Of a stretch of 64,000 bases of DNA, positions 1 through 64,000 are shown piece by piece. A program made the position numbers and the translations under genes. The stretch's first letter is position 1. Every line of letters begins with the position of its first letter. This DNA is from Treponema sp. (GTDB lineage Bacteria; Spirochaetota; Spirochaetia; Treponematales; Treponemataceae): contig JAILKS010000025.1 in assembly GCA_024693715.1 (NCBI GenBank), positions 1 through 64,000 on the forward strand, written 5' to 3'. The notes beneath the pieces are model-generated. The model had not been told where the DNA came from and made no database searches. It worked only from the letters and a program-made list of their open reading frames with translations.

Positions 1-1
1 A

Positions 2-856
2 ATGACATCAGGTAATCAGCGTTATTATAGAATTATGAATACAAGTGTTTCGTTAAAAAGTGAAATACCTGACTACGTTGTAGGAGAAAGAATCCTTGAT
101 GTAGGTTCAGGTGGCGGCGTAATGCTTGATGCACTTGAAAAGAAGTTCGGGGATTCGAAGACAATTATCGGAACAGAAATTTCTCCTATTGCGATGGAAT
201 ATCTTTCTGAAAAAAAGATAGAAACTAAGAGCCACTGGACTTTAGATAAACATAATTTTGTAGAAGGTGTATACCCGATTAAAGTTGATACAATTATTTT
301 TTCTTCGATTCTGCATGAAATCTACAGCTATACATTTTTGCACGGAAGGAAATTTAATCTTGCATCTGTTACTACAGCCCTTGATAATGCCTACGACTCT
401 TTAAACCCCGGCGGAAGAATCATTATCCGCGACGGGGTAAAGCCTCAAGACTATAAGGAAATAAAATCTGTAACGGTAAAAAGTTCTGAGGGCATAGATT
501 TTTTTAAGAAGTTTATAAAAGATTTTAAAGGTTATCCGACGGTTGAACGGGATTTTAAAATTGAAGGAAATAAAATAACCGGTCCTTTCGGGATTCTCAT
601 GGAATTTATTTTTAAATATGACTGGGGTCCTGTAAGTTATGAGCGTGAAATTCATGAGCAGTTCGGGTACCTTACAAATTCAGCATATAACGAAATTCTT
701 GAGTCGATGGGCTTTACTGTAACTGCATCAAGAAGTTATTTTGAACAAGGTTACAGGGAATTTTTTGACAGGCTTTTTGATGAATATCCACAGTTTGACA
801 CAAACCAGTTTATAATCGCAGATAAGCTTACGGACGGCCAGAAACAGGAGCTTTAG
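2..856 (+). CDS. SAM-dependent methyltransferase (5' end uncertain)
   Basis: A class I SAM-dependent methyltransferase. The glycine-rich SAM-binding motif ILDVGSGGG is near residue 32, an acidic residue follows the second strand (IIGTEIS), and the post-motif region LNPGGRIIIRDG is near residue 135. The substrate cannot be told. The ATG lies at the second base of the window and no upstream sequence is visible, so the true start, and possibly an N-terminal domain, may be outside. The protein extends about 100 residues past the Rossmann core. It is followed after 61 bases by the purine genes, which have their own promoter, so it is probably not in that operon. Confidence 0.7.
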   Translation: MTSGNQRYYRIMNTSVSLKSEIPDYVVGERILDVGSGGGVMLDALEKKFGDSKTIIGTEISPIAMEYLSEKKIETKSHWTLDKHNFVEGVYPIKVDTIIFSSILHEIYSYTFLHGRKFNLASVTTALDNAYDSLNPGGRIIIRDGVKPQDYKEIKSVTVKSSEGIDFFKKFIKDFKGYPTVERDFKIEGNKITGPFGILMEFIFKYDWGPVSYEREIHEQFGYLTNSAYNEILESMGFTVTASRSYFEQGYREFFDRLFDEYPQFDTNQFIIADKLTDGQKQEL

Positions 857-882
857 GCGGTTTTACGTCGTTTTGGCCTATA

Positions 883-911
883 TTGAATTTTGACCCCTTT
901 TTTGATATATT
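883..911 (+). promoter_or_regulatory. purE promoter, leaderless geometry
   Basis: TTGAAT at 883-888 and TATATT at 906-911 are separated by 17 bases. The -10 box ends six bases before the purE ATG, so the predicted transcript starts at or next to the A of the start codon. The six intervening bases (CTCTCT) cannot form a Shine-Dalgarno site. Confidence 0.7.
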
Positions 912-917
912 CTCTCT

Positions 918-1406
918 ATGAAAGTTGCAATTTTCTTTGGTTCAAAATCCGACACAGAAAAAATGAAAAAGGCTGCCGATGTACTTACAGAATTTGGAAT
1001 TGAGTACAAGGCATTTGTTTTGTCTGCTCACAGAGCAGGTGAACTTCTCCACAAAACCGTAAAGCAGGTAGAAATCGAAGGCTTTGAAGTAATCATTGCA
1101 GGTGCAGGACTTGCAGCAGCTCTTCCTGGAGTTATTGCCGGCATTACGACACTTCCTGTTATCGGAGTTCCGCTTGAATGTGTTTCTGCAAACTCTAACG
1201 GGCTTGGCGGAATGGATGCACTTCTTTCTATTGTTCAGATGCCGCCGCAGATTCCTGTTGCAACAGTCGGTATCGGAAATGCAAAAAATGCAGGTTATCT
1301 TGCAGCTCAGATTCTTGCAATCAAATATCCTGAATTAAGCAAAAAACTTAAAGAATTCCGCACGAAACTTGCAGAAGATGCTGCAAACGCTAAGGCAGAT
1401 TTTTAA
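918..1406 (+). CDS. purE: PurE, N5-carboxyaminoimidazole ribonucleotide mutase (class I)
   Basis: Carries out the carboxyaminoimidazole ribonucleotide step of de novo purine synthesis. At 162 residues it has the class I length and motifs: GSKSD at the N-terminus, SAHR near residue 36, IIAGAGLAAALPG near 59 and LLSIVQMPPQIPVATVGIG. These resemble the N5-CAIR mutase class and not the CO2-dependent class II enzyme characterised from Treponema denticola. Class I enzymes normally need PurK, which is not in this window. First gene of a purE-purM-purN operon: purM follows after 12 bases. No ribosome binding site precedes the ATG, which fits a leaderless mRNA. Confidence 0.95.
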   Translation: MKVAIFFGSKSDTEKMKKAADVLTEFGIEYKAFVLSAHRAGELLHKTVKQVEIEGFEVIIAGAGLAAALPGVIAGITTLPVIGVPLECVSANSNGLGGMDALLSIVQMPPQIPVATVGIGNAKNAGYLAAQILAIKYPELSKKLKEFRTKLAEDAANAKADF

Positions 1407-1418
1407 CTGGGGGACAAT

Positions 1419-2519
1419 ATGGCAAAGGTAGATTATAAACAGTCTGGTGTTGATGTAGAAGAAGGTTATCGCGCAGTTTCGATGTATAAAGAACATGCAA
1501 AGCGCGCAGCAATTCCTGGAATGCTTACAGGTCTCGGTGCTTTTAACGGAATGTTTGAAGTTCCAAAGGGAGTTAAAAATCCTGTAATGGTAAGCGGCAC
1601 TGACGGGGTTGGAACAAAACTTGACGTTGCATTTGCAATGAAAAAATATGACACTGTCGGAATCGACTGTGTTGCAATGAGTGTAAATGACATTCTCTGT
1701 TCTGGAGTTCAGACTTTATTTTTCTTAGACTACATCGCATGCGGAAAACTCGATGCAGAAGTTGCAGCAGATTTAGTTAAAGGTGTTTCTGACGGATGTA
1801 TCGAAACAGGTTGTGCTCTTCTTGGTGGTGAGACAGCAGAGATGCCTGGATTCTATGATGAAGGAAAATATGACCTTGCGGGTTTTGGTGTAGGTGTCGG
1901 TGATAAAAAACAGATGATCACAGGCGAAGACATCAAGCAGGGCGATGTTTTAATCGGACTTTCTTCGACAGGAGTTCATTCAAACGGATTTTCTCTTGTA
2001 AGAAAACTTGTTAAAAACTTTGATGAAAAATTTATTTACGACGGAAAAGATACAGGAAAAACAATCGGTGAAGTTTTACTTACACCTACACGCATTTATG
2101 TAAAACCTGTAATGGAAGTTTTAAAGAAATACCGCAAGAACATTCACGGAATGGTTCATGTAACAGGCGGCGGTTTTTACGAAAATATTCCGCGTATGTA
2201 TCCTAAAGCAGAAAAATCAAAACGTCAGCTTATTTCTATCATCAAGCGCGACAGCTGGGATATTCCTCCTGTATTTGGAGAACTCATCAAGCGCGGAGCA
2301 GATGTAGAAAAAGTTTATAATACATTCAATATGGGAATCGGTTTTGTACTTGCAGTAAGCTACAAAGAAGCAGATGCGATAATTGAAATGTTCAACAAGA
2401 ACGCATCAAAATATTCTAAACCTGGAATCCCTGATATGAAGGCATACCGCATCGGCCGCGTTGCTTACGCAGAAGGCGAAGTAAACGGACAGAAAGATGC
2501 AGTTCTCTTTGAGGACTAA
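1419..2519 (+). CDS. purM: PurM, phosphoribosylformylglycinamidine cyclo-ligase (AIR synthetase)
   Basis: Makes aminoimidazole ribonucleotide from FGAM with ATP. The 366-residue protein shows the family segments VSGTDGVGTKLDVAF near residue 59, MSVNDILCSG near 88, LLGGETAEMPGFY near 134 and HVTGGGFYENIPR near 247. The ATG is preceded by GGGGGA at good spacing, unlike leaderless purE. It is the second gene of the purine operon, and its stop codon is two bases before the purN ATG. The product of this step is the substrate for the PurE/PurK stage, which fits the gene grouping. Confidence 0.96.
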   Translation: MAKVDYKQSGVDVEEGYRAVSMYKEHAKRAAIPGMLTGLGAFNGMFEVPKGVKNPVMVSGTDGVGTKLDVAFAMKKYDTVGIDCVAMSVNDILCSGVQTLFFLDYIACGKLDAEVAADLVKGVSDGCIETGCALLGGETAEMPGFYDEGKYDLAGFGVGVGDKKQMITGEDIKQGDVLIGLSSTGVHSNGFSLVRKLVKNFDEKFIYDGKDTGKTIGEVLLTPTRIYVKPVMEVLKKYRKNIHGMVHVTGGGFYENIPRMYPKAEKSKRQLISIIKRDSWDIPPVFGELIKRGADVEKVYNTFNMGIGFVLAVSYKEADAIIEMFNKNASKYSKPGIPDMKAYRIGRVAYAEGEVNGQKDAVLFED

Positions 2520-2521
2520 AG

Positions 2522-3151
2522 ATGAATATTGCAGTTTTAGTTTCTGGCGGCGGAACGAATCTCCAGGCATTGATTGATTACGAAAAAAAAGAAGGAGATG
2601 CGTGTCCATATAAAATTGTGTGCGTAATAAGTGATCATAAAGATGCATACGCACTTGAGAGGGCAAAGAACGCAGGCATTCCTTCGACAATCAGAAGTCC
2701 GTATGCCGTAATGGGAAAAGAAACTGCAATTGCTTCTGACCGCGATACAAAACGCCGTGCAGTAAGTGACGCCATGCTTGCTGACTGTAAAAATTACGGG
2801 GCAGACATAATCGTCGAAGCCGGCTGCCTTACTGTCCTTGCAGGAAACATAATCGAAGAATACAAAGATCGCATCATAAATCTGCATCCGGCACTTTTAC
2901 CGAAATTTGGTGGAGTCGGAATGTGGGGTCATCATGTTCACGAGGCGGTTTTAGCTGCAGGCGAAAAAGAAAGCGGCTGTACTGTTCACATTGCAGACGG
3001 CGGATGTGATACGGGACGCATTCTCGTGCAGAAAAAAGTGCCTGTAATGCCGGGCGACACACCTGATACCCTTTACGAGCGTATAGCACCTAAAGAGCAT
3101 GAGGCGATTGTAGAAGGCGTGCTCAAGCTTATTGCAGAAATTCAGCATTAA
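2522..3151 (+). CDS. purN: PurN, phosphoribosylglycinamide formyltransferase
   Basis: Transfers a formyl group from 10-formyltetrahydrofolate to GAR. The N-terminus NIAVLVSGGGTNLQALID and the active-site stretch IINLHPALLPKFGG (Asn-His pair) are clear, followed by a GCTVHIADGGCDTGRIL segment matching the family's Asp-containing GxTVHxVdxxxDxGpI motif. At 209 residues it is of usual length with one short insertion around residues 60-85. The purM tail GAGGAC serves as Shine-Dalgarno. Last gene of the purine operon. No hairpin terminator is obvious after it. Confidence 0.93.
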   Translation: MNIAVLVSGGGTNLQALIDYEKKEGDACPYKIVCVISDHKDAYALERAKNAGIPSTIRSPYAVMGKETAIASDRDTKRRAVSDAMLADCKNYGADIIVEAGCLTVLAGNIIEEYKDRIINLHPALLPKFGGVGMWGHHVHEAVLAAGEKESGCTVHIADGGCDTGRILVQKKVPVMPGDTPDTLYERIAPKEHEAIVEGVLKLIAEIQH

Positions 3152-3252
3152 AAACTTCAAAAATTCTCATTAAAAATCTTTTTTTTGTTGACGATGCAAT
3201 GTTTTTATTACTAATTTTATTTATAGAAAAAAATTATAAGGATTTTTAAATA

Positions 3253-3900
3253 ATGGCAGACAAAGAAGAAAAGAAGGAAGAAGTTAAAGAAAAAGTTCAG
3301 GAAAATTCTGCAGAAGCTGAATCAAAGGCAGAAACAGAGACTGAACCAAAATCAGAGACTGAGACTGCCGCAGAAGAAAAGGCAGATGAAAAACCTGCAG
3401 AAGAAGCAGAAGAAAAGCCTGCAAAATTAACAGAAGCAGAAATAATTGAATCGCTTAAAAAAGAAAATGACGATTTAAAAGACCAGCTTTTGCGCCGTGC
3501 CGCAGATTTTGACAACTATCGTAAGCGCATGATAAAGGAAAAGCAGGAAACGTTTGATTATGCAAACGAAAATCTTCTTGCAGATCTTCTGGATAGTCTT
3601 GATAACTTTGACAGAACGGTAGAAGCCGGCGAAAAAGCGACTGACGTTAAGTCAATGGTAGACGGAATTAAAATGGTAAGCGCTAACCTTGTTAAGATGC
3701 TTGAGACAAAATATGGTCTTACTTCTTACGGTGCAGAAGGCGATGAATTTAATCCTGACATTCACGAGGCAATCGGCCGCGTAGAAGAAGAGGGAAAAGA
3801 AAAAGAAACTTTAAAGCAGGTATACTTAAAGGGATATATGCTCAAAGATAAAGTAATCAGAAATGCTAAGGTAATGGTTAGCGTTCCGAAATCGAACTAA
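3253..3900 (+). CDS. grpE: GrpE, nucleotide exchange factor for DnaK
   Basis: Promotes ADP release from DnaK. Residues 1-65 are an extended Glu/Ala/Lys-rich low-complexity arm. The conserved part follows: a coiled-coil helix (LKKENDDLKDQLLRRAADFDNYRKR) and the C-terminal beta domain with the NPDIHEAIGRV segment. The ATG has AAGGA about 10 bases upstream. It heads the grpE-dnaK-dnaJ cluster. I looked for a CIRCE element upstream (TTAGCACTC inverted repeat) and saw none. Confidence 0.95.
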   Translation: MADKEEKKEEVKEKVQENSAEAESKAETETEPKSETETAAEEKADEKPAEEAEEKPAKLTEAEIIESLKKENDDLKDQLLRRAADFDNYRKRMIKEKQETFDYANENLLADLLDSLDNFDRTVEAGEKATDVKSMVDGIKMVSANLVKMLETKYGLTSYGAEGDEFNPDIHEAIGRVEEEGKEKETLKQVYLKGYMLKDKVIRNAKVMVSVPKSN

Positions 3901-3912
3901 AGTTCGATTTTT

Positions 3913-3936
3913 GCGAGTTTGCGGGGCAAACATCGC
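3913..3936 (+). other. Stem-loop between grpE and dnaK
   Basis: GCGA+GTTTG pairs with CAAAC+TCGC around a CGGGG loop, giving nine base pairs with one bulged A. No T-run follows, so it is not a standard terminator. It may stabilise or process the mRNA, allowing more DnaK than GrpE. Confidence 0.5.
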
Positions 3937-3998
3937 GAACTTGTGCATAACTTGAAAAAATATAAAACTGGGATTTTGACCCGGGAGGATAAAGTAAA

Positions 3999-5963
3999 AT
4001 GGGAAAAATTATTGGAATTGACTTAGGTACAACAAACTCTTGTGTTTCTGTAATGGAAAATGGTGAACCGGTTGTTATTCAGAACTCAGAAGGTGGAAGA
4101 ACAACTCCTTCAATCGTAGGTTTTACTTCTAAAGGCGACCGTATTGTTGGTGCACCTGCAAAAAACCAGATGGTAACAAATCCAAAAAATACAGTTTATT
4201 CTGTAAAGCGTCTTATCGGACACAGATTCTCAGAATTAAAAGGCGAAGCAACAAAACTTCCATATACAATCATTGATCACGGAGAAGACTGCCGTGTAGA
4301 AATCGAACAGAACGGCGAAAAGAAAGAATTTAGTCCGCAGGAAATTTCTGCATTCATTTTGCAGAAGATGAAAAAGACTGCAGAAGATTATCTTGGTCAG
4401 GAAGTAACAGAAGCAGTTATTACTGTTCCGGCTTACTTTAACGATGCACAGCGTCAGGCAACAAAGGATGCAGGTAAGATTGCAGGTCTTGATGTAAAAC
4501 GTATCATCAACGAACCAACAGCAGCAGCTCTTGCATTTGGTTTTAATAAAGATAAAAGCAAAGAAAGAACAATTGCAGTTTACGACCTTGGTGGTGGTAC
4601 ATTTGATATTTCTATTCTTGAACTTGCTGATGAAGTTGTAGAAGTAAAGGCTACAAACGGTGATACACATCTTGGTGGAGATGACTGGGACCGTGTAATT
4701 TCTAACTGGCTCATCGATGAATTTAAAAAGGATACAGGAATTGATCTTTCTAAAGATCCGATGGCTATGCAGCGTCTTCGTGAAGCATCAGAAAATGCAA
4801 AGATTCAGCTTTCTAACCAGACAACAACAGATATCAACCTTCCATTCATTACAGCAGATGCAACAGGACCAAAGCACTTGCAGAAGTCTTTGACACGTGC
4901 TCAGTTTGAACAGATGACAGATGATCTTTTTGAAAGAACAAAGGAACCTTGCCGCAAAGCACTTGCAGATGCAGGAATGTCTCCTGATAAAATTGATGAA
5001 GTTCTTCTCGTTGGTGGTTCTTCACGTATGCCTAAAGTTCAGGAAGTTGTTAAATCAATTTTCGGAAAAGAAGGAAGCCGTGCAGTTAACCCTGATGAAG
5101 CAGTTGCAATCGGTGCTGCAGTACAGGGCGGTGTATTGAAAGGTGATGTTAAAGACGTTCTCCTTCTCGATGTTACACCTCTTTCATTGGGAATCGAAAC
5201 AATGGGTGGAGTAATGACAAAACTCATTGCACGCAATACAACTATTCCTACAAAGAAGAGTCAGATCTTCTCTACAGCAGCAGATGGACAGACAGCAGTT
5301 TCTATTCACGTACTTCAGGGTGAACGCGAAATGGCAGAACAGAACCGTACACTCGGTCGTTTTGATTTAGTCGGAATTCCTGCAGCACCACGTGGTGTTC
5401 CACAGATTGAAGTTACTTTTGATATCGATGCAAACGGAATCGTTCATGTATCTGCAAAAGATCTCGGAACAGGAAAGGAACAGCACATTCAGATTACTTC
5501 TTCATCTGGATTGAGCGAAGAAGAAATCAACAAGATGGTAAAAGATGCAGAAGCAAATGCTGCAAGCGATAAAGCAAAACGCGAAAGTGTTGATGCAAGA
5601 AACGAAGCAGACAGTTTGATTTACGCAACAGAAAAGAGCGTAAAAGAACTTGGCGATAAAGTTAACGGTGCAGACAAGCAGAAGATTGATGATGCAATCG
5701 CTGCTCTTAAGAAAGCACTCGAAAGTGACAACACTGCTGACATCAAGGCTAAGACAGAAGAGCTTAAACAGGCTTCTTACAAAATAGCCGAAGAAGTTTA
5801 CAAACAGCAGCAGGCTTCGGGAGCAGCTGGAGCGGGTCCTCAGGGTGCAGGTCCGGAAGCAGGAGCAGGTCCACAGCCTGGATCTGATTCTAACTCGGGT
5901 TCTAAATCCGGATTCGACAAAGGCAGTGCAGAAGACGTAGACTACGAAGTACACGACAACTAA
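3999..5963 (+). CDS. dnaK: DnaK, Hsp70 chaperone
   Basis: ATP-dependent chaperone acting with GrpE and DnaJ. The ATPase domain begins [17 protein letters not shown], with [15 protein letters not shown] near residue 193 and [14 protein letters not shown] near 335. The linker [19 protein letters not shown] leads to the substrate-binding domain. The 654-residue length is normal. The C-terminal tail carries Gly/Ala/Pro-rich repeats ([16 protein letters not shown]) before the conserved EDVDYEV ending. GGGAGGAT precedes the ATG. A GC-rich hairpin separates it from dnaJ. Confidence 0.98.
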
Positions 5964-5969
5964 TTAAAA

Positions 5970-5989
5970 GGGCGCCGTTCGTGGCGCCT
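5970..5989 (+). terminator. GC hairpin between dnaK and dnaJ
   Basis: GGCGCC at 5971-5976 and again at 5983-5988 form a six-base-pair GC stem around GTTCGT. The following bases TGGTTACTTTT are only weakly T-rich, so this is at most a partial terminator that would lower dnaJ expression relative to dnaK. Confidence 0.5.
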
Positions 5990-6016
5990 GGTTACTTTTA
6001 AAAAGGATTTTTGGTT

Positions 6017-7150
6017 ATGGCAAAACGTGATTATTATGAAGTACTCGGAGTTCAGAAGGGTGCTTCACTGGACGAAATAAAAAAAGGATATCGTAAACTT
6101 GCTATAAAATATCATCCGGACAGAAACCCGGGCGATAAAGAAGCAGAAGAAAAATTTAAAGAAGCGACAGAAGCTTACGAAGTTCTTTCGGATGACAAAA
6201 AACGTCCGATTTACGACCAGTACGGTTTTGCCGGCCTTGACGGAATGGGCGCTGGCGCAGCCGGCGGCTACAGCCATGCGTTTACCGACTTTAGCGACCT
6301 GTTTGGCGGCGGATTTGGTGATATTTTTGAAAACCTTTTCGGCGGCGGAATGGGTGGAATGGGCGGTCGGTCACGCAGGCAGGAGCCGGGGCAGGGCGCT
6401 TCGCTAAGATATGACCTTGAAATCGATTTTAAAGACGCAGTATACGGAACAAAGCAGGATGTTCGTTTTACACACGAAGTGCCCTGCAGTTCCTGTAATG
6501 GAACCGGCTGCGCTCCGGGCGGGTCTCGAAAAACATGTACGACTTGTAACGGAATGGGACAGATCGGACGCAGTGCAGGCTTTTTTACTGTTCAGCAGAC
6601 ATGTCCTACATGCGGTGGAACGGGTAAAGTCATCGACAGCCCTTGCCGTGCATGCCGTGGTACCGGAGTTGAACAGAAAACAAGCCGCGTAACACTTACG
6701 ATTCCTGCAGGCGTTGACGAAGGAAAGCGCATTGTAATTCCTCACCAGGGAAATGCCGGACGCAACGGAGCTCCGAGCGGAGATCTTATTGTTGTCCTTC
6801 ATGTAAAAGAACACGAATATTTTGAACGCGACGGTTATGACCTTTACTGTGCGGCTCCTGTTTCTTTGAGCCAGGCAGCACTGGGAGCAACCATTACAAT
6901 AAAAACTCTTGATGAAAAGGAAATTGACTTAAAAATTCCGTCTGGAACTGCAAACGGAAAGATTTTCCGCGTAAAATCAGAAGGTGTACCGGCAGCAAAT
7001 GGAAGAAAGGGTGATCTTTACATCAAGGTTCTTATTCAGGTTCCGTCTAAACTTACTCCTGCACAGAAAAAGCTTCTTGAAGCATATGCTGCAGAGGAAA
7101 ATGCTACTACAAAACCTGAGCTTATTTCACTTTCAAAACTCGGCCACTAA
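6017..7150 (+). CDS. dnaJ: DnaJ, Hsp40 co-chaperone
   Basis: Stimulates DnaK ATPase and delivers substrates. Residues 1-70 are the J domain with the HPD motif (YHPDRNPGD). A Gly/Phe/Met-rich linker follows, then the zinc-binding region with four Cys pairs ([32 protein letters not shown]) and the C-terminal peptide-binding domains. The frame opens upstream at a TTG, but I place the start at the ATG at 6017, with AAGGA nine bases upstream and the standard [13 protein letters not shown]-terminus. Confidence 0.97.
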
Positions 7151-7184
7151 GCAGCGTATCTGACTCCTATTTATAGTACTTTTT

Positions 7185-7215
7185 TTAACAAATTCTGCCG
7201 ATAATGTGCTATAAT
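7185..7215 (+). promoter_or_regulatory. Extended -10 promoter of the partner-switching operon
   Basis: TATAAT at 7210-7215 is preceded by TG one base upstream (TGCTATAAT), an extended -10 element. TTAACA at 7185-7190 is a possible -35 box but at 19 bases spacing. This implies a leader of about 25 bases before the ATG at 7247. Confidence 0.5.
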
Positions 7216-7246
7216 ATAGTGAATATTTCTCTTCAATGGGGTCGAT

Positions 7247-8641
7247 ATGCTAAAACAAAGAAAACGAAATGTTGAAGTAATCAATTACATTATATCAACG
7301 TTCCTTTTTATGGTGGTTTCATACTTTATCCTGCCAAGGGTAACAGAATTACTTGATCCGATGTATTTTATAATGCTCGAGTTTGTGCTTCTCATGTTCT
7401 TTATCATCATGAGTACTGCTGTTACTAAAACAATCAATAAAAAGCTGGAAGATAAGGTTCTTAGGAGAGAAGAAACAAAATATCTTCAATTATTCATCGA
7501 CAGCCTTCGTTTCTGTTACACACTCGAAGACTTTTATGAAATAATTCAGACTGTACTTGAACAGAAAGCAGACTGTTCTGTTCTCTATATTGACAGCGAA
7601 AAAGAATACGTTCTTTACAACAGTCCTAACAGACTTACATGCGATAAAGAAACACTGCGTGTTCTTCAGAATAACTTTCCTGCAACATGGCCTGACGGCT
7701 TTGACTTTGTAGGTGATAAATTTGGTATTACTTCAAGATATAAAAAAGCACGCGGCTTTGTAATGTCTCAGGATAAATTCCATTTCTTTGTTCTCTGCCG
7801 CTATACAAGATTCTTTGATACAGGAATTTACAAACAGCTCAATGACGAATTCCAGAGATTCAGAAAACGAACTCAGACAATTGCATCTTTGAGTGAAATT
7901 GCAGGTCTTTCTAAAGAATGGGAACAGCTTGCAGAAACACAGAGACTCTTCTTACCTGCAGTTATGCCAGATACAAAGAGATTAAAGATTGCTGCATACT
8001 TCAGACCATTGGTTAACGTTTCGGGTGACTATTATACGGCCATTCCAATTGATGAACATAAAACACTTCTTATGCTTGGTGACGTTTCTGGTAAAGGACT
8101 TCCTGCTGCCCTTATCATGGGTCTCGTAATGAACACAGTTAAGATTATCGAAGACAAGGAAGATCTTATTACGATTGTCCGTGCAATTGATAAAGCCATT
8201 AAGGGAATGAAACTCCAGGATAAGTACACTGTATTGTTTATCAGTGTTGTTGATACACAGAAGATGACAATCCGTTATGTAAACGCTTCGATGTCTGACC
8301 CGCTTATCGTAACACGTGCTCCTGACGGTTATACAATCAAACCTCTTTCTTCCAACTGTGGTGTTGTAGGAATTATCGATATCGATGACATTAGAATTGA
8401 TGAACAGAGATTATTCCGTGATGACCTTATTCTGTTTGCATCTGACGGTGTTTCTGAAGTTATGAACGATGAAGGTGTTGAACTTGGTGATACACAGCTT
8501 TATACAGATACAATTAAGAACAGTGCTGCTAAACAGCCTCAGGAATTTATTGATGACATTGTAAGACTTATTTTTGATTACAAGGGAAATAATAAACTTC
8601 ATGATGATATTACGATGATGGTTACAAAGGTGGTAAGCTGA
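7247..8641 (+). CDS. SpoIIE/RsbU-type PP2C serine phosphatase, membrane anchored
   Basis: Two membrane helices occupy roughly residues 14-60 and a coiled-coil/sensor region follows. Residues 220-464 are a PP2C-like SpoIIE domain. All expected metal-binding aspartates are present: SGDYYT, LGDVSGKG, FASDGVSE and HDDITMMV. It probably dephosphorylates a STAS-domain antagonist, for which the STAS protein two genes downstream is the natural candidate. The start ATG follows TGGGGTC. Its stop overlaps the ATG of the next gene by one base, so the two are translationally coupled. Confidence 0.85.
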   Translation: MLKQRKRNVEVINYIISTFLFMVVSYFILPRVTELLDPMYFIMLEFVLLMFFIIMSTAVTKTINKKLEDKVLRREETKYLQLFIDSLRFCYTLEDFYEIIQTVLEQKADCSVLYIDSEKEYVLYNSPNRLTCDKETLRVLQNNFPATWPDGFDFVGDKFGITSRYKKARGFVMSQDKFHFFVLCRYTRFFDTGIYKQLNDEFQRFRKRTQTIASLSEIAGLSKEWEQLAETQRLFLPAVMPDTKRLKIAAYFRPLVNVSGDYYTAIPIDEHKTLLMLGDVSGKGLPAALIMGLVMNTVKIIEDKEDLITIVRAIDKAIKGMKLQDKYTVLFISVVDTQKMTIRYVNASMSDPLIVTRAPDGYTIKPLSSNCGVVGIIDIDDIRIDEQRLFRDDLILFASDGVSEVMNDEGVELGDTQLYTDTIKNSAAKQPQEFIDDIVRLIFDYKGNNKLHDDITMMVTKVVS

Positions 8642-11232
8642 TGATTTATATTCTTCTTAACGCAGTTCTTGCGGCTTATATTATATGGACATCAATGAAT
8701 GTCAACACAAAGAATCTCAACACAGAAAACAGTATGATTAATGTCATGCTGCTTGACGCCGCTGCAACTATCGTAATGTTCCTTACGGTAATTTCTGTAC
8801 TTCATGGTCCGGAAAAACTTTCTGTTGTGTTTGAGCACTTTGTACTGTTTCTTGTTGCTGCAATCTTTACAGAAATATTTACTATGTTTATTAACGTTGC
8901 AAGAAAAAAACGTTCTGCTTTGGGAATGTTTTTTAAGGTAGTATTCCTTCTTCTTGCTGCATTTATCGTATGTTTTAAACTTAAGATTACAGATTATACT
9001 CTGTTTGAATTTGGCGGAGAAAAAGTATTCTCTGGTCAGTTAGAAAAGATCATTCCGGTTACGTGGACGATGATTTTTATCGGACTTTATATTTTTGTAC
9101 TTCCGTTGTTTGGTCTTATGGTCATGCTTTTAAATGCAGAGAATAATAATTCCAGAATCCTTGCACAGAAAGCTGCAATGAGTTTTGGTTCTCTTTTGTT
9201 TGGATGGATTGGTCTTATAATGATTTACTATATTGCAGAAATGCTTCCTATGATGCGTTCTCTGTTCATGTACATCATTTCTGTAATGGCAATCATGATA
9301 TTAAACTCTGTAAGTCAGGAAAAAGTTTATGATGGCGGAATGCTTTTCTCTGCCGTTGTTTCTCTTTTTATGAAATATCTTCTTCCTGCTGCAATCGGTG
9401 CTATTGCATATGTTACGCTTCGTCCGCTTTACTCAGAAAATTCTGTTGCGTATACAACCATTATTTTTGTAATAGTTTTTGTGCTCATGATTGTATGCCG
9501 TGTTTTGACATCGGCGCTTTCAAAAATCATCAACTATCGTTCAAGCCAGTACGAAGCAGAATTTGAAAAAGCTCTTGCTTCTATCGATTATGAAAGTGAA
9601 CAGTCTAATATTTCGCAGGAATTTTTAAAGGCCTTTCAGGATAATATCCAGACAACAACGATGACAGTTCTTGTTGATAACGGAACCGGAGAATATTCTA
9701 CAGCTTATAATTCAGAAGGGGCAAATTATACTCTTCCTAAAGCAAGCAAGGCTCGTGAGATTCTTCTTAACAACGGTATTTTTATTTTATTCCGCGACGA
9801 AGTAGAAAATAACTATATCATCCGCGATGTGCGTGATGAGATTTTTAAAATTTTTGATGAAACAGAATCAGAAGTTCTTATTCTTCTGCACGAAGGTCAT
9901 CAGGTTCTTGGACTTTTGCTTCTTGGTGAAAAGAGAACTGGTTCAAGTTATGATGAATACGATAAGAGTGTATTTGATAAATTCTATTCATACTTCTTCG
10001 TATTCGGTTATTATATGAAGAACATTGCAAACGCTTCTGTTGTCGGAACTGTAAACCGTGAAATCCGAATGTCGAGTCAGATCATTACTTCGATTCAGGA
10101 GAACATGGATTATATACACAACCCTAAAGTTGATGTAGGTTATCTTATGGTTCCTGCTCACAATATTGGTGGTGAGTTTGTTGACCTTATCAGACTGAAT
10201 GAATCAAGACACATCATTGTTATCGGTTCTATGAGCGGTAAAGGTATTTCTGCATCTATGAGTATGGTCATCTTAAAGTCCATCATCAGAACGTTTCTTG
10301 CAGATACACATGATTTTAAGAAATTGATTCAGAAAGTAAACGCATTCATCAGATTTAATCTTCCGAAGGGAACATTCTTTAGCGGACTTTTCTGTCTTGT
10401 TGATTTTGCAACTGATACGATGTATTACGTTAACTGCGGAATTCCTGCAATGCTTATGTATTCAAAAACATATAACAACGTAATCGAGATTCAGGGTAAA
10501 GGATATATTCTTGGATTTGTTAAAGATATTTATCCGCTTGTAAAAGTAAAACAGGTAAAACTTGTATCTGGAGATATGCTTGCAATTTCTACGAATGGAC
10601 TTATTAATTCTCATTCACTTCGTGGTGAAACATTCGGTAAGGAAAGAGTTAAACAGGCAATCATGGATAACTACACATATCCTGCAAGCCGAATCGCACG
10701 CTTTACTTATGATAACCTTCAGCGCTTTATGTCAAAGGAACTTGAAGATGACATTACGATGCTCGTAATCCGTTATCTTGGTAAAGAAGGTGCTCTTGTA
10801 TATGATTCAGAAGATTCTGCACAGGAGCGCATTGCAGATCATGCAGACAGCTTTGATGCTGACTCGTTAATTGATAATGCAATTGATGATAATGCAGATA
10901 GTGCAGTGGACAATGTTTCTGCTTCTGATAATACTTCTGACACTTCTTTAAATGTTGAATCAGATGAAGTAATCGAACAGGAAGCTATGATTAATGAGCA
11001 GACTGCAAAGAACGAAGAGAGTAATCCTTCGCAGGATTTAAAGGCTGGTGAGTTTACTTCTGTAATCGAAGGTTCAGAAGAAGATTTTTCTATGCCGGAT
11101 AATTTTGGTGATGATGATATGTTCAGCGGAGATTTTTCAAATCCAAATGCAGATTTGACGAATGTTGCCGGTATAAGCGTTGATGACATCGTTGATCCGG
11201 ATGTTTTTGAAGAAAAAATTGATATTGAGTAA
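8641..11232 (+). CDS. Polytopic membrane protein with GAF-like and degenerate SpoIIE (pseudophosphatase) domains
   Basis: Residues 1-290 hold about nine hydrophobic helices. Residues 310-460 look like a GAF domain (VLGLLLLGEKRTGSSYDEYD). Residues 480-720 are recognisably a SpoIIE domain but three of four metal-ligand motifs are altered: GGEFVD where GD is expected, GSMSGKG for GDVSGKG, and STNGL for SDGL. Only EDDITMLV keeps its aspartates. The tail after residue 720 is acidic and Ser/Asp rich. It lies between an intact phosphatase and a STAS protein, so I infer a catalytically dead sensor or scaffold in the same switch. Activity cannot be excluded from sequence alone. Confidence 0.75.
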   Translation: MIYILLNAVLAAYIIWTSMNVNTKNLNTENSMINVMLLDAAATIVMFLTVISVLHGPEKLSVVFEHFVLFLVAAIFTEIFTMFINVARKKRSALGMFFKVVFLLLAAFIVCFKLKITDYTLFEFGGEKVFSGQLEKIIPVTWTMIFIGLYIFVLPLFGLMVMLLNAENNNSRILAQKAAMSFGSLLFGWIGLIMIYYIAEMLPMMRSLFMYIISVMAIMILNSVSQEKVYDGGMLFSAVVSLFMKYLLPAAIGAIAYVTLRPLYSENSVAYTTIIFVIVFVLMIVCRVLTSALSKIINYRSSQYEAEFEKALASIDYESEQSNISQEFLKAFQDNIQTTTMTVLVDNGTGEYSTAYNSEGANYTLPKASKAREILLNNGIFILFRDEVENNYIIRDVRDEIFKIFDETESEVLILLHEGHQVLGLLLLGEKRTGSSYDEYDKSVFDKFYSYFFVFGYYMKNIANASVVGTVNREIRMSSQIITSIQENMDYIHNPKVDVGYLMVPAHNIGGEFVDLIRLNESRHIIVIGSMSGKGISASMSMVILKSIIRTFLADTHDFKKLIQKVNAFIRFNLPKGTFFSGLFCLVDFATDTMYYVNCGIPAMLMYSKTYNNVIEIQGKGYILGFVKDIYPLVKVKQVKLVSGDMLAISTNGLINSHSLRGETFGKERVKQAIMDNYTYPASRIARFTYDNLQRFMSKELEDDITMLVIRYLGKEGALVYDSEDSAQERIADHADSFDADSLIDNAIDDNADSAVDNVSASDNTSDTSLNVESDEVIEQEAMINEQTAKNEESNPSQDLKAGEFTSVIEGSEEDFSMPDNFGDDDMFSGDFSNPNADLTNVAGISVDDIVDPDVFEEKIDIE

Positions 11233-11247
11233 GTGAGGTAAGTCAGA

Positions 11248-11574
11248 ATGGAACAGTTAGCGATTACAGAAAAGCGTGGTGCAAACTACGTCCTTTATGA
11301 ACTTACCGGCTCTGCCAATTCATACACAGTCGGTGATCTTCAGGAAAAGGTTTTTAGCGAAATAAAGAATACGAATGTTGTTCTTGATATGTCTCAGGTA
11401 ACCGACATCGATTCAACCGGAATGGGAATGCTTTTTGCTGCATTTAACGACGGGCTCGAGTCTGGCTATAAGCTTTACCTTATGAATATGTCGTTTACAG
11501 CTCTTAACCGCGTAAAGGATACGGGCTTTCTCGAAGCTTTTAAGGTTATCCAGTCAGTTACCGAAGTTGAATAA
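11248..11574 (+). CDS. STAS-domain anti-sigma-factor-antagonist-like protein
   Basis: A 108-residue single STAS domain. The conserved segment VVLDMSQVTDIDSTGMGMLFAAF contains the Ser of the SpoIIAA/RsbV phosphorylation site (DSTGMG). In partner switching, such proteins bind an anti-sigma kinase when dephosphorylated. The phosphatase gene 7247-8641 would reset it. No kinase or sigma factor is in this window. A GAGGTAAG site precedes the ATG and a strong terminator follows, closing the operon. Confidence 0.85.
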   Translation: MEQLAITEKRGANYVLYELTGSANSYTVGDLQEKVFSEIKNTNVVLDMSQVTDIDSTGMGMLFAAFNDGLESGYKLYLMNMSFTALNRVKDTGFLEAFKVIQSVTEVE

Positions 11575-11601
11575 TACGTGTTTTCATACGGTAGATGTTA
11601 A

Positions 11602-11631
11602 GGCTCTCTGTTGCCAGAGGGCCTTTTTTTT
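11602..11631 (+). terminator. Rho-independent terminator after the STAS gene
   Basis: GGCTCTCTG (11602-11610) pairs with CAGAGGGCC (11615-11623) around TTGC, with one G-U pair, followed by eight T. Confidence 0.92.
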
Positions 11632-11639
11632 GATACTAT
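11611..11639 (+). promoter_or_regulatory. Possible promoter of the Na/Pi gene, embedded in the terminator
   Basis: TTGCCA (11611-11616) lies in the terminator loop and arm, and TACTAT (11634-11639) follows after 17 bases. It would start RNA about four bases before the ATG at 11650, which has no Shine-Dalgarno. This is sequence resemblance only. Confidence 0.4.
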
Positions 11640-11649
11640 TACATTAAAT

Positions 11650-13305
11650 ATGGCTGTAATAAAAGTATTTTTAGAGTTTCTCGGAGCACTTGCACTTCTT
11701 CTTTATGGCATGAAGCTTATGAGCGACGGTGTCCAGAAGAGCGCGGGAGAGAGACTTCAGCGTGCGCTTAGCGTAATGACGGGCAACCGCGTTATTGCGC
11801 TTTTGACCGGTATGATTGTTACGATGGTTATCCAGTCATCGGGTGCTACTACAGTTATGGTAGTTACGTTCGTAAATGCCGGGCTTTTAACCCTTGTACA
11901 GTCTGTCGGGGTCATATTTGGTGCAAATATCGGTACAACGATTACAGCCTGGATCGTTTCGCTTTCTACATTTGATTTTAAGATTGCCGCAATGGCAATT
12001 CCTATCTTTGGATTCGGATATCTTTTTACACTACATAAAAAAGCAATTTATAAAAACATGGGTGAAGCCCTCATGGGATTCGGCATGCTGTTTCTCGGAC
12101 TTGAACTTTTGCAGAATGCAATTCCGACGGATCCGGACAAGCTTTTGTGGCTAACTCGAATCCAGGATTATGGTGCGTTTTCTGTTTTAATCGGTTTTAT
12201 AATCGGAACAATAATTACAGGTCTTTTGCATTCATCAAGTGCTTTTTCTGGTATCGTAATTTCTCTTGCAATTAAAAATGCAATCAAATGGGAATTTGCT
12301 GCAGCGCTCACTCTCGGAAGTAACGTAGGTTCTACAATCGATGCAGTTCTTGCTGCAGTCGGAACTAATGCAGATGCAAAACGTTCTGCGTTTATTCATG
12401 TTCTGTTTAATATTGCAGGAACAGTAATCGTTCTTTTTGCATTCAGTCCGTTCTTAAAGCTTGTAACTTTCTTAACGCCTGGACATGAACACTCAAATAT
12501 AGCAATAAGAATTTCAATGCTTCATACTGTGTTTAAAACGTTCTCAACTGTTGTTCTTCTTCCGCTTCAGAATCCTATCGTAAAACTTTCTCAGAAAATC
12601 ATTAAGGATGACAGCAGCGAACGTCCTTCAACTTATAAACTTGATTTTGTTGAATCTCCTCTTGGAAAAGAAAATATTGCCGCATATATCATCCGTGCAG
12701 AAAAAGCAATTGCAGATATGACGGATATCGTAACAGGTGAGTTTGACAGAATTCAGATCGGACTTAAAAACCGTGATCAGAGTTTTATAGACAATCATGT
12801 AGAAGAAGCAGAGAAGGCAGAAAATTATCTTGATCAGATGCATGAACAGATTACACACTATCTTGTAAAATGCGAAAGCCTTCATGTGACAGAAAGTCAG
12901 ATTAATCATATTTCACTTATGATTCAGATTGTAGAAGAACTTGAGAATATGTCTGACAATTGTTTTGCAACAATCATGCTTATTGCAAAGAGTATTTCAA
13001 AGAATATGAAGTTCCCGCAGGATGACATGGACAGAATGATTCCTTATGTTGAACTTGCACGCCAGTTCCTGCAGTTTATCAGGATTAACATCAATAAAAA
13101 ACTTGATGAAAATAAGCTTTCTATGGCTTCTGAACTTGAAGATCAGATTGACCTCTTTAGAAAGAATCTTAAAAAGCTTGCACGAAAACGTCTTGAGGGC
13201 GGTGCAGATGTTAAATCCGAACTTCTTTATATTGACATTGTTCGTCAGATCGAAAAAGTCGGTGACAACTGCTTTAGCATTTCAGAAAGTTTAAGAGCTG
13301 TTTAA
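11650..13305 (+). CDS. Na+/phosphate cotransporter family protein with PhoU-like C-terminus
   Basis: Residues 1-310 carry the paired Na/Pi-cotransporter repeats with the family motifs GALALLLYGMKLMSDG, VIQSSGATTVMVV and LHSSSAFSGIVISLA, in about eight to ten membrane helices. The last 220 residues are a helical PhoU-like domain. This is the NptA/YjbB layout, and phosphate uptake or export is inferred from family. The open frame begins at a TTG inside the upstream terminator. I choose the ATG at 11650, giving a 551-residue protein that begins at the first hydrophobic helix. Confidence 0.88.
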   Translation: MAVIKVFLEFLGALALLLYGMKLMSDGVQKSAGERLQRALSVMTGNRVIALLTGMIVTMVIQSSGATTVMVVTFVNAGLLTLVQSVGVIFGANIGTTITAWIVSLSTFDFKIAAMAIPIFGFGYLFTLHKKAIYKNMGEALMGFGMLFLGLELLQNAIPTDPDKLLWLTRIQDYGAFSVLIGFIIGTIITGLLHSSSAFSGIVISLAIKNAIKWEFAAALTLGSNVGSTIDAVLAAVGTNADAKRSAFIHVLFNIAGTVIVLFAFSPFLKLVTFLTPGHEHSNIAIRISMLHTVFKTFSTVVLLPLQNPIVKLSQKIIKDDSSERPSTYKLDFVESPLGKENIAAYIIRAEKAIADMTDIVTGEFDRIQIGLKNRDQSFIDNHVEEAEKAENYLDQMHEQITHYLVKCESLHVTESQINHISLMIQIVEELENMSDNCFATIMLIAKSISKNMKFPQDDMDRMIPYVELARQFLQFIRININKKLDENKLSMASELEDQIDLFRKNLKKLARKRLEGGADVKSELLYIDIVRQIEKVGDNCFSISESLRAV

Positions 13306-13314
13306 ATTAGTCTT

Positions 13315-14067
13315 TTAAAGTCCGCAAAGTTCGCGCACCTTTTTTTCTATCTGCTCAGAAAGTTTTATCTCATCATTCTGGTTTTCTGTAATTATTCTTA
13401 CGAAAACTGAACCTGCAACTACAGCTTCTACGGAATCTGCAAGGGCCTTTGATTGTGTTCCGTCAGAAATTCCAAAGCCGCCGTAAATTTTTGATCCACC
13501 GGCACTTACTTTTTTTAAGAAAGAAAGTGTTGATTCATCGATTTTCGTATCTGTACCGGTAATTCCTGTTCGAAGTGCAGCGTAAATGTAAGGAAAGCCT
13601 GCGCAAGAAAGTTTTTCAAGACGCTCTGCTGACATGCTTGGTGCTGCAACAGGAATATTTATCATTCCGTTTTTTCTGCATGCTTTTGTAAGGCCTTCAT
13701 CAAAGTCAAACGGTAAATCAGGAATAATCATTCCTTTTACTCCGGCTTTTGCAGCCTGAGCGCAGAAATTTTCGATTCCTGGTGTGTAAACAAGAGATGC
13801 GTAGCTCATAAGATAAATTGTTGTATCTGGAAATTCTTTGTGAATCTGTGAAATAAATTTTAATCCATCAGAAGTTTTATAGCCGTTCTCAAGAACTTTC
13901 GTGCATGCAGTCTGGATTGCAGGACCATCTGCGCTCGGGTCAGAAAATGGAAGCTGAATTTCAAGAATGTCTGCACCTCCTTTTACAAGAGCACGCGCAG
14001 CGCTGAGTGCAAGATCTGATGTCGGGTAACCTGCAACAAGATGACTCATAAGTTTTATTTTATTCAT
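13315..14067 (-). CDS. trpA: TrpA, tryptophan synthase alpha chain
   Basis: Cleaves indole-3-glycerol phosphate to indole. The 250-residue TIM barrel shows LEIQLPFSDPSADGPAIQTA near residue 34 (catalytic Glu region) and the catalytic Asp in MIIPDLPFDF near 129, with TGITGTDT and YGGFGIS later. It is the last gene of the trp operon, 39 bases after trpB. Its stop is nine bases from the stop of the convergent Na/Pi gene, and no separate terminator is visible. Confidence 0.95.
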   Translation of the reverse strand: MNKIKLMSHLVAGYPTSDLALSAARALVKGGADILEIQLPFSDPSADGPAIQTACTKVLENGYKTSDGLKFISQIHKEFPDTTIYLMSYASLVYTPGIENFCAQAAKAGVKGMIIPDLPFDFDEGLTKACRKNGMINIPVAAPSMSAERLEKLSCAGFPYIYAALRTGITGTDTKIDESTLSFLKKVSAGGSKIYGGFGISDGTQSKALADSVEAVVAGSVFVRIITENQNDEIKLSEQIEKKVRELCGL

Positions 14068-14106
14068 TTTATTCTCCTGTTAAATATTCAAAAGAAAATT
14101 TCTGCT

Positions 14107-15357
14107 TTATTTTGCGTCGTGAATATCGGTTCCGCCTTCAAGACGTGTAACCTCATGCTTAAGAAACTCAAGCCATTGTTCTGGCCTGAAAACCGGACTT
14201 GTAATAAACACATCCTTGTCACCGCGGCCGCTCATATTTATGATGACAGCCTGGTCTTTAGGAATTTCACGTGCAATCTTAATTGCAGCCGCTCCAGCGT
14301 GTGCAGACTCAAGCGCAAAAAGAATTCCTTCATTTCTTGCAAAAAATTTTACGGCTTCCAGAGCGTCTTTATCCAGTATCGAAGTAAACTCTACGCGGCC
14401 GCTTTTCCCAAGAGCTGCAAGTTGTGGTCCGATTCCACAGTAGTCCAGCCCTGCAGAGATTGAACGGGTAGGGAGAGCCTGACCGTCTTCGTCAAGAAGA
14501 AAACGGCTTTTATAACCCTGAAGGATTCCGTCGCGCGAAGCGTTTCCTGTCATACGGCTTGCGTTTTCTCCAACGCCTGGACCAATCCCGCCTGCTTCTG
14601 CACCTATAAGCCTTGGAGTTTTTTCGTTTATGAACGGTTCAAAAAAGCCTATTGAGTTTGAGCCGCCGCCTACGCATGCAACCATTGCGCCGATTTTAAT
14701 GCCGCGCTCTTCGGCCTGTTTTTTTACTTCGCGGCCTATTACACTCTGAAATTCGCGTACGATGTCTGGAAAAGGAGAAGGGCCAAGAGCGCTTCCAAGG
14801 ACGTAATGCGTAGTATCCGGATTAGAAGCCCAGTCGCGCATCGCTTCATTTACGGCATCTTTTAATGTGCGACTTCCGCTTGTTACGGGATGAACTTTTG
14901 CGCCGTACAATTCCATGGAAGCGACGTTCGGTTGCTGACGCCTTACGTCAACTTCGCCCATGTAGATTGTACAGTCAAGTCCGAGTTTTGCGCAGGCGGC
15001 GGCGGTTGCAAGGCCATGCTGACCGGCTCCGGTTTCTGCGATAATTCTTTTTTTGCCCATACGCTTTGCAAGAAGGCACTGTCCGATTGCGTTGTTTATT
15101 TTGTGGGCGCCGGTGTTTGCAAGTCCTTCAAGCTTAATGTAGATCTGTGCGCCGCCTAAGATTTCTGTTGCTGTTTTTGCAAAATAAAGAGGTGTTTCAC
15201 GTCCTATGTAATCGCGCCTGATTACTTCAAGTTCATTTAAGAATTCTTTATCCTGCATTGCGTTTTTAAAAGCAACTTCAAGTTCATCAAGAGGGCGTCG
15301 AAGAACTTCTGCTACATATTTTCCGCCATAATTATCAAAAAATCCATTGTCACTCAT
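14107..15357 (-). CDS. trpB: TrpB, tryptophan synthase beta chain
   Basis: PLP enzyme joining indole and serine. The 416-residue protein is the common TrpB1 type. The PLP lysine lies in GAHKINNA near residue 85, with AETGAGQHG near 108 and the phosphate-binding loop CVGGGSNSIG near 227. The start overlaps the trpCF stop by four bases (ATGA), indicating translational coupling. It would form the usual alpha2-beta2 complex with the downstream TrpA. Confidence 0.97.
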   Translation of the reverse strand: MSDNGFFDNYGGKYVAEVLRRPLDELEVAFKNAMQDKEFLNELEVIRRDYIGRETPLYFAKTATEILGGAQIYIKLEGLANTGAHKINNAIGQCLLAKRMGKKRIIAETGAGQHGLATAAACAKLGLDCTIYMGEVDVRRQQPNVASMELYGAKVHPVTSGSRTLKDAVNEAMRDWASNPDTTHYVLGSALGPSPFPDIVREFQSVIGREVKKQAEERGIKIGAMVACVGGGSNSIGFFEPFINEKTPRLIGAEAGGIGPGVGENASRMTGNASRDGILQGYKSRFLLDEDGQALPTRSISAGLDYCGIGPQLAALGKSGRVEFTSILDKDALEAVKFFARNEGILFALESAHAGAAAIKIAREIPKDQAVIINMSGRGDKDVFITSPVFRPEQWLEFLKHEVTRLEGGTDIHDAK

Positions 15358-16877
15358 TTTAAACTCCTTTTTTTAAAAAGTTTTTTCATTTTATTTTTAT
15401 CTTTGATTCCGATTTCATTTTCTAGTTCAATTCCGCTTGAAACATCGATAAGCTCAGGACTGAACTTTTTAATTACATCAGAAATGTTTTTTTCATTTAT
15501 TCCGCCTGCAATCCATTTGCAATCATTCAGGTTTTCTGACGCAGAATTTCTTATTTGTTTTGAATCAAGAAGAACGCGCAGCTCACCTTTTGAAATAAGT
15601 TTTTCATATTCTTCAAGTGAATCTGTTGCAAAATAATGCGGAAGAGATAAAAGTTCTTTACTTACATTTTCATATTTTATTTTATGAAACTGAATTGCAT
15701 CAAAAACTTTTTCTCTTACAAGCTTAAATGCAAGTAAACTTTCTTTTGAATCAAGATTCGTAATGACAGCAATTTTTTTTGCCTTAAGTTTTTTTAAGTG
15801 TGGTAAAATTTTTTCAAGCCGGTTATCACGTGTAATGCTTCGTGGAAAGGCATAAGCAAAAATAAAACCGAGAAATGATGATCCGAGTTTGTCTGCAAGT
15901 TCTGCATCTTCTATACGGGTGATGCCGCAGATTTTTACTTTAGTTTTTGAAGTCCCATTTGGCATGTATTCTAAAGCGTATTCTGATGCATATTCATTCC
16001 AGAAAACTGCATTATCTGTATGCACTGCACCTAAAAAAGAAGCAACAAGATTTTTTCTTATTTCCGGATTTTTTGCAGCAGCTTCTCCAAGTAAAAGTCC
16101 TGAAAATCCCATTGAACCTGCAGAAAAAGCACATTCCGGATTTTTAACTCCGCTTTCAAAAATGATTCGTACATCATCTCCTGCAATTTTCTTTATCTTA
16201 TTTACCATCATGCATGGACGAAGAAGATCGATTTTAAAAGTTGCAAGGTCTCTGCTGTTTATTCCGTATACAAAATTTTCTGAAGGAAGCTTCTTAACAA
16301 TTTTCTTAATTTTTTTAAGATCGGACTCTTCCCGGATTTCTATTAAAGCACTCATCTTTAATCTGACAACTTCTTCTGCCATTTTAAAAATCGTTTTTTC
16401 ATCAAGAATGCGTGCAATAAGTAAAACTGCATCTGCTCCAGCTCGATATGAAACTTCAATTTCTTCACTGTAAAGAAGAAAATCTTTTCTTAGAACAGCA
16501 GGAGAAATTACTTTTATGCCTGATTGAGCATTCTGTTTTTCATAATCATCTGCAGCGCGACAGACATTCATTAAATCTTCAAGAGTTCCTTTAAAATAAT
16601 TTTTTTCTGTAAGGCAGCTGATTGCACCTGCACCACAATTTGCATATGAAAGAGCTGTTTCGTATGAATCCAGGTCTGCTTTTATGTCTCCCTTGCTCGG
16701 AGAAGCACGCTTTACTTCCAGAATTACACCTTTTGTTTTTAAAAACGGATGAACTTCTCTGGTTCGTTTTTCCGGAATTGAAATCCCGAAAGTAAGTCCT
16801 GATTCTGAAATATCATTTTTTCTTTTTTCTACTATTTGCGTAAGAATGTTTACTGAATTATGCACAGAGTTCTCCAC
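15354..16877 (-). CDS. trpCF: TrpCF fusion: indole-3-glycerol phosphate synthase and phosphoribosylanthranilate isomerase
   Basis: Two consecutive TIM-barrel enzymes in one 507-residue chain. Residues 1-265 are TrpC, with ILEVKRASPSKGDI near residue 52 and FESGVKNPE near 240. Residues 310-507 are TrpF, with VKICGIT (catalytic Cys) near 316 and IDVSSGIE near the end. The order matches the enterobacterial C-F fusion. The TrpF half is Lys-rich and divergent (IQFHK where QLHG is usual), but keeps the catalytic Cys. The gene overlaps trpGD by 20 bases and trpB by four. Confidence 0.93.
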   Translation of the reverse strand: MENSVHNSVNILTQIVEKRKNDISESGLTFGISIPEKRTREVHPFLKTKGVILEVKRASPSKGDIKADLDSYETALSYANCGAGAISCLTEKNYFKGTLEDLMNVCRAADDYEKQNAQSGIKVISPAVLRKDFLLYSEEIEVSYRAGADAVLLIARILDEKTIFKMAEEVVRLKMSALIEIREESDLKKIKKIVKKLPSENFVYGINSRDLATFKIDLLRPCMMVNKIKKIAGDDVRIIFESGVKNPECAFSAGSMGFSGLLLGEAAAKNPEIRKNLVASFLGAVHTDNAVFWNEYASEYALEYMPNGTSKTKVKICGITRIEDAELADKLGSSFLGFIFAYAFPRSITRDNRLEKILPHLKKLKAKKIAVITNLDSKESLLAFKLVREKVFDAIQFHKIKYENVSKELLSLPHYFATDSLEEYEKLISKGELRVLLDSKQIRNSASENLNDCKWIAGGINEKNISDVIKKFSPELIDVSSGIELENEIGIKDKNKMKKLFKKRSLK

Positions 16878-18468
16878 TTACTTTCTGAATCTCTTTTAAT
16901 TTTTCAAGAGTTTTCCCTGAATCGATTGCTTCAAGTGCCATTGCATAACCTTCTTTTAAGGTGTGTACTTTTCCGCATAGATAAAGTACAGCTCCGGCAT
17001 TAAGACCTACTGCATAGCGGATTGTTTTTCTTCCGCCGCCTTTTAAAACATCCATTGCGAGTTTTGCATTGTCAGAACCGTTCCCGCCGTAGAGTTCTTC
17101 TTCATCGGCATCATTGATTCCAAAGTTTGCAGGATCTATTACATAAGAGTTTTCATTTCCCTTTTCGTCTATCTGATAGACATTTGTCGGTGCGCATGGA
17201 GATATTTCATCGTATCCGTCTTCGGAATTTACAACCATTACGCGTTTTGCTCCGAGAGATTTTGCAGCGTGTGCATAGTCTTTTAAGAGTGATTTTGAAT
17301 ATACACCAAGAACTTCAAACTCTGCGTTTGCAGGATTTAAAAGAGGCCCGAGTACATTAAAGATTGTTTTAATTCCAAGCGCTTTTCTGATTGGAGCTGC
17401 AAAACGCATCGCAGAATGATAAACGGGAGCCATGAGAAATCCAAAACCTGTTTTTTTAACAAGTTCTGCAGTTTTATCTGGAGAAGCCATTATGTTTATT
17501 CCAAGGGCTTCAAAGAAGTCTGCGGCTCCGGATTTTGAAGAAACAGCTCTGTTACCGTGTTTTGCCATTGTCTGTCCACAGCTTGAAGCAACAAGTGCCG
17601 ACATTGAAGAAATGTTAAACGAACCTTTACCGTCTCCACCTGTTCCAACGATTTCTGCAAGTCCATGGTTTTCAAGAGGAAAGTGAGTTTTCTTTTTAAG
17701 CATTACCTGTGCTGCTCCTCCCATTTCTTCTGCAGTCGGAAGTCCACGCGAAGCCATTGCAGTTAATACAGATGATGCAATTTTTTCATCCATTGTTCCG
17801 TCTGTGAGCTCGCTTATAAATGAAGCAGTCTGCTCGCGGCTTAAGCTTTTTTTCTGATCGATAAGCTGGTTAAGGATGAGAACGTGAGAAATATTTTCTC
17901 TGCTGTAATTTAAGAAAGCCTTAAAGAGTGCATCACCTTTTTCGCTTGCAATGCTTTCCGGATGAAACTGAACTCCTTCAAGAACAAAATCTTTATGACG
18001 GATTCCCATTATGTCACCGTCTTTAGCTCGTGCAGAAACTTCAAATTCTGCAGAGAGAGTTGCCTCGTCTATTACAAGTGAATGATATCTCGTAAAGTTT
18101 CCTTTAAGTCCAATGTTACGGAATATTCCACGGCCGTCAGTTTTTATTTCTTCTACGATTCCATGGCGAATATATTTTGCACCGACTATTTCTGCACCAA
18201 ATGCTTCTCCGATTGCCTGATGCCCCAGACAGATTCCAAGAATAGGAATTCTTCCTGCAAAATATTTTATTACTTCGATAGAAATGCCTGCTTCTTTTGG
18301 AGTTCCCGGACCTGGACCGATTATGATGTGAGTAGGTTTTGCATTTTCTACTTCTGCAACTGAACTTTCGTCAGAACGAAAAACTTTTACTTTATCACCA
18401 GAAACTCTTTCAAGACTCTGAACGATGTTAAATGTAAAACTGTCTTTGTTATCAATAAATGCTATCAT
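16858..18468 (-). CDS. trpGD: TrpGD fusion: anthranilate synthase glutaminase and anthranilate phosphoribosyltransferase
   Basis: Residues 1-190 are the class I glutamine amidotransferase: GPGPGTPKEAG near 52, nucleophile Cys in LGICLGHQAIG near 78 and GVQFHPESI with the catalytic His/Glu near 170. Residues 200-536 are TrpD, with the PRPP-binding loop VGTGGDGKGSFNISS near 273 and GNRAVSSKSGAADFFEALG. The glutaminase supplies ammonia to TrpE; TrpD uses the anthranilate formed. Start overlaps the trpE stop by four bases. Same fusion type as in E. coli. Confidence 0.95.
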   Translation of the reverse strand: MIAFIDNKDSFTFNIVQSLERVSGDKVKVFRSDESSVAEVENAKPTHIIIGPGPGTPKEAGISIEVIKYFAGRIPILGICLGHQAIGEAFGAEIVGAKYIRHGIVEEIKTDGRGIFRNIGLKGNFTRYHSLVIDEATLSAEFEVSARAKDGDIMGIRHKDFVLEGVQFHPESIASEKGDALFKAFLNYSRENISHVLILNQLIDQKKSLSREQTASFISELTDGTMDEKIASSVLTAMASRGLPTAEEMGGAAQVMLKKKTHFPLENHGLAEIVGTGGDGKGSFNISSMSALVASSCGQTMAKHGNRAVSSKSGAADFFEALGINIMASPDKTAELVKKTGFGFLMAPVYHSAMRFAAPIRKALGIKTIFNVLGPLLNPANAEFEVLGVYSKSLLKDYAHAAKSLGAKRVMVVNSEDGYDEISPCAPTNVYQIDEKGNENSYVIDPANFGINDADEEELYGGNGSDNAKLAMDVLKGGGRKTIRYAVGLNAGAVLYLCGKVHTLKEGYAMALEAIDSGKTLEKLKEIQKVSGELCA

Positions 18469-19955
18469 TTTGTTTCTCCTTTATTTTCTTCAAATATGGT
18501 TCTAAGAGCCCTTAGTTTTTCATTAGTCTCTTCCCATTCACGGTCTGCATTGCTGTCATATACAATTCCGCCGCCGGCCTGCAGGCTCCAGACTTTCGCC
18601 TGCTTGAGCGCGCAGCGTATTGCAATACAGAAATCAAGATCTCCGTTTGACTGAATATATCCGACCGCTCCTGCATAAAATCTTCGTTTTGTTTTTTCGA
18701 TTCTGCTCAGGATTTCGATTGCACTTATTTTTGGGGCACCGCTTACAGTTCCTGCAGGGAACGCTGCGCGCAAAACCTGTATAGGTTTCAGGCCGGCGGC
18801 GACTTTTCCTTGAACATCACTAACGATGTGCATTACATGACTAAAAAGTTCAACTTCCATAAATCGTGTAACTTCTACGCTTGCGTTTGTACAGACGCGT
18901 CCAAGATCATTTCGTGCAAGGTCTACAAGCATAAGATGTTCAGCTCTTTCCTTTGCATCATTTAAAAGTTCTGTTTTTAATTCTTCGTCTTCTAAAGAAT
19001 TTTTTCCACGTCGTCTCGTTCCTGCAATCGGACGTATAGATGCAACTCCATCACGAACGCGTACAAGACTTTCTGGTGATGATCCTATTAGCTGTCGTTC
19101 ACCAAAGTCGATGTAAAAAAGATATGGACTAGGATTTACCGCACGAAGTCTTCTGTAAATTTCAAGTGCGGAGTTATCACATTCAATCTGGAGACGACGG
19201 CTCGGAACAGCCTGTAGTAAATTTCCTGCAACGATTTCTTTTTTGATTGATTCAACTTTTTCTTTATATTCACGTTCACTCTGTTTTAAATCTGTAATCG
19301 TGCGGACTTTACATGGCTCTTCTGGTTCAGAAAGATATGTAAAATCCATATCGTTTAATCGTTTCTTTAAATCGCTTACTGCTTTTTCAAGATCAATCTG
19401 GTGTTCATTATAGTTGAGTGCAAACACATGAATCTTTTCTGTAAAGTGATCAAACACGACATAAAGATGACCTGCAACAAATTCGCTTTCTGGTATATGA
19501 AGTTCATCTGTCTGTGCACAAAGATTTATCGTGTCACATCTTGCTGCAAACTCATAGCTTAAATATCCGAGCCCGCTTGCAGGAACAGGAATTGTGTTTG
19601 AACTTTCTGTTCCGTCTTCATTGTGTGTTATACTCATATCGTTTTGAGACGCTACATAGACAAGTGCATCAAGGATGTCCGGTGTGTGAAGAACTCTGCT
19701 TCCAGGGGCAATCGTTTCGCCTGTTTCGTTTTTGCCTCTGTAGGGCAGACGACGGCCGTCGATTAAAAATGCGACACCCTCATCGTCCTGTACGATGTGA
19801 AAAGCAGGTTCTAAGAGTAAAATTGAATAACGCTCACGCCCCCGCGCAAAGCTTGCGCTTTCAAGGATTGCCGAAGCTCCGATTTTTCGCGCCAGGGAAA
19901 ACGGTGTGTATCTGTCGCATGGAATTGAAAAATAAATTGAATCTGTACGTGTCAT
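18465..19955 (-). CDS. trpE: TrpE, anthranilate synthase component I
   Basis: Chorismate-using enzyme; 496 residues. The C-terminal chorismate-binding domain shows IAGTRRRGKNSLEDEEL near residue 311, LVDLARNDLGRVC near 342, FPAGTVSGAPKISAIEIL near 396 and AGGGIVYDS near 460, all expected for active TrpE. It is first in the trp operon with AGGAG as ribosome binding site. A consensus promoter and a palindrome lie directly upstream. No Trp-rich leader peptide was seen, so control is likely by a DNA-binding repressor and not by attenuation. Confidence 0.95.
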   Translation of the reverse strand: MTRTDSIYFSIPCDRYTPFSLARKIGASAILESASFARGRERYSILLLEPAFHIVQDDEGVAFLIDGRRLPYRGKNETGETIAPGSRVLHTPDILDALVYVASQNDMSITHNEDGTESSNTIPVPASGLGYLSYEFAARCDTINLCAQTDELHIPESEFVAGHLYVVFDHFTEKIHVFALNYNEHQIDLEKAVSDLKKRLNDMDFTYLSEPEEPCKVRTITDLKQSEREYKEKVESIKKEIVAGNLLQAVPSRRLQIECDNSALEIYRRLRAVNPSPYLFYIDFGERQLIGSSPESLVRVRDGVASIRPIAGTRRRGKNSLEDEELKTELLNDAKERAEHLMLVDLARNDLGRVCTNASVEVTRFMEVELFSHVMHIVSDVQGKVAAGLKPIQVLRAAFPAGTVSGAPKISAIEILSRIEKTKRRFYAGAVGYIQSNGDLDFCIAIRCALKQAKVWSLQAGGGIVYDSNADREWEETNEKLRALRTIFEENKGETK

Positions 19956-19973
19956 GTCTGCTCCTGTATAACA

Positions 19974-19991
19974 GTTACTATATGTAGTAAC
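19974..19991 (-). promoter_or_regulatory. Palindromic operator candidate of the trp operon
   Basis: GTTACTA-TATG-TAGTAAC on the plus strand is a perfect 7+7 inverted repeat located about 8-26 bases downstream of the predicted transcription start, between promoter and trpE. It has ACTA half-sites as TrpR operators do, but the spacing between half-sites is four bases where the E. coli trp operator has six. The repressor is unknown. Confidence 0.6.
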
Positions 19992-20005
19992 ACTCTCCAG
20001 AAAAG

Positions 20006-20034
20006 AATATACACTGAGATTTTGTTTCTGTCAA
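20006..20034 (-). promoter_or_regulatory. trp operon promoter
   Basis: On the minus strand TTGACA (20034-20029) and TATATT (20011-20006) are separated by 17 bases. This is one of the closest sigma70 consensus matches in the window. Confidence 0.82.
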
Positions 20035-20063
20035 TAGGAACAAGAAAAAAAATTAAATTTCTT

Positions 20064-20097
20064 AAAAAAAACACTGCAGGCTTTAATCCCGCAGTGT
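20064..20097 (-). terminator. Rho-independent terminator after leuS
   Basis: On the minus strand ACACTGC and GCAGTGT form a seven-base-pair stem around 13 bases and are followed by seven T. It insulates the trp promoter from leuS read-through. Confidence 0.88.
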
Positions 20098-20127
20098 CTG
20101 TTCTGTTTTTATTCAGCTTAGAAAAAA

Positions 20128-22680
20128 CTATTTAATTACGATGTTTACAAGCTTATTCGGAACTACGATGCACTTAACGATTTCGTGTCCGTTGGTAAAC
20201 TTTTTAACGTCTGCACGTGCAAATGCTGTTTCTTTAAGTGTGTCATCTGCTGTTCCTGCAGGTGCTTCAAATGTATCACGCTTTTTGCCGTTTACCATTA
20301 CAACGATTGTCTTTGTATCATCGACTGTCCATTCTTCGTTTGCCTTTGGCCATGCAACGTAGGCGATGGTTTCTTTGTTGCCAAGTTTTTCCCAGAGTTC
20401 TTCACCAAGGTGTGGTGCATAAGGAGAAAGAACTTTTACAAAGTCGCTCCACATTGCTTTTGGAATTTCAGGGAGCTTTGAAAGTTCGTTGATGAAAATC
20501 ATCATCTGGCTTATAGCAGTGTTAAAGTTCAATGTTGCTGTATCATCGGTTACCTTTTTGATTGTCTGGGCAAACGTTTTTCTTGCGCTGAGCAATGCTT
20601 TATCTTCGAGCTTGCCTGTGATGTCGATGTCTGCCATTGGCTTTTCTGAAACTGCCCAGACTTTTTCGAGGAAGCGGTGGATACCAACGATTCCCTGTGT
20701 TGCCCAAGGTTTACTCATTGTAAGAGGTCCCATGAACATTTCGTACATACGAACAGAGTCTGCTCCGTATGCTTTGATTTCATCATCAGGATTTACTACG
20801 TTCTTTAAAGATTTAGACATCTTTGCAACAATCTGTTCGAGCTCTTCGCCTGTTGCTTTTTCGTAGTATTTTCCGTCTTCTTTCTGTTCAACTTCATCAA
20901 CCGGAACGAGTGTCTTGTTTTTTCTCTGGAATGCAAATGAAGTAATCATTCCCTGGTTGATAAGGCGCTGGAATGGTTCTTTTGTAGAAACAAATCCTAA
21001 GTCATAAAGAACCTTGTGCCAGAAACGGGCATATAGCAAGTGAAGAACGGCGTGTTCTGCACCACCAATATAAAGATCTACCGGCATCCAGTAGTTTTCT
21101 GCTTCTTTTGAACAGAAGGCCTTGTTATTTTTTGGATCAAGATAACGTAAGTAGTACCAGCATGAACCACCCCACTGAGGCATTGTGTTAGTTTCTCGTT
21201 TTGCATCTGCGCCACACTTAGGGCACTTGCAGTTTACCCATGGATCAATTGCAGCAAGAGGAGATTCTCCTGTTCCTGTTGGCTGGTAAGATTTTACTTC
21301 TGGAAGCTCAACCGGCAGCTGATCTTCAGGAACTGGAACTGTTCCACATTTTGGACAGTGGATAAGAGGAATTGGTTCACCCCAGTAGCGCTGGCGGCTG
21401 TATACCCAGTCACGGAGCTTGTAATTTATAGCTTTACGGCCAATTTTCTTTTCTTCAAGAAATTCCAGCATTTTGGCAATGGCATCTGCCTTGTTAAGAC
21501 CATCAAGGAATTCAGAGTTTACGTGAATACCATCCTGAGTCCAGGCCTGCTTCTGTACATCAACTTCAGATTTAAGAACTTCGATGATTGGAAGATTGAA
21601 CTTCTTGGCAAATTCCCAGTCACGATCATCGTGAGCAGGAACGGCCATAATTGCACCTGTACCGTAAGAAATTAATACATAATCAGCAATCCAGATTGGA
21701 ATTAATTTGCCGTTTACAGGATTGATTGCATAGCTTCCAGAGAATACACCAGTTTTATCTTTTGCAAGGTCTGTACGTTCAAGGTCAGATTTTTTAGCTG
21801 CTGCTTCCTGGTAGTCTTTTACAGCTTTTTCCTGTTCTTTAGTTGTAATCTTAGAGATAATTGCATGTTCTGGAGAAACAACCATATAGGTTGCTCCAAA
21901 AAGTGTATCACAACGGGTTGTGTAAACTGTGAGTTTATCTTCTGTTGGCTTTCCATCTTTATCTGCAACTGTAAAAGTTACTTCTGCACCTGTAGATTTT
22001 CCAATCCAGTTATGCTGCATAAGTTTTACAGATTCTGGCCAATCCAAACCTTCAAGGTCATTATCCAGACGGTCAGCGTAATCTGTAATCTTCAAAATCC
22101 ACTGGCGGATTGTTTTGTGAGTAACCTGTGTATGACAGCGTTCACAGCGGCCTTCTTTTACTTCCTCGTTTGCAAGTCCTGTCATACAAGAAGGGCACCA
22201 GTTGATTGGAGTTTGAGCTTCGTAGGCTAATCCTTTTTTATAAAGCTGAAGGAATATCCACTGGGTCCACTTGTAATAATCTGCTTCACAGGTAGAAACA
22301 CAGCGATCCCAGTCATAAGAAAAACCAAGAGATTTAATCTGCTGGGTGAATTTTTCAATATTTGCGTTTGTTGTAATTTTTGGGTGAGTTCCAGTTTTAA
22401 TAGCGTAGTTTTCTGCTGGAAGACCAAAAGAGTCAAATCCCATTGGGTGAAGAACATTATAGCCATTCATACGTAGGTAGCGGCAGTAAATATCTGTTGC
22501 GGTATAGCCTTCTGGATGTCCTACATGTAGACCCGCAGCGCTTGGATATGGGAACATATCCAGAACATACATACGTTTCTCTGGAGGGAATTTTTCATCC
22601 TCATTTGCTTTAAAAGTTTTGTGTTCGTCCCAGTACTTCTGCCATTTTGGCTCGATGGACTCAAAAGGGTACTTACTCAT
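20128..22680 (-). CDS. leuS: LeuS, leucyl-tRNA synthetase
   Basis: Class I synthetase charging tRNA-Leu; 850 residues. HIGH-type motif is [18 protein letters not shown], the zinc-like Cys pairs CPSCMTG and CERCH appear near residue 155, the editing (CP1) region follows, and KMSKSLKN is near 620. The open frame runs 26 codons further upstream to a TTG, but the ATG at 22680 has GAGGCAG before it and starts with the normal [17 protein letters not shown]. Its own -10-like TATAAT lies about 90 bases upstream. No T-box structure was recognised in that short leader. Confidence 0.96.
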
Positions 22681-22846
22681 TTTTACTGCCTCGTATAAAG
22701 TGTTTTTTTTATTTTGCTTTGCAACGTTTGTTTTTATGATGAACTTTCGTGCTTGCAATGTGAAATATTATAGTAAAAAAAATGGATAGTGAAAATATAC
22801 TTGCGTTCTATTTTGAACTTTGTAGAGAATTTATGCCTGAGCCCTG

Positions 22847-22875
22847 TTGAATAGAAGCTTTTTTTTCGGTAAAAT
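22847..22875 (+). promoter_or_regulatory. Promoter of the EF-G gene
   Basis: TTGAAT (22847-22852) and TAAAAT (22870-22875) are 17 bases apart, giving a leader of about 43 bases with an AGAAGAGG ribosome binding site. Confidence 0.55.
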
Positions 22876-22924
22876 AGCATGATAAGTATAATCTACGAAT
22901 ATTTTTTTTAGAAGAGGTATTAAT

Positions 22925-25021
22925 ATGGCTTGGGATATTTCAAAAGTAAGAAATATCGGTATCAGTGCCCACATTGACTCAGGAAAAACAACAACTTCTG
23001 AACGTATTTTGTTCTACTGTAACAAAATTCATGCTATTCACGAAGTTCGTGGTAAGGACGGTGTTGGTGCTGTAATGGATAACATGGAACTGGAACGTGA
23101 AAGAGGTATTACAATCCAGTCGGCTGCTACTCAGGTTCAGTGGAAAGACTACACAATCAACCTTATCGACACACCGGGACACGTAGACTTTACTGTAGAA
23201 GTTGAACGTTCTCTTCGCGTTCTTGACGGTGCTATTATGATTCTCTGTGCCGTTGCCGGTGTTCAGTCTCAGTCTATTACTGTAGACCGCCAGCTTAAAC
23301 GCTATCATGTACCGCGTGTAGCTTTCGTAAACAAATGTGACCGACAGGGTGCAAATCCACTCAGAGTACGTATGCAGTTACGCGAAAAATTAGGATTAAA
23401 TGCTTATATGATGGAACTTCCAATCGGTCTGGAAGACAAGCTCGAAGGCGTTGTAGATTTAGTAGGCATGAAAGCAATGTATTTTGACGGACCAAACGGA
23501 GAAGATATTCGTATTGCTGAGATACCTGCAAATATGACTGCAGATGCTGAAAAATATCGTGAAGAACTTTTGGATGCTGCTTCTATGTTCGATGATTCCC
23601 TTATGGAAGAAATCATGGAAAAAGGATACGCTTCTGTATCTGAAGACAAACTTATTGCAGCTATCCGTAAAGGTACTCTCGCAGAACAGTTCGTCGGAGT
23701 ATTCTGTGGTTCAGCTCACGTAAACAAAGGTATTCAGCCGCTTCTCGATGCTGTTGCACGTTACCTTCCATCTCCTGATGAAGTTAATAACGTTGCTCTT
23801 GATCTTGATAACAATGAAGCTGAAGTTCCACTTTCATCTGATGATACAAAACCAACTGTTGCCCTTGCATTCAAGCTTGATGACGGACAGTATGGTCAGC
23901 TTACATATACCCGTGTATATCAGGGAAAAATCAAGAAAGGTGAAGAACTTTACAATACACGTTCAAAGAAAAAGTTTAAGGTTGGACGTCTTGTCCGCAT
24001 GAACTCTGCACAGATGGAAGATATTAACGAAGGATGTTCAGGAGATATCGTAGCTTTGTTCGGTGTTGATTGTGCTTCCGGCGATACATTTGTAAGCGGA
24101 AACATCAACTACTCAATGGCTTCTATGTTCGTTCCGGAACCTGTAATTTCTCTTTCTATCGAACCAAAAGACAAGCAGGCAGCTATTCAGATGTCTAAAG
24201 CCTTGAACCGCTTTACAAAAGAAGACCCTACATTCCAGACATATACAGATCCGGAATCTGGTGAAACAATCATCAAGGGTATGGGTGAATTACATCTTGC
24301 AGTTTATGTTGAACGTATGAAGCGTGAATATAACTGTGAAGTAACAACTGGTGCTCCACAGGTAGCTTACCGTGAATCTATTACAACTCAGGGTGACTTT
24401 AACTATACACATAAGAAACAGTCTGGTGGTTCTGGTCAGTATGGTCGTGTAGCAGGTTTCATGGAACCTATAACAGACAAAGACTACGAATTCGTAGACG
24501 CAATTAAGGGAGGTGCAATTCCTAATGAATTCATTCCTTCCTGCGATAAAGGTTTCCAGAAAGCTATGAAGGAAGGTTCGTTAATCGGAGCTCCTATTGT
24601 TGGTGTTAAGATGACAATCAATGATGGTCAGTCTCACCCGGTAGACTCTAACGATAACGCATTCCAGATTGCTGCTATTGGTGCTTTCCGTGAAGGTTAT
24701 CTTAAAGCAAAGCCTGTTATTCTTGAACCTATCATGAAGGTACAGATGACAGCTCCTACAGAATTCCAGGGTAACTTGTTCGGTCTTATTAACCAGAGAC
24801 GTGGTGTAATCGTTGATTCAACTGATGAAAACAACACATCAACAGTTAATGCTGAAGTTCCTCTTTCTGAAATGTTCGGATTCTCTACTATCCTTCGTTC
24901 TTCAACACAGGGAAAAGGTGAATTCACAATGGAATTCGAAAAATACGGTAAAGTTCCAAATGCAATTGCAGATGAACTTATTGCAAAACATAAAGCAGAA
25001 AAAGAAGCAGCTAAGAAATAG
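22925..25021 (+). CDS. fusA: Elongation factor G, mitochondrial EF-G1-like type
   Basis: Translational GTPase of 698 residues. G motifs: [28 protein letters not shown] and NKCDR. The [11 protein letters not shown]-loop, [15 protein letters not shown] and [15 protein letters not shown] stretches resemble mitochondrial EF-G1 and the spirochaete spdEFG group more than standard bacterial EF-G, which reads AHIDAGKTT and GITITSAAT. In spirochaetes that carry two such proteins, translocation and recycling are divided between them. Which role applies here cannot be decided without the second copy. Confidence 0.88.
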
Positions 25022-25035
25022 TTGTTTATGAGTAA

Positions 25036-25060
25036 ACGGGTTTTGTTTTTCAAAGCCCGT
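25036..25060 (+). other. Stem-loop between EF-G and the RecA-like gene
   Basis: ACGGGTTTTG pairs with CAAAGCCCGT over ten positions (one G-U) around five T. There is no T-run after it, so it may modulate read-through or mRNA stability, not end transcription. Confidence 0.5.
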
Positions 25061-25081
25061 ACAAAAATTTAAGGAAACAAT

Positions 25082-25741
25082 ATGGAAAAGAAAGATTTAA
25101 TTGAACACAGCCCTGTTCGTTTTTTTGATAAAGCAACAAATGCCGGACTTAAAACTGGTGAAATGGGTCTTATCACAGCAAAAAAAGGACTTGGAAAGAC
25201 TTCTATTCTTGTTCAGTTTGGTATTGATTCATTATTGAACGATAAGGCTCTTGTTCACGTTTCTTTTGATCAGCAGTCTTCTAATGTTATTGCATGGTAC
25301 TCAAGCATTCTTTCAGAAATTGCTAAGAAAAAGAATTTCAACATTGATGATATTAATGAAGATATCGTAAGAAACAGAACAATCTTGAATTTTAATCAGG
25401 AAACTTTTACTTTGCCAAGAGTTGTTAATACAATCAAGGCATTAAAAGAAGGCGGAATTAAAATTGAATCTGTCGTAGTTGACGGACTTGATCTTGCTAA
25501 AACTTCAAAAGAAGATATCGACTGCTTTGCAAATTTCATCAAAAAAGAATCTATGACATCTTGGTTCAGCTATACAAGTGAAGCTTCAACTCTTAAAGAT
25601 ACAATTGATTCTGCAAAATCTGATTACTTTGCAACAGTTGCACATCTTAGTGCTGAAGGAAAAGACCTTTCTTTAACTGTAATTAAAAACGGAGAAGGAA
25701 AAGTTTCTCTTGATACTAAGACTCTCCTTATTTCTAAATAA
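25082..25741 (+). CDS. RecA/KaiC-like ATPase of unknown role
   Basis: A 219-residue P-loop protein. The Walker A motif is AKKGLGKTS near residue 33 and the Walker B-like strand is IESVVVDGLD near 140. ALVHVSFDQQSSNV resembles the RecA/DnaB/KaiC-fold strand following Walker A. It stands 60 bases after the EF-G gene with an AAGGAA site, so it may be co-transcribed. I do not recognise a named family. The last 80 residues have no obvious motif. Confidence 0.6.
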   Translation: MEKKDLIEHSPVRFFDKATNAGLKTGEMGLITAKKGLGKTSILVQFGIDSLLNDKALVHVSFDQQSSNVIAWYSSILSEIAKKKNFNIDDINEDIVRNRTILNFNQETFTLPRVVNTIKALKEGGIKIESVVVDGLDLAKTSKEDIDCFANFIKKESMTSWFSYTSEASTLKDTIDSAKSDYFATVAHLSAEGKDLSLTVIKNGEGKVSLDTKTLLISK

Positions 25742-25764
25742 ACAATAGATTAGAAATAAAAATT

Positions 25765-25814
25765 AAGGGTTGTCCGAAAAAGATTATTAATTCTTTTCAT
25801 ACCGGGCAACCCTT
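25765..25814. terminator. Bidirectional terminator between convergent genes
   Basis: AAGGGTTG (25765-25772) pairs with CAACCCTT (25807-25814), with further inner pairing. A/T-rich tracts flank both sides. It would serve the RecA-like gene and the convergent membrane-protein gene. The arm AAGGGTTGTCC resembles the core of the dispersed repeat family. Confidence 0.75.
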
Positions 25815-25852
25815 TATTATTTAACTGAAGATTAAAATATCACTGTCAAAAA

Positions 25853-26719
25853 CTACTGCTGATTATCTAAATCCTTCCATGGAAAAAGGAAGCTTCTTAA
25901 TTTTCTTGGACCTAAAATATCCCTGTCTTCCTGAATAAGATCATCCCATGGAATTTCCTTACGTTCACGTTTTGTAGTAAGCTCAGGATGCTTTTCAAGA
26001 TAATCATATTTATAAAGACGCAATCTTAACGCATTAGCCTTATTTATAGATATTCCTGCTAAAAACGGCATGAATCCAATCAGGAAAACTGAAAGGGCAA
26101 GCATAATCAAAGTGTGAATTCCTACAAGAATTGAAAAACCTGTATTATCAAAAAAGATGATGAAACATTTTTTAATGCATTTTCGAAAATTATTATGCAT
26201 GTTACATCTCAAAGGAATAAACCATTGAAGTGCAAGAACAATCATTACCCCAAGCCAGAAAAGAAATGCACCTGCAAGAAATGAAACAATTGAAGTTCCC
26301 TGAACAAAATAAAACTCAAGGCTGAAAGAAAATATAATTATTGCGACACTGCAAAATAATCCATGAAGAACAGCATCCTTCAGAACACCTGGAATTGCCT
26401 TGAATAAATCAACAATATGAACGCCATCAAAATCTGCAATTTTTACTGCAAGTTCACCGAATGCAAGACGCAATATTGATATTCCGATGCACATAATAAT
26501 AAAAAGAGCACATTGAATTAAAACCAAACCCAAAGGAAAATCAGTTACCGCCTGATCCAGATTTTCCATTGTAACTTCAATTCCAAATAAAGCAGGAGTA
26601 GCACTAATCAAAATAATACTGCCGACTATCCAGAATAAAGTTATTATATTTGTAATAAGGACAAGTAAAAGATTATCCCACCCGTCACAAAAACTTTTCT
26701 TTAACAAAAAACCATACAT
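25853..26719 (-). CDS. Polytopic membrane protein, unknown function
   Basis: A 288-residue protein with about six hydrophobic segments (near residues 15-40, 65-90, 115-130, 140-165, 195-225) and a hydrophilic C-terminus ending in a PRKLRSFLFPWKD stretch. I do not recognise the family with confidence. It follows marR on the same strand after 42 bases, but has its own promoter-like sequence. No Shine-Dalgarno precedes the ATG, consistent with a leaderless transcript. Confidence 0.65.
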   Translation of the reverse strand: MYGFLLKKSFCDGWDNLLLVLITNIITLFWIVGSIILISATPALFGIEVTMENLDQAVTDFPLGLVLIQCALFIIMCIGISILRLAFGELAVKIADFDGVHIVDLFKAIPGVLKDAVLHGLFCSVAIIIFSFSLEFYFVQGTSIVSFLAGAFLFWLGVMIVLALQWFIPLRCNMHNNFRKCIKKCFIIFFDNTGFSILVGIHTLIMLALSVFLIGFMPFLAGISINKANALRLRLYKYDYLEKHPELTTKRERKEIPWDDLIQEDRDILGPRKLRSFLFPWKDLDNQQ

Positions 26720-26725
26720 ACAATG

Positions 26726-26754
26726 AATCTAATGGAAAAAAGCATTAAAATCAA
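26726..26754 (-). promoter_or_regulatory. Promoter of the membrane-protein gene, leaderless geometry
   Basis: On the minus strand TTGATT (26754-26749) and TAGATT (26731-26726) are 17 bases apart and the -10 box ends six bases before the ATG. Confidence 0.55.
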
Positions 26755-26761
26755 GCAGTTA

Positions 26762-27196
26762 TTAAATGCTGAAATTTCTTTCTATACGGTTCAATAAAAA
26801 TACAAACTGATTTTTTTCATCTTCAGAAAATCCCGTATAAAATTTTTCAATAAGTTTTTTAGAAATATCAAGGGTTCTGCTGTTATAATCACTACCCTTT
26901 TCTGTAAGCATAATGAATTTATTTCTGCGGTCAGCTTCATCAGTTTTCATAAATACAAGACCTTCCGCCTCAAGTTTACGGACAAGAACTGTCGTTGTAG
27001 ATTTATCTCTGTTTATTTTCTGCGCAAGCTCATTCATTTTCATTTTTGGAACGAGCGACAACTGGAACAATATGTTTCCATGTGATGATGCAACTTTATT
27101 CAACCCCTGCTCATTAAGCTTTTTGATAAGAAAATCCTGAGTCAGCGAATGAATGTGAGAGATTTTAGAAATGCTGTTCTGTACTTCATTTTTCAT
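26762..27196 (-). CDS. MarR-family transcriptional regulator
   Basis: A 144-residue winged-helix protein. MKMNELAQKINRDKSTTTVLVRKLEAEGLVFMKTDEADRRNKFIMLTEKG is the recognition helix plus wing, with the typical DxR...LT pattern. The frame continues 54 codons upstream into the divergent promoter region; I place the start at the ATG at 27196, directly after its promoter. It is divergent from a nucleoside-type ABC transporter operon with overlapping -35 boxes, so autoregulation and control of the transporter are likely. Confidence 0.88.
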   Translation of the reverse strand: MKNEVQNSISKISHIHSLTQDFLIKKLNEQGLNKVASSHGNILFQLSLVPKMKMNELAQKINRDKSTTTVLVRKLEAEGLVFMKTDEADRRNKFIMLTEKGSDYNSRTLDISKKLIEKFYTGFSEDEKNQFVFLLNRIERNFSI

Positions 27197-27202
27197 ATTT
27201 TT

Positions 27203-27231
27203 ATTATAAAAGCAATTTTTGCTCTTGACAA
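27203..27231 (-). promoter_or_regulatory. marR promoter, leaderless geometry
   Basis: On the minus strand TTGTCA (27231-27226) and TATAAT (27208-27203) are 17 bases apart; six bases separate the -10 box from the ATG. AGCAA-TTT-TTGCT, a small inverted repeat, lies in the spacer at 27211-27223. Confidence 0.75.
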
Positions 27232-27253
27232 TAGTTTTATATAAAACTAATAT
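27225..27253 (+). promoter_or_regulatory. BMP transporter promoter, leaderless geometry
   Basis: TTGACA (27225-27230) and TAATAT (27248-27253) are 17 bases apart. Seven bases separate the -10 box from the ATG at 27261. The -35 box shares five bases with the -35 box of the divergent marR promoter. Confidence 0.8.
27232..27249. promoter_or_regulatory. Perfect 18-bp palindrome, likely MarR operator
   Basis: TAGTTTTATATAAAACTA is a perfect palindrome filling the spacer of the BMP promoter and touching its -10 box. Its position next to marR and its size suit a MarR dimer, which would block both promoters. Confidence 0.7.
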
Positions 27254-27260
27254 ACACACT

Positions 27261-28274
27261 ATGAAAAAGATTATTTTATTATTATCATCATTATTTTTAT
27301 TATTCGGATGTTCATCAAAAAAGAACGGTAAATCAATTGCAGTTTTTGTACCAGGCATTATTGAAGACAGTCCTTGTTACAAAATGCTCGCTGACGGTGT
27401 TCAAAACGCAGTTAATAATTTCAACCAGAACAAAAGCGATGAGAACAAAGCGCAGCTGTTCATAATGGAAGCAGGTAATAATCAGTCTGAATGGGCAGAA
27501 AAGATTACAGCCTTATGTGCTAGTGGAAAGTATGATTTAATCATTTCTTCAAACCCTTCTTTACCGGCGATAGTTGAACCTCTTACACAGCAGTTTCCCG
27601 ATCAGAAATTCATCCTTCTGGATGCAACATGGGAAAACAACGATAACATTTATACTGTCTGCTACAATCAGTATGAACAGGCATATCTTACTGGTTATAT
27701 ATCAGGCTTAATGTCAAAAACAAAAAAAATTGCTTTAATAGCAGCACAGGAATATCCTGTTATGAATGACATTCTTTTTCCTTATTACAAAAAAGGAGCA
27801 CAGGCTGCAGACGGATCATGTGAAGTTTCATTTTTCGTTGTAGGCAACTGGTATGATGCAAATAAAAGCGCAGTAATCAGTAATACAGCAATAAACGACG
27901 GAGTTGATGTTCTTCTTCCAATCTGCGGTGGAGCGGCACAGGGAGTCATTAATTCTGCAGTAAACAACAAGGCATACATTACATGGTTTGATAACAACGG
28001 ATTTTCAAAAGCTCCCGGAACTGTTATTTCAAGTGCCATAATGGAACAGGAAAAAATGTCAGAACTTCTTGTAAAAAAATATTTTGAAGGAAAAATCCCA
28101 TGGGGAACTTCTGATACAGCCGGTATGAAAGATGGTTTTGTACGCTTCATCGAGGATGATCCTTTGTATACCGCAACAGTTCCTGAGGATATTCAGAAAA
28201 AAATGAGCGAACAGATTAAAGAAATCACAAAAAAACCTTTGGTAGAAACAAAACAATTTACGTTTGCAAAATAA
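27261..28274 (+). CDS. BMP/TmpC (PnrA-like) substrate-binding lipoprotein
   Basis: A lipoprotein with signal sequence KKIILLLSSLFLLFGCSS, the lipidated Cys being residue 17. The mature part matches the basic membrane protein family (PF02608): SIAVFVPGIIEDSPCYKMLADGV, KFILLDATW, YEQAYLTGYISGLMSK and VDVLLPICGGAAQGVI. Family members in treponemes bind purine nucleosides; the ligand here is inferred. The frame opens 14 codons upstream, but the ATG at 27261 begins the signal peptide and sits right after the promoter. First gene of a four-gene ABC operon. Confidence 0.9.
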   Translation: MKKIILLLSSLFLLFGCSSKKNGKSIAVFVPGIIEDSPCYKMLADGVQNAVNNFNQNKSDENKAQLFIMEAGNNQSEWAEKITALCASGKYDLIISSNPSLPAIVEPLTQQFPDQKFILLDATWENNDNIYTVCYNQYEQAYLTGYISGLMSKTKKIALIAAQEYPVMNDILFPYYKKGAQAADGSCEVSFFVVGNWYDANKSAVISNTAINDGVDVLLPICGGAAQGVINSAVNNKAYITWFDNNGFSKAPGTVISSAIMEQEKMSELLVKKYFEGKIPWGTSDTAGMKDGFVRFIEDDPLYTATVPEDIQKKMSEQIKEITKKPLVETKQFTFAK

Positions 28275-28290
28275 AATTACGAGCACATAA

Positions 28291-29664
28291 ATGAATTTAG
28301 AGTTAAAAAATATAACGTTCAGTTATCCGCATAAAATAATTCTAAACGATTTATGTGCTTTTTTTGAATCAGCAAAAATTCATGCCGTGATAGGAGAAAA
28401 CGGAGAGGGAAAAACTACAACGGCAAAAATTATAACCGGTGAACTAAAGCAGCACGGTGGAGAAATTTTAATTGATAACGAAAAGGTTTCTTTTAATAAA
28501 CCGTCAGATGCAATTCAAAGAGGAATCTGTTACGTTCATCAGATTCCAATGTTATGCGATAGTCTTACGATAAAAGAAAATCTTATTCTCGGATTAAAAA
28601 AAATCGATAAAAATCAAATAAAAAAAACAGCTGAAATCTTTCTGAACAACATTAACCTGAACACACTCCTTTGTAAAAACGGCAGTGATATAAAATTCTT
28701 TACAAGTCTTTGCAATGCCCTTCTGAAAAATCCTAAGCTTCTTATTCTTGATGAACCGTCTGCTTTATTAACTGAAACTCAAATTGATTTTTTATATACA
28801 AAACTTAATCAGCTGAAAAAGAACGGAATGAACATTATCGTGATTACACATCATCTGGATGAAGCAAAAAAATATTGTGACACAATAAGCCGGTTGAAAA
28901 GCGGAAAGCTGACAGTTGATACAAAATCTGATGATTTCTTAAATCCTGTTGAAACAGATAATTCAGAAATAACAACAAAAGATTTCCCCTCAATGGAAAA
29001 AACAAAATCGTTTACAGTTGAAAAACTATGCTGTAGTCCTTCGTTTGAACCGGCATTAAAAGACATTAATTTTACAGTAAGGGAAAAAGAAATCCTTTGC
29101 ATAAAAGGACAAACAGAAGACGGTCTTAAAACACTTGAAGAATTATTAACAGGACTTTCACCATATAAGGCATCCGGAAAAATCACAATAACTTCCGGTG
29201 ATAAAAAAATACAATTCAATGCTAATTATTCATCAAAAGATTTAAGATTCAAATCACCTCTCAAAACAGGAATAATTCCGACAGATAAAAAAAATACGGC
29301 ATCTAATCCTTCGCTTAAAATTCACGAGCTTCTTGAGCCTTATAAAATGGATGCAGATTTCTGTAAAAAAATCATAAATAAAACGGAATTAAAAATCTCA
29401 GAAAATCAACTGGCAGAAGAATTAAGCGGCGGAATGCTTCAAAAATTAATACTCCAAAGAGAGCTGGTAAAAAATCCCGAACTACTGATTTTATGCCATC
29501 CCCTTCAAGGCCTCGATTCTGTTTCAGCAAAAAAAACAATTCAGAAAATAAAAGCATATGCTGAAAATGGAGCCGCTGTCATTATACTTACACAAGGTGA
29601 TTTTCCCAAAGAAAAATGCAATAAATATTATATTTTAAACCATGGAAGGCTGGAGGACGAATAA
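28291..29664 (+). CDS. Tandem ABC transporter ATPase with degenerate half-sites
   Basis: A 457-residue double-nucleotide-binding protein of the RbsA/YufO type, shorter than the usual 500. Domain 1 has an intact Walker A (GENGEGKTT) and Walker B (LLILDEPSAL), but its signature is eroded (KFFTSLCNALLKN). Domain 2 lacks Walker A (KGQTEDGLKTLEE) and has an altered Walker B (LLILCHPLQGLD), but keeps the signature LSGGMLQK. One composite site, made of Walker A from domain 1 and the signature from domain 2, therefore remains. It energises the two permeases downstream. Confidence 0.88.
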   Translation: MNLELKNITFSYPHKIILNDLCAFFESAKIHAVIGENGEGKTTTAKIITGELKQHGGEILIDNEKVSFNKPSDAIQRGICYVHQIPMLCDSLTIKENLILGLKKIDKNQIKKTAEIFLNNINLNTLLCKNGSDIKFFTSLCNALLKNPKLLILDEPSALLTETQIDFLYTKLNQLKKNGMNIIVITHHLDEAKKYCDTISRLKSGKLTVDTKSDDFLNPVETDNSEITTKDFPSMEKTKSFTVEKLCCSPSFEPALKDINFTVREKEILCIKGQTEDGLKTLEELLTGLSPYKASGKITITSGDKKIQFNANYSSKDLRFKSPLKTGIIPTDKKNTASNPSLKIHELLEPYKMDADFCKKIINKTELKISENQLAEELSGGMLQKLILQRELVKNPELLILCHPLQGLDSVSAKKTIQKIKAYAENGAAVIILTQGDFPKEKCNKYYILNHGRLEDE

Positions 29665-30533
29665 TGTACTATTTTGGAACTATTTTAAGTATAAGTGCAA
29701 TTTTAATGACAGCTGCCCTTGGAAATGCTTTCCTTATAAAAAGCGGACAAATCAATCTGGGCGGTGAAGGACAGATATATGCAGGCGGATTTGTTGCAAC
29801 CATTATCTTTAATTCTAAACTGCCGTATTTTTTAAGTCTTCCGCTTGGAATTATGGCTGCCGGAACAATGGGGACAGCCCTCACTGTTTTAAGCGCAGTT
29901 TTACACAAATACAAGCACATTAATTATATGCTTACTTCATTTTTAATTTCTGCAGCAGTAATCCCTGTTACCGATGCATTAATTTCCGGTCCATTTCGTG
30001 GAAAAACTTCAAATCTTCTTTCTACAGATTTTATAGACAAAAGCATACGCTTCAAATCTCTTCTTCCGCCGTCTACATTTAACGGTTATTTTTTCATAGC
30101 AGTTATACTTTGTCTTGCCGGAGGATTTTTCCTATACCGTACAACCTTCGGATATCAGCTTTCAATATATGGAAAAGCACAGCGATTTTCCCTTTATATG
30201 GGGTTTTCAGATACAAAAATTCCTTTTACTGCAGGCAGCCTGTGTGGTTTTTTACATGGCATCGCAGGAGCGGCAATAATTCTTGGAAATTACTATGCAT
30301 GTCATACAGGATTTTATTCTGGCTTAGGCTGGAATTCACTCTCTGCATGTATGATAGCTTTTTCCAATCCTTTTCTGATTATTCCTTCTGCAATCTTCGT
30401 TTCATCACTTGTTACAGGAGCAGGATATTTTGCTTTTTTCAACAATTTTGATTTTGATATTTCCGGATTGATACAGGGTATTGTTTTCTTTATGATTGCA
30501 ATTTTTTCAAAAAAAATTAAGGTTAAAAAATGA
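29664..30533 (+). CDS. ABC transporter permease (nucleoside/BMP type), first subunit
   Basis: A 289-residue membrane protein with about eight helices, of the BPD_transp_2 type (YufP-like). The stretch GQINLGGEGQIYAGGFVATI near residue 30 matches the G-x-NxGxEGxm motif of the family. It starts one base into the ATPase stop and overlaps the next permease by four bases. It contains a dispersed-repeat copy (29865-29882), read as TMGTAL. Confidence 0.85.
   Translation: MYYFGTILSISAILMTAALGNAFLIKSGQINLGGEGQIYAGGFVATIIFNSKLPYFLSLPLGIMAAGTMGTALTVLSAVLHKYKHINYMLTSFLISAAVIPVTDALISGPFRGKTSNLLSTDFIDKSIRFKSLLPPSTFNGYFFIAVILCLAGGFFLYRTTFGYQLSIYGKAQRFSLYMGFSDTKIPFTAGSLCGFLHGIAGAAIILGNYYACHTGFYSGLGWNSLSACMIAFSNPFLIIPSAIFVSSLVTGAGYFAFFNNFDFDISGLIQGIVFFMIAIFSKKIKVKK
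29865..29882 (+). repeat. REP-like repeat copy 1 (in permease gene)
   Basis: ACAATGGGGACAGCCCTC, plus orientation, followed by ACTGTTTTA. It differs by one base from copy 2 and equals the inner part of copy 11. Confidence 0.6.
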
Positions 30534-31336
30534 TTCTTGAACTTTTATCGTTTGCTTGCCCGCTTCTGCTTGCTACAAGCGGAGCCCTTTTTTCTCAGTA
30601 TGCAGGAATGCTTGCCCTTTTTTTGGACGGCTTAATTACTTTTTCGGGTTTCCTTACCTTCTGTTTTACTGTTTTAACAGGCAATGCGACAATGGGGACA
30701 ACCCTCACTGTTTTATGCTGCATTCTTCTTGTCTTCATCTTTGTTTTAATAAATGAAAAAACAAAAGCGGATGTTTTCATCGCCGGTTTAGGATTAAATC
30801 TTATATTTCACTCAGGAGTGTCCCTGCTGTCATCAATCTTCTTTAATACAAGAGGTGTCCTTACTTCAGAAAGCTTTGTCTTTATAACAAAAAATGTTCA
30901 GATAACAGAAATCATCATAACAACCATACTGACTGCTTCTGCTTTATGTTTTCTTCTTTTTACAAAACCAGGAATCTACTTTCGCATAACAGGTTCTGAT
31001 AGTGATGTTCTTACCGTCAAGGGGATTAATCCTTCCCTATACAGAATCTTAAGCTGGTGTATCTGTGCTTTTTTTACATCAATCTGCGGAAGTTTTCTTG
31101 CTTTTAAGATTTCTTCATTTGTACCAAATCTGTCTGGCGGTAAAGGATGGATTTGTCTGGCGACAGTTTTACTTGGAAATAAAAAACTTTATCGAATCTG
31201 TATCTTTCTGATTATCTTTACTTTTGTTGATTATCTTACGATTTATCTTCAGTCAGTTTTCAGTTCAATCCCTGCATCAGTACTTTTTGCAGCACCATAC
31301 ATAGTGGCACTGCTTTTAAGTCTGAAGAGGGATTAA
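30530..31336 (+). CDS. ABC transporter permease (nucleoside/BMP type), second subunit
   Basis: A 268-residue polytopic protein with about eight helices, YufQ-like, completing the transporter. It reads GALFSQYAGMLALFLDGLITFSGF in its first half and FRITGSDSDVLTVKGINPSLYRILSW in the region that in this family contacts the ATPase (coupling helix). It overlaps the first permease by four bases and ends the operon, convergent with lysS six bases away. It carries repeat copy 2, read as TMGTTL. Confidence 0.83.
   Translation: MILELLSFACPLLLATSGALFSQYAGMLALFLDGLITFSGFLTFCFTVLTGNATMGTTLTVLCCILLVFIFVLINEKTKADVFIAGLGLNLIFHSGVSLLSSIFFNTRGVLTSESFVFITKNVQITEIIITTILTASALCFLLFTKPGIYFRITGSDSDVLTVKGINPSLYRILSWCICAFFTSICGSFLAFKISSFVPNLSGGKGWICLATVLLGNKKLYRICIFLIIFTFVDYLTIYLQSVFSSIPASVLFAAPYIVALLLSLKRD
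30689..30706 (+). repeat. REP-like repeat copy 2 (in permease gene)
   Basis: ACAATGGGGACAACCCTC, plus orientation, followed by ACTGTTTTATGC. Identical over 18 bases to the copy in the helicase gene at 54336-54353. Confidence 0.65.
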
Positions 31337-31341
31337 AAAAA

Positions 31342-32976
31342 TTAATACACGCTTAAAATCTTATTCAAATCTTCCTTACCGATAATTCTCATAAAGCTTC
31401 CAAGACGTGGACCCTGGTCTTTATCAATAAGAGCGTTGTACATTGCTGTAAACAAAGCCTTAGCATCAAGTCCCATTTCTGTAGCAATATCATACATTGC
31501 CTGCTGGCATTCCTTATCCTGAGTAAAGGTGTCGAGATTTGGAAGAACTTCATCACGAACACGCTGAACTGCCTTCAAAATATCACCACTTAAATCTGCC
31601 TTGCTTCCGTCTGTTCTTAAAGCAAAACAGAATTCAGGAGCGCAGTCTGGAGCTGAATGTAAAATCCAGAACCATGCACATGCAATGCGGCGGCGGAGTC
31701 TTTCTTCCTGTTCAGGCTTAACATCACCAAGAGCCTTGATTACTGCATCGATGTCGCCTGAGTAAATCTGCAAGAGTGTGGTCAACTGGCGGATTGTAAT
31801 CTGGTAAGGCATAACCTCCGGAATCTTTCCGTCAATCTGGCTGAGCATATAAATGCGCTTTTCTTTATTAAAGTGATCGTCGCTCTTTGCCTTATCTACA
31901 CCGTAAACAATACGTTCTGTTTTATCGTAATCCTCGTAAACCTTAAGAACGTCCATATCAAAGCTGATTGCAAATTCTGTGTTAGGACGGGTACCTGCAA
32001 AAAGATAACGCAATACTTCAGCCTGATAAACATCAAGAGCATCAGGAAGAGCAATTACCTTTCCTTTTGAAGAAGACATTTTTCCAGGAACACCCTTTAA
32101 GTTTACAAAGTCGTAGCGCATAGTAACAGGTGCGTCCCAGTTGTAAATACGTTTGCTTACGAGTTTAGCTGTGTCATAGCTTCCACCAGGACTTATGTGA
32201 TCTTTTCCACCCGGTTCAAACACAACTTTTTCTTCATTCCATCTCATAGGCCAGTCAACACGCCAGCCAAGCTTTGCACCTTTAAATACGCGGATATCTG
32301 CAGTTTCAGAGTGGCCGCATTCACACTTGTATGTAATTCCGTATTCGCCGTCGTAGTCTGTAATTTCTGTTGTATCTTTGTTACACTTGCCGCAGAAAAT
32401 AGAAACAGGCCAGTATACATCCTCACTCTTCATTTTGTGAGCATCATCGCGGTATTCGTTCAAGCATTCCTTGATAACGTCGCGGTTCTGCATAGCCTTT
32501 TTCATACCTTCTGCATAGCGGTTTGCACGATAGCGGCTTGCCTGATAAAGGAACTCAGGTGCAATACCAACTCGTGGAAGCTGAGTTTCAATATCTACCT
32601 CGTGGTGGCGCGCATAATTTTCGTTACGGCCGGTTGTATCTGGTACTTCTGTAATTGGATAGCGGAGGTATTTTTCAAGGATTTCAGGGTCAGGCATGTT
32701 AGCAGGAACCTTGCGGAATACATCATAGTCGTCCCATGAATAAATAAAACGAACCTTTTTACCACGGTCGCGGAGGGCACGTACAACTAAATCAACAGTG
32801 ATGATTTCACGGAAGTTTCCAAGATGAACGGTTCCACTTGGAGTAATACCCGAAGCACATGTATAAGAATCAAGATCTCCCTTTTCGCGGATAATCTGAC
32901 TTGCCATCTGATCTGCCCAGTGACAGAGCAATGGGTCTCTCTTTTCATTCTGATTATTCTGATTTTCGTTACTCAT
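31342..32976 (-). CDS. lysS: Class I (archaeal-type) lysyl-tRNA synthetase
   Basis: A 544-residue class I LysRS (PF01921). The HIGH-type motif is SGTVHLGNFREI near residue 47, FIYSWDDYDVFRKVP is near 100, a zinc-like four-Cys cluster (CGKCN...CECGH) lies near 195-220, and KMSSSKG is near 300. Spirochaetes characteristically use this class in place of the class II enzyme of most bacteria. TATAAT lies eight bases before the ATG (32990-32985), but no good -35 box or Shine-Dalgarno is seen, so a very short leader is possible. Confidence 0.95.
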   Translation of the reverse strand: MSNENQNNQNEKRDPLLCHWADQMASQIIREKGDLDSYTCASGITPSGTVHLGNFREIITVDLVVRALRDRGKKVRFIYSWDDYDVFRKVPANMPDPEILEKYLRYPITEVPDTTGRNENYARHHEVDIETQLPRVGIAPEFLYQASRYRANRYAEGMKKAMQNRDVIKECLNEYRDDAHKMKSEDVYWPVSIFCGKCNKDTTEITDYDGEYGITYKCECGHSETADIRVFKGAKLGWRVDWPMRWNEEKVVFEPGGKDHISPGGSYDTAKLVSKRIYNWDAPVTMRYDFVNLKGVPGKMSSSKGKVIALPDALDVYQAEVLRYLFAGTRPNTEFAISFDMDVLKVYEDYDKTERIVYGVDKAKSDDHFNKEKRIYMLSQIDGKIPEVMPYQITIRQLTTLLQIYSGDIDAVIKALGDVKPEQEERLRRRIACAWFWILHSAPDCAPEFCFALRTDGSKADLSGDILKAVQRVRDEVLPNLDTFTQDKECQQAMYDIATEMGLDAKALFTAMYNALIDKDQGPRLGSFMRIIGKEDLNKILSVY

Positions 32977-33054
32977 AGGAGCATATTATAGTAAAAATCC
33001 CAAAAATTGAAAAGCGTATTAACAATTTAACTGTTTACTGAAAGAATAATAAAA

Positions 33055-34107
33055 TCAGTCGATAGGATAACAGTCATAGCCGGCACTTCGTAATTTATCA
33101 CTGACAGTACCGTCTTTATCTTCGTTTACGAAAACAATAAAATAGGTCGTTCCGCTTGCTCTTTTTTCTGTAGTGATATTTGCAGTAAAACCTTTTGAAT
33201 TTAATTCTTTTACAAGATTTTTTGCATATTCTTCTTTAGAGAAGAATCCAACCTGCCATTTAGAAAACTTTGTCTTTTTAGAATCAGCATTACCCGAAGT
33301 GTTTTTTGAATCTGACTGTTTAACTTCTTCTGATTCTGTTTTAGGCTCTTCTGGAAGTTCTGCAAAGGTTCCGCCACCTGCTTCTGCTTCTCCGCTTTTA
33401 GGGACAAAAAACCAGAAAGGTGTCGGCAGCAGTTTTATATCGCCTGCAACAATTGACGCTTCAGTAGAACCGGGAAAAGATTTTTTTATCTGATTCGCAT
33501 ATGATTCTTCTCCTGTTACATACCATAACGTTAAAAGAATCTGCGGAAATATCTGCTTCATTGACGGAACTTTCAGATAAGCCTTTAAGATTTCAAGAGG
33601 CTCTTTTAAATCCTCAAAACTATTTGCATCAACAAGTGCGCTCCACTGTGTATACAGCTTTATGTAAAGTTGAATTTCAGCATTTTTTGAATTACGTACA
33701 GCAGAATTAAGATAGCTGTTTGCAATACTACTGTCTCCCATGCATAAAGCACATCGGACTGCATCAAGCACAAGCTGTTCATTTGTTTTTTTAGGCATTC
33801 CTTCTGCATTAACTGCAGAAATACCTGCCGCCGCCGCATAAGATTTTACTGCATCCTCATATAAAGAAAGCTGCTCCTGTAATCCGCCAAGAAAAATATA
33901 CATGGAACGTTTTTCAGAAGCAACAGTAGTTTTAGCAATTTGAGTTTTTATGTAAGTTATTGATTCTGTAACTGATTCTTTTTTGCATGATGCTTCCATA
34001 ACCTGTCTGGCAGTAAGTTCTGCTGCAAACAAAGCGTGAGAAATACACATCGCAATGGAAATCAGAATTATTCTTTTGAAAAATCTATTTAAGTTTCTTT
34101 TTAGCAT
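33055..34107 (-). CDS. Secreted SPOR-domain protein
   Basis: A 350-residue protein with an N-terminal signal or anchor helix (RIILISIAMCISHALFA). The middle is helical and repeat-like, resembling tetratricopeptide helices. Residues 285-350 form a SPOR domain (KWQVGFFSKEEYAKNLVKEL ... YFIVFV), which in other bacteria binds denuded septal peptidoglycan. The open frame begins 28 codons further upstream inside the neighbouring gene; I prefer the ATG at 34107, which overlaps that gene by 23 bases and precedes a basic signal sequence. Confidence 0.75.
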   Translation of the reverse strand: MLKRNLNRFFKRIILISIAMCISHALFAAELTARQVMEASCKKESVTESITYIKTQIAKTTVASEKRSMYIFLGGLQEQLSLYEDAVKSYAAAAGISAVNAEGMPKKTNEQLVLDAVRCALCMGDSSIANSYLNSAVRNSKNAEIQLYIKLYTQWSALVDANSFEDLKEPLEILKAYLKVPSMKQIFPQILLTLWYVTGEESYANQIKKSFPGSTEASIVAGDIKLLPTPFWFFVPKSGEAEAGGGTFAELPEEPKTESEEVKQSDSKNTSGNADSKKTKFSKWQVGFFSKEEYAKNLVKELNSKGFTANITTEKRASGTTYFIVFVNEDKDGTVSDKLRSAGYDCYPID

Positions 34108-34462
34108 TAATCTTCTCATCAGAATCATTTTTTTGAACCATATCTTCTTTATTTTCGGAAGATTCTGATTTTGCAAGAGATTTTTTTCCAAAACTAAACT
34201 TTTTTTTCAGTTCTTCCTTTACAGAAGAATCCTTTAATTTATCAGAGGGTTTATTTTTTCCAGCCGCTGCAAACTTTCCGATGAGCATGCATACAAGAGA
34301 AAAAACAATTCCGGCTGCAAATGCAATAAAAATAATAACCGCAACGTTTTTATCTTCGAAAGATTTGAAAAACCATACAGGACAACTGTTTCCAAGATTC
34401 TTACCTATGAAAAGAGCGATGAAAATCACTATAACGAGAATAAGAATTAAAGATACAATCAT
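34085..34462 (-). CDS. Small two-helix membrane protein (LapA-like)
   Basis: A 125-residue protein with membrane helices at about residues 2-20 and 40-64 and a Lys/Ser/Glu-rich cytoplasmic tail. The helix arrangement and loop (NSCPVWFFKSF) recall LapA/DUF1049 proteins, but the match is weak. GGAGG precedes the ATG. It lies between miaB and the SPOR gene on the same strand and is probably co-transcribed with both. Confidence 0.6.
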   Translation of the reverse strand: MIVSLILILVIVIFIALFIGKNLGNSCPVWFFKSFEDKNVAVIIFIAFAAGIVFSLVCMLIGKFAAAGKNKPSDKLKDSSVKEELKKKFSFGKKSLAKSESSENKEDMVQKNDSDEKINAKKKLK

Positions 34463-34482
34463 TTATGTAAACCTCCAGAATA

Positions 34483-35886
34483 TCATTTTGAAGAAATTAA
34501 CTCTCCCCTGAAAGTATTTCCGTTTAATGATTTTATTATAACTTGAACAAATGAACCTATCAATGATTTTTCACCTTTAAAAACAAGTTTTTCGTGCTGT
34601 TCTGTCTGTGCAAGAAGCTCATCGCTATTATCACGGCTCACTCCTTCAACAATTACAATCGCTTCCTTACCGACACGTTCAAGCATTCTTTCATGGGTAT
34701 GCTCAAGCTGTAAATCTATCACACGCTGAAGACGTTTCTTTCGGATTTCTTCCGGAATCTGTTCCATCTTTGCAGCAGGAGTTCCTTCTCGCGGATTATA
34801 ATAGTACATCATGGCAGATTCATATTTAACCTGACGCATTAAATCTAAAGTAAGTTCAACATCTTCTTCTGTTTCACCCGGAAAGCCCATCATAATATCA
34901 GTTGTCAGTGAAACCTCAGGGATTTTTGTTTTGATTTTCTGTATAAGTTCAAGATACTGCTCTCTTGTATACCGGCGATTCATTGCCTTAAGCACAGCTG
35001 TAGAACCGTTCTGAACCGGAAGATGAATGTGACGGCAGATTACTGGTTCACTTGCGATTACATCAATTATATCATCAGTAAAATCCTTAGGATGAGAAGA
35101 CATGAATCTGACCCATCTTATCGGGGAAGAAGTTTCCCTTAAATGTTGAGCAATTATTTTTAAAAGCTGTGCAAAATTTACTGTTTTTGAACCATGAGGG
35201 TTGTCCCCCTTGTCACAATAAGAATTTACATTCTGACCTATAAGACATATTTCCTTTACCCTGAGTTTTGAAAGGGCATCTATCTCTTCAAGAATATGAT
35301 TGACCGGTCTGCTGATTTCACGTCCACGCACATAAGGAACGATACAGTAAGTACAAAAATTATTACATCCATGCATAATGGGAACAAATGTAGAAAATGC
35401 TCCTTTTTCAGCAGATAAAGATGCAAATTTATAAGTTTCATTGTCAGATATTTCAAAGGAGGACTGTCCCCGTTGTACAGCATCTACAATTTCACCAAAA
35501 TGATGTTTACCGAAAGTTCCTATAACATAATCTACAAAAGGATATTCTTTTTTAAAGGATGAAATCATGCGTTCAACCATGCATCCTGTAACTACAACAG
35601 TAAGCGGCTTAGGACCATCCTTGACATATTCTACGGCTTCTTCAAGAAATTTTGTTTTGGCATTTACTTTTTTTTCACGCACAGCCTTTAATCCGTTTAT
35701 CCAGCCGAGTCTTCCCTCTATTCTTTCATCTGCAGATTTACGTATTGTACAGGTATTTATAATAATCATATCAGCAGTTTGAGCAGATGAAGATTTTTCC
35801 CATCCTCGTGATATTAAAATCTGTTCCATTGCCGCTGATTCTGCAATATTCATCTCGCAGCCGTAAGTTTCAAAATAATAAGTCAT
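34483..35886 (-). CDS. miaB: MiaB, tRNA-2-methylthio-N6-dimethylallyladenosine synthase
   Basis: Radical-SAM methylthiotransferase modifying tRNA position 37. N-terminal domain YYFETYGCEMN with Cys residues binds the auxiliary cluster, the radical-SAM triad is CNNFCTYC near residue 155, and a TRAM domain ends the protein. The frame opens ten codons upstream, but the ATG at 35886 has a TTGCTA-17-TATAAT promoter ending six bases before it and gives the family N-terminus; length 467. Two repeat copies lie within the gene; the one at 35196 encodes a DKGDNP insertion in the loop after the GQNVNSY motif. Confidence 0.93.
   Translation of the reverse strand: MTYYFETYGCEMNIAESAAMEQILISRGWEKSSSAQTADMIIINTCTIRKSADERIEGRLGWINGLKAVREKKVNAKTKFLEEAVEYVKDGPKPLTVVVTGCMVERMISSFKKEYPFVDYVIGTFGKHHFGEIVDAVQRGQSSFEISDNETYKFASLSAEKGAFSTFVPIMHGCNNFCTYCIVPYVRGREISRPVNHILEEIDALSKLRVKEICLIGQNVNSYCDKGDNPHGSKTVNFAQLLKIIAQHLRETSSPIRWVRFMSSHPKDFTDDIIDVIASEPVICRHIHLPVQNGSTAVLKAMNRRYTREQYLELIQKIKTKIPEVSLTTDIMMGFPGETEEDVELTLDLMRQVKYESAMMYYYNPREGTPAAKMEQIPEEIRKKRLQRVIDLQLEHTHERMLERVGKEAIVIVEGVSRDNSDELLAQTEQHEKLVFKGEKSLIGSFVQVIIKSLNGNTFRGELISSK
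35196..35213 (-). repeat. REP-like repeat copy 3 (in miaB)
   Basis: On the minus strand ACAAGGGGGACAACCCTC. It is read in the GDNP frame of miaB in a region where MiaB proteins vary in length. Confidence 0.65.
35461..35476 (-). repeat. Diverged REP-like repeat copy 4 (in miaB)
   Basis: On the minus strand ACAACGGGGACAGTCC. It matches the left part of the consensus and then drifts. Encodes QRGQS. Confidence 0.4.
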
Positions 35887-35892
35887 AAAAGA

Positions 35893-35921
35893 ATTATACT
35901 GATGATATTTATTCATAGCAA
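35893..35921 (-). promoter_or_regulatory. miaB promoter, leaderless geometry
   Basis: On the minus strand TTGCTA (35921-35916) and TATAAT (35898-35893) are 17 bases apart. Six bases separate the -10 box from the ATG. The -35 box abuts repeat copy 5. Confidence 0.6.
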
Positions 35922-35922
35922 T

Positions 35923-35938
35923 AACAACAGGGACAACC
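35923..35938 (+). repeat. REP-like repeat copy 5 (intergenic, first of an inverted pair)
   Basis: AACAACAGGGACAACC in plus orientation. Eight bases later copy 6 follows in the opposite orientation, a BIME-like arrangement. Confidence 0.65.
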
Positions 35939-35945
35939 TTTGATG

Positions 35946-35970
35946 AACAACGAGGGTTGTCCCCCTTGTC
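35946..35970 (-). repeat. REP-like repeat copy 6 (intergenic, full palindrome)
   Basis: Minus orientation. It contains both outer arms: ACAAC on the left and CTTGT on the right of the core GAGGGTTGTCCCC. It can fold with ACAA/TTGT and GGG/CCC pairs around a TTGT loop. Confidence 0.75.
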
Positions 35971-35999
35971 TTTTTATAAAAACCTTTTGATTAAATACA

Positions 36000-36028
36000 T
36001 TGTAAGTAATTTCATTTTATTCTATATT
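36000..36028 (+). promoter_or_regulatory. folE2 promoter, leaderless geometry
   Basis: TTGTAA (36000-36005) and TATATT (36023-36028) are 17 bases apart, and six bases separate the -10 box from the ATG at 36035. No Shine-Dalgarno is present. Confidence 0.65.
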
Positions 36029-36034
36029 ATAAAT

Positions 36035-36802
36035 ATGCGGGATATTCAGAATGAAAAAGACACAAGAGAGATTCCTCTGCAGAAGGTTGGCGTAAAAGGT
36101 GTACGTTATCCGGTTTGCGTATTGGATAAAAACAAAAAAAAGCAGGATACAACAGCAACTGTAAATCTTTTTGTTAATCTTCCTCACAAATTCAAGGGTA
36201 CTCATATGTCCCGTTTTATTGAGGTTTTTCACAAGCATCACAAGGATATTACAATGCTTCACTTTCTGGATATGCTTGAAGAAATCCGTTTAAAGCTTGA
36301 AGCAGAACAGTCATTCGGTTCGATTACCTTTCCATATTATATTGAAAAAAATGCTCCGGTTTCAAACGCTCAGGGAATCATGGAATATACCTGTTCGTTC
36401 GAAGGTGAAGTAAGCGGAAAAGAAAGAAAATTCTTTATCACAATAAGTGTTCCGGTTACAACCTTGTGCCCGTGCTCAAAAGCAATAAGCAAATACGGTG
36501 CACATAATCAAAGAGGAACAGTAACTGTAAAACTTTTATACAGTAAATTTTTCTGGATTGAAGACATCATTGATATGATAGAAAAATGTGCGTCTTCTCC
36601 GCTCTACTCTGTGTTAAAGCGGGAGGATGAAAAATCAGTGACAGAGCATGCCTATGAAAATCCACGTTTTGTTGAGGATGTAGTACGGGAAGTTTACCTT
36701 GGATTGAAAAATATGAACTTTGAATGGTTCAGCGTTGAAGCAGAAAACGCCGAAAGCATCCATCTTCATAATGCGTATGCATATACGGAATATACTAAAT
36801 AA
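36035..36802 (+). CDS. folE2: FolE2, GTP cyclohydrolase IB
   Basis: First step of folate synthesis, metal-dependent (PF02649). Signature stretch VPVTTLCPCSKAISKYGAHNQRG (about residues 137-159) holds the catalytic Cys, and THMSRFIE lies near residue 50. The frame opens 26 codons earlier, but the upstream codons translate a hydrophobic non-family sequence. The ATG at 36035 directly follows its promoter and gives the usual length of about 255 residues. It is divergent from miaB and convergent with folD, another folate gene. Confidence 0.92.
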   Translation: MRDIQNEKDTREIPLQKVGVKGVRYPVCVLDKNKKKQDTTATVNLFVNLPHKFKGTHMSRFIEVFHKHHKDITMLHFLDMLEEIRLKLEAEQSFGSITFPYYIEKNAPVSNAQGIMEYTCSFEGEVSGKERKFFITISVPVTTLCPCSKAISKYGAHNQRGTVTVKLLYSKFFWIEDIIDMIEKCASSPLYSVLKREDEKSVTEHAYENPRFVEDVVREVYLGLKNMNFEWFSVEAENAESIHLHNAYAYTEYTK

Positions 36803-36819
36803 ATCTCCGAAAACGTGGA

Positions 36820-36842
36820 GAAGTTTTGCCATGCAAAACTTC
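36820..36842. terminator. Stem-loop between convergent folE2 and folD
   Basis: GAAGTTTTG pairs perfectly with CAAAACTTC around CCATG. No strong T-run follows on either strand, so termination is plausible but not certain. Confidence 0.5.
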
Positions 36843-36871
36843 AGGCGCAGGCATATGCATGTATTATTAAA

Positions 36872-37750
36872 TTACCTCTTTTCCTGCGCCAGTGCGCTTT
36901 CAAGAGTATTTTGCATAAGCATGGCAATTGTCATTGGACCGACACCACCTGGAACAGGCGTAATAAATGATGTTTTTTCCTTCAAGTCATCAAAATCACA
37001 ATCACCGATTAATCTGAAGCCTGATTTTTTTGTACTGTCAGGAATTCTGTTTACACCTACATCAATTACAACGGCACCATCCTTTACCATATCCTTTGTT
37101 AATGTATGAGGATGTCCCGAAGCAACAACAACAATATCTGCCTGTCTTGTAAGCTCTTCCATATTTTTTGTTCCTGTATGGCACATTGTAACTGTACAGT
37201 TCACATCCTTTCTTGCAAGAAGAATCGATACAGGTTTTCCGACAATATTTGAACGTCCTATTACAACTGCATGCTTTCCGCTTGTTTCAATGCCCATCTT
37301 TTGCAAAAGAACAATGATTCCGTGTGGTGTACAAGGCAAAAATCCGGGACGACCAATCATCATATTTCCGACACTTACAGGATGAAAACCGTCAACATCC
37401 TTCGATGGATCTATTGCCATGATAACTTTATCTTCACTAATGTGCTTTGGTAACGGAAGCTGAACTAATATTCCATGGACGGTATTGTCCTTGTTCAAAT
37501 CATCAATTATTTTTAAAAGCTCTTCTTCTGAAATATTTTCAGGAAGCTCAAGCGAACGGTCTATCATTCCAACTTCAGCAAGTGCTTTACGTTTTCCTGT
37601 TACATAACTTACCGATGCAGGATTTTCGCCTACAAGGATTACTGCAAGACAAGGATTAATTCCTTTCTTTTTCAATTCGTCTGTTTTCTTTGCAACATCA
37701 GCCCTTACATCTGCTGCAATCTGTTTTCCGTCAATGATAACTGCACTCAA
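36872..37750 (-). CDS. folD: FolD, methylenetetrahydrofolate dehydrogenase/cyclohydrolase
   Basis: Interconverts one-carbon tetrahydrofolates. The 292-residue protein shows [21 protein letters not shown] near residue 34 (catalytic Lys), VQLPLPKHI near 95, DVDGFHP near 117, and the NADP-binding [12 protein letters not shown] near 163. The start is a TTG at 37750: GGAG lies six bases upstream, the only nearby ATG is out of frame, and the protein begins SAVIIDGK as expected. It supplies the 10-formyl-THF that PurN uses. Confidence 0.95.
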
Positions 37751-37860
37751 TCATAACTCCTTTATGGTGTAACCATAGGTACTTCTTATTTATTTTAATT
37801 GATAAAGACTCAAAAAAACTATATAGTAATAAAATAACCTATATTAAAAAATGGAGCAAT

Positions 37861-38439
37861 ATGAAACGCATTCTTTGTACAATTCTTATTTTATTTTCAT
37901 GCGCATCACTTTTTTTTGCTGATGAAAATCAGGGTGATGAATATGATGACGGCTATGTTTACGAACAGAACGGTGCCGGAGATCAGTTTTTGAAAATTTC
38001 AATAAACGGATTATTCCCGTTAAATTTCGAAAAACAGTTAAAAACCGGTGGTGCAATCGAAATCGGTTATTACAGATTCATGAATAAATATCTTGCACTT
38101 GGCGGTGAACTCGAGCTTTCTTACAATGTTTCTATCGGTGAAAAACTTCTTGTAATGATTCCTTTTACACTTGGTCTTCTTTACCAGCCGGTCTACAATA
38201 AATTTGAATTTCCTATTTATCTTACGGCAGGCATCGGATATGAAACTTTTCAAAGCATAGATTACTTTCCATCCTTCGTAATGAAATTAAATCCGGGTGC
38301 ATTTTACAGGCTGAATGAAATTTGTTCATTTGGTGTAACCACAACTCTTTTATGGGTTCCGCAATGGTATGAAAATTCAAATCATAACAAAAACGGCTTT
38401 TTCCTTTCAGCAGGAATCGGTGCCAGATATCATTTCTAG
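37861..38439 (+). CDS. Small outer-membrane beta-barrel-like protein
   Basis: A 192-residue protein with signal peptide ending near CASLFFADE. The mature part alternates polar and hydrophobic residues as in a beta barrel and ends with the aromatic C-terminus SAGIGARYHF. Function unknown. A TGGAG site precedes the ATG. It is followed after nine bases by a lipoprotein gene, so the two probably form a small envelope operon. Confidence 0.65.
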   Translation: MKRILCTILILFSCASLFFADENQGDEYDDGYVYEQNGAGDQFLKISINGLFPLNFEKQLKTGGAIEIGYYRFMNKYLALGGELELSYNVSIGEKLLVMIPFTLGLLYQPVYNKFEFPIYLTAGIGYETFQSIDYFPSFVMKLNPGAFYRLNEICSFGVTTTLLWVPQWYENSNHNKNGFFLSAGIGARYHF

Positions 38440-38448
38440 GATTATAAT

Positions 38449-39678
38449 ATGAAAAAAACTATAAAAATATTATTAACAGCACTTTTTATCATCTCTTTTT
38501 CAGGTTGCCGCAATGAGGTTTTCTATAACATTATGAATGATGTTCCTCCTGAAAAAACAACAGTTTCAGGAGTCATTAATTCAATTGCACGATATAAAAT
38601 TGATTCTACGGAATTTCTTGTTTTATCGGCAGACGGCGGATTAAGATATAAAAAAGCGGAAGATTATTCGCATACAACCTGGAAAACATATTCAAACCTT
38701 CCATTTAAACTTCACAGCTATGACTATTATGGCCAAGGACATACAGGTCAGCAGATACTCAAGGTTCTTGCAGACAAGGACACACTTTATATGGTATCTG
38801 TAAAATACAAAAATGATGAACTCATAGGAACATCTGCACCTGATAAATTTTACATCTGGGGAAAGAAAATCAGCCTTAATTCTGACGGTTCATGGAGCAC
38901 AGAAGGTGAATGGACTGAAATTACACGTCAGCGTTCAGACGGAACTGATTTACTTCAATACTATAAATCAAACGATTACTACTACACAAGATTCAATGTT
39001 TTTTCTACAAATTCACCAAATCCGAATCATAGAAAAGTTTACGTAAAAAGCAAGTCTTCAACAGATACCGAATATTATGAAATTACAGGTTTGAATATTA
39101 CGGATACAATACTAACTCCAATAGACGGCTCTGACGGTAAGGACATTGACGGTGCTGCATATCACATGAATGTCATTTATTTCTTTGACTCAAGCGCTGT
39201 ATGTTCAAACGAAACAACAAACAGCTCTCCAACAATCATTTATTTTGGAAAAGAAAAATCAAGCAAGCTGTATTATTTTGACGGCTCACAGGCTGATGAC
39301 GGTTCAAATTGTCATGAAGTATTAAATGCCGGTGAGCATATTTCATGTCTTGCAGTTACAAACGATTCTGTTCTGATAGGTCGTGCACGAAAAGAAAAAT
39401 CAACAACAACTTCAGGCGGAATAGTAAGATGCTCTATTGAAAGCGATGGAAAGCCTTCTACATCTCTTTCTTCTTTCTCGAATAACGCACAGACACAGCT
39501 TTCTTCTTCATATATGATTTATACACTTTTGTCTGTAGATCCTTCGGAAAATGAAAAAGACAGTGCACTTTATTCATCAATTGGTTTTAAAGGTACAGGA
39601 ACTTCAACATCCGTAAACTTTAACAACATAGGATTGTGGTCATACTATCCGTCACGCGGAAACTGGAACAGAGAATAA
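38449..39678 (+). CDS. Hypothetical lipoprotein
   Basis: A 409-residue protein with signal KKTIKILLTALFIISFSGC, the lipidated Cys being residue 20. The mature part is rich in Ser, Thr, Tyr and Asp, with short repeating beta-like stretches (YYFDGSQADDGS, LVLSADGGLRYK) that resemble propeller-type surface proteins of treponemes. No named family recognised. AGGA lies eight bases before the ATG. It converges on the RarA fusion gene. Confidence 0.65.
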   Translation: MKKTIKILLTALFIISFSGCRNEVFYNIMNDVPPEKTTVSGVINSIARYKIDSTEFLVLSADGGLRYKKAEDYSHTTWKTYSNLPFKLHSYDYYGQGHTGQQILKVLADKDTLYMVSVKYKNDELIGTSAPDKFYIWGKKISLNSDGSWSTEGEWTEITRQRSDGTDLLQYYKSNDYYYTRFNVFSTNSPNPNHRKVYVKSKSSTDTEYYEITGLNITDTILTPIDGSDGKDIDGAAYHMNVIYFFDSSAVCSNETTNSSPTIIYFGKEKSSKLYYFDGSQADDGSNCHEVLNAGEHISCLAVTNDSVLIGRARKEKSTTTSGGIVRCSIESDGKPSTSLSSFSNNAQTQLSSSYMIYTLLSVDPSENEKDSALYSSIGFKGTGTSTSVNFNNIGLWSYYPSRGNWNRE

Positions 39679-39692
39679 AGTCATAACGATAT

Positions 39693-42284
39693 TTATTTTT
39701 TGATATCAAAAAAAGCAACCTGTGAATACCAGGTAAAAATCGTCTTATCACATGCGGAAAGAAGAAGATTGATTATTTTCTGTAAATCAGCAGTGCCTAC
39801 GCGCTCAACCATTTTTGAACCGTAGGCAGATGTTTTGGTATTAAACCATTTCTCGATTTCTGCAGGTGTAATTTTTCTTTTTTCATGAATATCCATTGTC
39901 TCTACTTTTACATCAAATGATTTTTTACGGAAGGTGTTTGCAATAAAAACTGCATCCCAAGAAAAAAGAGGGTTGTCCCTGTTGTTGAAAAATTCCTGTT
40001 CTGCGGCTTCCATCTTATCTAAAATATCAGAAAAAGCAGAAGAAGCTTCAGCTGAAAGAATCTGTTCCCGAACAAGCTTTGAAATATGCTGTGCCTTACA
40101 AGGGATTTTCTGCGAAATGATTATATGCCAGTCAGAAGCAAGCGGACATTCATAAGTATATTTTTCATCAGGCTGTAAATCATCTTCATGAGTTGATGTT
40201 CCGGTAAAATTCCTTTCATCATAATCATAATTTTGAGGAGTAAGCGTGCCTTCAACTGAATCTGCAAGAGCAATAATTGACGGTTCAGATATAAAAGGAT
40301 CTGTAAAAAACAATCTGTCAAACAAGGCGCCCTTATACTGAAAGCCTACAAGAACATCATAAAAATCCCTTGGTGTAAGAAAATCTGCAGAAAAATGCTC
40401 TCCACGAAGTTTAAGAATCGGACGATCAAGATCTCCAAGTGTTCTGCTGTATTGTTCAAGAATCTGACGGCCGTTTTCTGTTTTACAAACACCACAAGTA
40501 ACACCCTCCGGAGTCTTACGGGCAATTTCCCATAGAAGAAGTCCATTGTCTGCATTCCAGATTAAATTTCTGTGATGACGAACAAGATTTGCCATCTGTA
40601 CCATTTTATCACGGATATTCAGCAGTACCTCTGCCCTGTTGGAATCAAGTCGCTGACGCCAGAAACGATCTGCCCGGTCTAGTGCAATTTCTTTTGCATT
40701 ATCCTTCGGACTGAAAGTAAGATTTTCATTATTTTTCAAATCGCCGCTTTTAAAATGCTCGTTAATCCACCATTCACTGATATGATTCACACCAAATTCT
40801 GATTTCGCCCATTCACCGCTTAAAGCAGAACCAGCAAGGGTTGTCCCCGTTGTCCTGTTAATAGAGCCTGTTTCTTCAGGTGATGTAGCCAGCTCATTTG
40901 AAAACAAAGAATCTGAATTATTCTGTTTTTCCAGGATAGATGCAATTTGAATTTCACGTCTTGATAAAACTTCATTTCTTATCTGTGCTTCATATCCCTG
41001 TTTTGACGGTGTATAGAAAACCCTTCCCATCAAAGAATCAGGAAGATATTGCTGGGCAACCCAATGATCACGATATGCGTGCGGATACAAATAACCCGCT
41101 CCGTGTCCAAAACCTTCTGCATCCCTCGAAGAATCTTTTAAATGATTAGGAACATCTGTATTTTCTTTTTCGACCGATGATAATGCATCAAAAAATGCCA
41201 TGGAACTGTTTGATTTTGGAGCGGTGGAAAGATAAAGTGCCGCATGAGCCAGAAAATATCTTCCTTCCGGCATTCCTACCCTGTCAAAAGCCTGCGCACA
41301 GCTTTCTACAACTGTTATGGCGTTTGGGTCTGCAAGTCCTGTATCTTCACATGCAGAAATAAGCATCCTTCGGAAAATAAAATGAGGATCTTCACCGGCA
41401 GCAACCATTCTTGCAAGCCAGTAGCATGCAGCATCAGGATCTCTGCCCCGTAAGCTTTTTATAAACGCACTTATAATATCATAATGATAATCACCATCGC
41501 GGTCATAAAGGACAACCTTCTTCTGAATTGATTCTTCCGCTGCTTCCTTACTTATATAAATCTTTGTTCCGTAAGCAGGCACCGGAGGATTATCATAAGG
41601 CTTCCAGACTTCAGGTGTTGTTTCTACGGCAAGCTCAAGTGCATTAAGCAGGGAACGGGCATCTCCTGAAGCAGTTTCAATAAGATGTTCAAGCGCTCCA
41701 TCTTCAAACTCAACCTTATAATGGCCATATCCTCTTTCGCAGTCCGACAAGGCCATGTTTGCCGCTTTCAATAAATCGTCGTTAGAAAGAGGTTTCAATT
41801 GAAAAACGCGAGAACGGCTTACAAGAGCCTTATTAACTTCAAAAAAAGGATTTTCTGTCGTAGCGCCAATTAAAATAATTGTCCCGTTTTCGACCCATGG
41901 CAAAAGTGCATCCTGTTGACTTTTATTCCATCTATGAACTTCATCTACAAAAAGGATTGTCCGTCTCTGATAAAGATTCTTATACTCATCAGCTTTTTTA
42001 ATTGAGTCACGGATATCTGCAACTCCGGTAAGAACTGCATTTAAAGTTATAAAATTTGACTTTGTATGATTGGCAATTACTCTAGCTAAGGTTGTCTTAC
42101 CGCTTCCCGGAGGTCCATAAAAAATGACTGACGTTAATTGATCTGCAGAAATCGCACGCCTCAAAAGACGTCCTTTTCCGACAATATGATCCTGACCTAT
42201 ATATTCATCAAGATTACGGGGACGCATTCTTGCAGCAAGCGGTTCTGTTGATAATTGAATCTGCGCAAATAAATCGTCAGCCAT
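39693..42284 (-). CDS. rarA: RarA (MgsA) recombination ATPase fused to a large C-terminal domain
   Basis: Residues 1-430 are a replication-associated recombination AAA+ ATPase: MRPRNLDEYIGQDHIVG, Walker A FYGPPGSGKTTLARVIA, Walker B ILFVDEVHRWNKSQQD, sensor ATTENPFFEVN and the C-terminal ALYLSTAPKSNSSMAFFDAL region. Residues 450-863 are an extra domain not present in E. coli RarA. NCBI collections recognise a RarA/unknown-domain fusion (PRK13341), which I believe this is. The C-terminal part carries two repeat copies, read as TTGTTL and NNRDNP. It lies 21 bases downstream of ilvB on the same strand. Confidence 0.88.
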   Translation of the reverse strand: MADDLFAQIQLSTEPLAARMRPRNLDEYIGQDHIVGKGRLLRRAISADQLTSVIFYGPPGSGKTTLARVIANHTKSNFITLNAVLTGVADIRDSIKKADEYKNLYQRRTILFVDEVHRWNKSQQDALLPWVENGTIILIGATTENPFFEVNKALVSRSRVFQLKPLSNDDLLKAANMALSDCERGYGHYKVEFEDGALEHLIETASGDARSLLNALELAVETTPEVWKPYDNPPVPAYGTKIYISKEAAEESIQKKVVLYDRDGDYHYDIISAFIKSLRGRDPDAACYWLARMVAAGEDPHFIFRRMLISACEDTGLADPNAITVVESCAQAFDRVGMPEGRYFLAHAALYLSTAPKSNSSMAFFDALSSVEKENTDVPNHLKDSSRDAEGFGHGAGYLYPHAYRDHWVAQQYLPDSLMGRVFYTPSKQGYEAQIRNEVLSRREIQIASILEKQNNSDSLFSNELATSPEETGSINRTTGTTLAGSALSGEWAKSEFGVNHISEWWINEHFKSGDLKNNENLTFSPKDNAKEIALDRADRFWRQRLDSNRAEVLLNIRDKMVQMANLVRHHRNLIWNADNGLLLWEIARKTPEGVTCGVCKTENGRQILEQYSRTLGDLDRPILKLRGEHFSADFLTPRDFYDVLVGFQYKGALFDRLFFTDPFISEPSIIALADSVEGTLTPQNYDYDERNFTGTSTHEDDLQPDEKYTYECPLASDWHIIISQKIPCKAQHISKLVREQILSAEASSAFSDILDKMEAAEQEFFNNRDNPLFSWDAVFIANTFRKKSFDVKVETMDIHEKRKITPAEIEKWFNTKTSAYGSKMVERVGTADLQKIINLLLSACDKTIFTWYSQVAFFDIKK
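39968..39986 (-). repeat. REP-like repeat copy 7 (in rarA)
   Basis: On the minus strand AACAACAGGGACAACCCTC, read in the RDNP frame in the C-terminal domain. Confidence 0.65.
40836..40854 (-). repeat. REP-like repeat copy 8 (in rarA)
   Basis: On the minus strand GACAACGGGGACAACCCTT, read as TTGTTL, a different frame from copy 7 in the same gene. Confidence 0.65.
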
Positions 42285-42305
42285 AAAACCTCTTTTATTA
42301 TATTT

Positions 42306-44027
42306 TTATCTGATTGAATCAATATTTGCCTTACCGCCTGGAACAAACGGAAGAACAGATTCTTCAGGATCTACACTTATTCTGACAAAGCATGGTTTGT
42401 TTTTTCTATTCAAATCGAATGCCTTATTATACCACAAAGAATCAGAATCTGCATCAATTGCTTCAATACCAAAGCCTTTTGCAATTGCAAGTAAATCAGG
42501 CTGTTTTTCGAAAACTGACGCACTGTAATTTTTTTCAAACAGATATTTCTGCTGCTGATAAACCATTCCAAGAGTTCCATTCTGGAAAACAATGACGGTT
42601 ACCGGAAGATTTAATTCACAAAGTGTAGCAAGTTCCTGGATGTTCATCATAATAGAACCATCGCCGCTAAAGCATACAATCCTCTTATCCGGATTTGCAA
42701 GCCCCGCACCAATAGCAGCAGGAAGCCCAAAACCCATAGTACCAAGACTGCCTGAAGTAAGAAAAGTCCGTGTTTTTTTAACAGGATAATATTGAGCGGC
42801 CCACATCTGATGCTGACCGACATCTGTCGTAACTATAAGATTATCTTCATTAATTCCGCACTGTTTTGCATATTCAGGGATTTTTGAAATAACTTCACGA
42901 GGATTTGCAAGTGTTTCCTTTGCAGGTCGACCAAGCTCAAAGGAATCATTTTTTTCTTTAAGGGCAATAATTTTTTTGAGCCATTCAGAATCAGCTTTTA
43001 TCTTCTTTTCAGAAATAACCTGTGAAAGTCCAGGCATAACTGATTCAACATCTGCAACAATTGAAACATCAGTTTCAATGATTTTATCAATTTCTGCGGC
43101 ATCTATATCAATATGAATTATTTTTGCATCCGGGCAAAACTGTTTTACAAGACCAGTTGCCCTGTCATCAAAACGAACTCCAGCTGCAATTACAAGGTCA
43201 GCATCATGCATCGCTGCATTTGCCGCATAACTACCATGCATACCAACCATACCTATGAATTCACTTCTGTCACGAGGGATGCAGCCTAATCCCATCAAAC
43301 TCGAAACAACCGGAATCGGGTAATTATTCAAGAATGATAAAATACCTTCAGAAGCCTGTCGGGAATTACAACCGCCTCCGCAATAAAGAACTGCCCTTTT
43401 AGATTTTGCAATTAAATCTGTCATTTCCTTAAGCTTTCGAATCATTTCATCAGGATTTACATGAAACTTTAAAACAGGATGCTCAAAAACAGGATTTTTA
43501 AGTTCATCTTCAGATTCGATTTCTATTGTTTCAAGCTGAACATTACGGGGAACATCAATAAGAACAGGTCCGGGACGACCATTTTTTGCAATTTCAAATG
43601 CAAGAGGAACTGCTTCTAAAAGCTCACGTGCAGATTTTACCATTACAGAATGCTTTGTTATAGGAAATGAAAGTCCGAAGGTATCTGCTTCCTGGAATGC
43701 ATCTGTACCGATCAAATTTGTATTTACCTGACCTGTTATCGCTATGATAGGGATTGAATCACAGCGGGCATCGGCAATGGCAGTTAAAAGATTCATTGCA
43801 CCGGGACCACTTGTTGCCATGCAGACTGCGACAGAACCTGTAGAACGGGCAATTCCCTGTGCAATAAATCCGGCAGCCTGTTCCTGTCTTACAAGAATAT
43901 GCTGAATGGAAGAACGGTTCAGTTCATCATAAAGAGGTAAAATTGAACCGCCGGGAATACCAGAAACCATTTTAATGCCATTGTTCTCCAAGATTTTTAC
44001 GATAATCTGCGCGCCTGTTATTTTCAT
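42306..44027 (-). CDS. ilvB: IlvB, acetolactate synthase large subunit
   Basis: ThDP enzyme starting branched-chain amino acid synthesis; 573 residues. GIPGGSILPLYDELN with the following Glu in VRQEQAAGFIAQG is the N-terminal ThDP region, ATSGPGAMNLLTAIADA is near residue 72 and the ThDP motif GDGSIMMNIQELATL is near 447. GAGGTAG precedes the ATG. The small subunit ilvN is not adjacent; rarA follows instead. A leader peptide with a terminator/antiterminator lies upstream, so expression is predicted to respond to Val/Leu/Ile tRNA charging. Confidence 0.95.
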   Translation of the reverse strand: MKITGAQIIVKILENNGIKMVSGIPGGSILPLYDELNRSSIQHILVRQEQAAGFIAQGIARSTGSVAVCMATSGPGAMNLLTAIADARCDSIPIIAITGQVNTNLIGTDAFQEADTFGLSFPITKHSVMVKSARELLEAVPLAFEIAKNGRPGPVLIDVPRNVQLETIEIESEDELKNPVFEHPVLKFHVNPDEMIRKLKEMTDLIAKSKRAVLYCGGGCNSRQASEGILSFLNNYPIPVVSSLMGLGCIPRDRSEFIGMVGMHGSYAANAAMHDADLVIAAGVRFDDRATGLVKQFCPDAKIIHIDIDAAEIDKIIETDVSIVADVESVMPGLSQVISEKKIKADSEWLKKIIALKEKNDSFELGRPAKETLANPREVISKIPEYAKQCGINEDNLIVTTDVGQHQMWAAQYYPVKKTRTFLTSGSLGTMGFGLPAAIGAGLANPDKRIVCFSGDGSIMMNIQELATLCELNLPVTVIVFQNGTLGMVYQQQKYLFEKNYSASVFEKQPDLLAIAKGFGIEAIDADSDSLWYNKAFDLNRKNKPCFVRISVDPEESVLPFVPGGKANIDSIR

Positions 44028-44063
44028 AGCTACCTCAAAATAAAAAATTGTTAAACTAAAAAA

Positions 44064-44087
44064 GCTCCCCGGAAAATACCGGAGAGC
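44064..44087 (-). terminator. ilvB attenuator terminator
   Basis: On the minus strand GCTCTCCGG pairs with CCGGGGAGC around TATTTT and is followed by six T (44063-44058). It lies between the leader peptide and ilvB. CTCCGGT of its 5' arm is also complementary to ACCGGAG at 44132-44126, which gives the competing antiterminator. Confidence 0.88.
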
Positions 44088-44134
44088 CTTTTTCTATTTT
44101 GTCTTTTTAGCAAAATTTACAATGCCTCCGGTTA

Positions 44135-44191
44135 TTAACTAACCACTACGACGAGAATTGTAAGGATTTCGACTAAAAATGCTGATTTCAT
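44135..44191 (-). CDS. ilvL: ilv leader peptide
   Basis: An 18-codon reading frame, MKSAFLVEILTILVVVVS, with ten Ile/Leu/Val residues ending in four consecutive Val codons just before the stop. GGTTA/TAACC around the stop codon forms a small pause-type hairpin. A ribosome stalled in the Val run would cover its 5' arm and free ACCGGAG to pair with the terminator arm. It is too short for routine ORF calling. No Shine-Dalgarno is present and the promoter -10 box ends six bases before the ATG, so the leader seems to be translated from a leaderless RNA. Confidence 0.85.
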   Translation of the reverse strand: MKSAFLVEILTILVVVVS

Positions 44192-44197
44192 GGCTTA

Positions 44198-44226
44198 ATA
44201 ATGCAGTTTTTAAAAACAATTGTCAA
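44198..44226 (-). promoter_or_regulatory. ilv promoter, leaderless geometry
   Basis: On the minus strand TTGACA (44226-44221) and CATTAT (44203-44198) are 17 bases apart. Transcription would begin at the ATG of the leader peptide. Confidence 0.7.
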
Positions 44227-44255
44227 GACATTCTGAAAAAACATAAGGTCTGATT

Positions 44256-45056
44256 TTATTCAAGAAATTTATCATAAAGCTTTTTCTTCATCTGCGGGGT
44301 AATCTTAATCTTTTTTTCAAAAAAGCTGTCTATTGAACCGAATTCATCTTCAATTTCATCAAAAGCATTTTCAAGAAATTCCTTTTCGGCTAACATGGAA
44401 TGCTGAATCTTACTTGAAAAGCGAGGATTCCATCTCAAAATAAAAATACCTATGTATGCAAAAAATGCCTTAATCCTTACATTTTGATTTGTAAAAAGAT
44501 AATCATCCATTATTTTTTTTCTGTCTACACCCAAAAATGCCAGAATAAGAGCTGCAACTATACCGGTTCTATCCTTTCCTACAGAGCAGTGAAAAAAAAC
44601 TGAATACCGTTCATCCGGTAAAGTAAGGATTGTTTTCATTATTGTTGAAAGATTTTCAAGACACTCATCTGAAACAAGTTTCCTGTACAAATCTTCCATT
44701 GGGGGCATCATCTTAAGAGTCTTTAATGTATGAACCTTCTTTTCGTGACTTATACCAAGCACCGATTCTGTTGAAAGAGGAAGCTCATAATATTTTACGC
44801 CTTCTATGAGAACATTCGGATTTTCATCAATTTCTTTTTTACATCTTAAATCAATTATTGTAGAAAGCCTGCACTCATTTTTTAGAAAATCGATATCATC
44901 CTTTGACAGCCTGGAAAGAGTCGTTCCCCTGATAAAAAATTTCTTTCTGACAGTTCTTCCGTCAGAAGTCTTAATCCCGCCAAGATCCCGGCAGTTATTT
45001 GTATATTTTAATTTCAAGTTATTGAAAACGTATCTGTTCATATATTTACATTTCAA
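44256..45056 (-). CDS. Tyrosine/serine protein phosphatase (Y_phosphatase3 type)
   Basis: A 266-residue protein with the N-terminal NCRDLGGIKTSDGRTVRKKFFIRGTTL stretch and the phosphatase loop FHCSVGKDRTGIVAALIL near residue 158 (HCx5R active site with Cys and Arg). This is the PF13350 family. It may act on phosphotyrosine, or on phosphoinositides as in some relatives. TATAAT lies only four bases before the annotated ATG, so the internal ATG at 45041 is an alternative start. Confidence 0.82.
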   Translation of the reverse strand: MKCKYMNRYVFNNLKLKYTNNCRDLGGIKTSDGRTVRKKFFIRGTTLSRLSKDDIDFLKNECRLSTIIDLRCKKEIDENPNVLIEGVKYYELPLSTESVLGISHEKKVHTLKTLKMMPPMEDLYRKLVSDECLENLSTIMKTILTLPDERYSVFFHCSVGKDRTGIVAALILAFLGVDRKKIMDDYLFTNQNVRIKAFFAYIGIFILRWNPRFSSKIQHSMLAEKEFLENAFDEIEDEFGSIDSFFEKKIKITPQMKKKLYDKFLE

Positions 45057-45090
45057 TTATATCACTTTTAACATCATATTCAATATAAAA

Positions 45091-45114
45091 ACAACGAGGG
45101 TTGTCCCCCTTGTT
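45091..45114 (-). repeat. REP-like repeat copy 9 (intergenic, full palindrome)
   Basis: Minus orientation, both outer arms present (ACAAC on the left, CTTGT on the right). It lies between two divergent genes and is the clearest complete copy together with copy 6. Confidence 0.75.
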
Positions 45115-45154
45115 CACATTATTCAAAAACAATCATCTTTTTTTCATTTTTATA

Positions 45155-45183
45155 ATGACGAATTTACAATAATAGTGTATAAT
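45155..45183 (+). promoter_or_regulatory. Promoter of the HAD gene, leaderless geometry
   Basis: ATGACG (45155-45160) and TATAAT (45178-45183) are 17 bases apart; six bases separate the -10 box from the GTG at 45190. Confidence 0.6.
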
Positions 45184-45189
45184 AAAGTA

Positions 45190-45882
45190 GTGTATTTTAA
45201 AAATTTAGGCGAAATAAAAGCCGTTACTTTTGACATTGACGGAACTCTCTATCGGGAGCACAAGTTGAATTTCAGGATTATACCTCATTTTCTGCGCCAT
45301 ATTGTGTTCTTCAGCAAATATGGTATAGCACGAAAAGAGCTGCGGAAAGTTGATTTTTATCCTGATTTTGAAAAAGCACAGGCCGAAATTATGTCTAAAA
45401 AATTAAAATGCTCTCCTGAAAAAGCAATTGAAAAATTAAATCACATTGTTTACACAGGGTTAAAAAAATATTTTCCAAGATTCAATGCCTGCAAAGGTGT
45501 TAAAGAACTTATTCAGAAATTAAAACAAAACGGCATAAAAATCGCTGTTCTTTCTGATTTTCCTCCTGAGCAAAAAGGAGATATCTGGGGAATCAAAGAT
45601 TATTGTGACGTAGTTTTAGGTTCTGAAGAAATAGGAGCATTAAAACCGTCTCCATATGTTTTTACTACCCTTGCAAAAAAATTGAACACCCCGGCAGAAG
45701 AAATCCTGTACGTGGGGAATCATCACGAATATGATGTAATAGGACCGAAAAAAGCCGGAATGAAGGCTGCATGGTTCATATCACCATTGAAGGGATGGTT
45801 CAATAAAAAATCTAAAAACGCAGATTTTACGTTTTATCATTACAACCAGTTGGAAAAATATCTTTTTGATAATAATTTATAA
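45190..45882 (+). CDS. HAD-family hydrolase
   Basis: A 230-residue haloacid-dehalogenase phosphatase: motif I VTFDIDGTLY with the nucleophile Asp, motif II VLSDFP, motif III Lys in GALKPSPYVF and motif IV YVGNHHEYDVIGPKKAG. Substrate unknown. The open frame extends 128 codons upstream through the antisense of the phosphatase gene and repeat copy 9, which is not coding. I place the start at GTG 45190, six bases after TATAAT, giving the natural motif I position. The coiled-coil gene follows after 20 bases. Confidence 0.85.
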   Translation: MYFKNLGEIKAVTFDIDGTLYREHKLNFRIIPHFLRHIVFFSKYGIARKELRKVDFYPDFEKAQAEIMSKKLKCSPEKAIEKLNHIVYTGLKKYFPRFNACKGVKELIQKLKQNGIKIAVLSDFPPEQKGDIWGIKDYCDVVLGSEEIGALKPSPYVFTTLAKKLNTPAEEILYVGNHHEYDVIGPKKAGMKAAWFISPLKGWFNKKSKNADFTFYHYNQLEKYLFDNNL

Positions 45883-45902
45883 ACAGGTGGGGAAAAACTA
45901 AA

Positions 45903-48900
45903 GTGGAAATTATCATTTCTGTTACAGCATTATTAGCGGCAATCGTTATTCCATTAATTTTACATTATCTTGACAACAAGAACAATGCGATTGAAAAAGT
46001 AAGACGTTATGCAGACAAACGACAGGAAGATCTTGCTGCATATTACAAAAACATCGAAGCAAAATGCAACATGCTTGTAACTGAGTTTGATTCGCGCCAG
46101 AGCCAGGCAAATGCTGCAATTAAGCTTCTTGCCAAAGAATATGATGAGTTCAATGAAAAAACAACGAATCTGGATCAAAGCATAAAAGCAGTACAGAATA
46201 TTGAAAAACAGATTGACGGTTATGCGAATGTTCTCACAGAATTAAACGATATGACAAACAAGGTTGAAGAAAACCTTTCACGCATACAAAAAGAAAGCGG
46301 CATTGTTGATAAACTTACAAATAAGCTTAATCAGCAGATGCAGACAGTTGAAACACTTGATAAACGCATTCCACAGGTTTCTGAAAACTTTACTAAACAC
46401 AATGAACAGCAGCTCAAAGAAATCGGAACTGTTTTACTTGATGAATATAAAACCTACGCTAACAATATTTCAGCTGAACTTAAAACAGCACAGGCTGATG
46501 CAGAAGCAGCACTTGAAAAAATCAAGCAGGATATAAATGCCGCCTATGCAAATGCCGCACAGAAGGCAAATAATCTCGATGATACTGCCTTCCAGAAGCT
46601 TGCAGAACAGACAAAACTTCGTGCAGAAAAATATCTTAAGGAACTTCATTCTCAGGCAGCGCAAATGGATGCACAGCTCACAGAAAAAGTTACGGAAGCA
46701 TCAAACAGGATTTCTGATAAATTCAACAAGGGAATGGAAGACATTGCATCTTCTTACAGCACAAAGGTTCAGAATCTTCACGAAAAATATAACCAGCAGC
46801 TTGAATCATTTACAGATAAAAATGATGGAATCATAGCAAAAATTGAAGCACGTTTTAATGAAGATTTTGCAAGAATCAGCCAGAAATACGATTCACAGCT
46901 TGATATCATCACTTCTAAAAGCGACAAGGATTTTTCTGATCTTGAAGCAAGATTTACAAACGAACATAACGTATTCGTTGAAAATTATACTAAAGCATTT
47001 GATACGGCTGTGGGCTATACAGACAGGAAAATCAATGAATTCAACAAGGAATTCAACGATCAGCATCAGCGTCTTCAGGAGGAATTTGATTCGGCAATTT
47101 CTTCTTTATCTGCCGCAAGCATTGACCAGATTGATTCCCTGAAAGAACAGATCAGTTCTGATATTTCACAGTTCGAAGAAAACTATACTACAAGAATCAA
47201 TTCCCTCAATGCAAATTGCACAAATCAGATTGATACCTTACAGGAAGATTACAAAAATCAATTTTCACATATCCAGGATGAACACGATAACGAGGTTGAA
47301 AGAATTGAAAGTGAATATGTTTCACGCATGAATAATTTTGAAGATACCTGGGGAAGAAGAATTACAAACCTTGAATCGGAATATTCTGAAAAGACAATTA
47401 ACATGGAAAAAGCACTCAAAGATATTTCTGACAGGTATGATAACGAGGAAAGCGGTCTTCAGAATATCTTTGGAGAAAGAATGCGTGAACTTCAGGAAGA
47501 TTTCAAAAAACGTATTACAGAAGTACGCATGATTCTTGAACAGAGCATTCATGAATGTGAAGAAACAACTAAATTCCTTGAAAAAGATGTTGACGGTAAT
47601 TCAAAGAATCTTCAGACTATTCGTGCCGAGCTTGATGAGCAGATTGAAACAATGCAGAAAAAATACAGCACTCTCTACAACCAGGCAATTGAAACTGCAA
47701 ATCAGAAAGAAACAATGGCAATCGAAGATTACACTGAAAAAGCAGAAGCAAACATTGAAAAATATTGTCAGCGTGTTCAGGAAAAAATCAGCACCATGCA
47801 GAATTCACTGCAGGAATCCTTGAAAAACATTGCATTTCAGACAACGACTTCCGTTCAGGAAACACAGGATGCTGTCGATTCCCTGCACAGAGAATGTACG
47901 GATGCTTCATCGCGAGCTGCTCAATTCAGACCTGAAATTGAAACAAAAATCAGAAATGTTTCTAAGTTAATAGACGATTTCCGTTCAGAAGCAGAAATAA
48001 AGCTTTCTAACATGAACAAGATGATTACAGATTCTGTAAAACGTTCTGTTGCCGAAAGTGAAAACAGACATCTTTCTATTCTGGAAGGAATTGATGATCA
48101 GCTTAATTCTTATAAAAAGGAAATTGATTATAAAATTTCACAGATTGCTCATTCAGGAGAAGATATCGATAACCTCGACAAGAGTATCCGTTCTGCAATG
48201 CAGGAAATTGAAAACAGGGTTGCAGATGAATTCATGGTATTCGTAAATGACCAGCAAAATCGTCATGAAGAATTCAGTAAAACAATAAAACAGGATTCTG
48301 AAGCAGTTGAAATGCGATTAAGGGATATCGATAAAGCAATTGAAGAGCTTAAAGAAACTGCAAACGGAAACATGAGTGCAAAACTTCAGGAATTTGAAAA
48401 TGCATTCGACAGCAACCTCAAGACAAAAAATAATGAAATTGATTCAAGCCTTTCTGCATGGAAGGATGAGCTTGACGCAAAGCTTTCTGAGCTTACAAAC
48501 ACATATGAAAATGAGCGTCAGAAAATAGAATCAAATTATCTTTCTGAACTCGAAACTTCCCTTTCTTCAATTCAGGTAAAAACCTCGAATAACTTTGAAG
48601 AACTTGAAGTATCACTTAAAGAAACCTCAGATAATCTTGAATCTACACTTTCTAACCTTTCAGGAAGACTTGAAAACTTCAAGGAAGAAACCAGTTCAAA
48701 AATGAACAAGATTACTGAAAATGCCGAAAAGACTTTAAAGGATGAAATTACAACAAACTCTTCTTTGGTTCAGGCAAATCTTGCTCGTGTTGAATCAGAA
48801 CTTCTTGCAGAAATAAAGGATTTTGAAACTAGCATTAATGAAAGACGTGATGCATCTGTTTCTTCGATAGATGCTGCCGTACAGGATTTTAATAACTGGA

Positions 48901-50255
48901 AAGATCAGATAAAGAAGCAGTTTGATGAATCAAATGATGTATTCAACGATCAGCTTGACGGCTTCAAGAATACAACTCAGTCAAAGATAGACGAAGCCGG
49001 ACAAAAACTCATGCAGCACATGCAGAACTTTGCCGACAGCCTTAAGCAGGAACAGGACAATCTTACAGAACAGATTGCAAAGCTTGAAAGTCAGACTAAT
49101 ACATCTATCGAAGAATATGAAAACCGTTCTCAGCAAATACTCAAGCAGCTTAAAGATATGTACACTGAAATGCTTACAGATACAGAAGAACGTGTCAAAA
49201 CACAGAATCTCGATTCTGCTAAAAGTATTCAGGAGCTTAAAGATGAAATTCAGACTGCATCTGAACAAAACAGAGCAAATCAGTCTAAATTCGTGCTTAA
49301 ATGGCAGAATGATTCAAATGAGCTTCAGGCTAAAATGGGTGAAATTGCAAAGGAAATGCAGACCGTTCGTTCAAACATACAGCTTTACGAAAAAGCAGAT
49401 ACTATGAAACGTCAGCTTGATGATAATATCAAAGCACTCAATGATTCATTCAAACGCGTAGAAGATTACAATGACGTTGCAAATCGTTTCCATACCGAAT
49501 ATGGTTCTATTTGTAAAATGAATGATGATATTTCACGACAAATATCTACTTTTGAATCACAGAAGCAGAAAGTTATGGCACTTGAACAGAAGTTCTCTCA
49601 GATGATTGCACTTTCAAATACAATCGACGAAAGAATCCAGTCTCTGCACAATACAACAGATGATGTTCAGACTATGGAAGTTGCCATCCGTGATTACAGG
49701 GATAAGCTTGATCAGGTTTCACAGCAATATGAACGTCTCGAAAAGAAGGATGAAGTTATCAACCGTGTAATGAAAGATGTTGACACTTCATTTACTCATC
49801 TTAAAACTCTGGAACAAAGAGTTACAGACTGTGCAAGACTCGTTACTTCACTTCCAAAAGAAATTAAAGATGTTCAGAGTAATGTTGACAGACTTCTTCA
49901 GAACGGACCAAAAATTACAGATGCTGCTGCAAAACTCCATGATCTTGATTCTGTCATCAAGGATACTGAAAAACGAATTGACCAGCTTCAGTCTTCAAAT
50001 GCAGGTATCAAGAAAACAGAACTTGCATTACAGGAGCTTAAACGTGAAATTAATAACAAATACGATATGCTCCAGAAGATTACACAGCAGAACATTAAAT
50101 CAGGTACAAGCAAACCAAAGGATAACGGTATTACTCCGTCAGAAAGAGAAACTATCCGTACTTTAAAGAGAGAAGGATGGACCATTCAGGAACTTGCATC
50201 AAGATTTAAACGTACTACTACAGAGATTGAACTTCTTCTTGATTTACCGGAATAA
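45903..50255 (+). CDS. Giant coiled-coil membrane-anchored protein (SpiroCoCo-like)
   Basis: A 1450-residue protein. Residues 3-22 are a single hydrophobic anchor (IIISVTALLAAIVIPLILHYL). Almost everything from residue 30 to 1395 is Glu/Gln/Lys/Asn-rich heptad sequence predicted to form very long coiled coils. The last 45 residues form a compact basic helical unit (ERETIRTLKREGWTIQELASRFKRTTTEIELLLDL) that looks like a helix-turn-helix. Spirochaete annotations name a family SpiroCoCo with this plan. A structural role along the cell, for example near flagella or cytoskeletal filaments, is conjecture. The start is GTG with AGGTGGGG upstream. Confidence 0.8.
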   Translation: MEIIISVTALLAAIVIPLILHYLDNKNNAIEKVRRYADKRQEDLAAYYKNIEAKCNMLVTEFDSRQSQANAAIKLLAKEYDEFNEKTTNLDQSIKAVQNIEKQIDGYANVLTELNDMTNKVEENLSRIQKESGIVDKLTNKLNQQMQTVETLDKRIPQVSENFTKHNEQQLKEIGTVLLDEYKTYANNISAELKTAQADAEAALEKIKQDINAAYANAAQKANNLDDTAFQKLAEQTKLRAEKYLKELHSQAAQMDAQLTEKVTEASNRISDKFNKGMEDIASSYSTKVQNLHEKYNQQLESFTDKNDGIIAKIEARFNEDFARISQKYDSQLDIITSKSDKDFSDLEARFTNEHNVFVENYTKAFDTAVGYTDRKINEFNKEFNDQHQRLQEEFDSAISSLSAASIDQIDSLKEQISSDISQFEENYTTRINSLNANCTNQIDTLQEDYKNQFSHIQDEHDNEVERIESEYVSRMNNFEDTWGRRITNLESEYSEKTINMEKALKDISDRYDNEESGLQNIFGERMRELQEDFKKRITEVRMILEQSIHECEETTKFLEKDVDGNSKNLQTIRAELDEQIETMQKKYSTLYNQAIETANQKETMAIEDYTEKAEANIEKYCQRVQEKISTMQNSLQESLKNIAFQTTTSVQETQDAVDSLHRECTDASSRAAQFRPEIETKIRNVSKLIDDFRSEAEIKLSNMNKMITDSVKRSVAESENRHLSILEGIDDQLNSYKKEIDYKISQIAHSGEDIDNLDKSIRSAMQEIENRVADEFMVFVNDQQNRHEEFSKTIKQDSEAVEMRLRDIDKAIEELKETANGNMSAKLQEFENAFDSNLKTKNNEIDSSLSAWKDELDAKLSELTNTYENERQKIESNYLSELETSLSSIQVKTSNNFEELEVSLKETSDNLESTLSNLSGRLENFKEETSSKMNKITENAEKTLKDEITTNSSLVQANLARVESELLAEIKDFETSINERRDASVSSIDAAVQDFNNWKDQIKKQFDESNDVFNDQLDGFKNTTQSKIDEAGQKLMQHMQNFADSLKQEQDNLTEQIAKLESQTNTSIEEYENRSQQILKQLKDMYTEMLTDTEERVKTQNLDSAKSIQELKDEIQTASEQNRANQSKFVLKWQNDSNELQAKMGEIAKEMQTVRSNIQLYEKADTMKRQLDDNIKALNDSFKRVEDYNDVANRFHTEYGSICKMNDDISRQISTFESQKQKVMALEQKFSQMIALSNTIDERIQSLHNTTDDVQTMEVAIRDYRDKLDQVSQQYERLEKKDEVINRVMKDVDTSFTHLKTLEQRVTDCARLVTSLPKEIKDVQSNVDRLLQNGPKITDAAAKLHDLDSVIKDTEKRIDQLQSSNAGIKKTELALQELKREINNKYDMLQKITQQNIKSGTSKPKDNGITPSERETIRTLKREGWTIQELASRFKRTTTEIELLLDLPE

Positions 50256-50275
50256 GTAATTCAGGCCAAATAATT

Positions 50276-50310
50276 AAACCCTGTAAAAATCCGGATGTTT
50301 TACAGGGTTT
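50276..50310. terminator. Terminator after the coiled-coil gene
   Basis: AAACCCTGTAAAA pairs with TTTTACAGGGTTT and is followed by A then nine T. It can also serve convergent ispF. Confidence 0.9.
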
Positions 50311-50350
50311 ATTTTTTTTTAAAGAAAGATATTATTTTTTTAGATTTTTC

Positions 50351-50824
50351 TTATCTGCTTAAAAGACAGACACATTCTGCTTCTACTGCCTCACTAGTTC
50401 CAACAGGAGGAAGTTTTTCACCAGTTTTTGCCTTTACGAAAATCCGCTCTTTTTCTATTCCCATTATTTCTGAAAGATTTTCAAGGACTTTATTTCTGTA
50501 AGGAATAAATTTAGGTGCCTGGAGTTTTACGACACAATCAATATTTTCTATTTTCCATCCTTCTGAAGATATTTTACTAATAACCTGTTTTAATAACAGG
50601 GATGAATCACAATCCTTCCATTGATCATCCTCCGGGGGAAAAAAAGAACCTATATCTCCAAGGGCGCTTGCTCCAAGAAGAGCATCTATTATTGCATGAA
50701 TAAGGACATCTCCATCTGAATGACCATCTTCTCCCCTATTAAAATCAAGAGGCACTCCGCCAAGAAGCAGTTTTCTTCCTTCAACAAGCCGGTGTAAATC
50801 AGTTCCTAATCCGATTCTAAACAT
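50351..50824 (-). CDS. ispF: IspF, 2-C-methyl-D-erythritol 2,4-cyclodiphosphate synthase
   Basis: Fifth step of the MEP isoprenoid pathway; 157 residues as usual. RIGLGTDLHRLVEGRKLLLGGV holds the metal-binding Asp and His, HSDGDVLIHAIIDALLGASALGDIGSFFP is the core motif and KAKTGEKLPPVGTSEAVEAECVCLL closes the protein. Its start overlaps ispD by eight bases, so both MEP genes are coupled. Confidence 0.96.
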   Translation of the reverse strand: MFRIGLGTDLHRLVEGRKLLLGGVPLDFNRGEDGHSDGDVLIHAIIDALLGASALGDIGSFFPPEDDQWKDCDSSLLLKQVISKISSEGWKIENIDCVVKLQAPKFIPYRNKVLENLSEIMGIEKERIFVKAKTGEKLPPVGTSEAVEAECVCLLSR

Positions 50825-51527
50825 TTAATTTCTCCAGATCCGCAGGATAAGTAATTTTTATATTATTCTCATCACCATGAATTACTTTTACTTTTCCGCA
50901 GTAATTTTCAAAGATTTCAGTGTCATCAGTATATTCTTTGTTATCACAAGCAGCCTTTTTGTGAGCCTCAAGAATTTTTTTATAAATGAAAAGCTGTGGA
51001 GTTTGAATGCATACAAGATTTTTTCTCAAAAGATGTTCTTTTATATACGATGAATTATCTATAAGTTTGATTGTATCAACAGGAACAATTCCTGGAGCGG
51101 CGGCATCAACACTGTTTAATTCAGAAACTAAAGATAATATCAATTCTTCGCTAACAAAAGGACGCGCTCCGTCATGTATAAGAACAATTTCAGGATTAAC
51201 AGTTTCAAGGGCAAGAAGTGCATTAAATACCGACTCCTGCCGTGTTTTTCCTCCCCTTACAAGTTGAATTTTATCAAATAAGACAGGGGGGACAACCCTC
51301 AAAGCTTCAAGATAAACATTTTCATCAGAAGTTTGAGCGGGAACAGTAATGATTAATTTTTTGATTTGTACGTCATGTTCAGGAAGGACAGAAAAAACAT
51401 TAACTGCAGCAGAAAGAACAGTTCCCCCCGCTGCAAGCTTTATTAATTCCTTTTTTTGACCGCCCATTCTTGTAGAAGAACCGGCAGCAGTTATTATAAT
51501 TGCAGTTGATTTATAATTCTTCGTCAT
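50817..51527 (-). CDS. ispD: IspD, 2-C-methyl-D-erythritol 4-phosphate cytidylyltransferase
   Basis: Third step of the MEP pathway; about 236 residues. IIITAAGSSTRMGGQKKELIKL is the CTP-binding loop, RGGKTRQESVFNAL and VLIHDGARPFVSEELI follow, and KNLVCIQTPQLF is near the end. The frame is open eight codons further upstream (TTG at 51551), inside the end of carD; three ATGs compete and none has a clear ribosome site. I chose the last one, which fits the family length and overlaps carD by 17 bases. Repeat copy 10 encodes RVVPPV in a variable loop before the RGGKTRQ motif. Confidence 0.92.
   Translation of the reverse strand: MTKNYKSTAIIITAAGSSTRMGGQKKELIKLAAGGTVLSAAVNVFSVLPEHDVQIKKLIITVPAQTSDENVYLEALRVVPPVLFDKIQLVRGGKTRQESVFNALLALETVNPEIVLIHDGARPFVSEELILSLVSELNSVDAAAPGIVPVDTIKLIDNSSYIKEHLLRKNLVCIQTPQLFIYKKILEAHKKAACDNKEYTDDTEIFENYCGKVKVIHGDENNIKITYPADLEKLNV
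51283..51300 (+). repeat. REP-like repeat copy 10 (in ispD)
   Basis: ACAGGGGGGACAACCCTC on the plus strand, antisense to ispD, read by the gene as RVVPPV. Confidence 0.65.
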
Positions 51528-52167
51528 CGTCGAAATCATCTGCTTCATCAATATCTTCGTCAGATTCTAAATCATCATCCTCATCGTCATTTTTAGATTT
51601 TTCGTTGATATCATCCATTAAATCATCATCTTCATCATCATCTAAAGCGACGATATGCTTGATTTTAGAAACTGCTCCAGGAGGTTCAAGCTTTGTATGA
51701 ATTTCCTGTTCAATTTCTTTTTCAGATTTACCCAAGGCAAAAGAAATTTCATCTTCAAGAAGTTTTTTCGCAGAATCATAAAGCTTTCTTTCAAGAATCG
51801 GAAGTTCCTTAATTTTACTTCTATTATAAAGACATCTTACAATCTGAGCGATATCCTTAACAGAACCTTTCTTGAGAAGATCCAGATTCATCTGATAACG
51901 TAATTTCCAATCCGAAGTAATCGGTTCAAAATCTTCAGACAAGAGATTTAATGCTTCCTGAGCTTCCTTTGCACTTACAATCTGGCGGATTCCAAGTTCT
52001 TCTGCTTTTGAAACAGGAACCATAACAACCATATCAGAAGCTTCAATATAAATTTCATAATAAGGAATCATTTCATCTTTGAATTTTTTTTCAAAGATTT
52101 TAGTAATTTTACCAACCCCTTGACTAGGGTAAACGACCTTCTGGTCAACTTTAAATTTATTCGCCAT
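51511..52167 (-). CDS. CarD/CdnL-type RNA-polymerase-binding regulator
   Basis: A 218-residue protein. Residues 5-65 are the CarD_CdnL_TRCF domain (FKVDQKVVYPSQGVGKITKIFEKKF, then IEASDMVVMVPVSKAEELGIRQI), which contacts the polymerase beta subunit. A helical DNA-binding domain follows to about residue 165. The final 50 residues are almost entirely Asp/Glu. CarD proteins stabilise open promoter complexes. ispD starts inside its 3' end. TATAAT ends eight bases before the ATG and no Shine-Dalgarno is present. Confidence 0.85.
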   Translation of the reverse strand: MANKFKVDQKVVYPSQGVGKITKIFEKKFKDEMIPYYEIYIEASDMVVMVPVSKAEELGIRQIVSAKEAQEALNLLSEDFEPITSDWKLRYQMNLDLLKKGSVKDIAQIVRCLYNRSKIKELPILERKLYDSAKKLLEDEISFALGKSEKEIEQEIHTKLEPPGAVSKIKHIVALDDDEDDDLMDDINEKSKNDDEDDDLESDEDIDEADDFDDDEEL

Positions 52168-52175
52168 ATAATGTT

Positions 52176-52204
52176 ATTATATCACAAAATTAAGAAAGAT
52201 TCAA
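52176..52204 (-). promoter_or_regulatory. carD promoter with very short leader
   Basis: On the minus strand TTGAAT (52204-52199) and TATAAT (52181-52176) are 17 bases apart. Eight bases separate the -10 box from the ATG. Confidence 0.65.
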
Positions 52205-52219
52205 ACTTGTTATAAAAAA

Positions 52220-52243
52220 AGCATCCAGAGTAATCCGGATGCT
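52220..52243 (-). terminator. Terminator after the outer-membrane-like gene
   Basis: AGCATCC pairs with GGATGCT around a ten-base loop. On the minus strand it is followed by seven T. Confidence 0.85.
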
Positions 52244-52268
52244 TCCTTAAATGAATAATATAAAACCT

Positions 52269-52919
52269 TTAGAAATAATATGTCAAACCGATTGTTGAGA
52301 AGAAGAAAAGCATCATTCCCGTTGCAAAAGGTTGTGAAAAAATAACTTCACCCACAAAATATGAGCTATTATCACCCTCTGAATTATTGAAGACAACAAG
52401 CGGAAGTGATGTTGAATAATTGAAACGAAGTTTTCCATTGAAATTATAACTTGCTTTTAATGTCGCTAAAATTGCTGAAGAAAAATATCCATTCACATTA
52501 CAATCATCCGTAAAAAGAAAAATACCAGTCGCACCGATTGAACACTGCCTTTTATTATCTACCTCACAGAAGTTATATCCAAGATAGATATTAGGATAAT
52601 AAATAGACTTTAAAGAATAAGAATCCTGTACATCATCTTGATTTTCAGAATCGTCGCCATCATAATCATCATATTCGTAATTCAAAAAATTATCACTGAA
52701 TAACGAACCTCCTATTTTTCCGAATCCTAAATCAATCTGAAGTCTGGAATTAGCAGGTCTGTATCTAATCTCAAGAGCCGGACCAAGAAGAGAAAGAAAT
52801 AATCCTACACCAGCTTCAGAAGGCTGATACTCATAATCCTCTTCTACCTGAACCTTTCGTGCAGATAAAGCGCTGGTAAATAAAGCTGCTGCCAAAATGA
52901 TTGATATTAATTTTTTCAT
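52269..52919 (-). CDS. Outer-membrane beta-barrel-like protein
   Basis: A 216-residue protein with signal peptide KKLISIILAAALFTSALSA, an acidic segment (DDYDGDDSENQDDVQDS) around residue 90 and alternating beta-strand sequence ending in STIGLTYYF, an aromatic C-terminus typical of outer-membrane barrels. Unknown function. AAAGGAG precedes the ATG. It is flanked by its own terminator, so it is a single-gene unit. Confidence 0.65.
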   Translation of the reverse strand: MKKLISIILAAALFTSALSARKVQVEEDYEYQPSEAGVGLFLSLLGPALEIRYRPANSRLQIDLGFGKIGGSLFSDNFLNYEYDDYDGDDSENQDDVQDSYSLKSIYYPNIYLGYNFCEVDNKRQCSIGATGIFLFTDDCNVNGYFSSAILATLKASYNFNGKLRFNYSTSLPLVVFNNSEGDNSSYFVGEVIFSQPFATGMMLFFFSTIGLTYYF

Positions 52920-53023
52920 AGTTCACTCCTTTATTTTGATTTTGTAATTTAATGATAGTGTACAAACAATCATATGTAAATAGAAAAAAGAAAAAATAAG
53001 AAAAGTCTTATAGAAGGTGAAAA

Positions 53024-53047
53024 ACATCGAGGGCTGTCCCCATTGTT
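53024..53047 (-). repeat. REP-like repeat copy 11 (intergenic, full palindrome)
   Basis: Minus orientation: ACAATGGGGACAGCCCTCG with a right arm ATGT. It lies immediately upstream of the helicase promoter and overlaps its -35 region. Confidence 0.7.
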
Positions 53048-53071
53048 TTTTTGTCATATATTATTTATAAT
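53043..53071 (+). promoter_or_regulatory. Helicase gene promoter
   Basis: TTGTTT (53043-53048) and TATAAT (53066-53071) are 17 bases apart. The -35 box is made by the outer arm of repeat copy 11. The leader is about nine bases with a weak GAAGAG site. Confidence 0.5.
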
Positions 53072-53086
53072 CTATAGAAGAGTTTT

Positions 53087-54952
53087 ATGGAAAATACTAT
53101 CGACATAGAAACAGAAAGAGAAGAAACCGTCTCATTTGAAGATTTAGGTCTTGATGAATATACTCTTAAAGCTGTCGGAAAAAAAGGTTTTACATCCCCT
53201 TCTCCGATTCAGATTCTTGCGATTCCAAGATTATTAAACGGAGAATCAAATCTAATCGCAAAAGCAAGAACAGGGACCGGGAAAACCGCTGCCTTTTCAT
53301 TACCAATAATACAATCCATAAGAGAAAAAACTGAAAAGATTCAGGCTCTGATTCTGGAACCTACAAGAGAACTGGCAATCCAAACATGCACGGAAATTCA
53401 ATCTTTTTCAACAAATGCAGTTCCACGAACGACCGTATTGTATGGAGGAGCATCTTATTCAAATCAAATCAGAGATTTAAAAAAAGGCTGCGAAATTGTA
53501 GTAGGAACGCCAGGACGTATTAAAGATCATCTGGACAGAAAAACTCTTGATATAAGTCAGATTAAATACTTTATCCTTGATGAAGGTGATGAAATGCTGG
53601 ATATGGGATTTATTGACGATATCCGTGAGATTTTTGGACATGCAAATCCAGATTCAAGAATTCTTCTTTTTAGTGCAACCATGCCGCCCGCAATCCTGAA
53701 AATCGCTGCTGATTTTATGGGTGAATATGACATAATCGAAGAAGCAAAAGTTGTTGATGAACCTTTACTAATTGAACAGAAATATTACATCCTTAAAGAA
53801 TTTGATAAACTTGAAGCTCTTGTAAGAATAATTGATATTTCAACTGATTTCTACGGACTTATTTTTACAATGACTAAAGCAGAAGCTGATTCAGTTGCTA
53901 AAGAGCTTATTATAAAAGGATATGATGCAGCTGCCCTTCATGGAGATATAATGCAGCAGCAAAGGGAAAAAATTCTTGAGCTCTTCCGCATAAAAAAGAC
54001 AAAAATCCTTGTTGCAACAGATGTGGCTGCCCGTGGAATTGATATCACAGGATTATCACATGTAATAAATTATTCTCTTCCGTATGATACGGCAACTTAC
54101 GTTCATAGAATAGGACGAACAGGCAGAGCCGGCACAACAGGAACTGCAATTACATTTGTTCGCCCAGAAGAAAAACGAAAGCTCAGATTTTTCCTTCAGA
54201 ATGCACAGAAAGCCACAAAAGGAAAAATTCAAGAGGAAGAGATTCCTTCGGTAAGTAAAGTTATCAAAATAAAGGAAGAAAATCTTATTAATGAATTAAA
54301 GCAAAAACTCTTCAAGAAATATAAAAAAACAGAAGACAATGGGGACAACCCTCCTGAGCAAAAAGAACTAAAAACATTTGATGATAAATTCATCGCTCTT
54401 GCACAATCGCTTGTTCAAAATAACAATGCAGAACAGATTCTTGCCGGTGTGCTTTCGGTTTTCTATGGCAGTAAACTCAGTTCAAAAAATTATGGTAAAA
54501 TAACAAAAATTGAAGCAACATCAAATAAAAATCAAACAAGAATATTCGTATCACTCGGTAAAAAAGACGGCTACCGGGCAAAAGAAATTGCAGCTTTTTT
54601 CAGTAAATTATGTTCAATTCCTCAAAGACTGGTCGATGATATAGATGTAACACAGCAGTTTTCAATTGTATCTTTACCTAAAGATGCTGCAAAAACAGCA
54701 TTAGCTTTATCAAAAAGCAGAAAAGATGTCCCTCACATGCATATCGATACGAAAGATGGCGGAAGAGGCAGCAGAAAAAACAGAAACAGAAATCAGTCTG
54801 TAATCGAAAATCAAAAAAATAAAAAGACAGAACAACAAGAATATAAAAAAAGAAAATCAGATAAACAGAATCCAAAGACTAAAAAAGCTGAACCTAAAAA
54901 GTCAAAAAAACAGGCAAAATCCTCAAATGCCCTGGCTTATAAAAAGAATTAA
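53087..54952 (+). CDS. DEAD-box RNA helicase (DbpA/CsdA-like) with DEGD motif II
   Basis: A 621-residue helicase. Q motif FTSPSPIQILAIP, Walker A ARTGTGKTAAF, PTRELA, GTPGRIKDHL, SATMPP, VATDVAARGIDI and YVHRIGRTGRAG are all present. Motif II reads DEGD in place of DEAD. Residues 465-555 resemble the DbpA RNA-binding domain (KITKIEATSNKNQTRIFVSLGKKDGYRAKEIAAFF), which in DbpA targets 23S rRNA. A basic Lys/Asn tail ends the protein. Repeat copy 12 encodes EDNGDNPPEQ in the linker between core and RNA-binding domain. Confidence 0.9.
   Translation: MENTIDIETEREETVSFEDLGLDEYTLKAVGKKGFTSPSPIQILAIPRLLNGESNLIAKARTGTGKTAAFSLPIIQSIREKTEKIQALILEPTRELAIQTCTEIQSFSTNAVPRTTVLYGGASYSNQIRDLKKGCEIVVGTPGRIKDHLDRKTLDISQIKYFILDEGDEMLDMGFIDDIREIFGHANPDSRILLFSATMPPAILKIAADFMGEYDIIEEAKVVDEPLLIEQKYYILKEFDKLEALVRIIDISTDFYGLIFTMTKAEADSVAKELIIKGYDAAALHGDIMQQQREKILELFRIKKTKILVATDVAARGIDITGLSHVINYSLPYDTATYVHRIGRTGRAGTTGTAITFVRPEEKRKLRFFLQNAQKATKGKIQEEEIPSVSKVIKIKEENLINELKQKLFKKYKKTEDNGDNPPEQKELKTFDDKFIALAQSLVQNNNAEQILAGVLSVFYGSKLSSKNYGKITKIEATSNKNQTRIFVSLGKKDGYRAKEIAAFFSKLCSIPQRLVDDIDVTQQFSIVSLPKDAAKTALALSKSRKDVPHMHIDTKDGGRGSRKNRNRNQSVIENQKNKKTEQQEYKKRKSDKQNPKTKKAEPKKSKKQAKSSNALAYKKN
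54336..54353 (+). repeat. REP-like repeat copy 12 (in helicase gene)
   Basis: ACAATGGGGACAACCCTC, identical to copy 2, but read here in the GDNP frame where copy 2 is read as TMGTTL. Confidence 0.7.
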
Positions 54953-55013
54953 AAAAGCGGGGATAATTTATATCAGATTTTGCCATTCTAGAATTATTTT
55001 GGAAAGGTGAACT

Positions 55014-57029
55014 ATGAAATTCAGATTTTTCTTTTTATGTTTGTTTATATCTGTGTTTTTTGTATCATGCACAACCGAAACGAAACCTAGGATTCAAATC
55101 GGAGAGATAATGAAAATCTCTGAGGATAAGACAACAAATGATAATGAGAGATATATTTATATCAATGCAAGCTTTGAAATTCCTGACGAATTAAGAAACA
55201 AGGATCTTGCCTTGTATGCTTCATACATAAAATCTGCCGATAAAGTCTGGATAAACGGAACATACATAGGAAGCAGCGGTAAATTTCCTCCACATCCTTT
55301 CGGATGCGGGGTACGTGCTCATTATTACTTTATTCCCAAAGCAACGTTAAATCAAAATAAGGAAAATAAACTGCTTATAAAAGTATGGGTTGCGAATTAT
55401 AAGAAAATATCCTCAGATATATTCATAGGCGAACCTGAAGATGCCTTGAAAAAATCTGCATTCAAAACTTTTTATACAACAAAAGTAAATATATTCTTTT
55501 CCGGACTGATGTTTGTTGTGTTCCTTATTTACTGCAGCATGTTCTTCTCGCTCAGAAAAAACACAGATTGCAATGATTATATGATTTTCGCTCTTCTTAA
55601 TATCCATACGCTTATGTTCAACATACCTTTTTACGCAATGGAATTACCTTCAATTTCTGCATTAAATGTATCATATCTTTGGTTTCTCAAGATTTTCTTC
55701 TGTTATGGAGCGATGGGAGCCGTATATTTCGCAAATTCCTTCATCATTCATTTCATGAAATACGAAGTTGACAGAAAGACTTATCATCTTAGATACATAA
55801 TTACTTCTTTGTGTACAATAATTATGCTCTGCGCTCCATCTTTAAAAGTGCTTACAATACTGGGGCCGCTTGCATTTGTACTAAACTTATCACATTTTGC
55901 AATCACCATTCCGTATCTATATAAGGGATTAAAGGATCCTGAACGCTTTCATAATGCTCAGAAAATTCTTATGGGTTTTGCTCCCGTAATCATTTCTATT
56001 TTCTTTGATCTTATACTTCGATTGCTTATCAGGCAAAGAAACCTACCGTTCTTTACTGTTTATGGATGGCAGCTTACTATCCTTGCTTTTTTAAAATATA
56101 TCCTCACTGAATACAACAGGATGTATCTTAAAAATACAGAGCTTACAAACAGGCTTTCTGAATTCAATGAAAATCTTGAAGAAATTGTAGCAATCAGGAC
56201 GAAAGAGTTACAGGATACAAACTACGTGCTCTCGAAAGGAATTGAAGCAGTATCAAATGTTCAGAATAATTTCCTTCCACAAAAAACAAAACAGTTTATG
56301 GGCTGGGATCTGGCAATCACTTATACTCCGATTTCAGATAATGTTTCTGGAGATCTGTATGATTACTACACAACCAATCATAAACTGGAAGGAATTGGAA
56401 TTTTTGATGTATCGGGCCATGGTATTACAGCAGGTTTAATGACTATACTTGCAAAAGGAATCATCAGTCAGAATTTCGAAAACGGGATAGCACAGGATAC
56501 TCCTCTAAATGAAGTAATGCAAAACATAAATGAATCCTACATAAGGGAAAAACTAAATGTTGAAAATTACATCACTGGACTTCTGTTCAGATTCGGAGCT
56601 TTCAACAAAAAGGAAGAATGTACAGTTGAGTGTGTTAATGCAGGACATCCATATCCGATTCTATATTCTTCCAAAACAAAAAAAATCACAGAAGTAAAAC
56701 CTGCGATTGCAAATGAACAATACGGGATGATTGGAATTGAAGGATTGAATGTTTCTTTCTCACCAACTGTATTCAAAATGAACAAGGATGACATTCTCAT
56801 ATGTTTTACGGATGGAATTACGGAAACAAAAAATGAACGGAATCTGGAGTATGGTACCAGCAGAATAAAGAAAATCGTTTCTGACAATGCCGATTTAAGT
56901 TCACAGAAGATTCTTGAAAAAATTGAAAAATCCTTCAGAAATTTTTCAGACATAGACCACCTGAAGGATGACACAACTTTAATCGTACTTAAACGAAACA
57001 ATTCAAAGGATTATATAGAGGAACTCTAA
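55014..57029 (+). CDS. Receptor-type SpoIIE phosphatase with 7TM module
   Basis: A 671-residue signalling protein. The N-terminus is a signal ending FFVSC (possible lipoprotein site). Residues 25-150 are an extracytoplasmic beta domain (WINGTYIGSSGKFPPHPFG), then about seven membrane helices (160-370), as in 7TMR-DISM receptors. A coiled coil at 370-410 leads to a SpoIIE PP2C domain with intact ligands: SGDLYDYY, IFDVSGHG, CFTDGITE and KDDTTLIVL. It probably senses an external ligand and dephosphorylates a STAS antagonist. AAAGGTGA precedes the ATG. Confidence 0.82.
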   Translation: MKFRFFFLCLFISVFFVSCTTETKPRIQIGEIMKISEDKTTNDNERYIYINASFEIPDELRNKDLALYASYIKSADKVWINGTYIGSSGKFPPHPFGCGVRAHYYFIPKATLNQNKENKLLIKVWVANYKKISSDIFIGEPEDALKKSAFKTFYTTKVNIFFSGLMFVVFLIYCSMFFSLRKNTDCNDYMIFALLNIHTLMFNIPFYAMELPSISALNVSYLWFLKIFFCYGAMGAVYFANSFIIHFMKYEVDRKTYHLRYIITSLCTIIMLCAPSLKVLTILGPLAFVLNLSHFAITIPYLYKGLKDPERFHNAQKILMGFAPVIISIFFDLILRLLIRQRNLPFFTVYGWQLTILAFLKYILTEYNRMYLKNTELTNRLSEFNENLEEIVAIRTKELQDTNYVLSKGIEAVSNVQNNFLPQKTKQFMGWDLAITYTPISDNVSGDLYDYYTTNHKLEGIGIFDVSGHGITAGLMTILAKGIISQNFENGIAQDTPLNEVMQNINESYIREKLNVENYITGLLFRFGAFNKKEECTVECVNAGHPYPILYSSKTKKITEVKPAIANEQYGMIGIEGLNVSFSPTVFKMNKDDILICFTDGITETKNERNLEYGTSRIKKIVSDNADLSSQKILEKIEKSFRNFSDIDHLKDDTTLIVLKRNNSKDYIEEL

Positions 57030-57040
57030 TCGGAAAACTT

Positions 57041-58060
57041 TTAACGCTGGATACGTCCACTTGCATTTCCTGCTGCAAGCTTTTCAACCTCATCTACACT
57101 AACCATATTGAAATCACCTTCAATTGAATGCTTGAGGCATGACGCTGCAACAGCAAAATCTACGGCTTCCTGAGTGCTTTTGGAAGTTAATAGTGAATAT
57201 ATCAAACCACCGGCAAAGCTGTCCCCGCCGCCCACACGATCTACTATGAACATTTCATATTCCTTACTGAAGCAGAAATCTTTTCCGTCGTATAAAAGGG
57301 CGGCCCAATTATTTCTATTTGCATTAATTGAAGTTCGAAGTGTAATTGCTACCTTTTTAAAGCCAAATTTTTCAGCAAGCTGTTTTGCAACTGATTTATA
57401 ACCTTCTTTATTTAGTTTTCCACTATTAATATCTGTATTTTCTGCTTCAATTCCAAATACATCCTTTGCATCCTCTTCATTTGAAATGCAAACATCAACA
57501 TATTTACATATTTCAGACATTACTTCCCGGGCTTTTTCACGTGTCCAAAGTTTTCCACGATAATTTAAATCGCAGCTTACTGTTGCTCCTGCTTCTTTTG
57601 CTGCTTTACATGCATCAATACAAATACCGGGAAGGCTGTCCCCAATGGCGGGAGTAATGCCAGTAAGATGAAACCATTTACAATCTTTAAATATAGTTTT
57701 CCAGTCAAAATCACCTGGACTAGCTTCAGAAATGGAAGAATTTGCACGATCATAGATGCATTTAGATCCACGTTGACTTGCACCCCGTTCATTATAATAT
57801 ATGCCAAGCCTGTCCCCACCACGAACAACATATCTTGTATCTACACCATATCTCCTTAATGAATTAATGGCAGCCTGCCCTATTTCATGCACAGGAACTT
57901 TTGTAACATAATACGAATCAAGTCCATAATTTGCTAAAGAAACAGAAACATTAGCTTCTCCCCCACCAAAAGTCGATGTCATTTTATCAACCTGAACAAA
58001 ACGATAATAACCTTCAGGTTCCAATCTAAGCATTATTTCTCCAAATGTTACAACTTTCAT
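57041..58060 (-). CDS. kdgK: PfkB-family sugar kinase, probably 2-keto-3-deoxygluconate kinase
   Basis: A 339-residue ribokinase-family enzyme. GGGEANVSVSLANYGLDSYYVT is the sugar-binding N-terminal motif and DRVGGGDSFAGGLIYSL near residue 268 is the PfkB signature with catalytic Asp. Coupling by a four-base overlap to a KDPG aldolase gene makes 2-keto-3-deoxygluconate the likely substrate; that is inference from context. Repeat-like segments occur at 57632 and 57806, but the match at 57199 simply encodes the conserved GGDSFAG. Confidence 0.8.
   Translation of the reverse strand: MKVVTFGEIMLRLEPEGYYRFVQVDKMTSTFGGGEANVSVSLANYGLDSYYVTKVPVHEIGQAAINSLRRYGVDTRYVVRGGDRLGIYYNERGASQRGSKCIYDRANSSISEASPGDFDWKTIFKDCKWFHLTGITPAIGDSLPGICIDACKAAKEAGATVSCDLNYRGKLWTREKAREVMSEICKYVDVCISNEEDAKDVFGIEAENTDINSGKLNKEGYKSVAKQLAEKFGFKKVAITLRTSINANRNNWAALLYDGKDFCFSKEYEMFIVDRVGGGDSFAGGLIYSLLTSKSTQEAVDFAVAASCLKHSIEGDFNMVSVDEVEKLAAGNASGRIQR
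57632..57645 (-). repeat. Diverged REP-like repeat copy 13 (in kdgK)
   Basis: On the minus strand ATTGGGGACAGCCT, part of the consensus ACAATGGGGACAGCC. Low-confidence copy. Confidence 0.35.
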
Positions 58061-58701
58061 TTTTGACCTCTTATTTCTTTTACTATTTCAGACGCTTCAA
58101 AAGTAAGTCTTTCAATTTCATCATATCTTCCAGTTTCAATTAAATCACTTTTAACCATCCAGCTGCCACCACAAGCAAGAATCTTATCACAAGATAAATA
58201 CTCCCTTATATTTGAAGGTGAAATTCCTCCAGTCGGCATAAATTTTACTGAAGGATATGGAGCACTCATTGCTTTTATCATTTTTAATCCCCCAGCGTTT
58301 TCGGCAGGAAAGAATTTTACAATATCAAGCCCAAAATCAAGGGCCATTTCCAATTCAGTAGGAGTCATTATTCCAGGACAAACCGGATAATCATTTTTCA
58401 AGCAATAATCTACAACTTTGGGATTAAAACCAGGTGAGACTATAAATTTAGCGCCTGCTCCAACCGCTTTATCAACTTGTTCAACAGAGAGGACTGTCCC
58501 CGCTCCTACAAGCATATCAGGAAAACTCTTTGATATTTCATAAATAGATTCTTCAGCAGCATCTGTCCTAAATGTAATTTCAGCGCAGAACAGTCCTCCT
58601 TTTAAAAGACTTGAAACAAGGGGGACAGCCTTTCCAACATCTTTTAAAACAACAACAGGGACAATCTTGTTCAATTCAATCCGTTTAAAAACATCATTCA
58701 T
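58057..58701 (-). CDS. eda: Eda-type 2-keto-3-deoxy-6-phosphogluconate aldolase
   Basis: A 214-residue class I aldolase splitting KDPG to pyruvate and glyceraldehyde 3-phosphate. KIVPVVVLKDVGKAVPLVSSLLKGG, CAEITFRTDAA (catalytic Glu), GAGTVLSVEQ, FIVSPGFNP and DIVKFFPAENAGGLKMIKA (Schiff-base Lys) and FMPTGGIS are all present. GAGGT precedes the ATG. With kdgK it completes the last steps of hexuronate/pectin or Entner-Doudoroff breakdown. Three repeat-like segments lie inside the gene. Confidence 0.93.
   Translation of the reverse strand: MNDVFKRIELNKIVPVVVLKDVGKAVPLVSSLLKGGLFCAEITFRTDAAEESIYEISKSFPDMLVGAGTVLSVEQVDKAVGAGAKFIVSPGFNPKVVDYCLKNDYPVCPGIMTPTELEMALDFGLDIVKFFPAENAGGLKMIKAMSAPYPSVKFMPTGGISPSNIREYLSCDKILACGGSWMVKSDLIETGRYDEIERLTFEASEIVKEIRGQK
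58488..58502 (-). repeat. Diverged REP-like repeat copy 14 (in eda)
   Basis: On the minus strand a GCGGGGACAGTCCTC segment. It encodes the conserved GAGTV start of a family motif, so chance is possible. Confidence 0.3.
58616..58635 (+). repeat. REP-like repeat copy 15 (in eda)
   Basis: ACAAGGGGGACAGCCTTTCC on the plus strand, antisense to eda, read as GKAVPLV. Confidence 0.5.
58651..58671 (+). repeat. REP-like repeat copy 16 (in eda)
   Basis: AACAACAGGGACAATCTTGT on the plus strand, with AACAA and TTGTT outer arms. It lies near the start of eda and is read as NKIVPVVV. Confidence 0.5.
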
Positions 58702-58732
58702 AATAACCTCATATTTCCAGAAAAAATCAATA

Positions 58733-58752
58733 ATACATTTCCGGAAATATAT
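58733..58752 (-). promoter_or_regulatory. Palindrome at the kdgK-eda start site
   Basis: ATTTCCGGAAAT (58737-58748) is a perfect 12-bp palindrome, extending to 20 bp with one mismatched pair. It covers the predicted transcription start. Related half-sites (TTCTGGAAATAT and ATATTTCTAAAAT on the minus strand) lie on either side. Confidence 0.55.
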
Positions 58753-58756
58753 TATA
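58751..58756 (-). promoter_or_regulatory. -10 box of the eda-kdgK promoter
   Basis: TATAAT on the minus strand, about 50 bases before the eda ATG. No good -35 box is found at 16-18 bases; that position is occupied by the CTAG palindrome, suggesting activator or repressor control. Confidence 0.55.
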
Positions 58757-58775
58757 CACCAATTTTAGAAATATA

Positions 58776-58787
58776 CTAGTATACTAG
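58776..58787 (-). promoter_or_regulatory. CTAGTATACTAG operator candidate
   Basis: A perfect 12-bp palindrome overlapping the -35 region of the eda-kdgK promoter. The GTATAC centre resembles operators of GntR/FadR-type hexuronate regulators (UxuR/ExuR sites have TGGTATACCA). The regulator is not in the window. Confidence 0.5.
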
Positions 58788-58837
58788 ATAAAAAAATAAA
58801 AATTCCATAAATTAATTCAAAATTACAGTCAATAATG

Positions 58838-59509
58838 TTATATAAAATGCTTTCTAATTATTCCCCTGCTTATACCAGTTACTCGCGCCACTTGATTCAA
58901 TGTGACAGGAAGTCCTTTTAATAAACAAAGCTTTTTATGTAAAATTTTACCATCAAGTCTTTTTAATGCTCCAGGATCATTAATTTTAAGTTTTTTCTTA
59001 ATAAGAAGATAACAATTTCTGTCATTAATCCTATAATTAGATTCATATTTCATAAATTCCTCATCTGAGCGCACCTGAATATATTCAATAAGATTTCCAA
59101 CTGTTCCAAATCGACTGATTACCTTGTCTGTTTTTATAATACGATTCTCCTTTTCTTTTATTATTTCCTGAAAACTGCTCCATATATATTCATCATATTT
59201 TCCCAGTCCTGCTTGTTCCGGATTTTTTAATATATATCTGATTATTTTTCTAAAACTTTCATCACTTTCTATCGGACTGCTAAGATATCTTCCCTGGAAA
59301 AGATGACCTGTCCTTTCATATTTGATATTAAATAATCTTGCATAACTTGTATTTAGTTTTAACATGAATCGACTCATTTTATCATTCGCTTCACCAATCA
59401 GCATGTGAACATGATTATTCATCAACCATATATTATGCTCAAATATACATATATTTTTAATTATATATCGTATATTACACTCATTTATGCCATTTTTCAA
59501 TATATTCAT
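58838..59509 (-). CDS. REP-associated tyrosine transposase (RAYT), N-terminally short
   Basis: A 223-residue Y1/HUH transposase of the IS200-like REP-associated group. The metal-binding HUH motif is in LMNNHVHMLI near residue 33, the candidate nucleophile Tyr is in MLKLNTSYARLFN near 55, GHLFQGRYLSSPI and YILKNPEQAGL follow, and a C-terminal helix-turn-helix domain (LNQVARVTGISRGIIRKHF) is present. Family members normally start about 30 residues earlier (MARKARI...YHVMxRG); here an in-frame TAA stands directly before the ATG, so the N-terminus is missing or replaced. No terminal inverted repeats of an insertion sequence are seen. Confidence 0.82.
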   Translation of the reverse strand: MNILKNGINECNIRYIIKNICIFEHNIWLMNNHVHMLIGEANDKMSRFMLKLNTSYARLFNIKYERTGHLFQGRYLSSPIESDESFRKIIRYILKNPEQAGLGKYDEYIWSSFQEIIKEKENRIIKTDKVISRFGTVGNLIEYIQVRSDEEFMKYESNYRINDRNCYLLIKKKLKINDPGALKRLDGKILHKKLCLLKGLPVTLNQVARVTGISRGIIRKHFI

Positions 59510-59568
59510 TTATATCCACTTATATATTTATGCACATAATTATTCACACAGATTATAAATAAAAAAAA

Positions 59569-59588
59569 GCAGATGATTACTCATCTGC
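59569..59588 (-). terminator. Terminator at the end of the phage-like operon
   Basis: GCAGATGA pairs with TCATCTGC around four bases. On the minus strand eight T follow, ending the operon that finishes with the glycosyltransferase-like gene. Confidence 0.9.
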
Positions 59589-59614
59589 TTTGCTTTTTCA
59601 TAAAAATTTAGATT

Positions 59615-60559
59615 CTAAAATAAATAATCATTCACTTCCTTTAATAAAACATCAGGCTCAATATAATCTATCCTTGCCCCACTAGGCCCTAAAGCACTGA
59701 AATATAAAATATCATCTCTGTTACATTGCTGAATGATGTTTTTATTATAACTATATCCAAAACTTAAAGGCAATGAATGACCCCATATAACAACTGATTT
59801 TGTAACACCTGCAACCATGTGTTGTAAAGAACTATCAATTGAAACAGTTCCTATACAATTTTCATTTTTAGCAAGTTCATAATACGTAAGATATGGAAGT
59901 TCAAATTGTAATGCACCTTCATAATGATGTTCATTTGGAAGCTGATATAAAAGAACAGCTGTATCTGGATGCTCTGCTTGAAACAGTTTAATAAATTTTT
60001 TTGCTTTCTCATAAGGATAATGTCTCTTTAATGGTTCATTATCATAATTAGTCATTACCTTAGTCCAATCTTTTTTTCCTTTATCATTAAATGGAACCTC
60101 AATCAAAGGTGATTGACCACCTTCAAACTGCATGATAACAAAATTCTTATACTGTTTCTTTATGATACCAAAAATATCATCAGCCTTTTTTAACAGTTCA
60201 GGATATTTTGATAAATCTAATTTAGCCCTTGTATCTGAACCATCCTTATTTCCTTTAAGTTTTAATCCTGCTGCCTTTCTCCATGCATCTGCATAAGAAA
60301 CTTTCTTGTAAATGAAATCTTCTGTATCATACATTCTTTCACATATAAGTTTTGCATCATAAAATTTTGCATCGAAAATAAAATCTCTTATCTCATGTGG
60401 TTTATAAACATAATCAACATAAGGATTTGCTTCAAACACATCGAAATATGGAGATAAAATGCAAACCTTATCATAAGATTCTCTTAATTCTTTTATAATA
60501 TGACTTAAAGCAAAATTAAATCCTAAACCACCCTGAGAATTAATGTAGATATTTTTCAT
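59615..60559 (-). CDS. Glycosyltransferase family 9-like protein in a tail module
   Basis: A 314-residue protein. The N-terminus INSQGGLGFNFALSHIIKELRESYDKVCILSP and the C-terminal SIDSSLQHMVAGVTKSVVIWGHSLPLSFGY resemble heptosyltransferase (GT9) domains, where the second region binds the nucleotide sugar. It starts three bases after the tail-fibre stop and ends the operon. Its position suggests modification of the fibre or of the host surface; both are guesses. A fold-level search would be needed to confirm the family. Confidence 0.6.
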   Translation of the reverse strand: MKNIYINSQGGLGFNFALSHIIKELRESYDKVCILSPYFDVFEANPYVDYVYKPHEIRDFIFDAKFYDAKLICERMYDTEDFIYKKVSYADAWRKAAGLKLKGNKDGSDTRAKLDLSKYPELLKKADDIFGIIKKQYKNFVIMQFEGGQSPLIEVPFNDKGKKDWTKVMTNYDNEPLKRHYPYEKAKKFIKLFQAEHPDTAVLLYQLPNEHHYEGALQFELPYLTYYELAKNENCIGTVSIDSSLQHMVAGVTKSVVIWGHSLPLSFGYSYNKNIIQQCNRDDILYFSALGPSGARIDYIEPDVLLKEVNDYLF

Positions 60560-60562
60560 AAA

Positions 60563-62590
60563 TTATACTCCTGGTTCAATTCTTAGATAAGCCCTAACAG
60601 AACATATATTACTAGGACAAGAAGCTGAATTAGATACGCAACATAATACTTTCCAACCTGTCGAAGTTACGTTTCTAAGTAAAACCTCATCAGTTGTATT
60701 ATCTTCTGGCAGAACAAGAGCAAATCCTGTTTCTGGAAAACATTCACAAACCTTATAACATTTGTATTGTGATGTACCGCAAAAACAAGTACATTTACAA
60801 CACATTATACCATATCCAATGCCTTTAGGATAAGGATGTGTATGATCACTTCTTGCAAATGTATTAGCAGTTCCTACTGTTCCTGAGTTACCTGTATCAG
60901 CCTGTCCTGCTGTAGTTCCATATAATGCAGTTATTTCAGCTTTCCTTGCTATATCATCTTCTGCTAATGGAGCAGCAACTTTAGCTCTACCATTTGCATC
61001 CCTGATAATAAAACGACTAGGAACAGACTTAGAGGTTCCCATATATTCAAGAAAATTAATATCATCTGTTCCAAAACTTTCTTCTTCAAATTCTGTATTA
61101 GGGATATAAAACATTCTGTTTACATTAGTATTTCCACCTGAAACAAGAAATATTTTTCCTTTTATTTTTTCTGTTGTATTATAATCAGATGTTCTCTGCC
61201 ATACAGAATCATAAGACACTTCATATATACCATTTTCTTTAGGATCAGTTTGATTTTTAATAAGTACATTATCACCTGCATTTAATATGACCCCATCTAC
61301 AGATTGAATTCCTAGTAAAGTTACATTCGATTCAGATGCAGCAGCAATATTAACATAATCAACATTAAATCTTGCTCCTGTTCCTGCTGATACAACTTCA
61401 TTTCCATAGACAAGAGAAGAATTTCCACTATTCTCCAAAGCTGTAACTCTGGTATCTAATGAACTTATAGAACTTGATAAAGCATCTGTAACAGCTTTTG
61501 TAACTATTGTATTTACGCTATCACCACTTACAACTAAATATCCGTTTGTAACAAGTTTACCGCTTGAAGTAATTGAAAGGACTGTACTATCTCCAATTTT
61601 AATAGTAGCAGTTCCATCACCTGCTGCAGAAAGTTTTAATGGATTAGTAAGAACCTTACTATCTGGATCAGCAATAGCAGAAATAGAAAGTTCTCCATTA
61701 AATTTATAAGCACCATTAAACAAAAGATAAGCATTATACAAAGAACTAATAATTACCGAGCATTTTTGAATTATTGTAAAAATTGTATCTGTAGCCGTTG
61801 GAGTATAATTTGGTATACTCAAATTATTAACACTTCCAATCGGTAAAACATTTCCGTTTACCTGCTTTGCCCCGGTTCCAATATTCAATGAATCTGTATT
61901 TATTACATCATTTTTATGTGTTCCGTCCTTATTGTGCTGAACACGGAATCTTTCATTTACATCTGTAATATAACCAATATTGTAAGTTGCTGTTGTCTGA
62001 GTAGTCCATCCGATATTTGCTACACCGGCTATATCAGAAGTTATATTTTTAATATCAGCCGCTTCAATTTCTGTAGCACCTGCCCTGATAGTAATTTCTG
62101 CAATTTTTACCCATCCATCATCCTTTTCTGGAGCAACAGAAGAACCTTCTGTTCCCTTTACGATTTTATATATTGGACTTAATAATTTTTTTGTATTTAC
62201 ATATTGATAGGTATTAGTATCAGTTTCAGGATCGTTGAAAGCTCTCTGCTGATTATCATAAAGTACCCAATCACCCTGAACTTCAAGTATATCAACACGA
62301 CCATTAACAGATTCATCAAAGCCTTCTTCTATAACAGCCGTTTCTGTTCTGCCAAAAGGCCTTCCTGTTGATTTACAAACTCCGTAAATTGGAGCAATCT
62401 GAACTGTCATATCAGAATAAGGTGATACAATTCCATTAATAACAAAATCCTGATTTGAATCAAGTATTAACTGAGTAGCTTTTGAAACGTTCTCCACTTC
62501 CTGTTCAAAAGCAAACTCCATGTCATTTGCCTTGATAATCTCATTATCCATAACATGAGTTGTCTTAAATGTTGAATCCTGTAAAGCCAT
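60563..62590 (-). CDS. Phage tail fibre-like protein with Cys-rich C-terminus
   Basis: A 675-residue protein. The N-terminal 150 residues (DSTFKTTHVMDNEIIKANDMEFAFE ... YYQYVNTKKLLSP-like segments) look like a phage fibre attachment domain. The middle has the fibre pattern HNKDGTHKNDVINTDSL ... VNGNVLPIGS, beta-rich repeats and a short coiled coil (LSSSISSLDTRVTALENS). A segment near 570-590 (AGQADTGNSGTVGTANTFARSDHTHPYP) is typical of fibre tips. The last 90 residues contain 12 Cys, unusual for a fibre. It lies 25 bases downstream of the tail protein gene. Confidence 0.75.
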   Translation of the reverse strand: MALQDSTFKTTHVMDNEIIKANDMEFAFEQEVENVSKATQLILDSNQDFVINGIVSPYSDMTVQIAPIYGVCKSTGRPFGRTETAVIEEGFDESVNGRVDILEVQGDWVLYDNQQRAFNDPETDTNTYQYVNTKKLLSPIYKIVKGTEGSSVAPEKDDGWVKIAEITIRAGATEIEAADIKNITSDIAGVANIGWTTQTTATYNIGYITDVNERFRVQHNKDGTHKNDVINTDSLNIGTGAKQVNGNVLPIGSVNNLSIPNYTPTATDTIFTIIQKCSVIISSLYNAYLLFNGAYKFNGELSISAIADPDSKVLTNPLKLSAAGDGTATIKIGDSTVLSITSSGKLVTNGYLVVSGDSVNTIVTKAVTDALSSSISSLDTRVTALENSGNSSLVYGNEVVSAGTGARFNVDYVNIAAASESNVTLLGIQSVDGVILNAGDNVLIKNQTDPKENGIYEVSYDSVWQRTSDYNTTEKIKGKIFLVSGGNTNVNRMFYIPNTEFEEESFGTDDINFLEYMGTSKSVPSRFIIRDANGRAKVAAPLAEDDIARKAEITALYGTTAGQADTGNSGTVGTANTFARSDHTHPYPKGIGYGIMCCKCTCFCGTSQYKCYKVCECFPETGFALVLPEDNTTDEVLLRNVTSTGWKVLCCVSNSASCPSNICSVRAYLRIEPGV

Positions 62591-62615
62591 AATATTACTC
62601 CTTTTATTGTTTTAT

Positions 62616-63692
62616 TTATTCCACAAAATTCCTAAGAACTATGTCAAAATAAGCCTTTATTCCCTGTCCTCTGATATAATTTAATAAATCATCATAAATA
62701 TCACTTGCAAATCCGGCAGCAACTCCAGATAAATATGACTTATCATAATATCCGTAACGACTATATTCAGGTTCCGGTAATGGAACAGGATCATCATTAC
62801 CTGGAGCAAGGCCAAAAGCATTTACAGCTTTTTCACCATCATAATGAGCAATGACTGTAAAACTACTATATGGCTGCTTTGCAAATAACCTGAAATAATC
62901 TATATAAGTATCAGTATCTACATAATTAAAATATAAAGTTATGCTTTCTGCTGTTGAACTTGTAATAAAGAAAAGTGATTTATTATCCCATTCAGAACAA
63001 TTAAATTCATTATCAATAGCAGTATCTCCCCAAGTTTTAGTAGAAAAATCCAAATACTTATCATCACTATCCTTAATCTGAACATTTACTTTGCCCTTCA
63101 AAAAGAAATGAAGAAAATATGTAGATGAAGCATTTATTGTTACTTCCTGTCTTGCAACCGCACCTGACTGAGCAAGTTCAATTCCATAACCTTTTGAAAA
63201 CCTTGCATCTGATGTAGCAGAACAATCTGTTAAATGCCAACCGGTAGCAGCAGCCGTTTCAATATCACCATTTACAAGAAGATTACCCATTCCTGCTTCA
63301 ACGGCATCTATTTTGTTTGTATTTTCAACCAGATAAATATCAGCATGAGCAAAGTATTGTTTAAAAACACTTTTTATGTCGTATGGGGTACCCCATTTAT
63401 TGTCATGATTTCTTACAAAAATTGCACCAAATCTGTTTTTTAATGATAACTCTGTTTCATCAGCAAATCTTTCCAGGAACGAAAAGAAAGTTACTGTTTT
63501 CATCAGCATATCACCTTTTTGTTCATAAACATCAGGTGTTAAAGTCCATTCTTTCATGTAAGAGAAAATATCAAGTATCTGCTTTTGTAATGCTGCATCA
63601 TTATTTTCATTTGCAATAAGAGAAGAAAATATCGGTTTACTTTTGTCTAGCGTCTTTGGAAAAGCCGACCTCATCAGATTTAATAAATCCAT
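62616..63692 (-). CDS. Phage baseplate/tail protein with internal carbohydrate-binding-like domain
   Basis: A 358-residue protein. Residues 1-125 are helical and resemble baseplate wedge or tail proteins following gpJ (FADETELSLKNRFGAIFVRNHDNKWGTPYDIKSVFKQYF). Residues 135-275 look like an inserted jelly-roll carbohydrate-binding domain (NLLVNGDIETAAATGWHL ... YFLHFFLKGKVNVQIKDSDDKYL). The C-terminus YIRGQGIKAYFDIVLRNF returns to the tail protein type. It starts 11 bases after the J-like stop. Confidence 0.65.
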   Translation of the reverse strand: MDLLNLMRSAFPKTLDKSKPIFSSLIANENNDAALQKQILDIFSYMKEWTLTPDVYEQKGDMLMKTVTFFSFLERFADETELSLKNRFGAIFVRNHDNKWGTPYDIKSVFKQYFAHADIYLVENTNKIDAVEAGMGNLLVNGDIETAAATGWHLTDCSATSDARFSKGYGIELAQSGAVARQEVTINASSTYFLHFFLKGKVNVQIKDSDDKYLDFSTKTWGDTAIDNEFNCSEWDNKSLFFITSSTAESITLYFNYVDTDTYIDYFRLFAKQPYSSFTVIAHYDGEKAVNAFGLAPGNDDPVPLPEPEYSRYGYYDKSYLSGVAAGFASDIYDDLLNYIRGQGIKAYFDIVLRNFVE

Positions 63693-63703
63693 CTTTACAC
63701 CTT

Positions 63704-64000
63704 CTATGAAGCAATTATTGTTATAGTTGCAGAATTAAATCTTGCAATCTGATTAACACCAATCGGAATGTTTTCAGTATCACCATTCAAAGTCAGTCCT
63801 GAAACATCCGTAATACCACTAATCTGTTTTAACAGAACAATAATGGAAGAAAGAATTACACTTTCATGAATTCCCAAACCGTTTATATATTCCTGTAATT
63901 TTGTAGTAATATCACTTCTAACTCTGGCTTCTTCTGCTCTGTAAATTGTAGCTGTAAGAACAACTGAAACAGAAACGTTTGAAGCCGGTTGAAAATCAAC
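63704..64000 (-). CDS. Baseplate J-like protein, C-terminal part (runs off the window)
   Basis: The last 98 codons of a gene whose start lies beyond the window. The translated end reads ASNVSVSVVLTATIYRAEE, then TKLQEYINGLGIHESVIL, ISGITDVSGLTLNGDTENI and a final NQIARFNSATITIIAS. A strand-rich PxxVSVSVxVTAxI start, a central helix, and an IPIGVNQIARF-type ending are typical of the C-terminus of baseplate J family proteins (gpJ). It supports reading this end of the window as a contractile or Mu/P2-type tail module. Confidence 0.7.
   Translation of the reverse strand, partial: VDFQPASNVSVSVVLTATIYRAEEARVRSDITTKLQEYINGLGIHESVILSSIIVLLKQISGITDVSGLTLNGDTENIPIGVNQIARFNSATITIIAS

Follow-up and report, generated by a model that had tools for sequence, protein, structure and literature searches.

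ilvB in this Treponema genome is very probably preceded by a ribosome-mediated attenuator that ties expression of the gene to the supply of charged tRNA-Val and tRNA-Leu and whose short leader open reading frame (ORF) apparently begins at, or very nearly at, the first base of the mRNA. The element lies on the minus strand of the window (the whole stretch of 64,000 nucleotides that was analysed, which belongs to a 2.63-Mb genome). Judged by comparison within the genus, the ORF, the spacing between promoter and ATG, the alternative RNA pairings and the terminator are all conserved, and from these features we infer the actual transcription start, the translation of the leader, the stalling of the ribosome and the regulatory response. 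Attenuation of this kind by a leader peptide is a classical mechanism; for spirochaetes, here represented by gut-type Treponema, it is newly documented in the literature searched.

Gene product and genomic setting

The ilvB gene (42306–44027, minus strand) encodes a biosynthetic acetolactate synthase large subunit of 573 residues, which belongs to the enzyme that opens valine and leucine synthesis. The assignment is by profile match: TIGR00118 scores above its cut-off, whereas the best profile, PRK08155, is matched with a score short of its own cut-off. Among named relatives, the protein is nearest to that of Treponema MAG RUI115 (L031; 72%). A Shine–Dalgarno sequence, GAGG, can be read from the sequence at 44033–44036. 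On the other side of the gene, a RarA-like AAA ATPase to which a long C-terminal part is fused (39693–42284, minus strand) begins 21 bases past the end of ilvB, so that co-transcription of the two genes, and control of both by the same attenuator in this genome, is likely.

Architecture of the leader region

Read along the minus strand, to which all coordinates in this section refer, the region 5' of ilvB contains in order TTGACA, 17 bases, CATTAT, TAAGCC, ATGAAATCAGCATTTTTAGTCGAAATCCTTACAATTCTCGTCGTAGTGGTTAGTTAATAA, CCGGAGGC..., a GC-rich hairpin and six T. The −35 element TTGACA (44221–44226), which is also kept in relatives, and the −10 element CATTAT (44198–44203) are separated by a 17-nucleotide spacer and together match the consensus at 10 of 12 positions. 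Six bases (TAAGCC) separate CATTAT from the leader ATG at 44191. The leader ORF (MKSAFLVEILTILVVVVS followed by a stop codon; 44135–44191) is devoid of a Shine–Dalgarno core and, from its sequence and the comparison described below, is probably leaderless, with the A of the ATG as +1. Ten of its 18 codons specify Leu, Ile or Val, including the four Val codons GTC GTA GTG GTT at positions 14–17 (44152–44141), and the ORF ends in a double stop, TAA TAA.

A stop-codon hairpin, UGGUUA(guuaa)UAACCG (44129–44145), is indicated by folding and by compensatory forms in relatives and makes up the core of the 1:2 (anti-antiterminator) structure. The earlier note on this DNA had described it as a pause hairpin; such a hairpin is present, but it is only the inner part of the larger 1:2 structure (44117–44163), in which leader codons also pair. 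The outer pairing, seen in the MFE fold and consistent with the permutation test of regions 1 and 2 given below, joins UUACAAU in the leader codons (44163–44157) to AUUGUAA (44123–44117). Region 2, ACCGGAG (44132–44126), is the 5' strand of the antiterminator and forms a perfect 7-bp pairing with region 3, CUCCGGU (44084–44078), the antiterminator 3' strand, which lies inside the 5' arm of the terminator. Beyond this previously described pairing, the antiterminator has a second, inner stem of 6 bp between AUUUUG (44116–44111) and CAAAAU (44101–44096), and an analogous inner stem is found in relatives.

The intrinsic terminator, GGCUCUCCGG(UAUUUU)CCGGGGAGCU with a following U6 (44058–44088, the U6 at 44063–44058), has a 10-bp stem that includes two G-U pairs and is conserved in relatives; it was found by RNAfold and was not listed by a simple hairpin scanner. 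Its T-run is followed by 30 bases that hold the Shine–Dalgarno site, and then by the ilvB ATG. The promoter, the 18-residue peptide with ten branched-chain residues and four consecutive Val codons, the seven-base antiterminator pairing and the GC-rich terminator with six T are thus all present where the earlier note had placed them.

The 150-nucleotide leader RNA folds with −44.9 kcal/mol (z = −5.1), and none of 200 shuffled sequences was equally stable. Of the window's 824 short ORFs with an ATG start, the leader alone combines a core rich in branched-chain residues (at least 7 of 10) with TTGAC 33–38 nucleotides upstream; a control on shuffled windows gave one comparable case in 30 windows.

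Conservation within the genus

A protein related to IlvB was present in 194 of the 196 genomes of the genus that were searched. In the genus, about 112 regions upstream of ilvB were read for the element, and about 50 of them contain the complete arrangement. The conserved leader is an ATG ORF of 17–20 codons in most cases, longer in a few, whose core is LVxVVxVLVxVV or some variant. The ORF ends in a stop codon, and a hairpin spans this codon or lies close to it. Region 2 takes the form CCAGAGAG, CCGGGAG, CCGGAAG or AGGAGC, and the terminator that closes the arrangement has a complementary 5' arm. The reading frame is kept throughout, and differences in length are whole codons (alignment A1).

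The pairing of the stop-codon hairpin is preserved by compensatory changes although the codons differ, with forms such as UGGUUA/UAACCA, UGGC/GCCA, AGUCA/UGACU, GGUUU/AAGCC, AUUGC/GCAAU and GUAGC/GCUAU, among others. Among 19 dissimilar leaders, region 2 pairs more stably with its own region 3 than with a swapped partner (mean −13.6 versus −11.1 kcal/mol) and region 1 likewise with its own region 2 (−21.4 versus −15.2 kcal/mol), values attained in 0 of 5000 permutations each; because the leaders share kinship, these counts are not independent and the permutation values are not strict probabilities. Some 50 relatives thus keep the peptide, the stop-codon hairpin, the antiterminator and the terminator, with compensatory changes among them, and the covariation on which the reading in the earlier note depended is found in the pairings.

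The attenuator is missing from several lineages within the genus whose IlvB is 73–75% identical; L009 and L021, for example, have no leader ORF. In these two and in L022 (ilvB 73–74% identical), a promoter-like sequence and a Shine–Dalgarno-like site stand directly before the gene. The absence of the attenuator from these three would represent a lineage-specific loss of control.

Start of transcription and translation

In 49 leaders the distance from the −35 hexamer to the leader ATG is 35 nucleotides in 20 cases, 36 in 14 and 37 in eight, with 34, 38 and 39 found once each and 40 four times. TTGACA (or TTGACT) accordingly lies 35–37 nucleotides before the ATG in 42 of the 49. The base preceding the ATG is T or C, again in 42 of 49, as expected if the A of the ATG is the initiating purine. 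A Shine–Dalgarno core precedes two of 35 leader ATGs versus 32 of 35 ilvB ATGs, and the promoter itself occupies the space in which a ribosome-binding site of the leader would be. A leaderless start has good comparative support in this combination of spacing, pyrimidine at −1 and absence of a Shine–Dalgarno sequence, and the leader ORF is probably leaderless, with transcription starting at the ATG or within 1–2 nucleotides of it.

The attenuator might also operate from a start 2–8 nucleotides farther upstream, with a very short 5' UTR lacking a Shine–Dalgarno sequence. Such an arrangement would accommodate the minority spacings of 38–40 nucleotides and the variation of sigma-70 start sites by a base or two, but it is unlikely in view of the tight 35–37 spacing, the pyrimidine at −1, the purine at +1 and the missing Shine–Dalgarno sequence. 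In the four leaders with a 40-nucleotide spacing, transcription may nevertheless start a few bases upstream.

The geometry that suggests a leaderless start of the ilvB leader is not confined to that gene. The genome contains 18 sites of the form TTGACA-N16–18-TANNNT-N5–7-ATG, compared with nine for the reversed pattern and eight when the ATG is placed 17 bases farther. Roughly half of these sites stand at the head of long ORFs, among them those of a lipoprotein at 27261 in the window, a P-type ATPase-like and an ABC-transporter-like protein (named from reading of the sequence). Given this excess and the long ORFs, mRNAs of the leaderless type are probably commonplace in this organism, as they are in Leptospira, for which about 440 have been mapped (PMC5243855). 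The proposal in the earlier note that the leader ATG is the first base of the mRNA has comparative support, but the strangeness attributed to it was overstated, since leaderless leaders and leaderless mRNAs have already been published.

For this lipoprotein-like gene (MKKIILLLSSLFLLFGCSSKK..), another candidate for a leaderless mRNA, the stretch concerned is 27225–27263 of the window (plus strand), in which a TTGACA promoter-like site ends a few bases before the ATG at 27261. Pattern searches of the genome for leaderless leaders with a terminator returned only ilvB and one other case (L278; G000:C43:6742–6779, minus strand, and downstream), in which a Thr-rich ORF of 33 residues with leaderless geometry, MMKFFVIETTYTSTSTTVTTTTGVGMHLDYRKE, stands ahead of a strong terminator and a gene for a GNAT acetyltransferase. 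Near relatives of the GNAT gene are without this ORF, and a second attenuator is therefore not claimed.

Proposed mechanism and its simulation

In the proposed mechanism, transcription would start on the leader ATG or no more than a base or two away from it, and a ribosome would initiate on the leaderless, or nearly leaderless, RNA. With charged Val and Leu tRNAs available, the ribosome would get to the stop codon and cover region 2, the terminator would form and ilvB would be off. When these tRNAs are scarce, the ribosome would stall in the Val/Leu block and prevent formation of the stop-codon hairpin; region 2 would then pair with region 3, the terminator would be blocked and ilvB would be on.

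The consequences of ribosome position were modelled by masking a ribosome at each codon, folding the downstream RNA up to the terminator 5' arm and counting the expected 2:3 pairs. The antiterminator pairs reach a maximum of 11.3–11.7 when the A site is between 8 and 4 codons short of the stop and fall to 9.8 at three codons before it, 7.1 at two, 4.5 at one and 2.7 at the stop itself. The positions of high antiterminator pairing are those of the Val/Leu block, with Val or Leu the commonest residue at each and Ile rare. Stalling farther upstream still leaves region 2 free in many genomes (8.6–11 pairs); what is chiefly told apart is therefore a ribosome before the stop codon and one at it. A control run gave 2.5 pairs for the free RNA, 11.7 for the stalled ribosome, 2.7 for the ribosome at the stop and 5.6 for the stalled ribosome with a shuffled region 2, and the stalled value exceeded the stop value in 32 of 32 genomes.

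In the free RNA of the window's own copy, the 1:2 structure does little to suppress the antiterminator (9.5 of 11.2 pairs); here the ribosome at the stop codon would therefore make the difference and matter more than the 1:2 structure of the free RNA. For the full transcript at equilibrium the terminator is always preferred, and the switch must therefore be kinetic, as in all such attenuators. Within the model, the geometry fits an attenuator in which a ribosome on the regulatory codons frees region 2 and a ribosome on the stop codon blocks it. Ribosome-mediated attenuation, as the earlier note had proposed, is upheld both by this classical behaviour and by the conservation of its elements in about 50 relatives.

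Alternative structures and a terminator before ilvB might equally be expected of a structured RNA switch, such as a riboswitch for a branched-chain metabolite or ppGpp, that contains an incidental ORF, and a family of leader or riboswitch in Rfam that would identify the element is lacking, no match above the gathering threshold being found anywhere in the 64-kb window. A switch of this type is nonetheless very improbable: the frame, the stop and the Val/Leu composition are conserved while the nucleotides and the arm sequences vary, no conserved aptamer-like core is seen, and the regulatory effect is predicted only by ribosome position. A constitutive terminator of the upstream gene combined with a chance ORF, with ilvB expressed from elsewhere, would agree with the chance frequency of promoter-like sites in the region but is already contradicted by the conservation of the complete arrangement, with covariation, in about 50 genomes and is almost certainly wrong.

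Relation to known attenuators

The closest functional parallel to the Treponema attenuator is ivbL of Escherichia coli. In ivbL-ilvBN, as here, a Val-rich leader peptide, alternative hairpins and a terminator precede an ilvB of the AHAS-I type; enterobacterial IlvB proteins with upstream ivbL-like peptides are 45–46% identical to that of the window, itself closest to PRK08155. The E. coli peptide is longer, with 32 residues, and, unlike the Treponema leader, is not known to lie at the +1 of its promoter. Homology of RNA or peptide beyond composition was not detected between the two, and ilvB in the window has no ilvN directly downstream, in contrast to ilvBN.

In Streptomyces lividans, ilvL before ilvBHC has been reported to be transcribed leaderless and shares with the present element the branched-chain codons, the downstream terminator and the regulated gene (PMC8079986), but it belongs to another phylum and its peptide (MRTRILVLGKRVG) is unrelated. 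Changes of leader codons in S. coelicolor were without effect (PMC1262725). The attenuator RNA of Sinorhizobium meliloti trpL/rnTrpL likewise begins with the ATG of the leader ORF, but it carries Trp codons, controls trpE(G) and gives rise to a released RNA and peptide that act in trans (PMC7298713). In Mycobacterium tuberculosis, ilvB1 is preceded by a short ORF with LVVI regulatory codons and an antiterminator/terminator switch, and evidence of attenuation has been published (PMC13236596); phylum and sequence are different.

According to a survey of 2010, Proteobacteria and Actinobacteria were at that time the only groups with known leader-peptide systems, to which the survey added Firmicutes (PMC2965389). 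The literature search, whose coverage excluded older subscription papers, brought up no Treponema paper in which a leader peptide is linked to transcription attenuation. The present element adds a covariation-backed case of classical leader-peptide attenuation in spirochaetes, and further families of spirochaetes also have Val-rich ORFs before this type of ilvB. Near-leaderless attenuators of fixed geometry also form a clean natural series for the speed of ribosome loading on the first RNA bases. Within spirochaetes, the Leptospira motif WRC-14-1, a weak and tentative riboswitch candidate with only seven representatives, is always located upstream of ilvB (PMC8632094); this likeness, drawn from its description, suggests that the motif deserves a check for a leader peptide.

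Occurrence beyond the genus

A search with a model built on the element (R1) covered the genome of the window and 393 genomes from the phylum; homologues over the full length were restricted to the genus and, within it, to sites before ilvB. Weak matches elsewhere were, in the cases inspected, ordinary terminators or chance. Val-rich ORFs before ilvB of the same type also occur in L265 (MNTVFAVLVVVLVSVVVLKCG..) and L230 (MNMILALAAVVLLVVELVVV..), which are both in the same family and both have TTGACA 35 nucleotides before the ATG. Outside the spirochaetes, the Enterobacteriaceae have ivbL-like peptides before related ilvB genes, and Val-rich ORFs of other kinds are found in that place in Rhodocyclaceae, Fibrobacteres, Breznakibacter and a myxobacterium, so that Val-rich ORFs accompany many AHAS-I type ilvB genes across phyla.

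A more speculative and, in our estimation, decidedly doubtful extension is that leaderless initiation is a selected part of the Treponemataceae ilvB attenuator and that Val-rich leaders travelled with AHAS-I type ilvB across phyla. The fixed distance from promoter to ATG would load the ribosome on the first nascent nucleotides, and attenuation would then read the state of initiation (e.g. 70S availability or initiation-factor levels in stress) in addition to the supply of Val and Leu.

In other spirochaete families, short Val-rich ORFs likewise stand before ilvB of the same type, mostly without the 35-nucleotide leaderless spacing (L252, L254, L255, L258, L261 and L267; for example ..LAVLVVVVVCKHTYRSVP in L254, MNFGANSMLLLVVVVVLISAP in L258 and MANKPQQLWLTVMVVVVVVVMHAVGA in L267). 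Several of these ORFs end in ..YRFTP, ..YRFAP, ..YRSVP or ..ISAP, a recurrent C-terminal motif.
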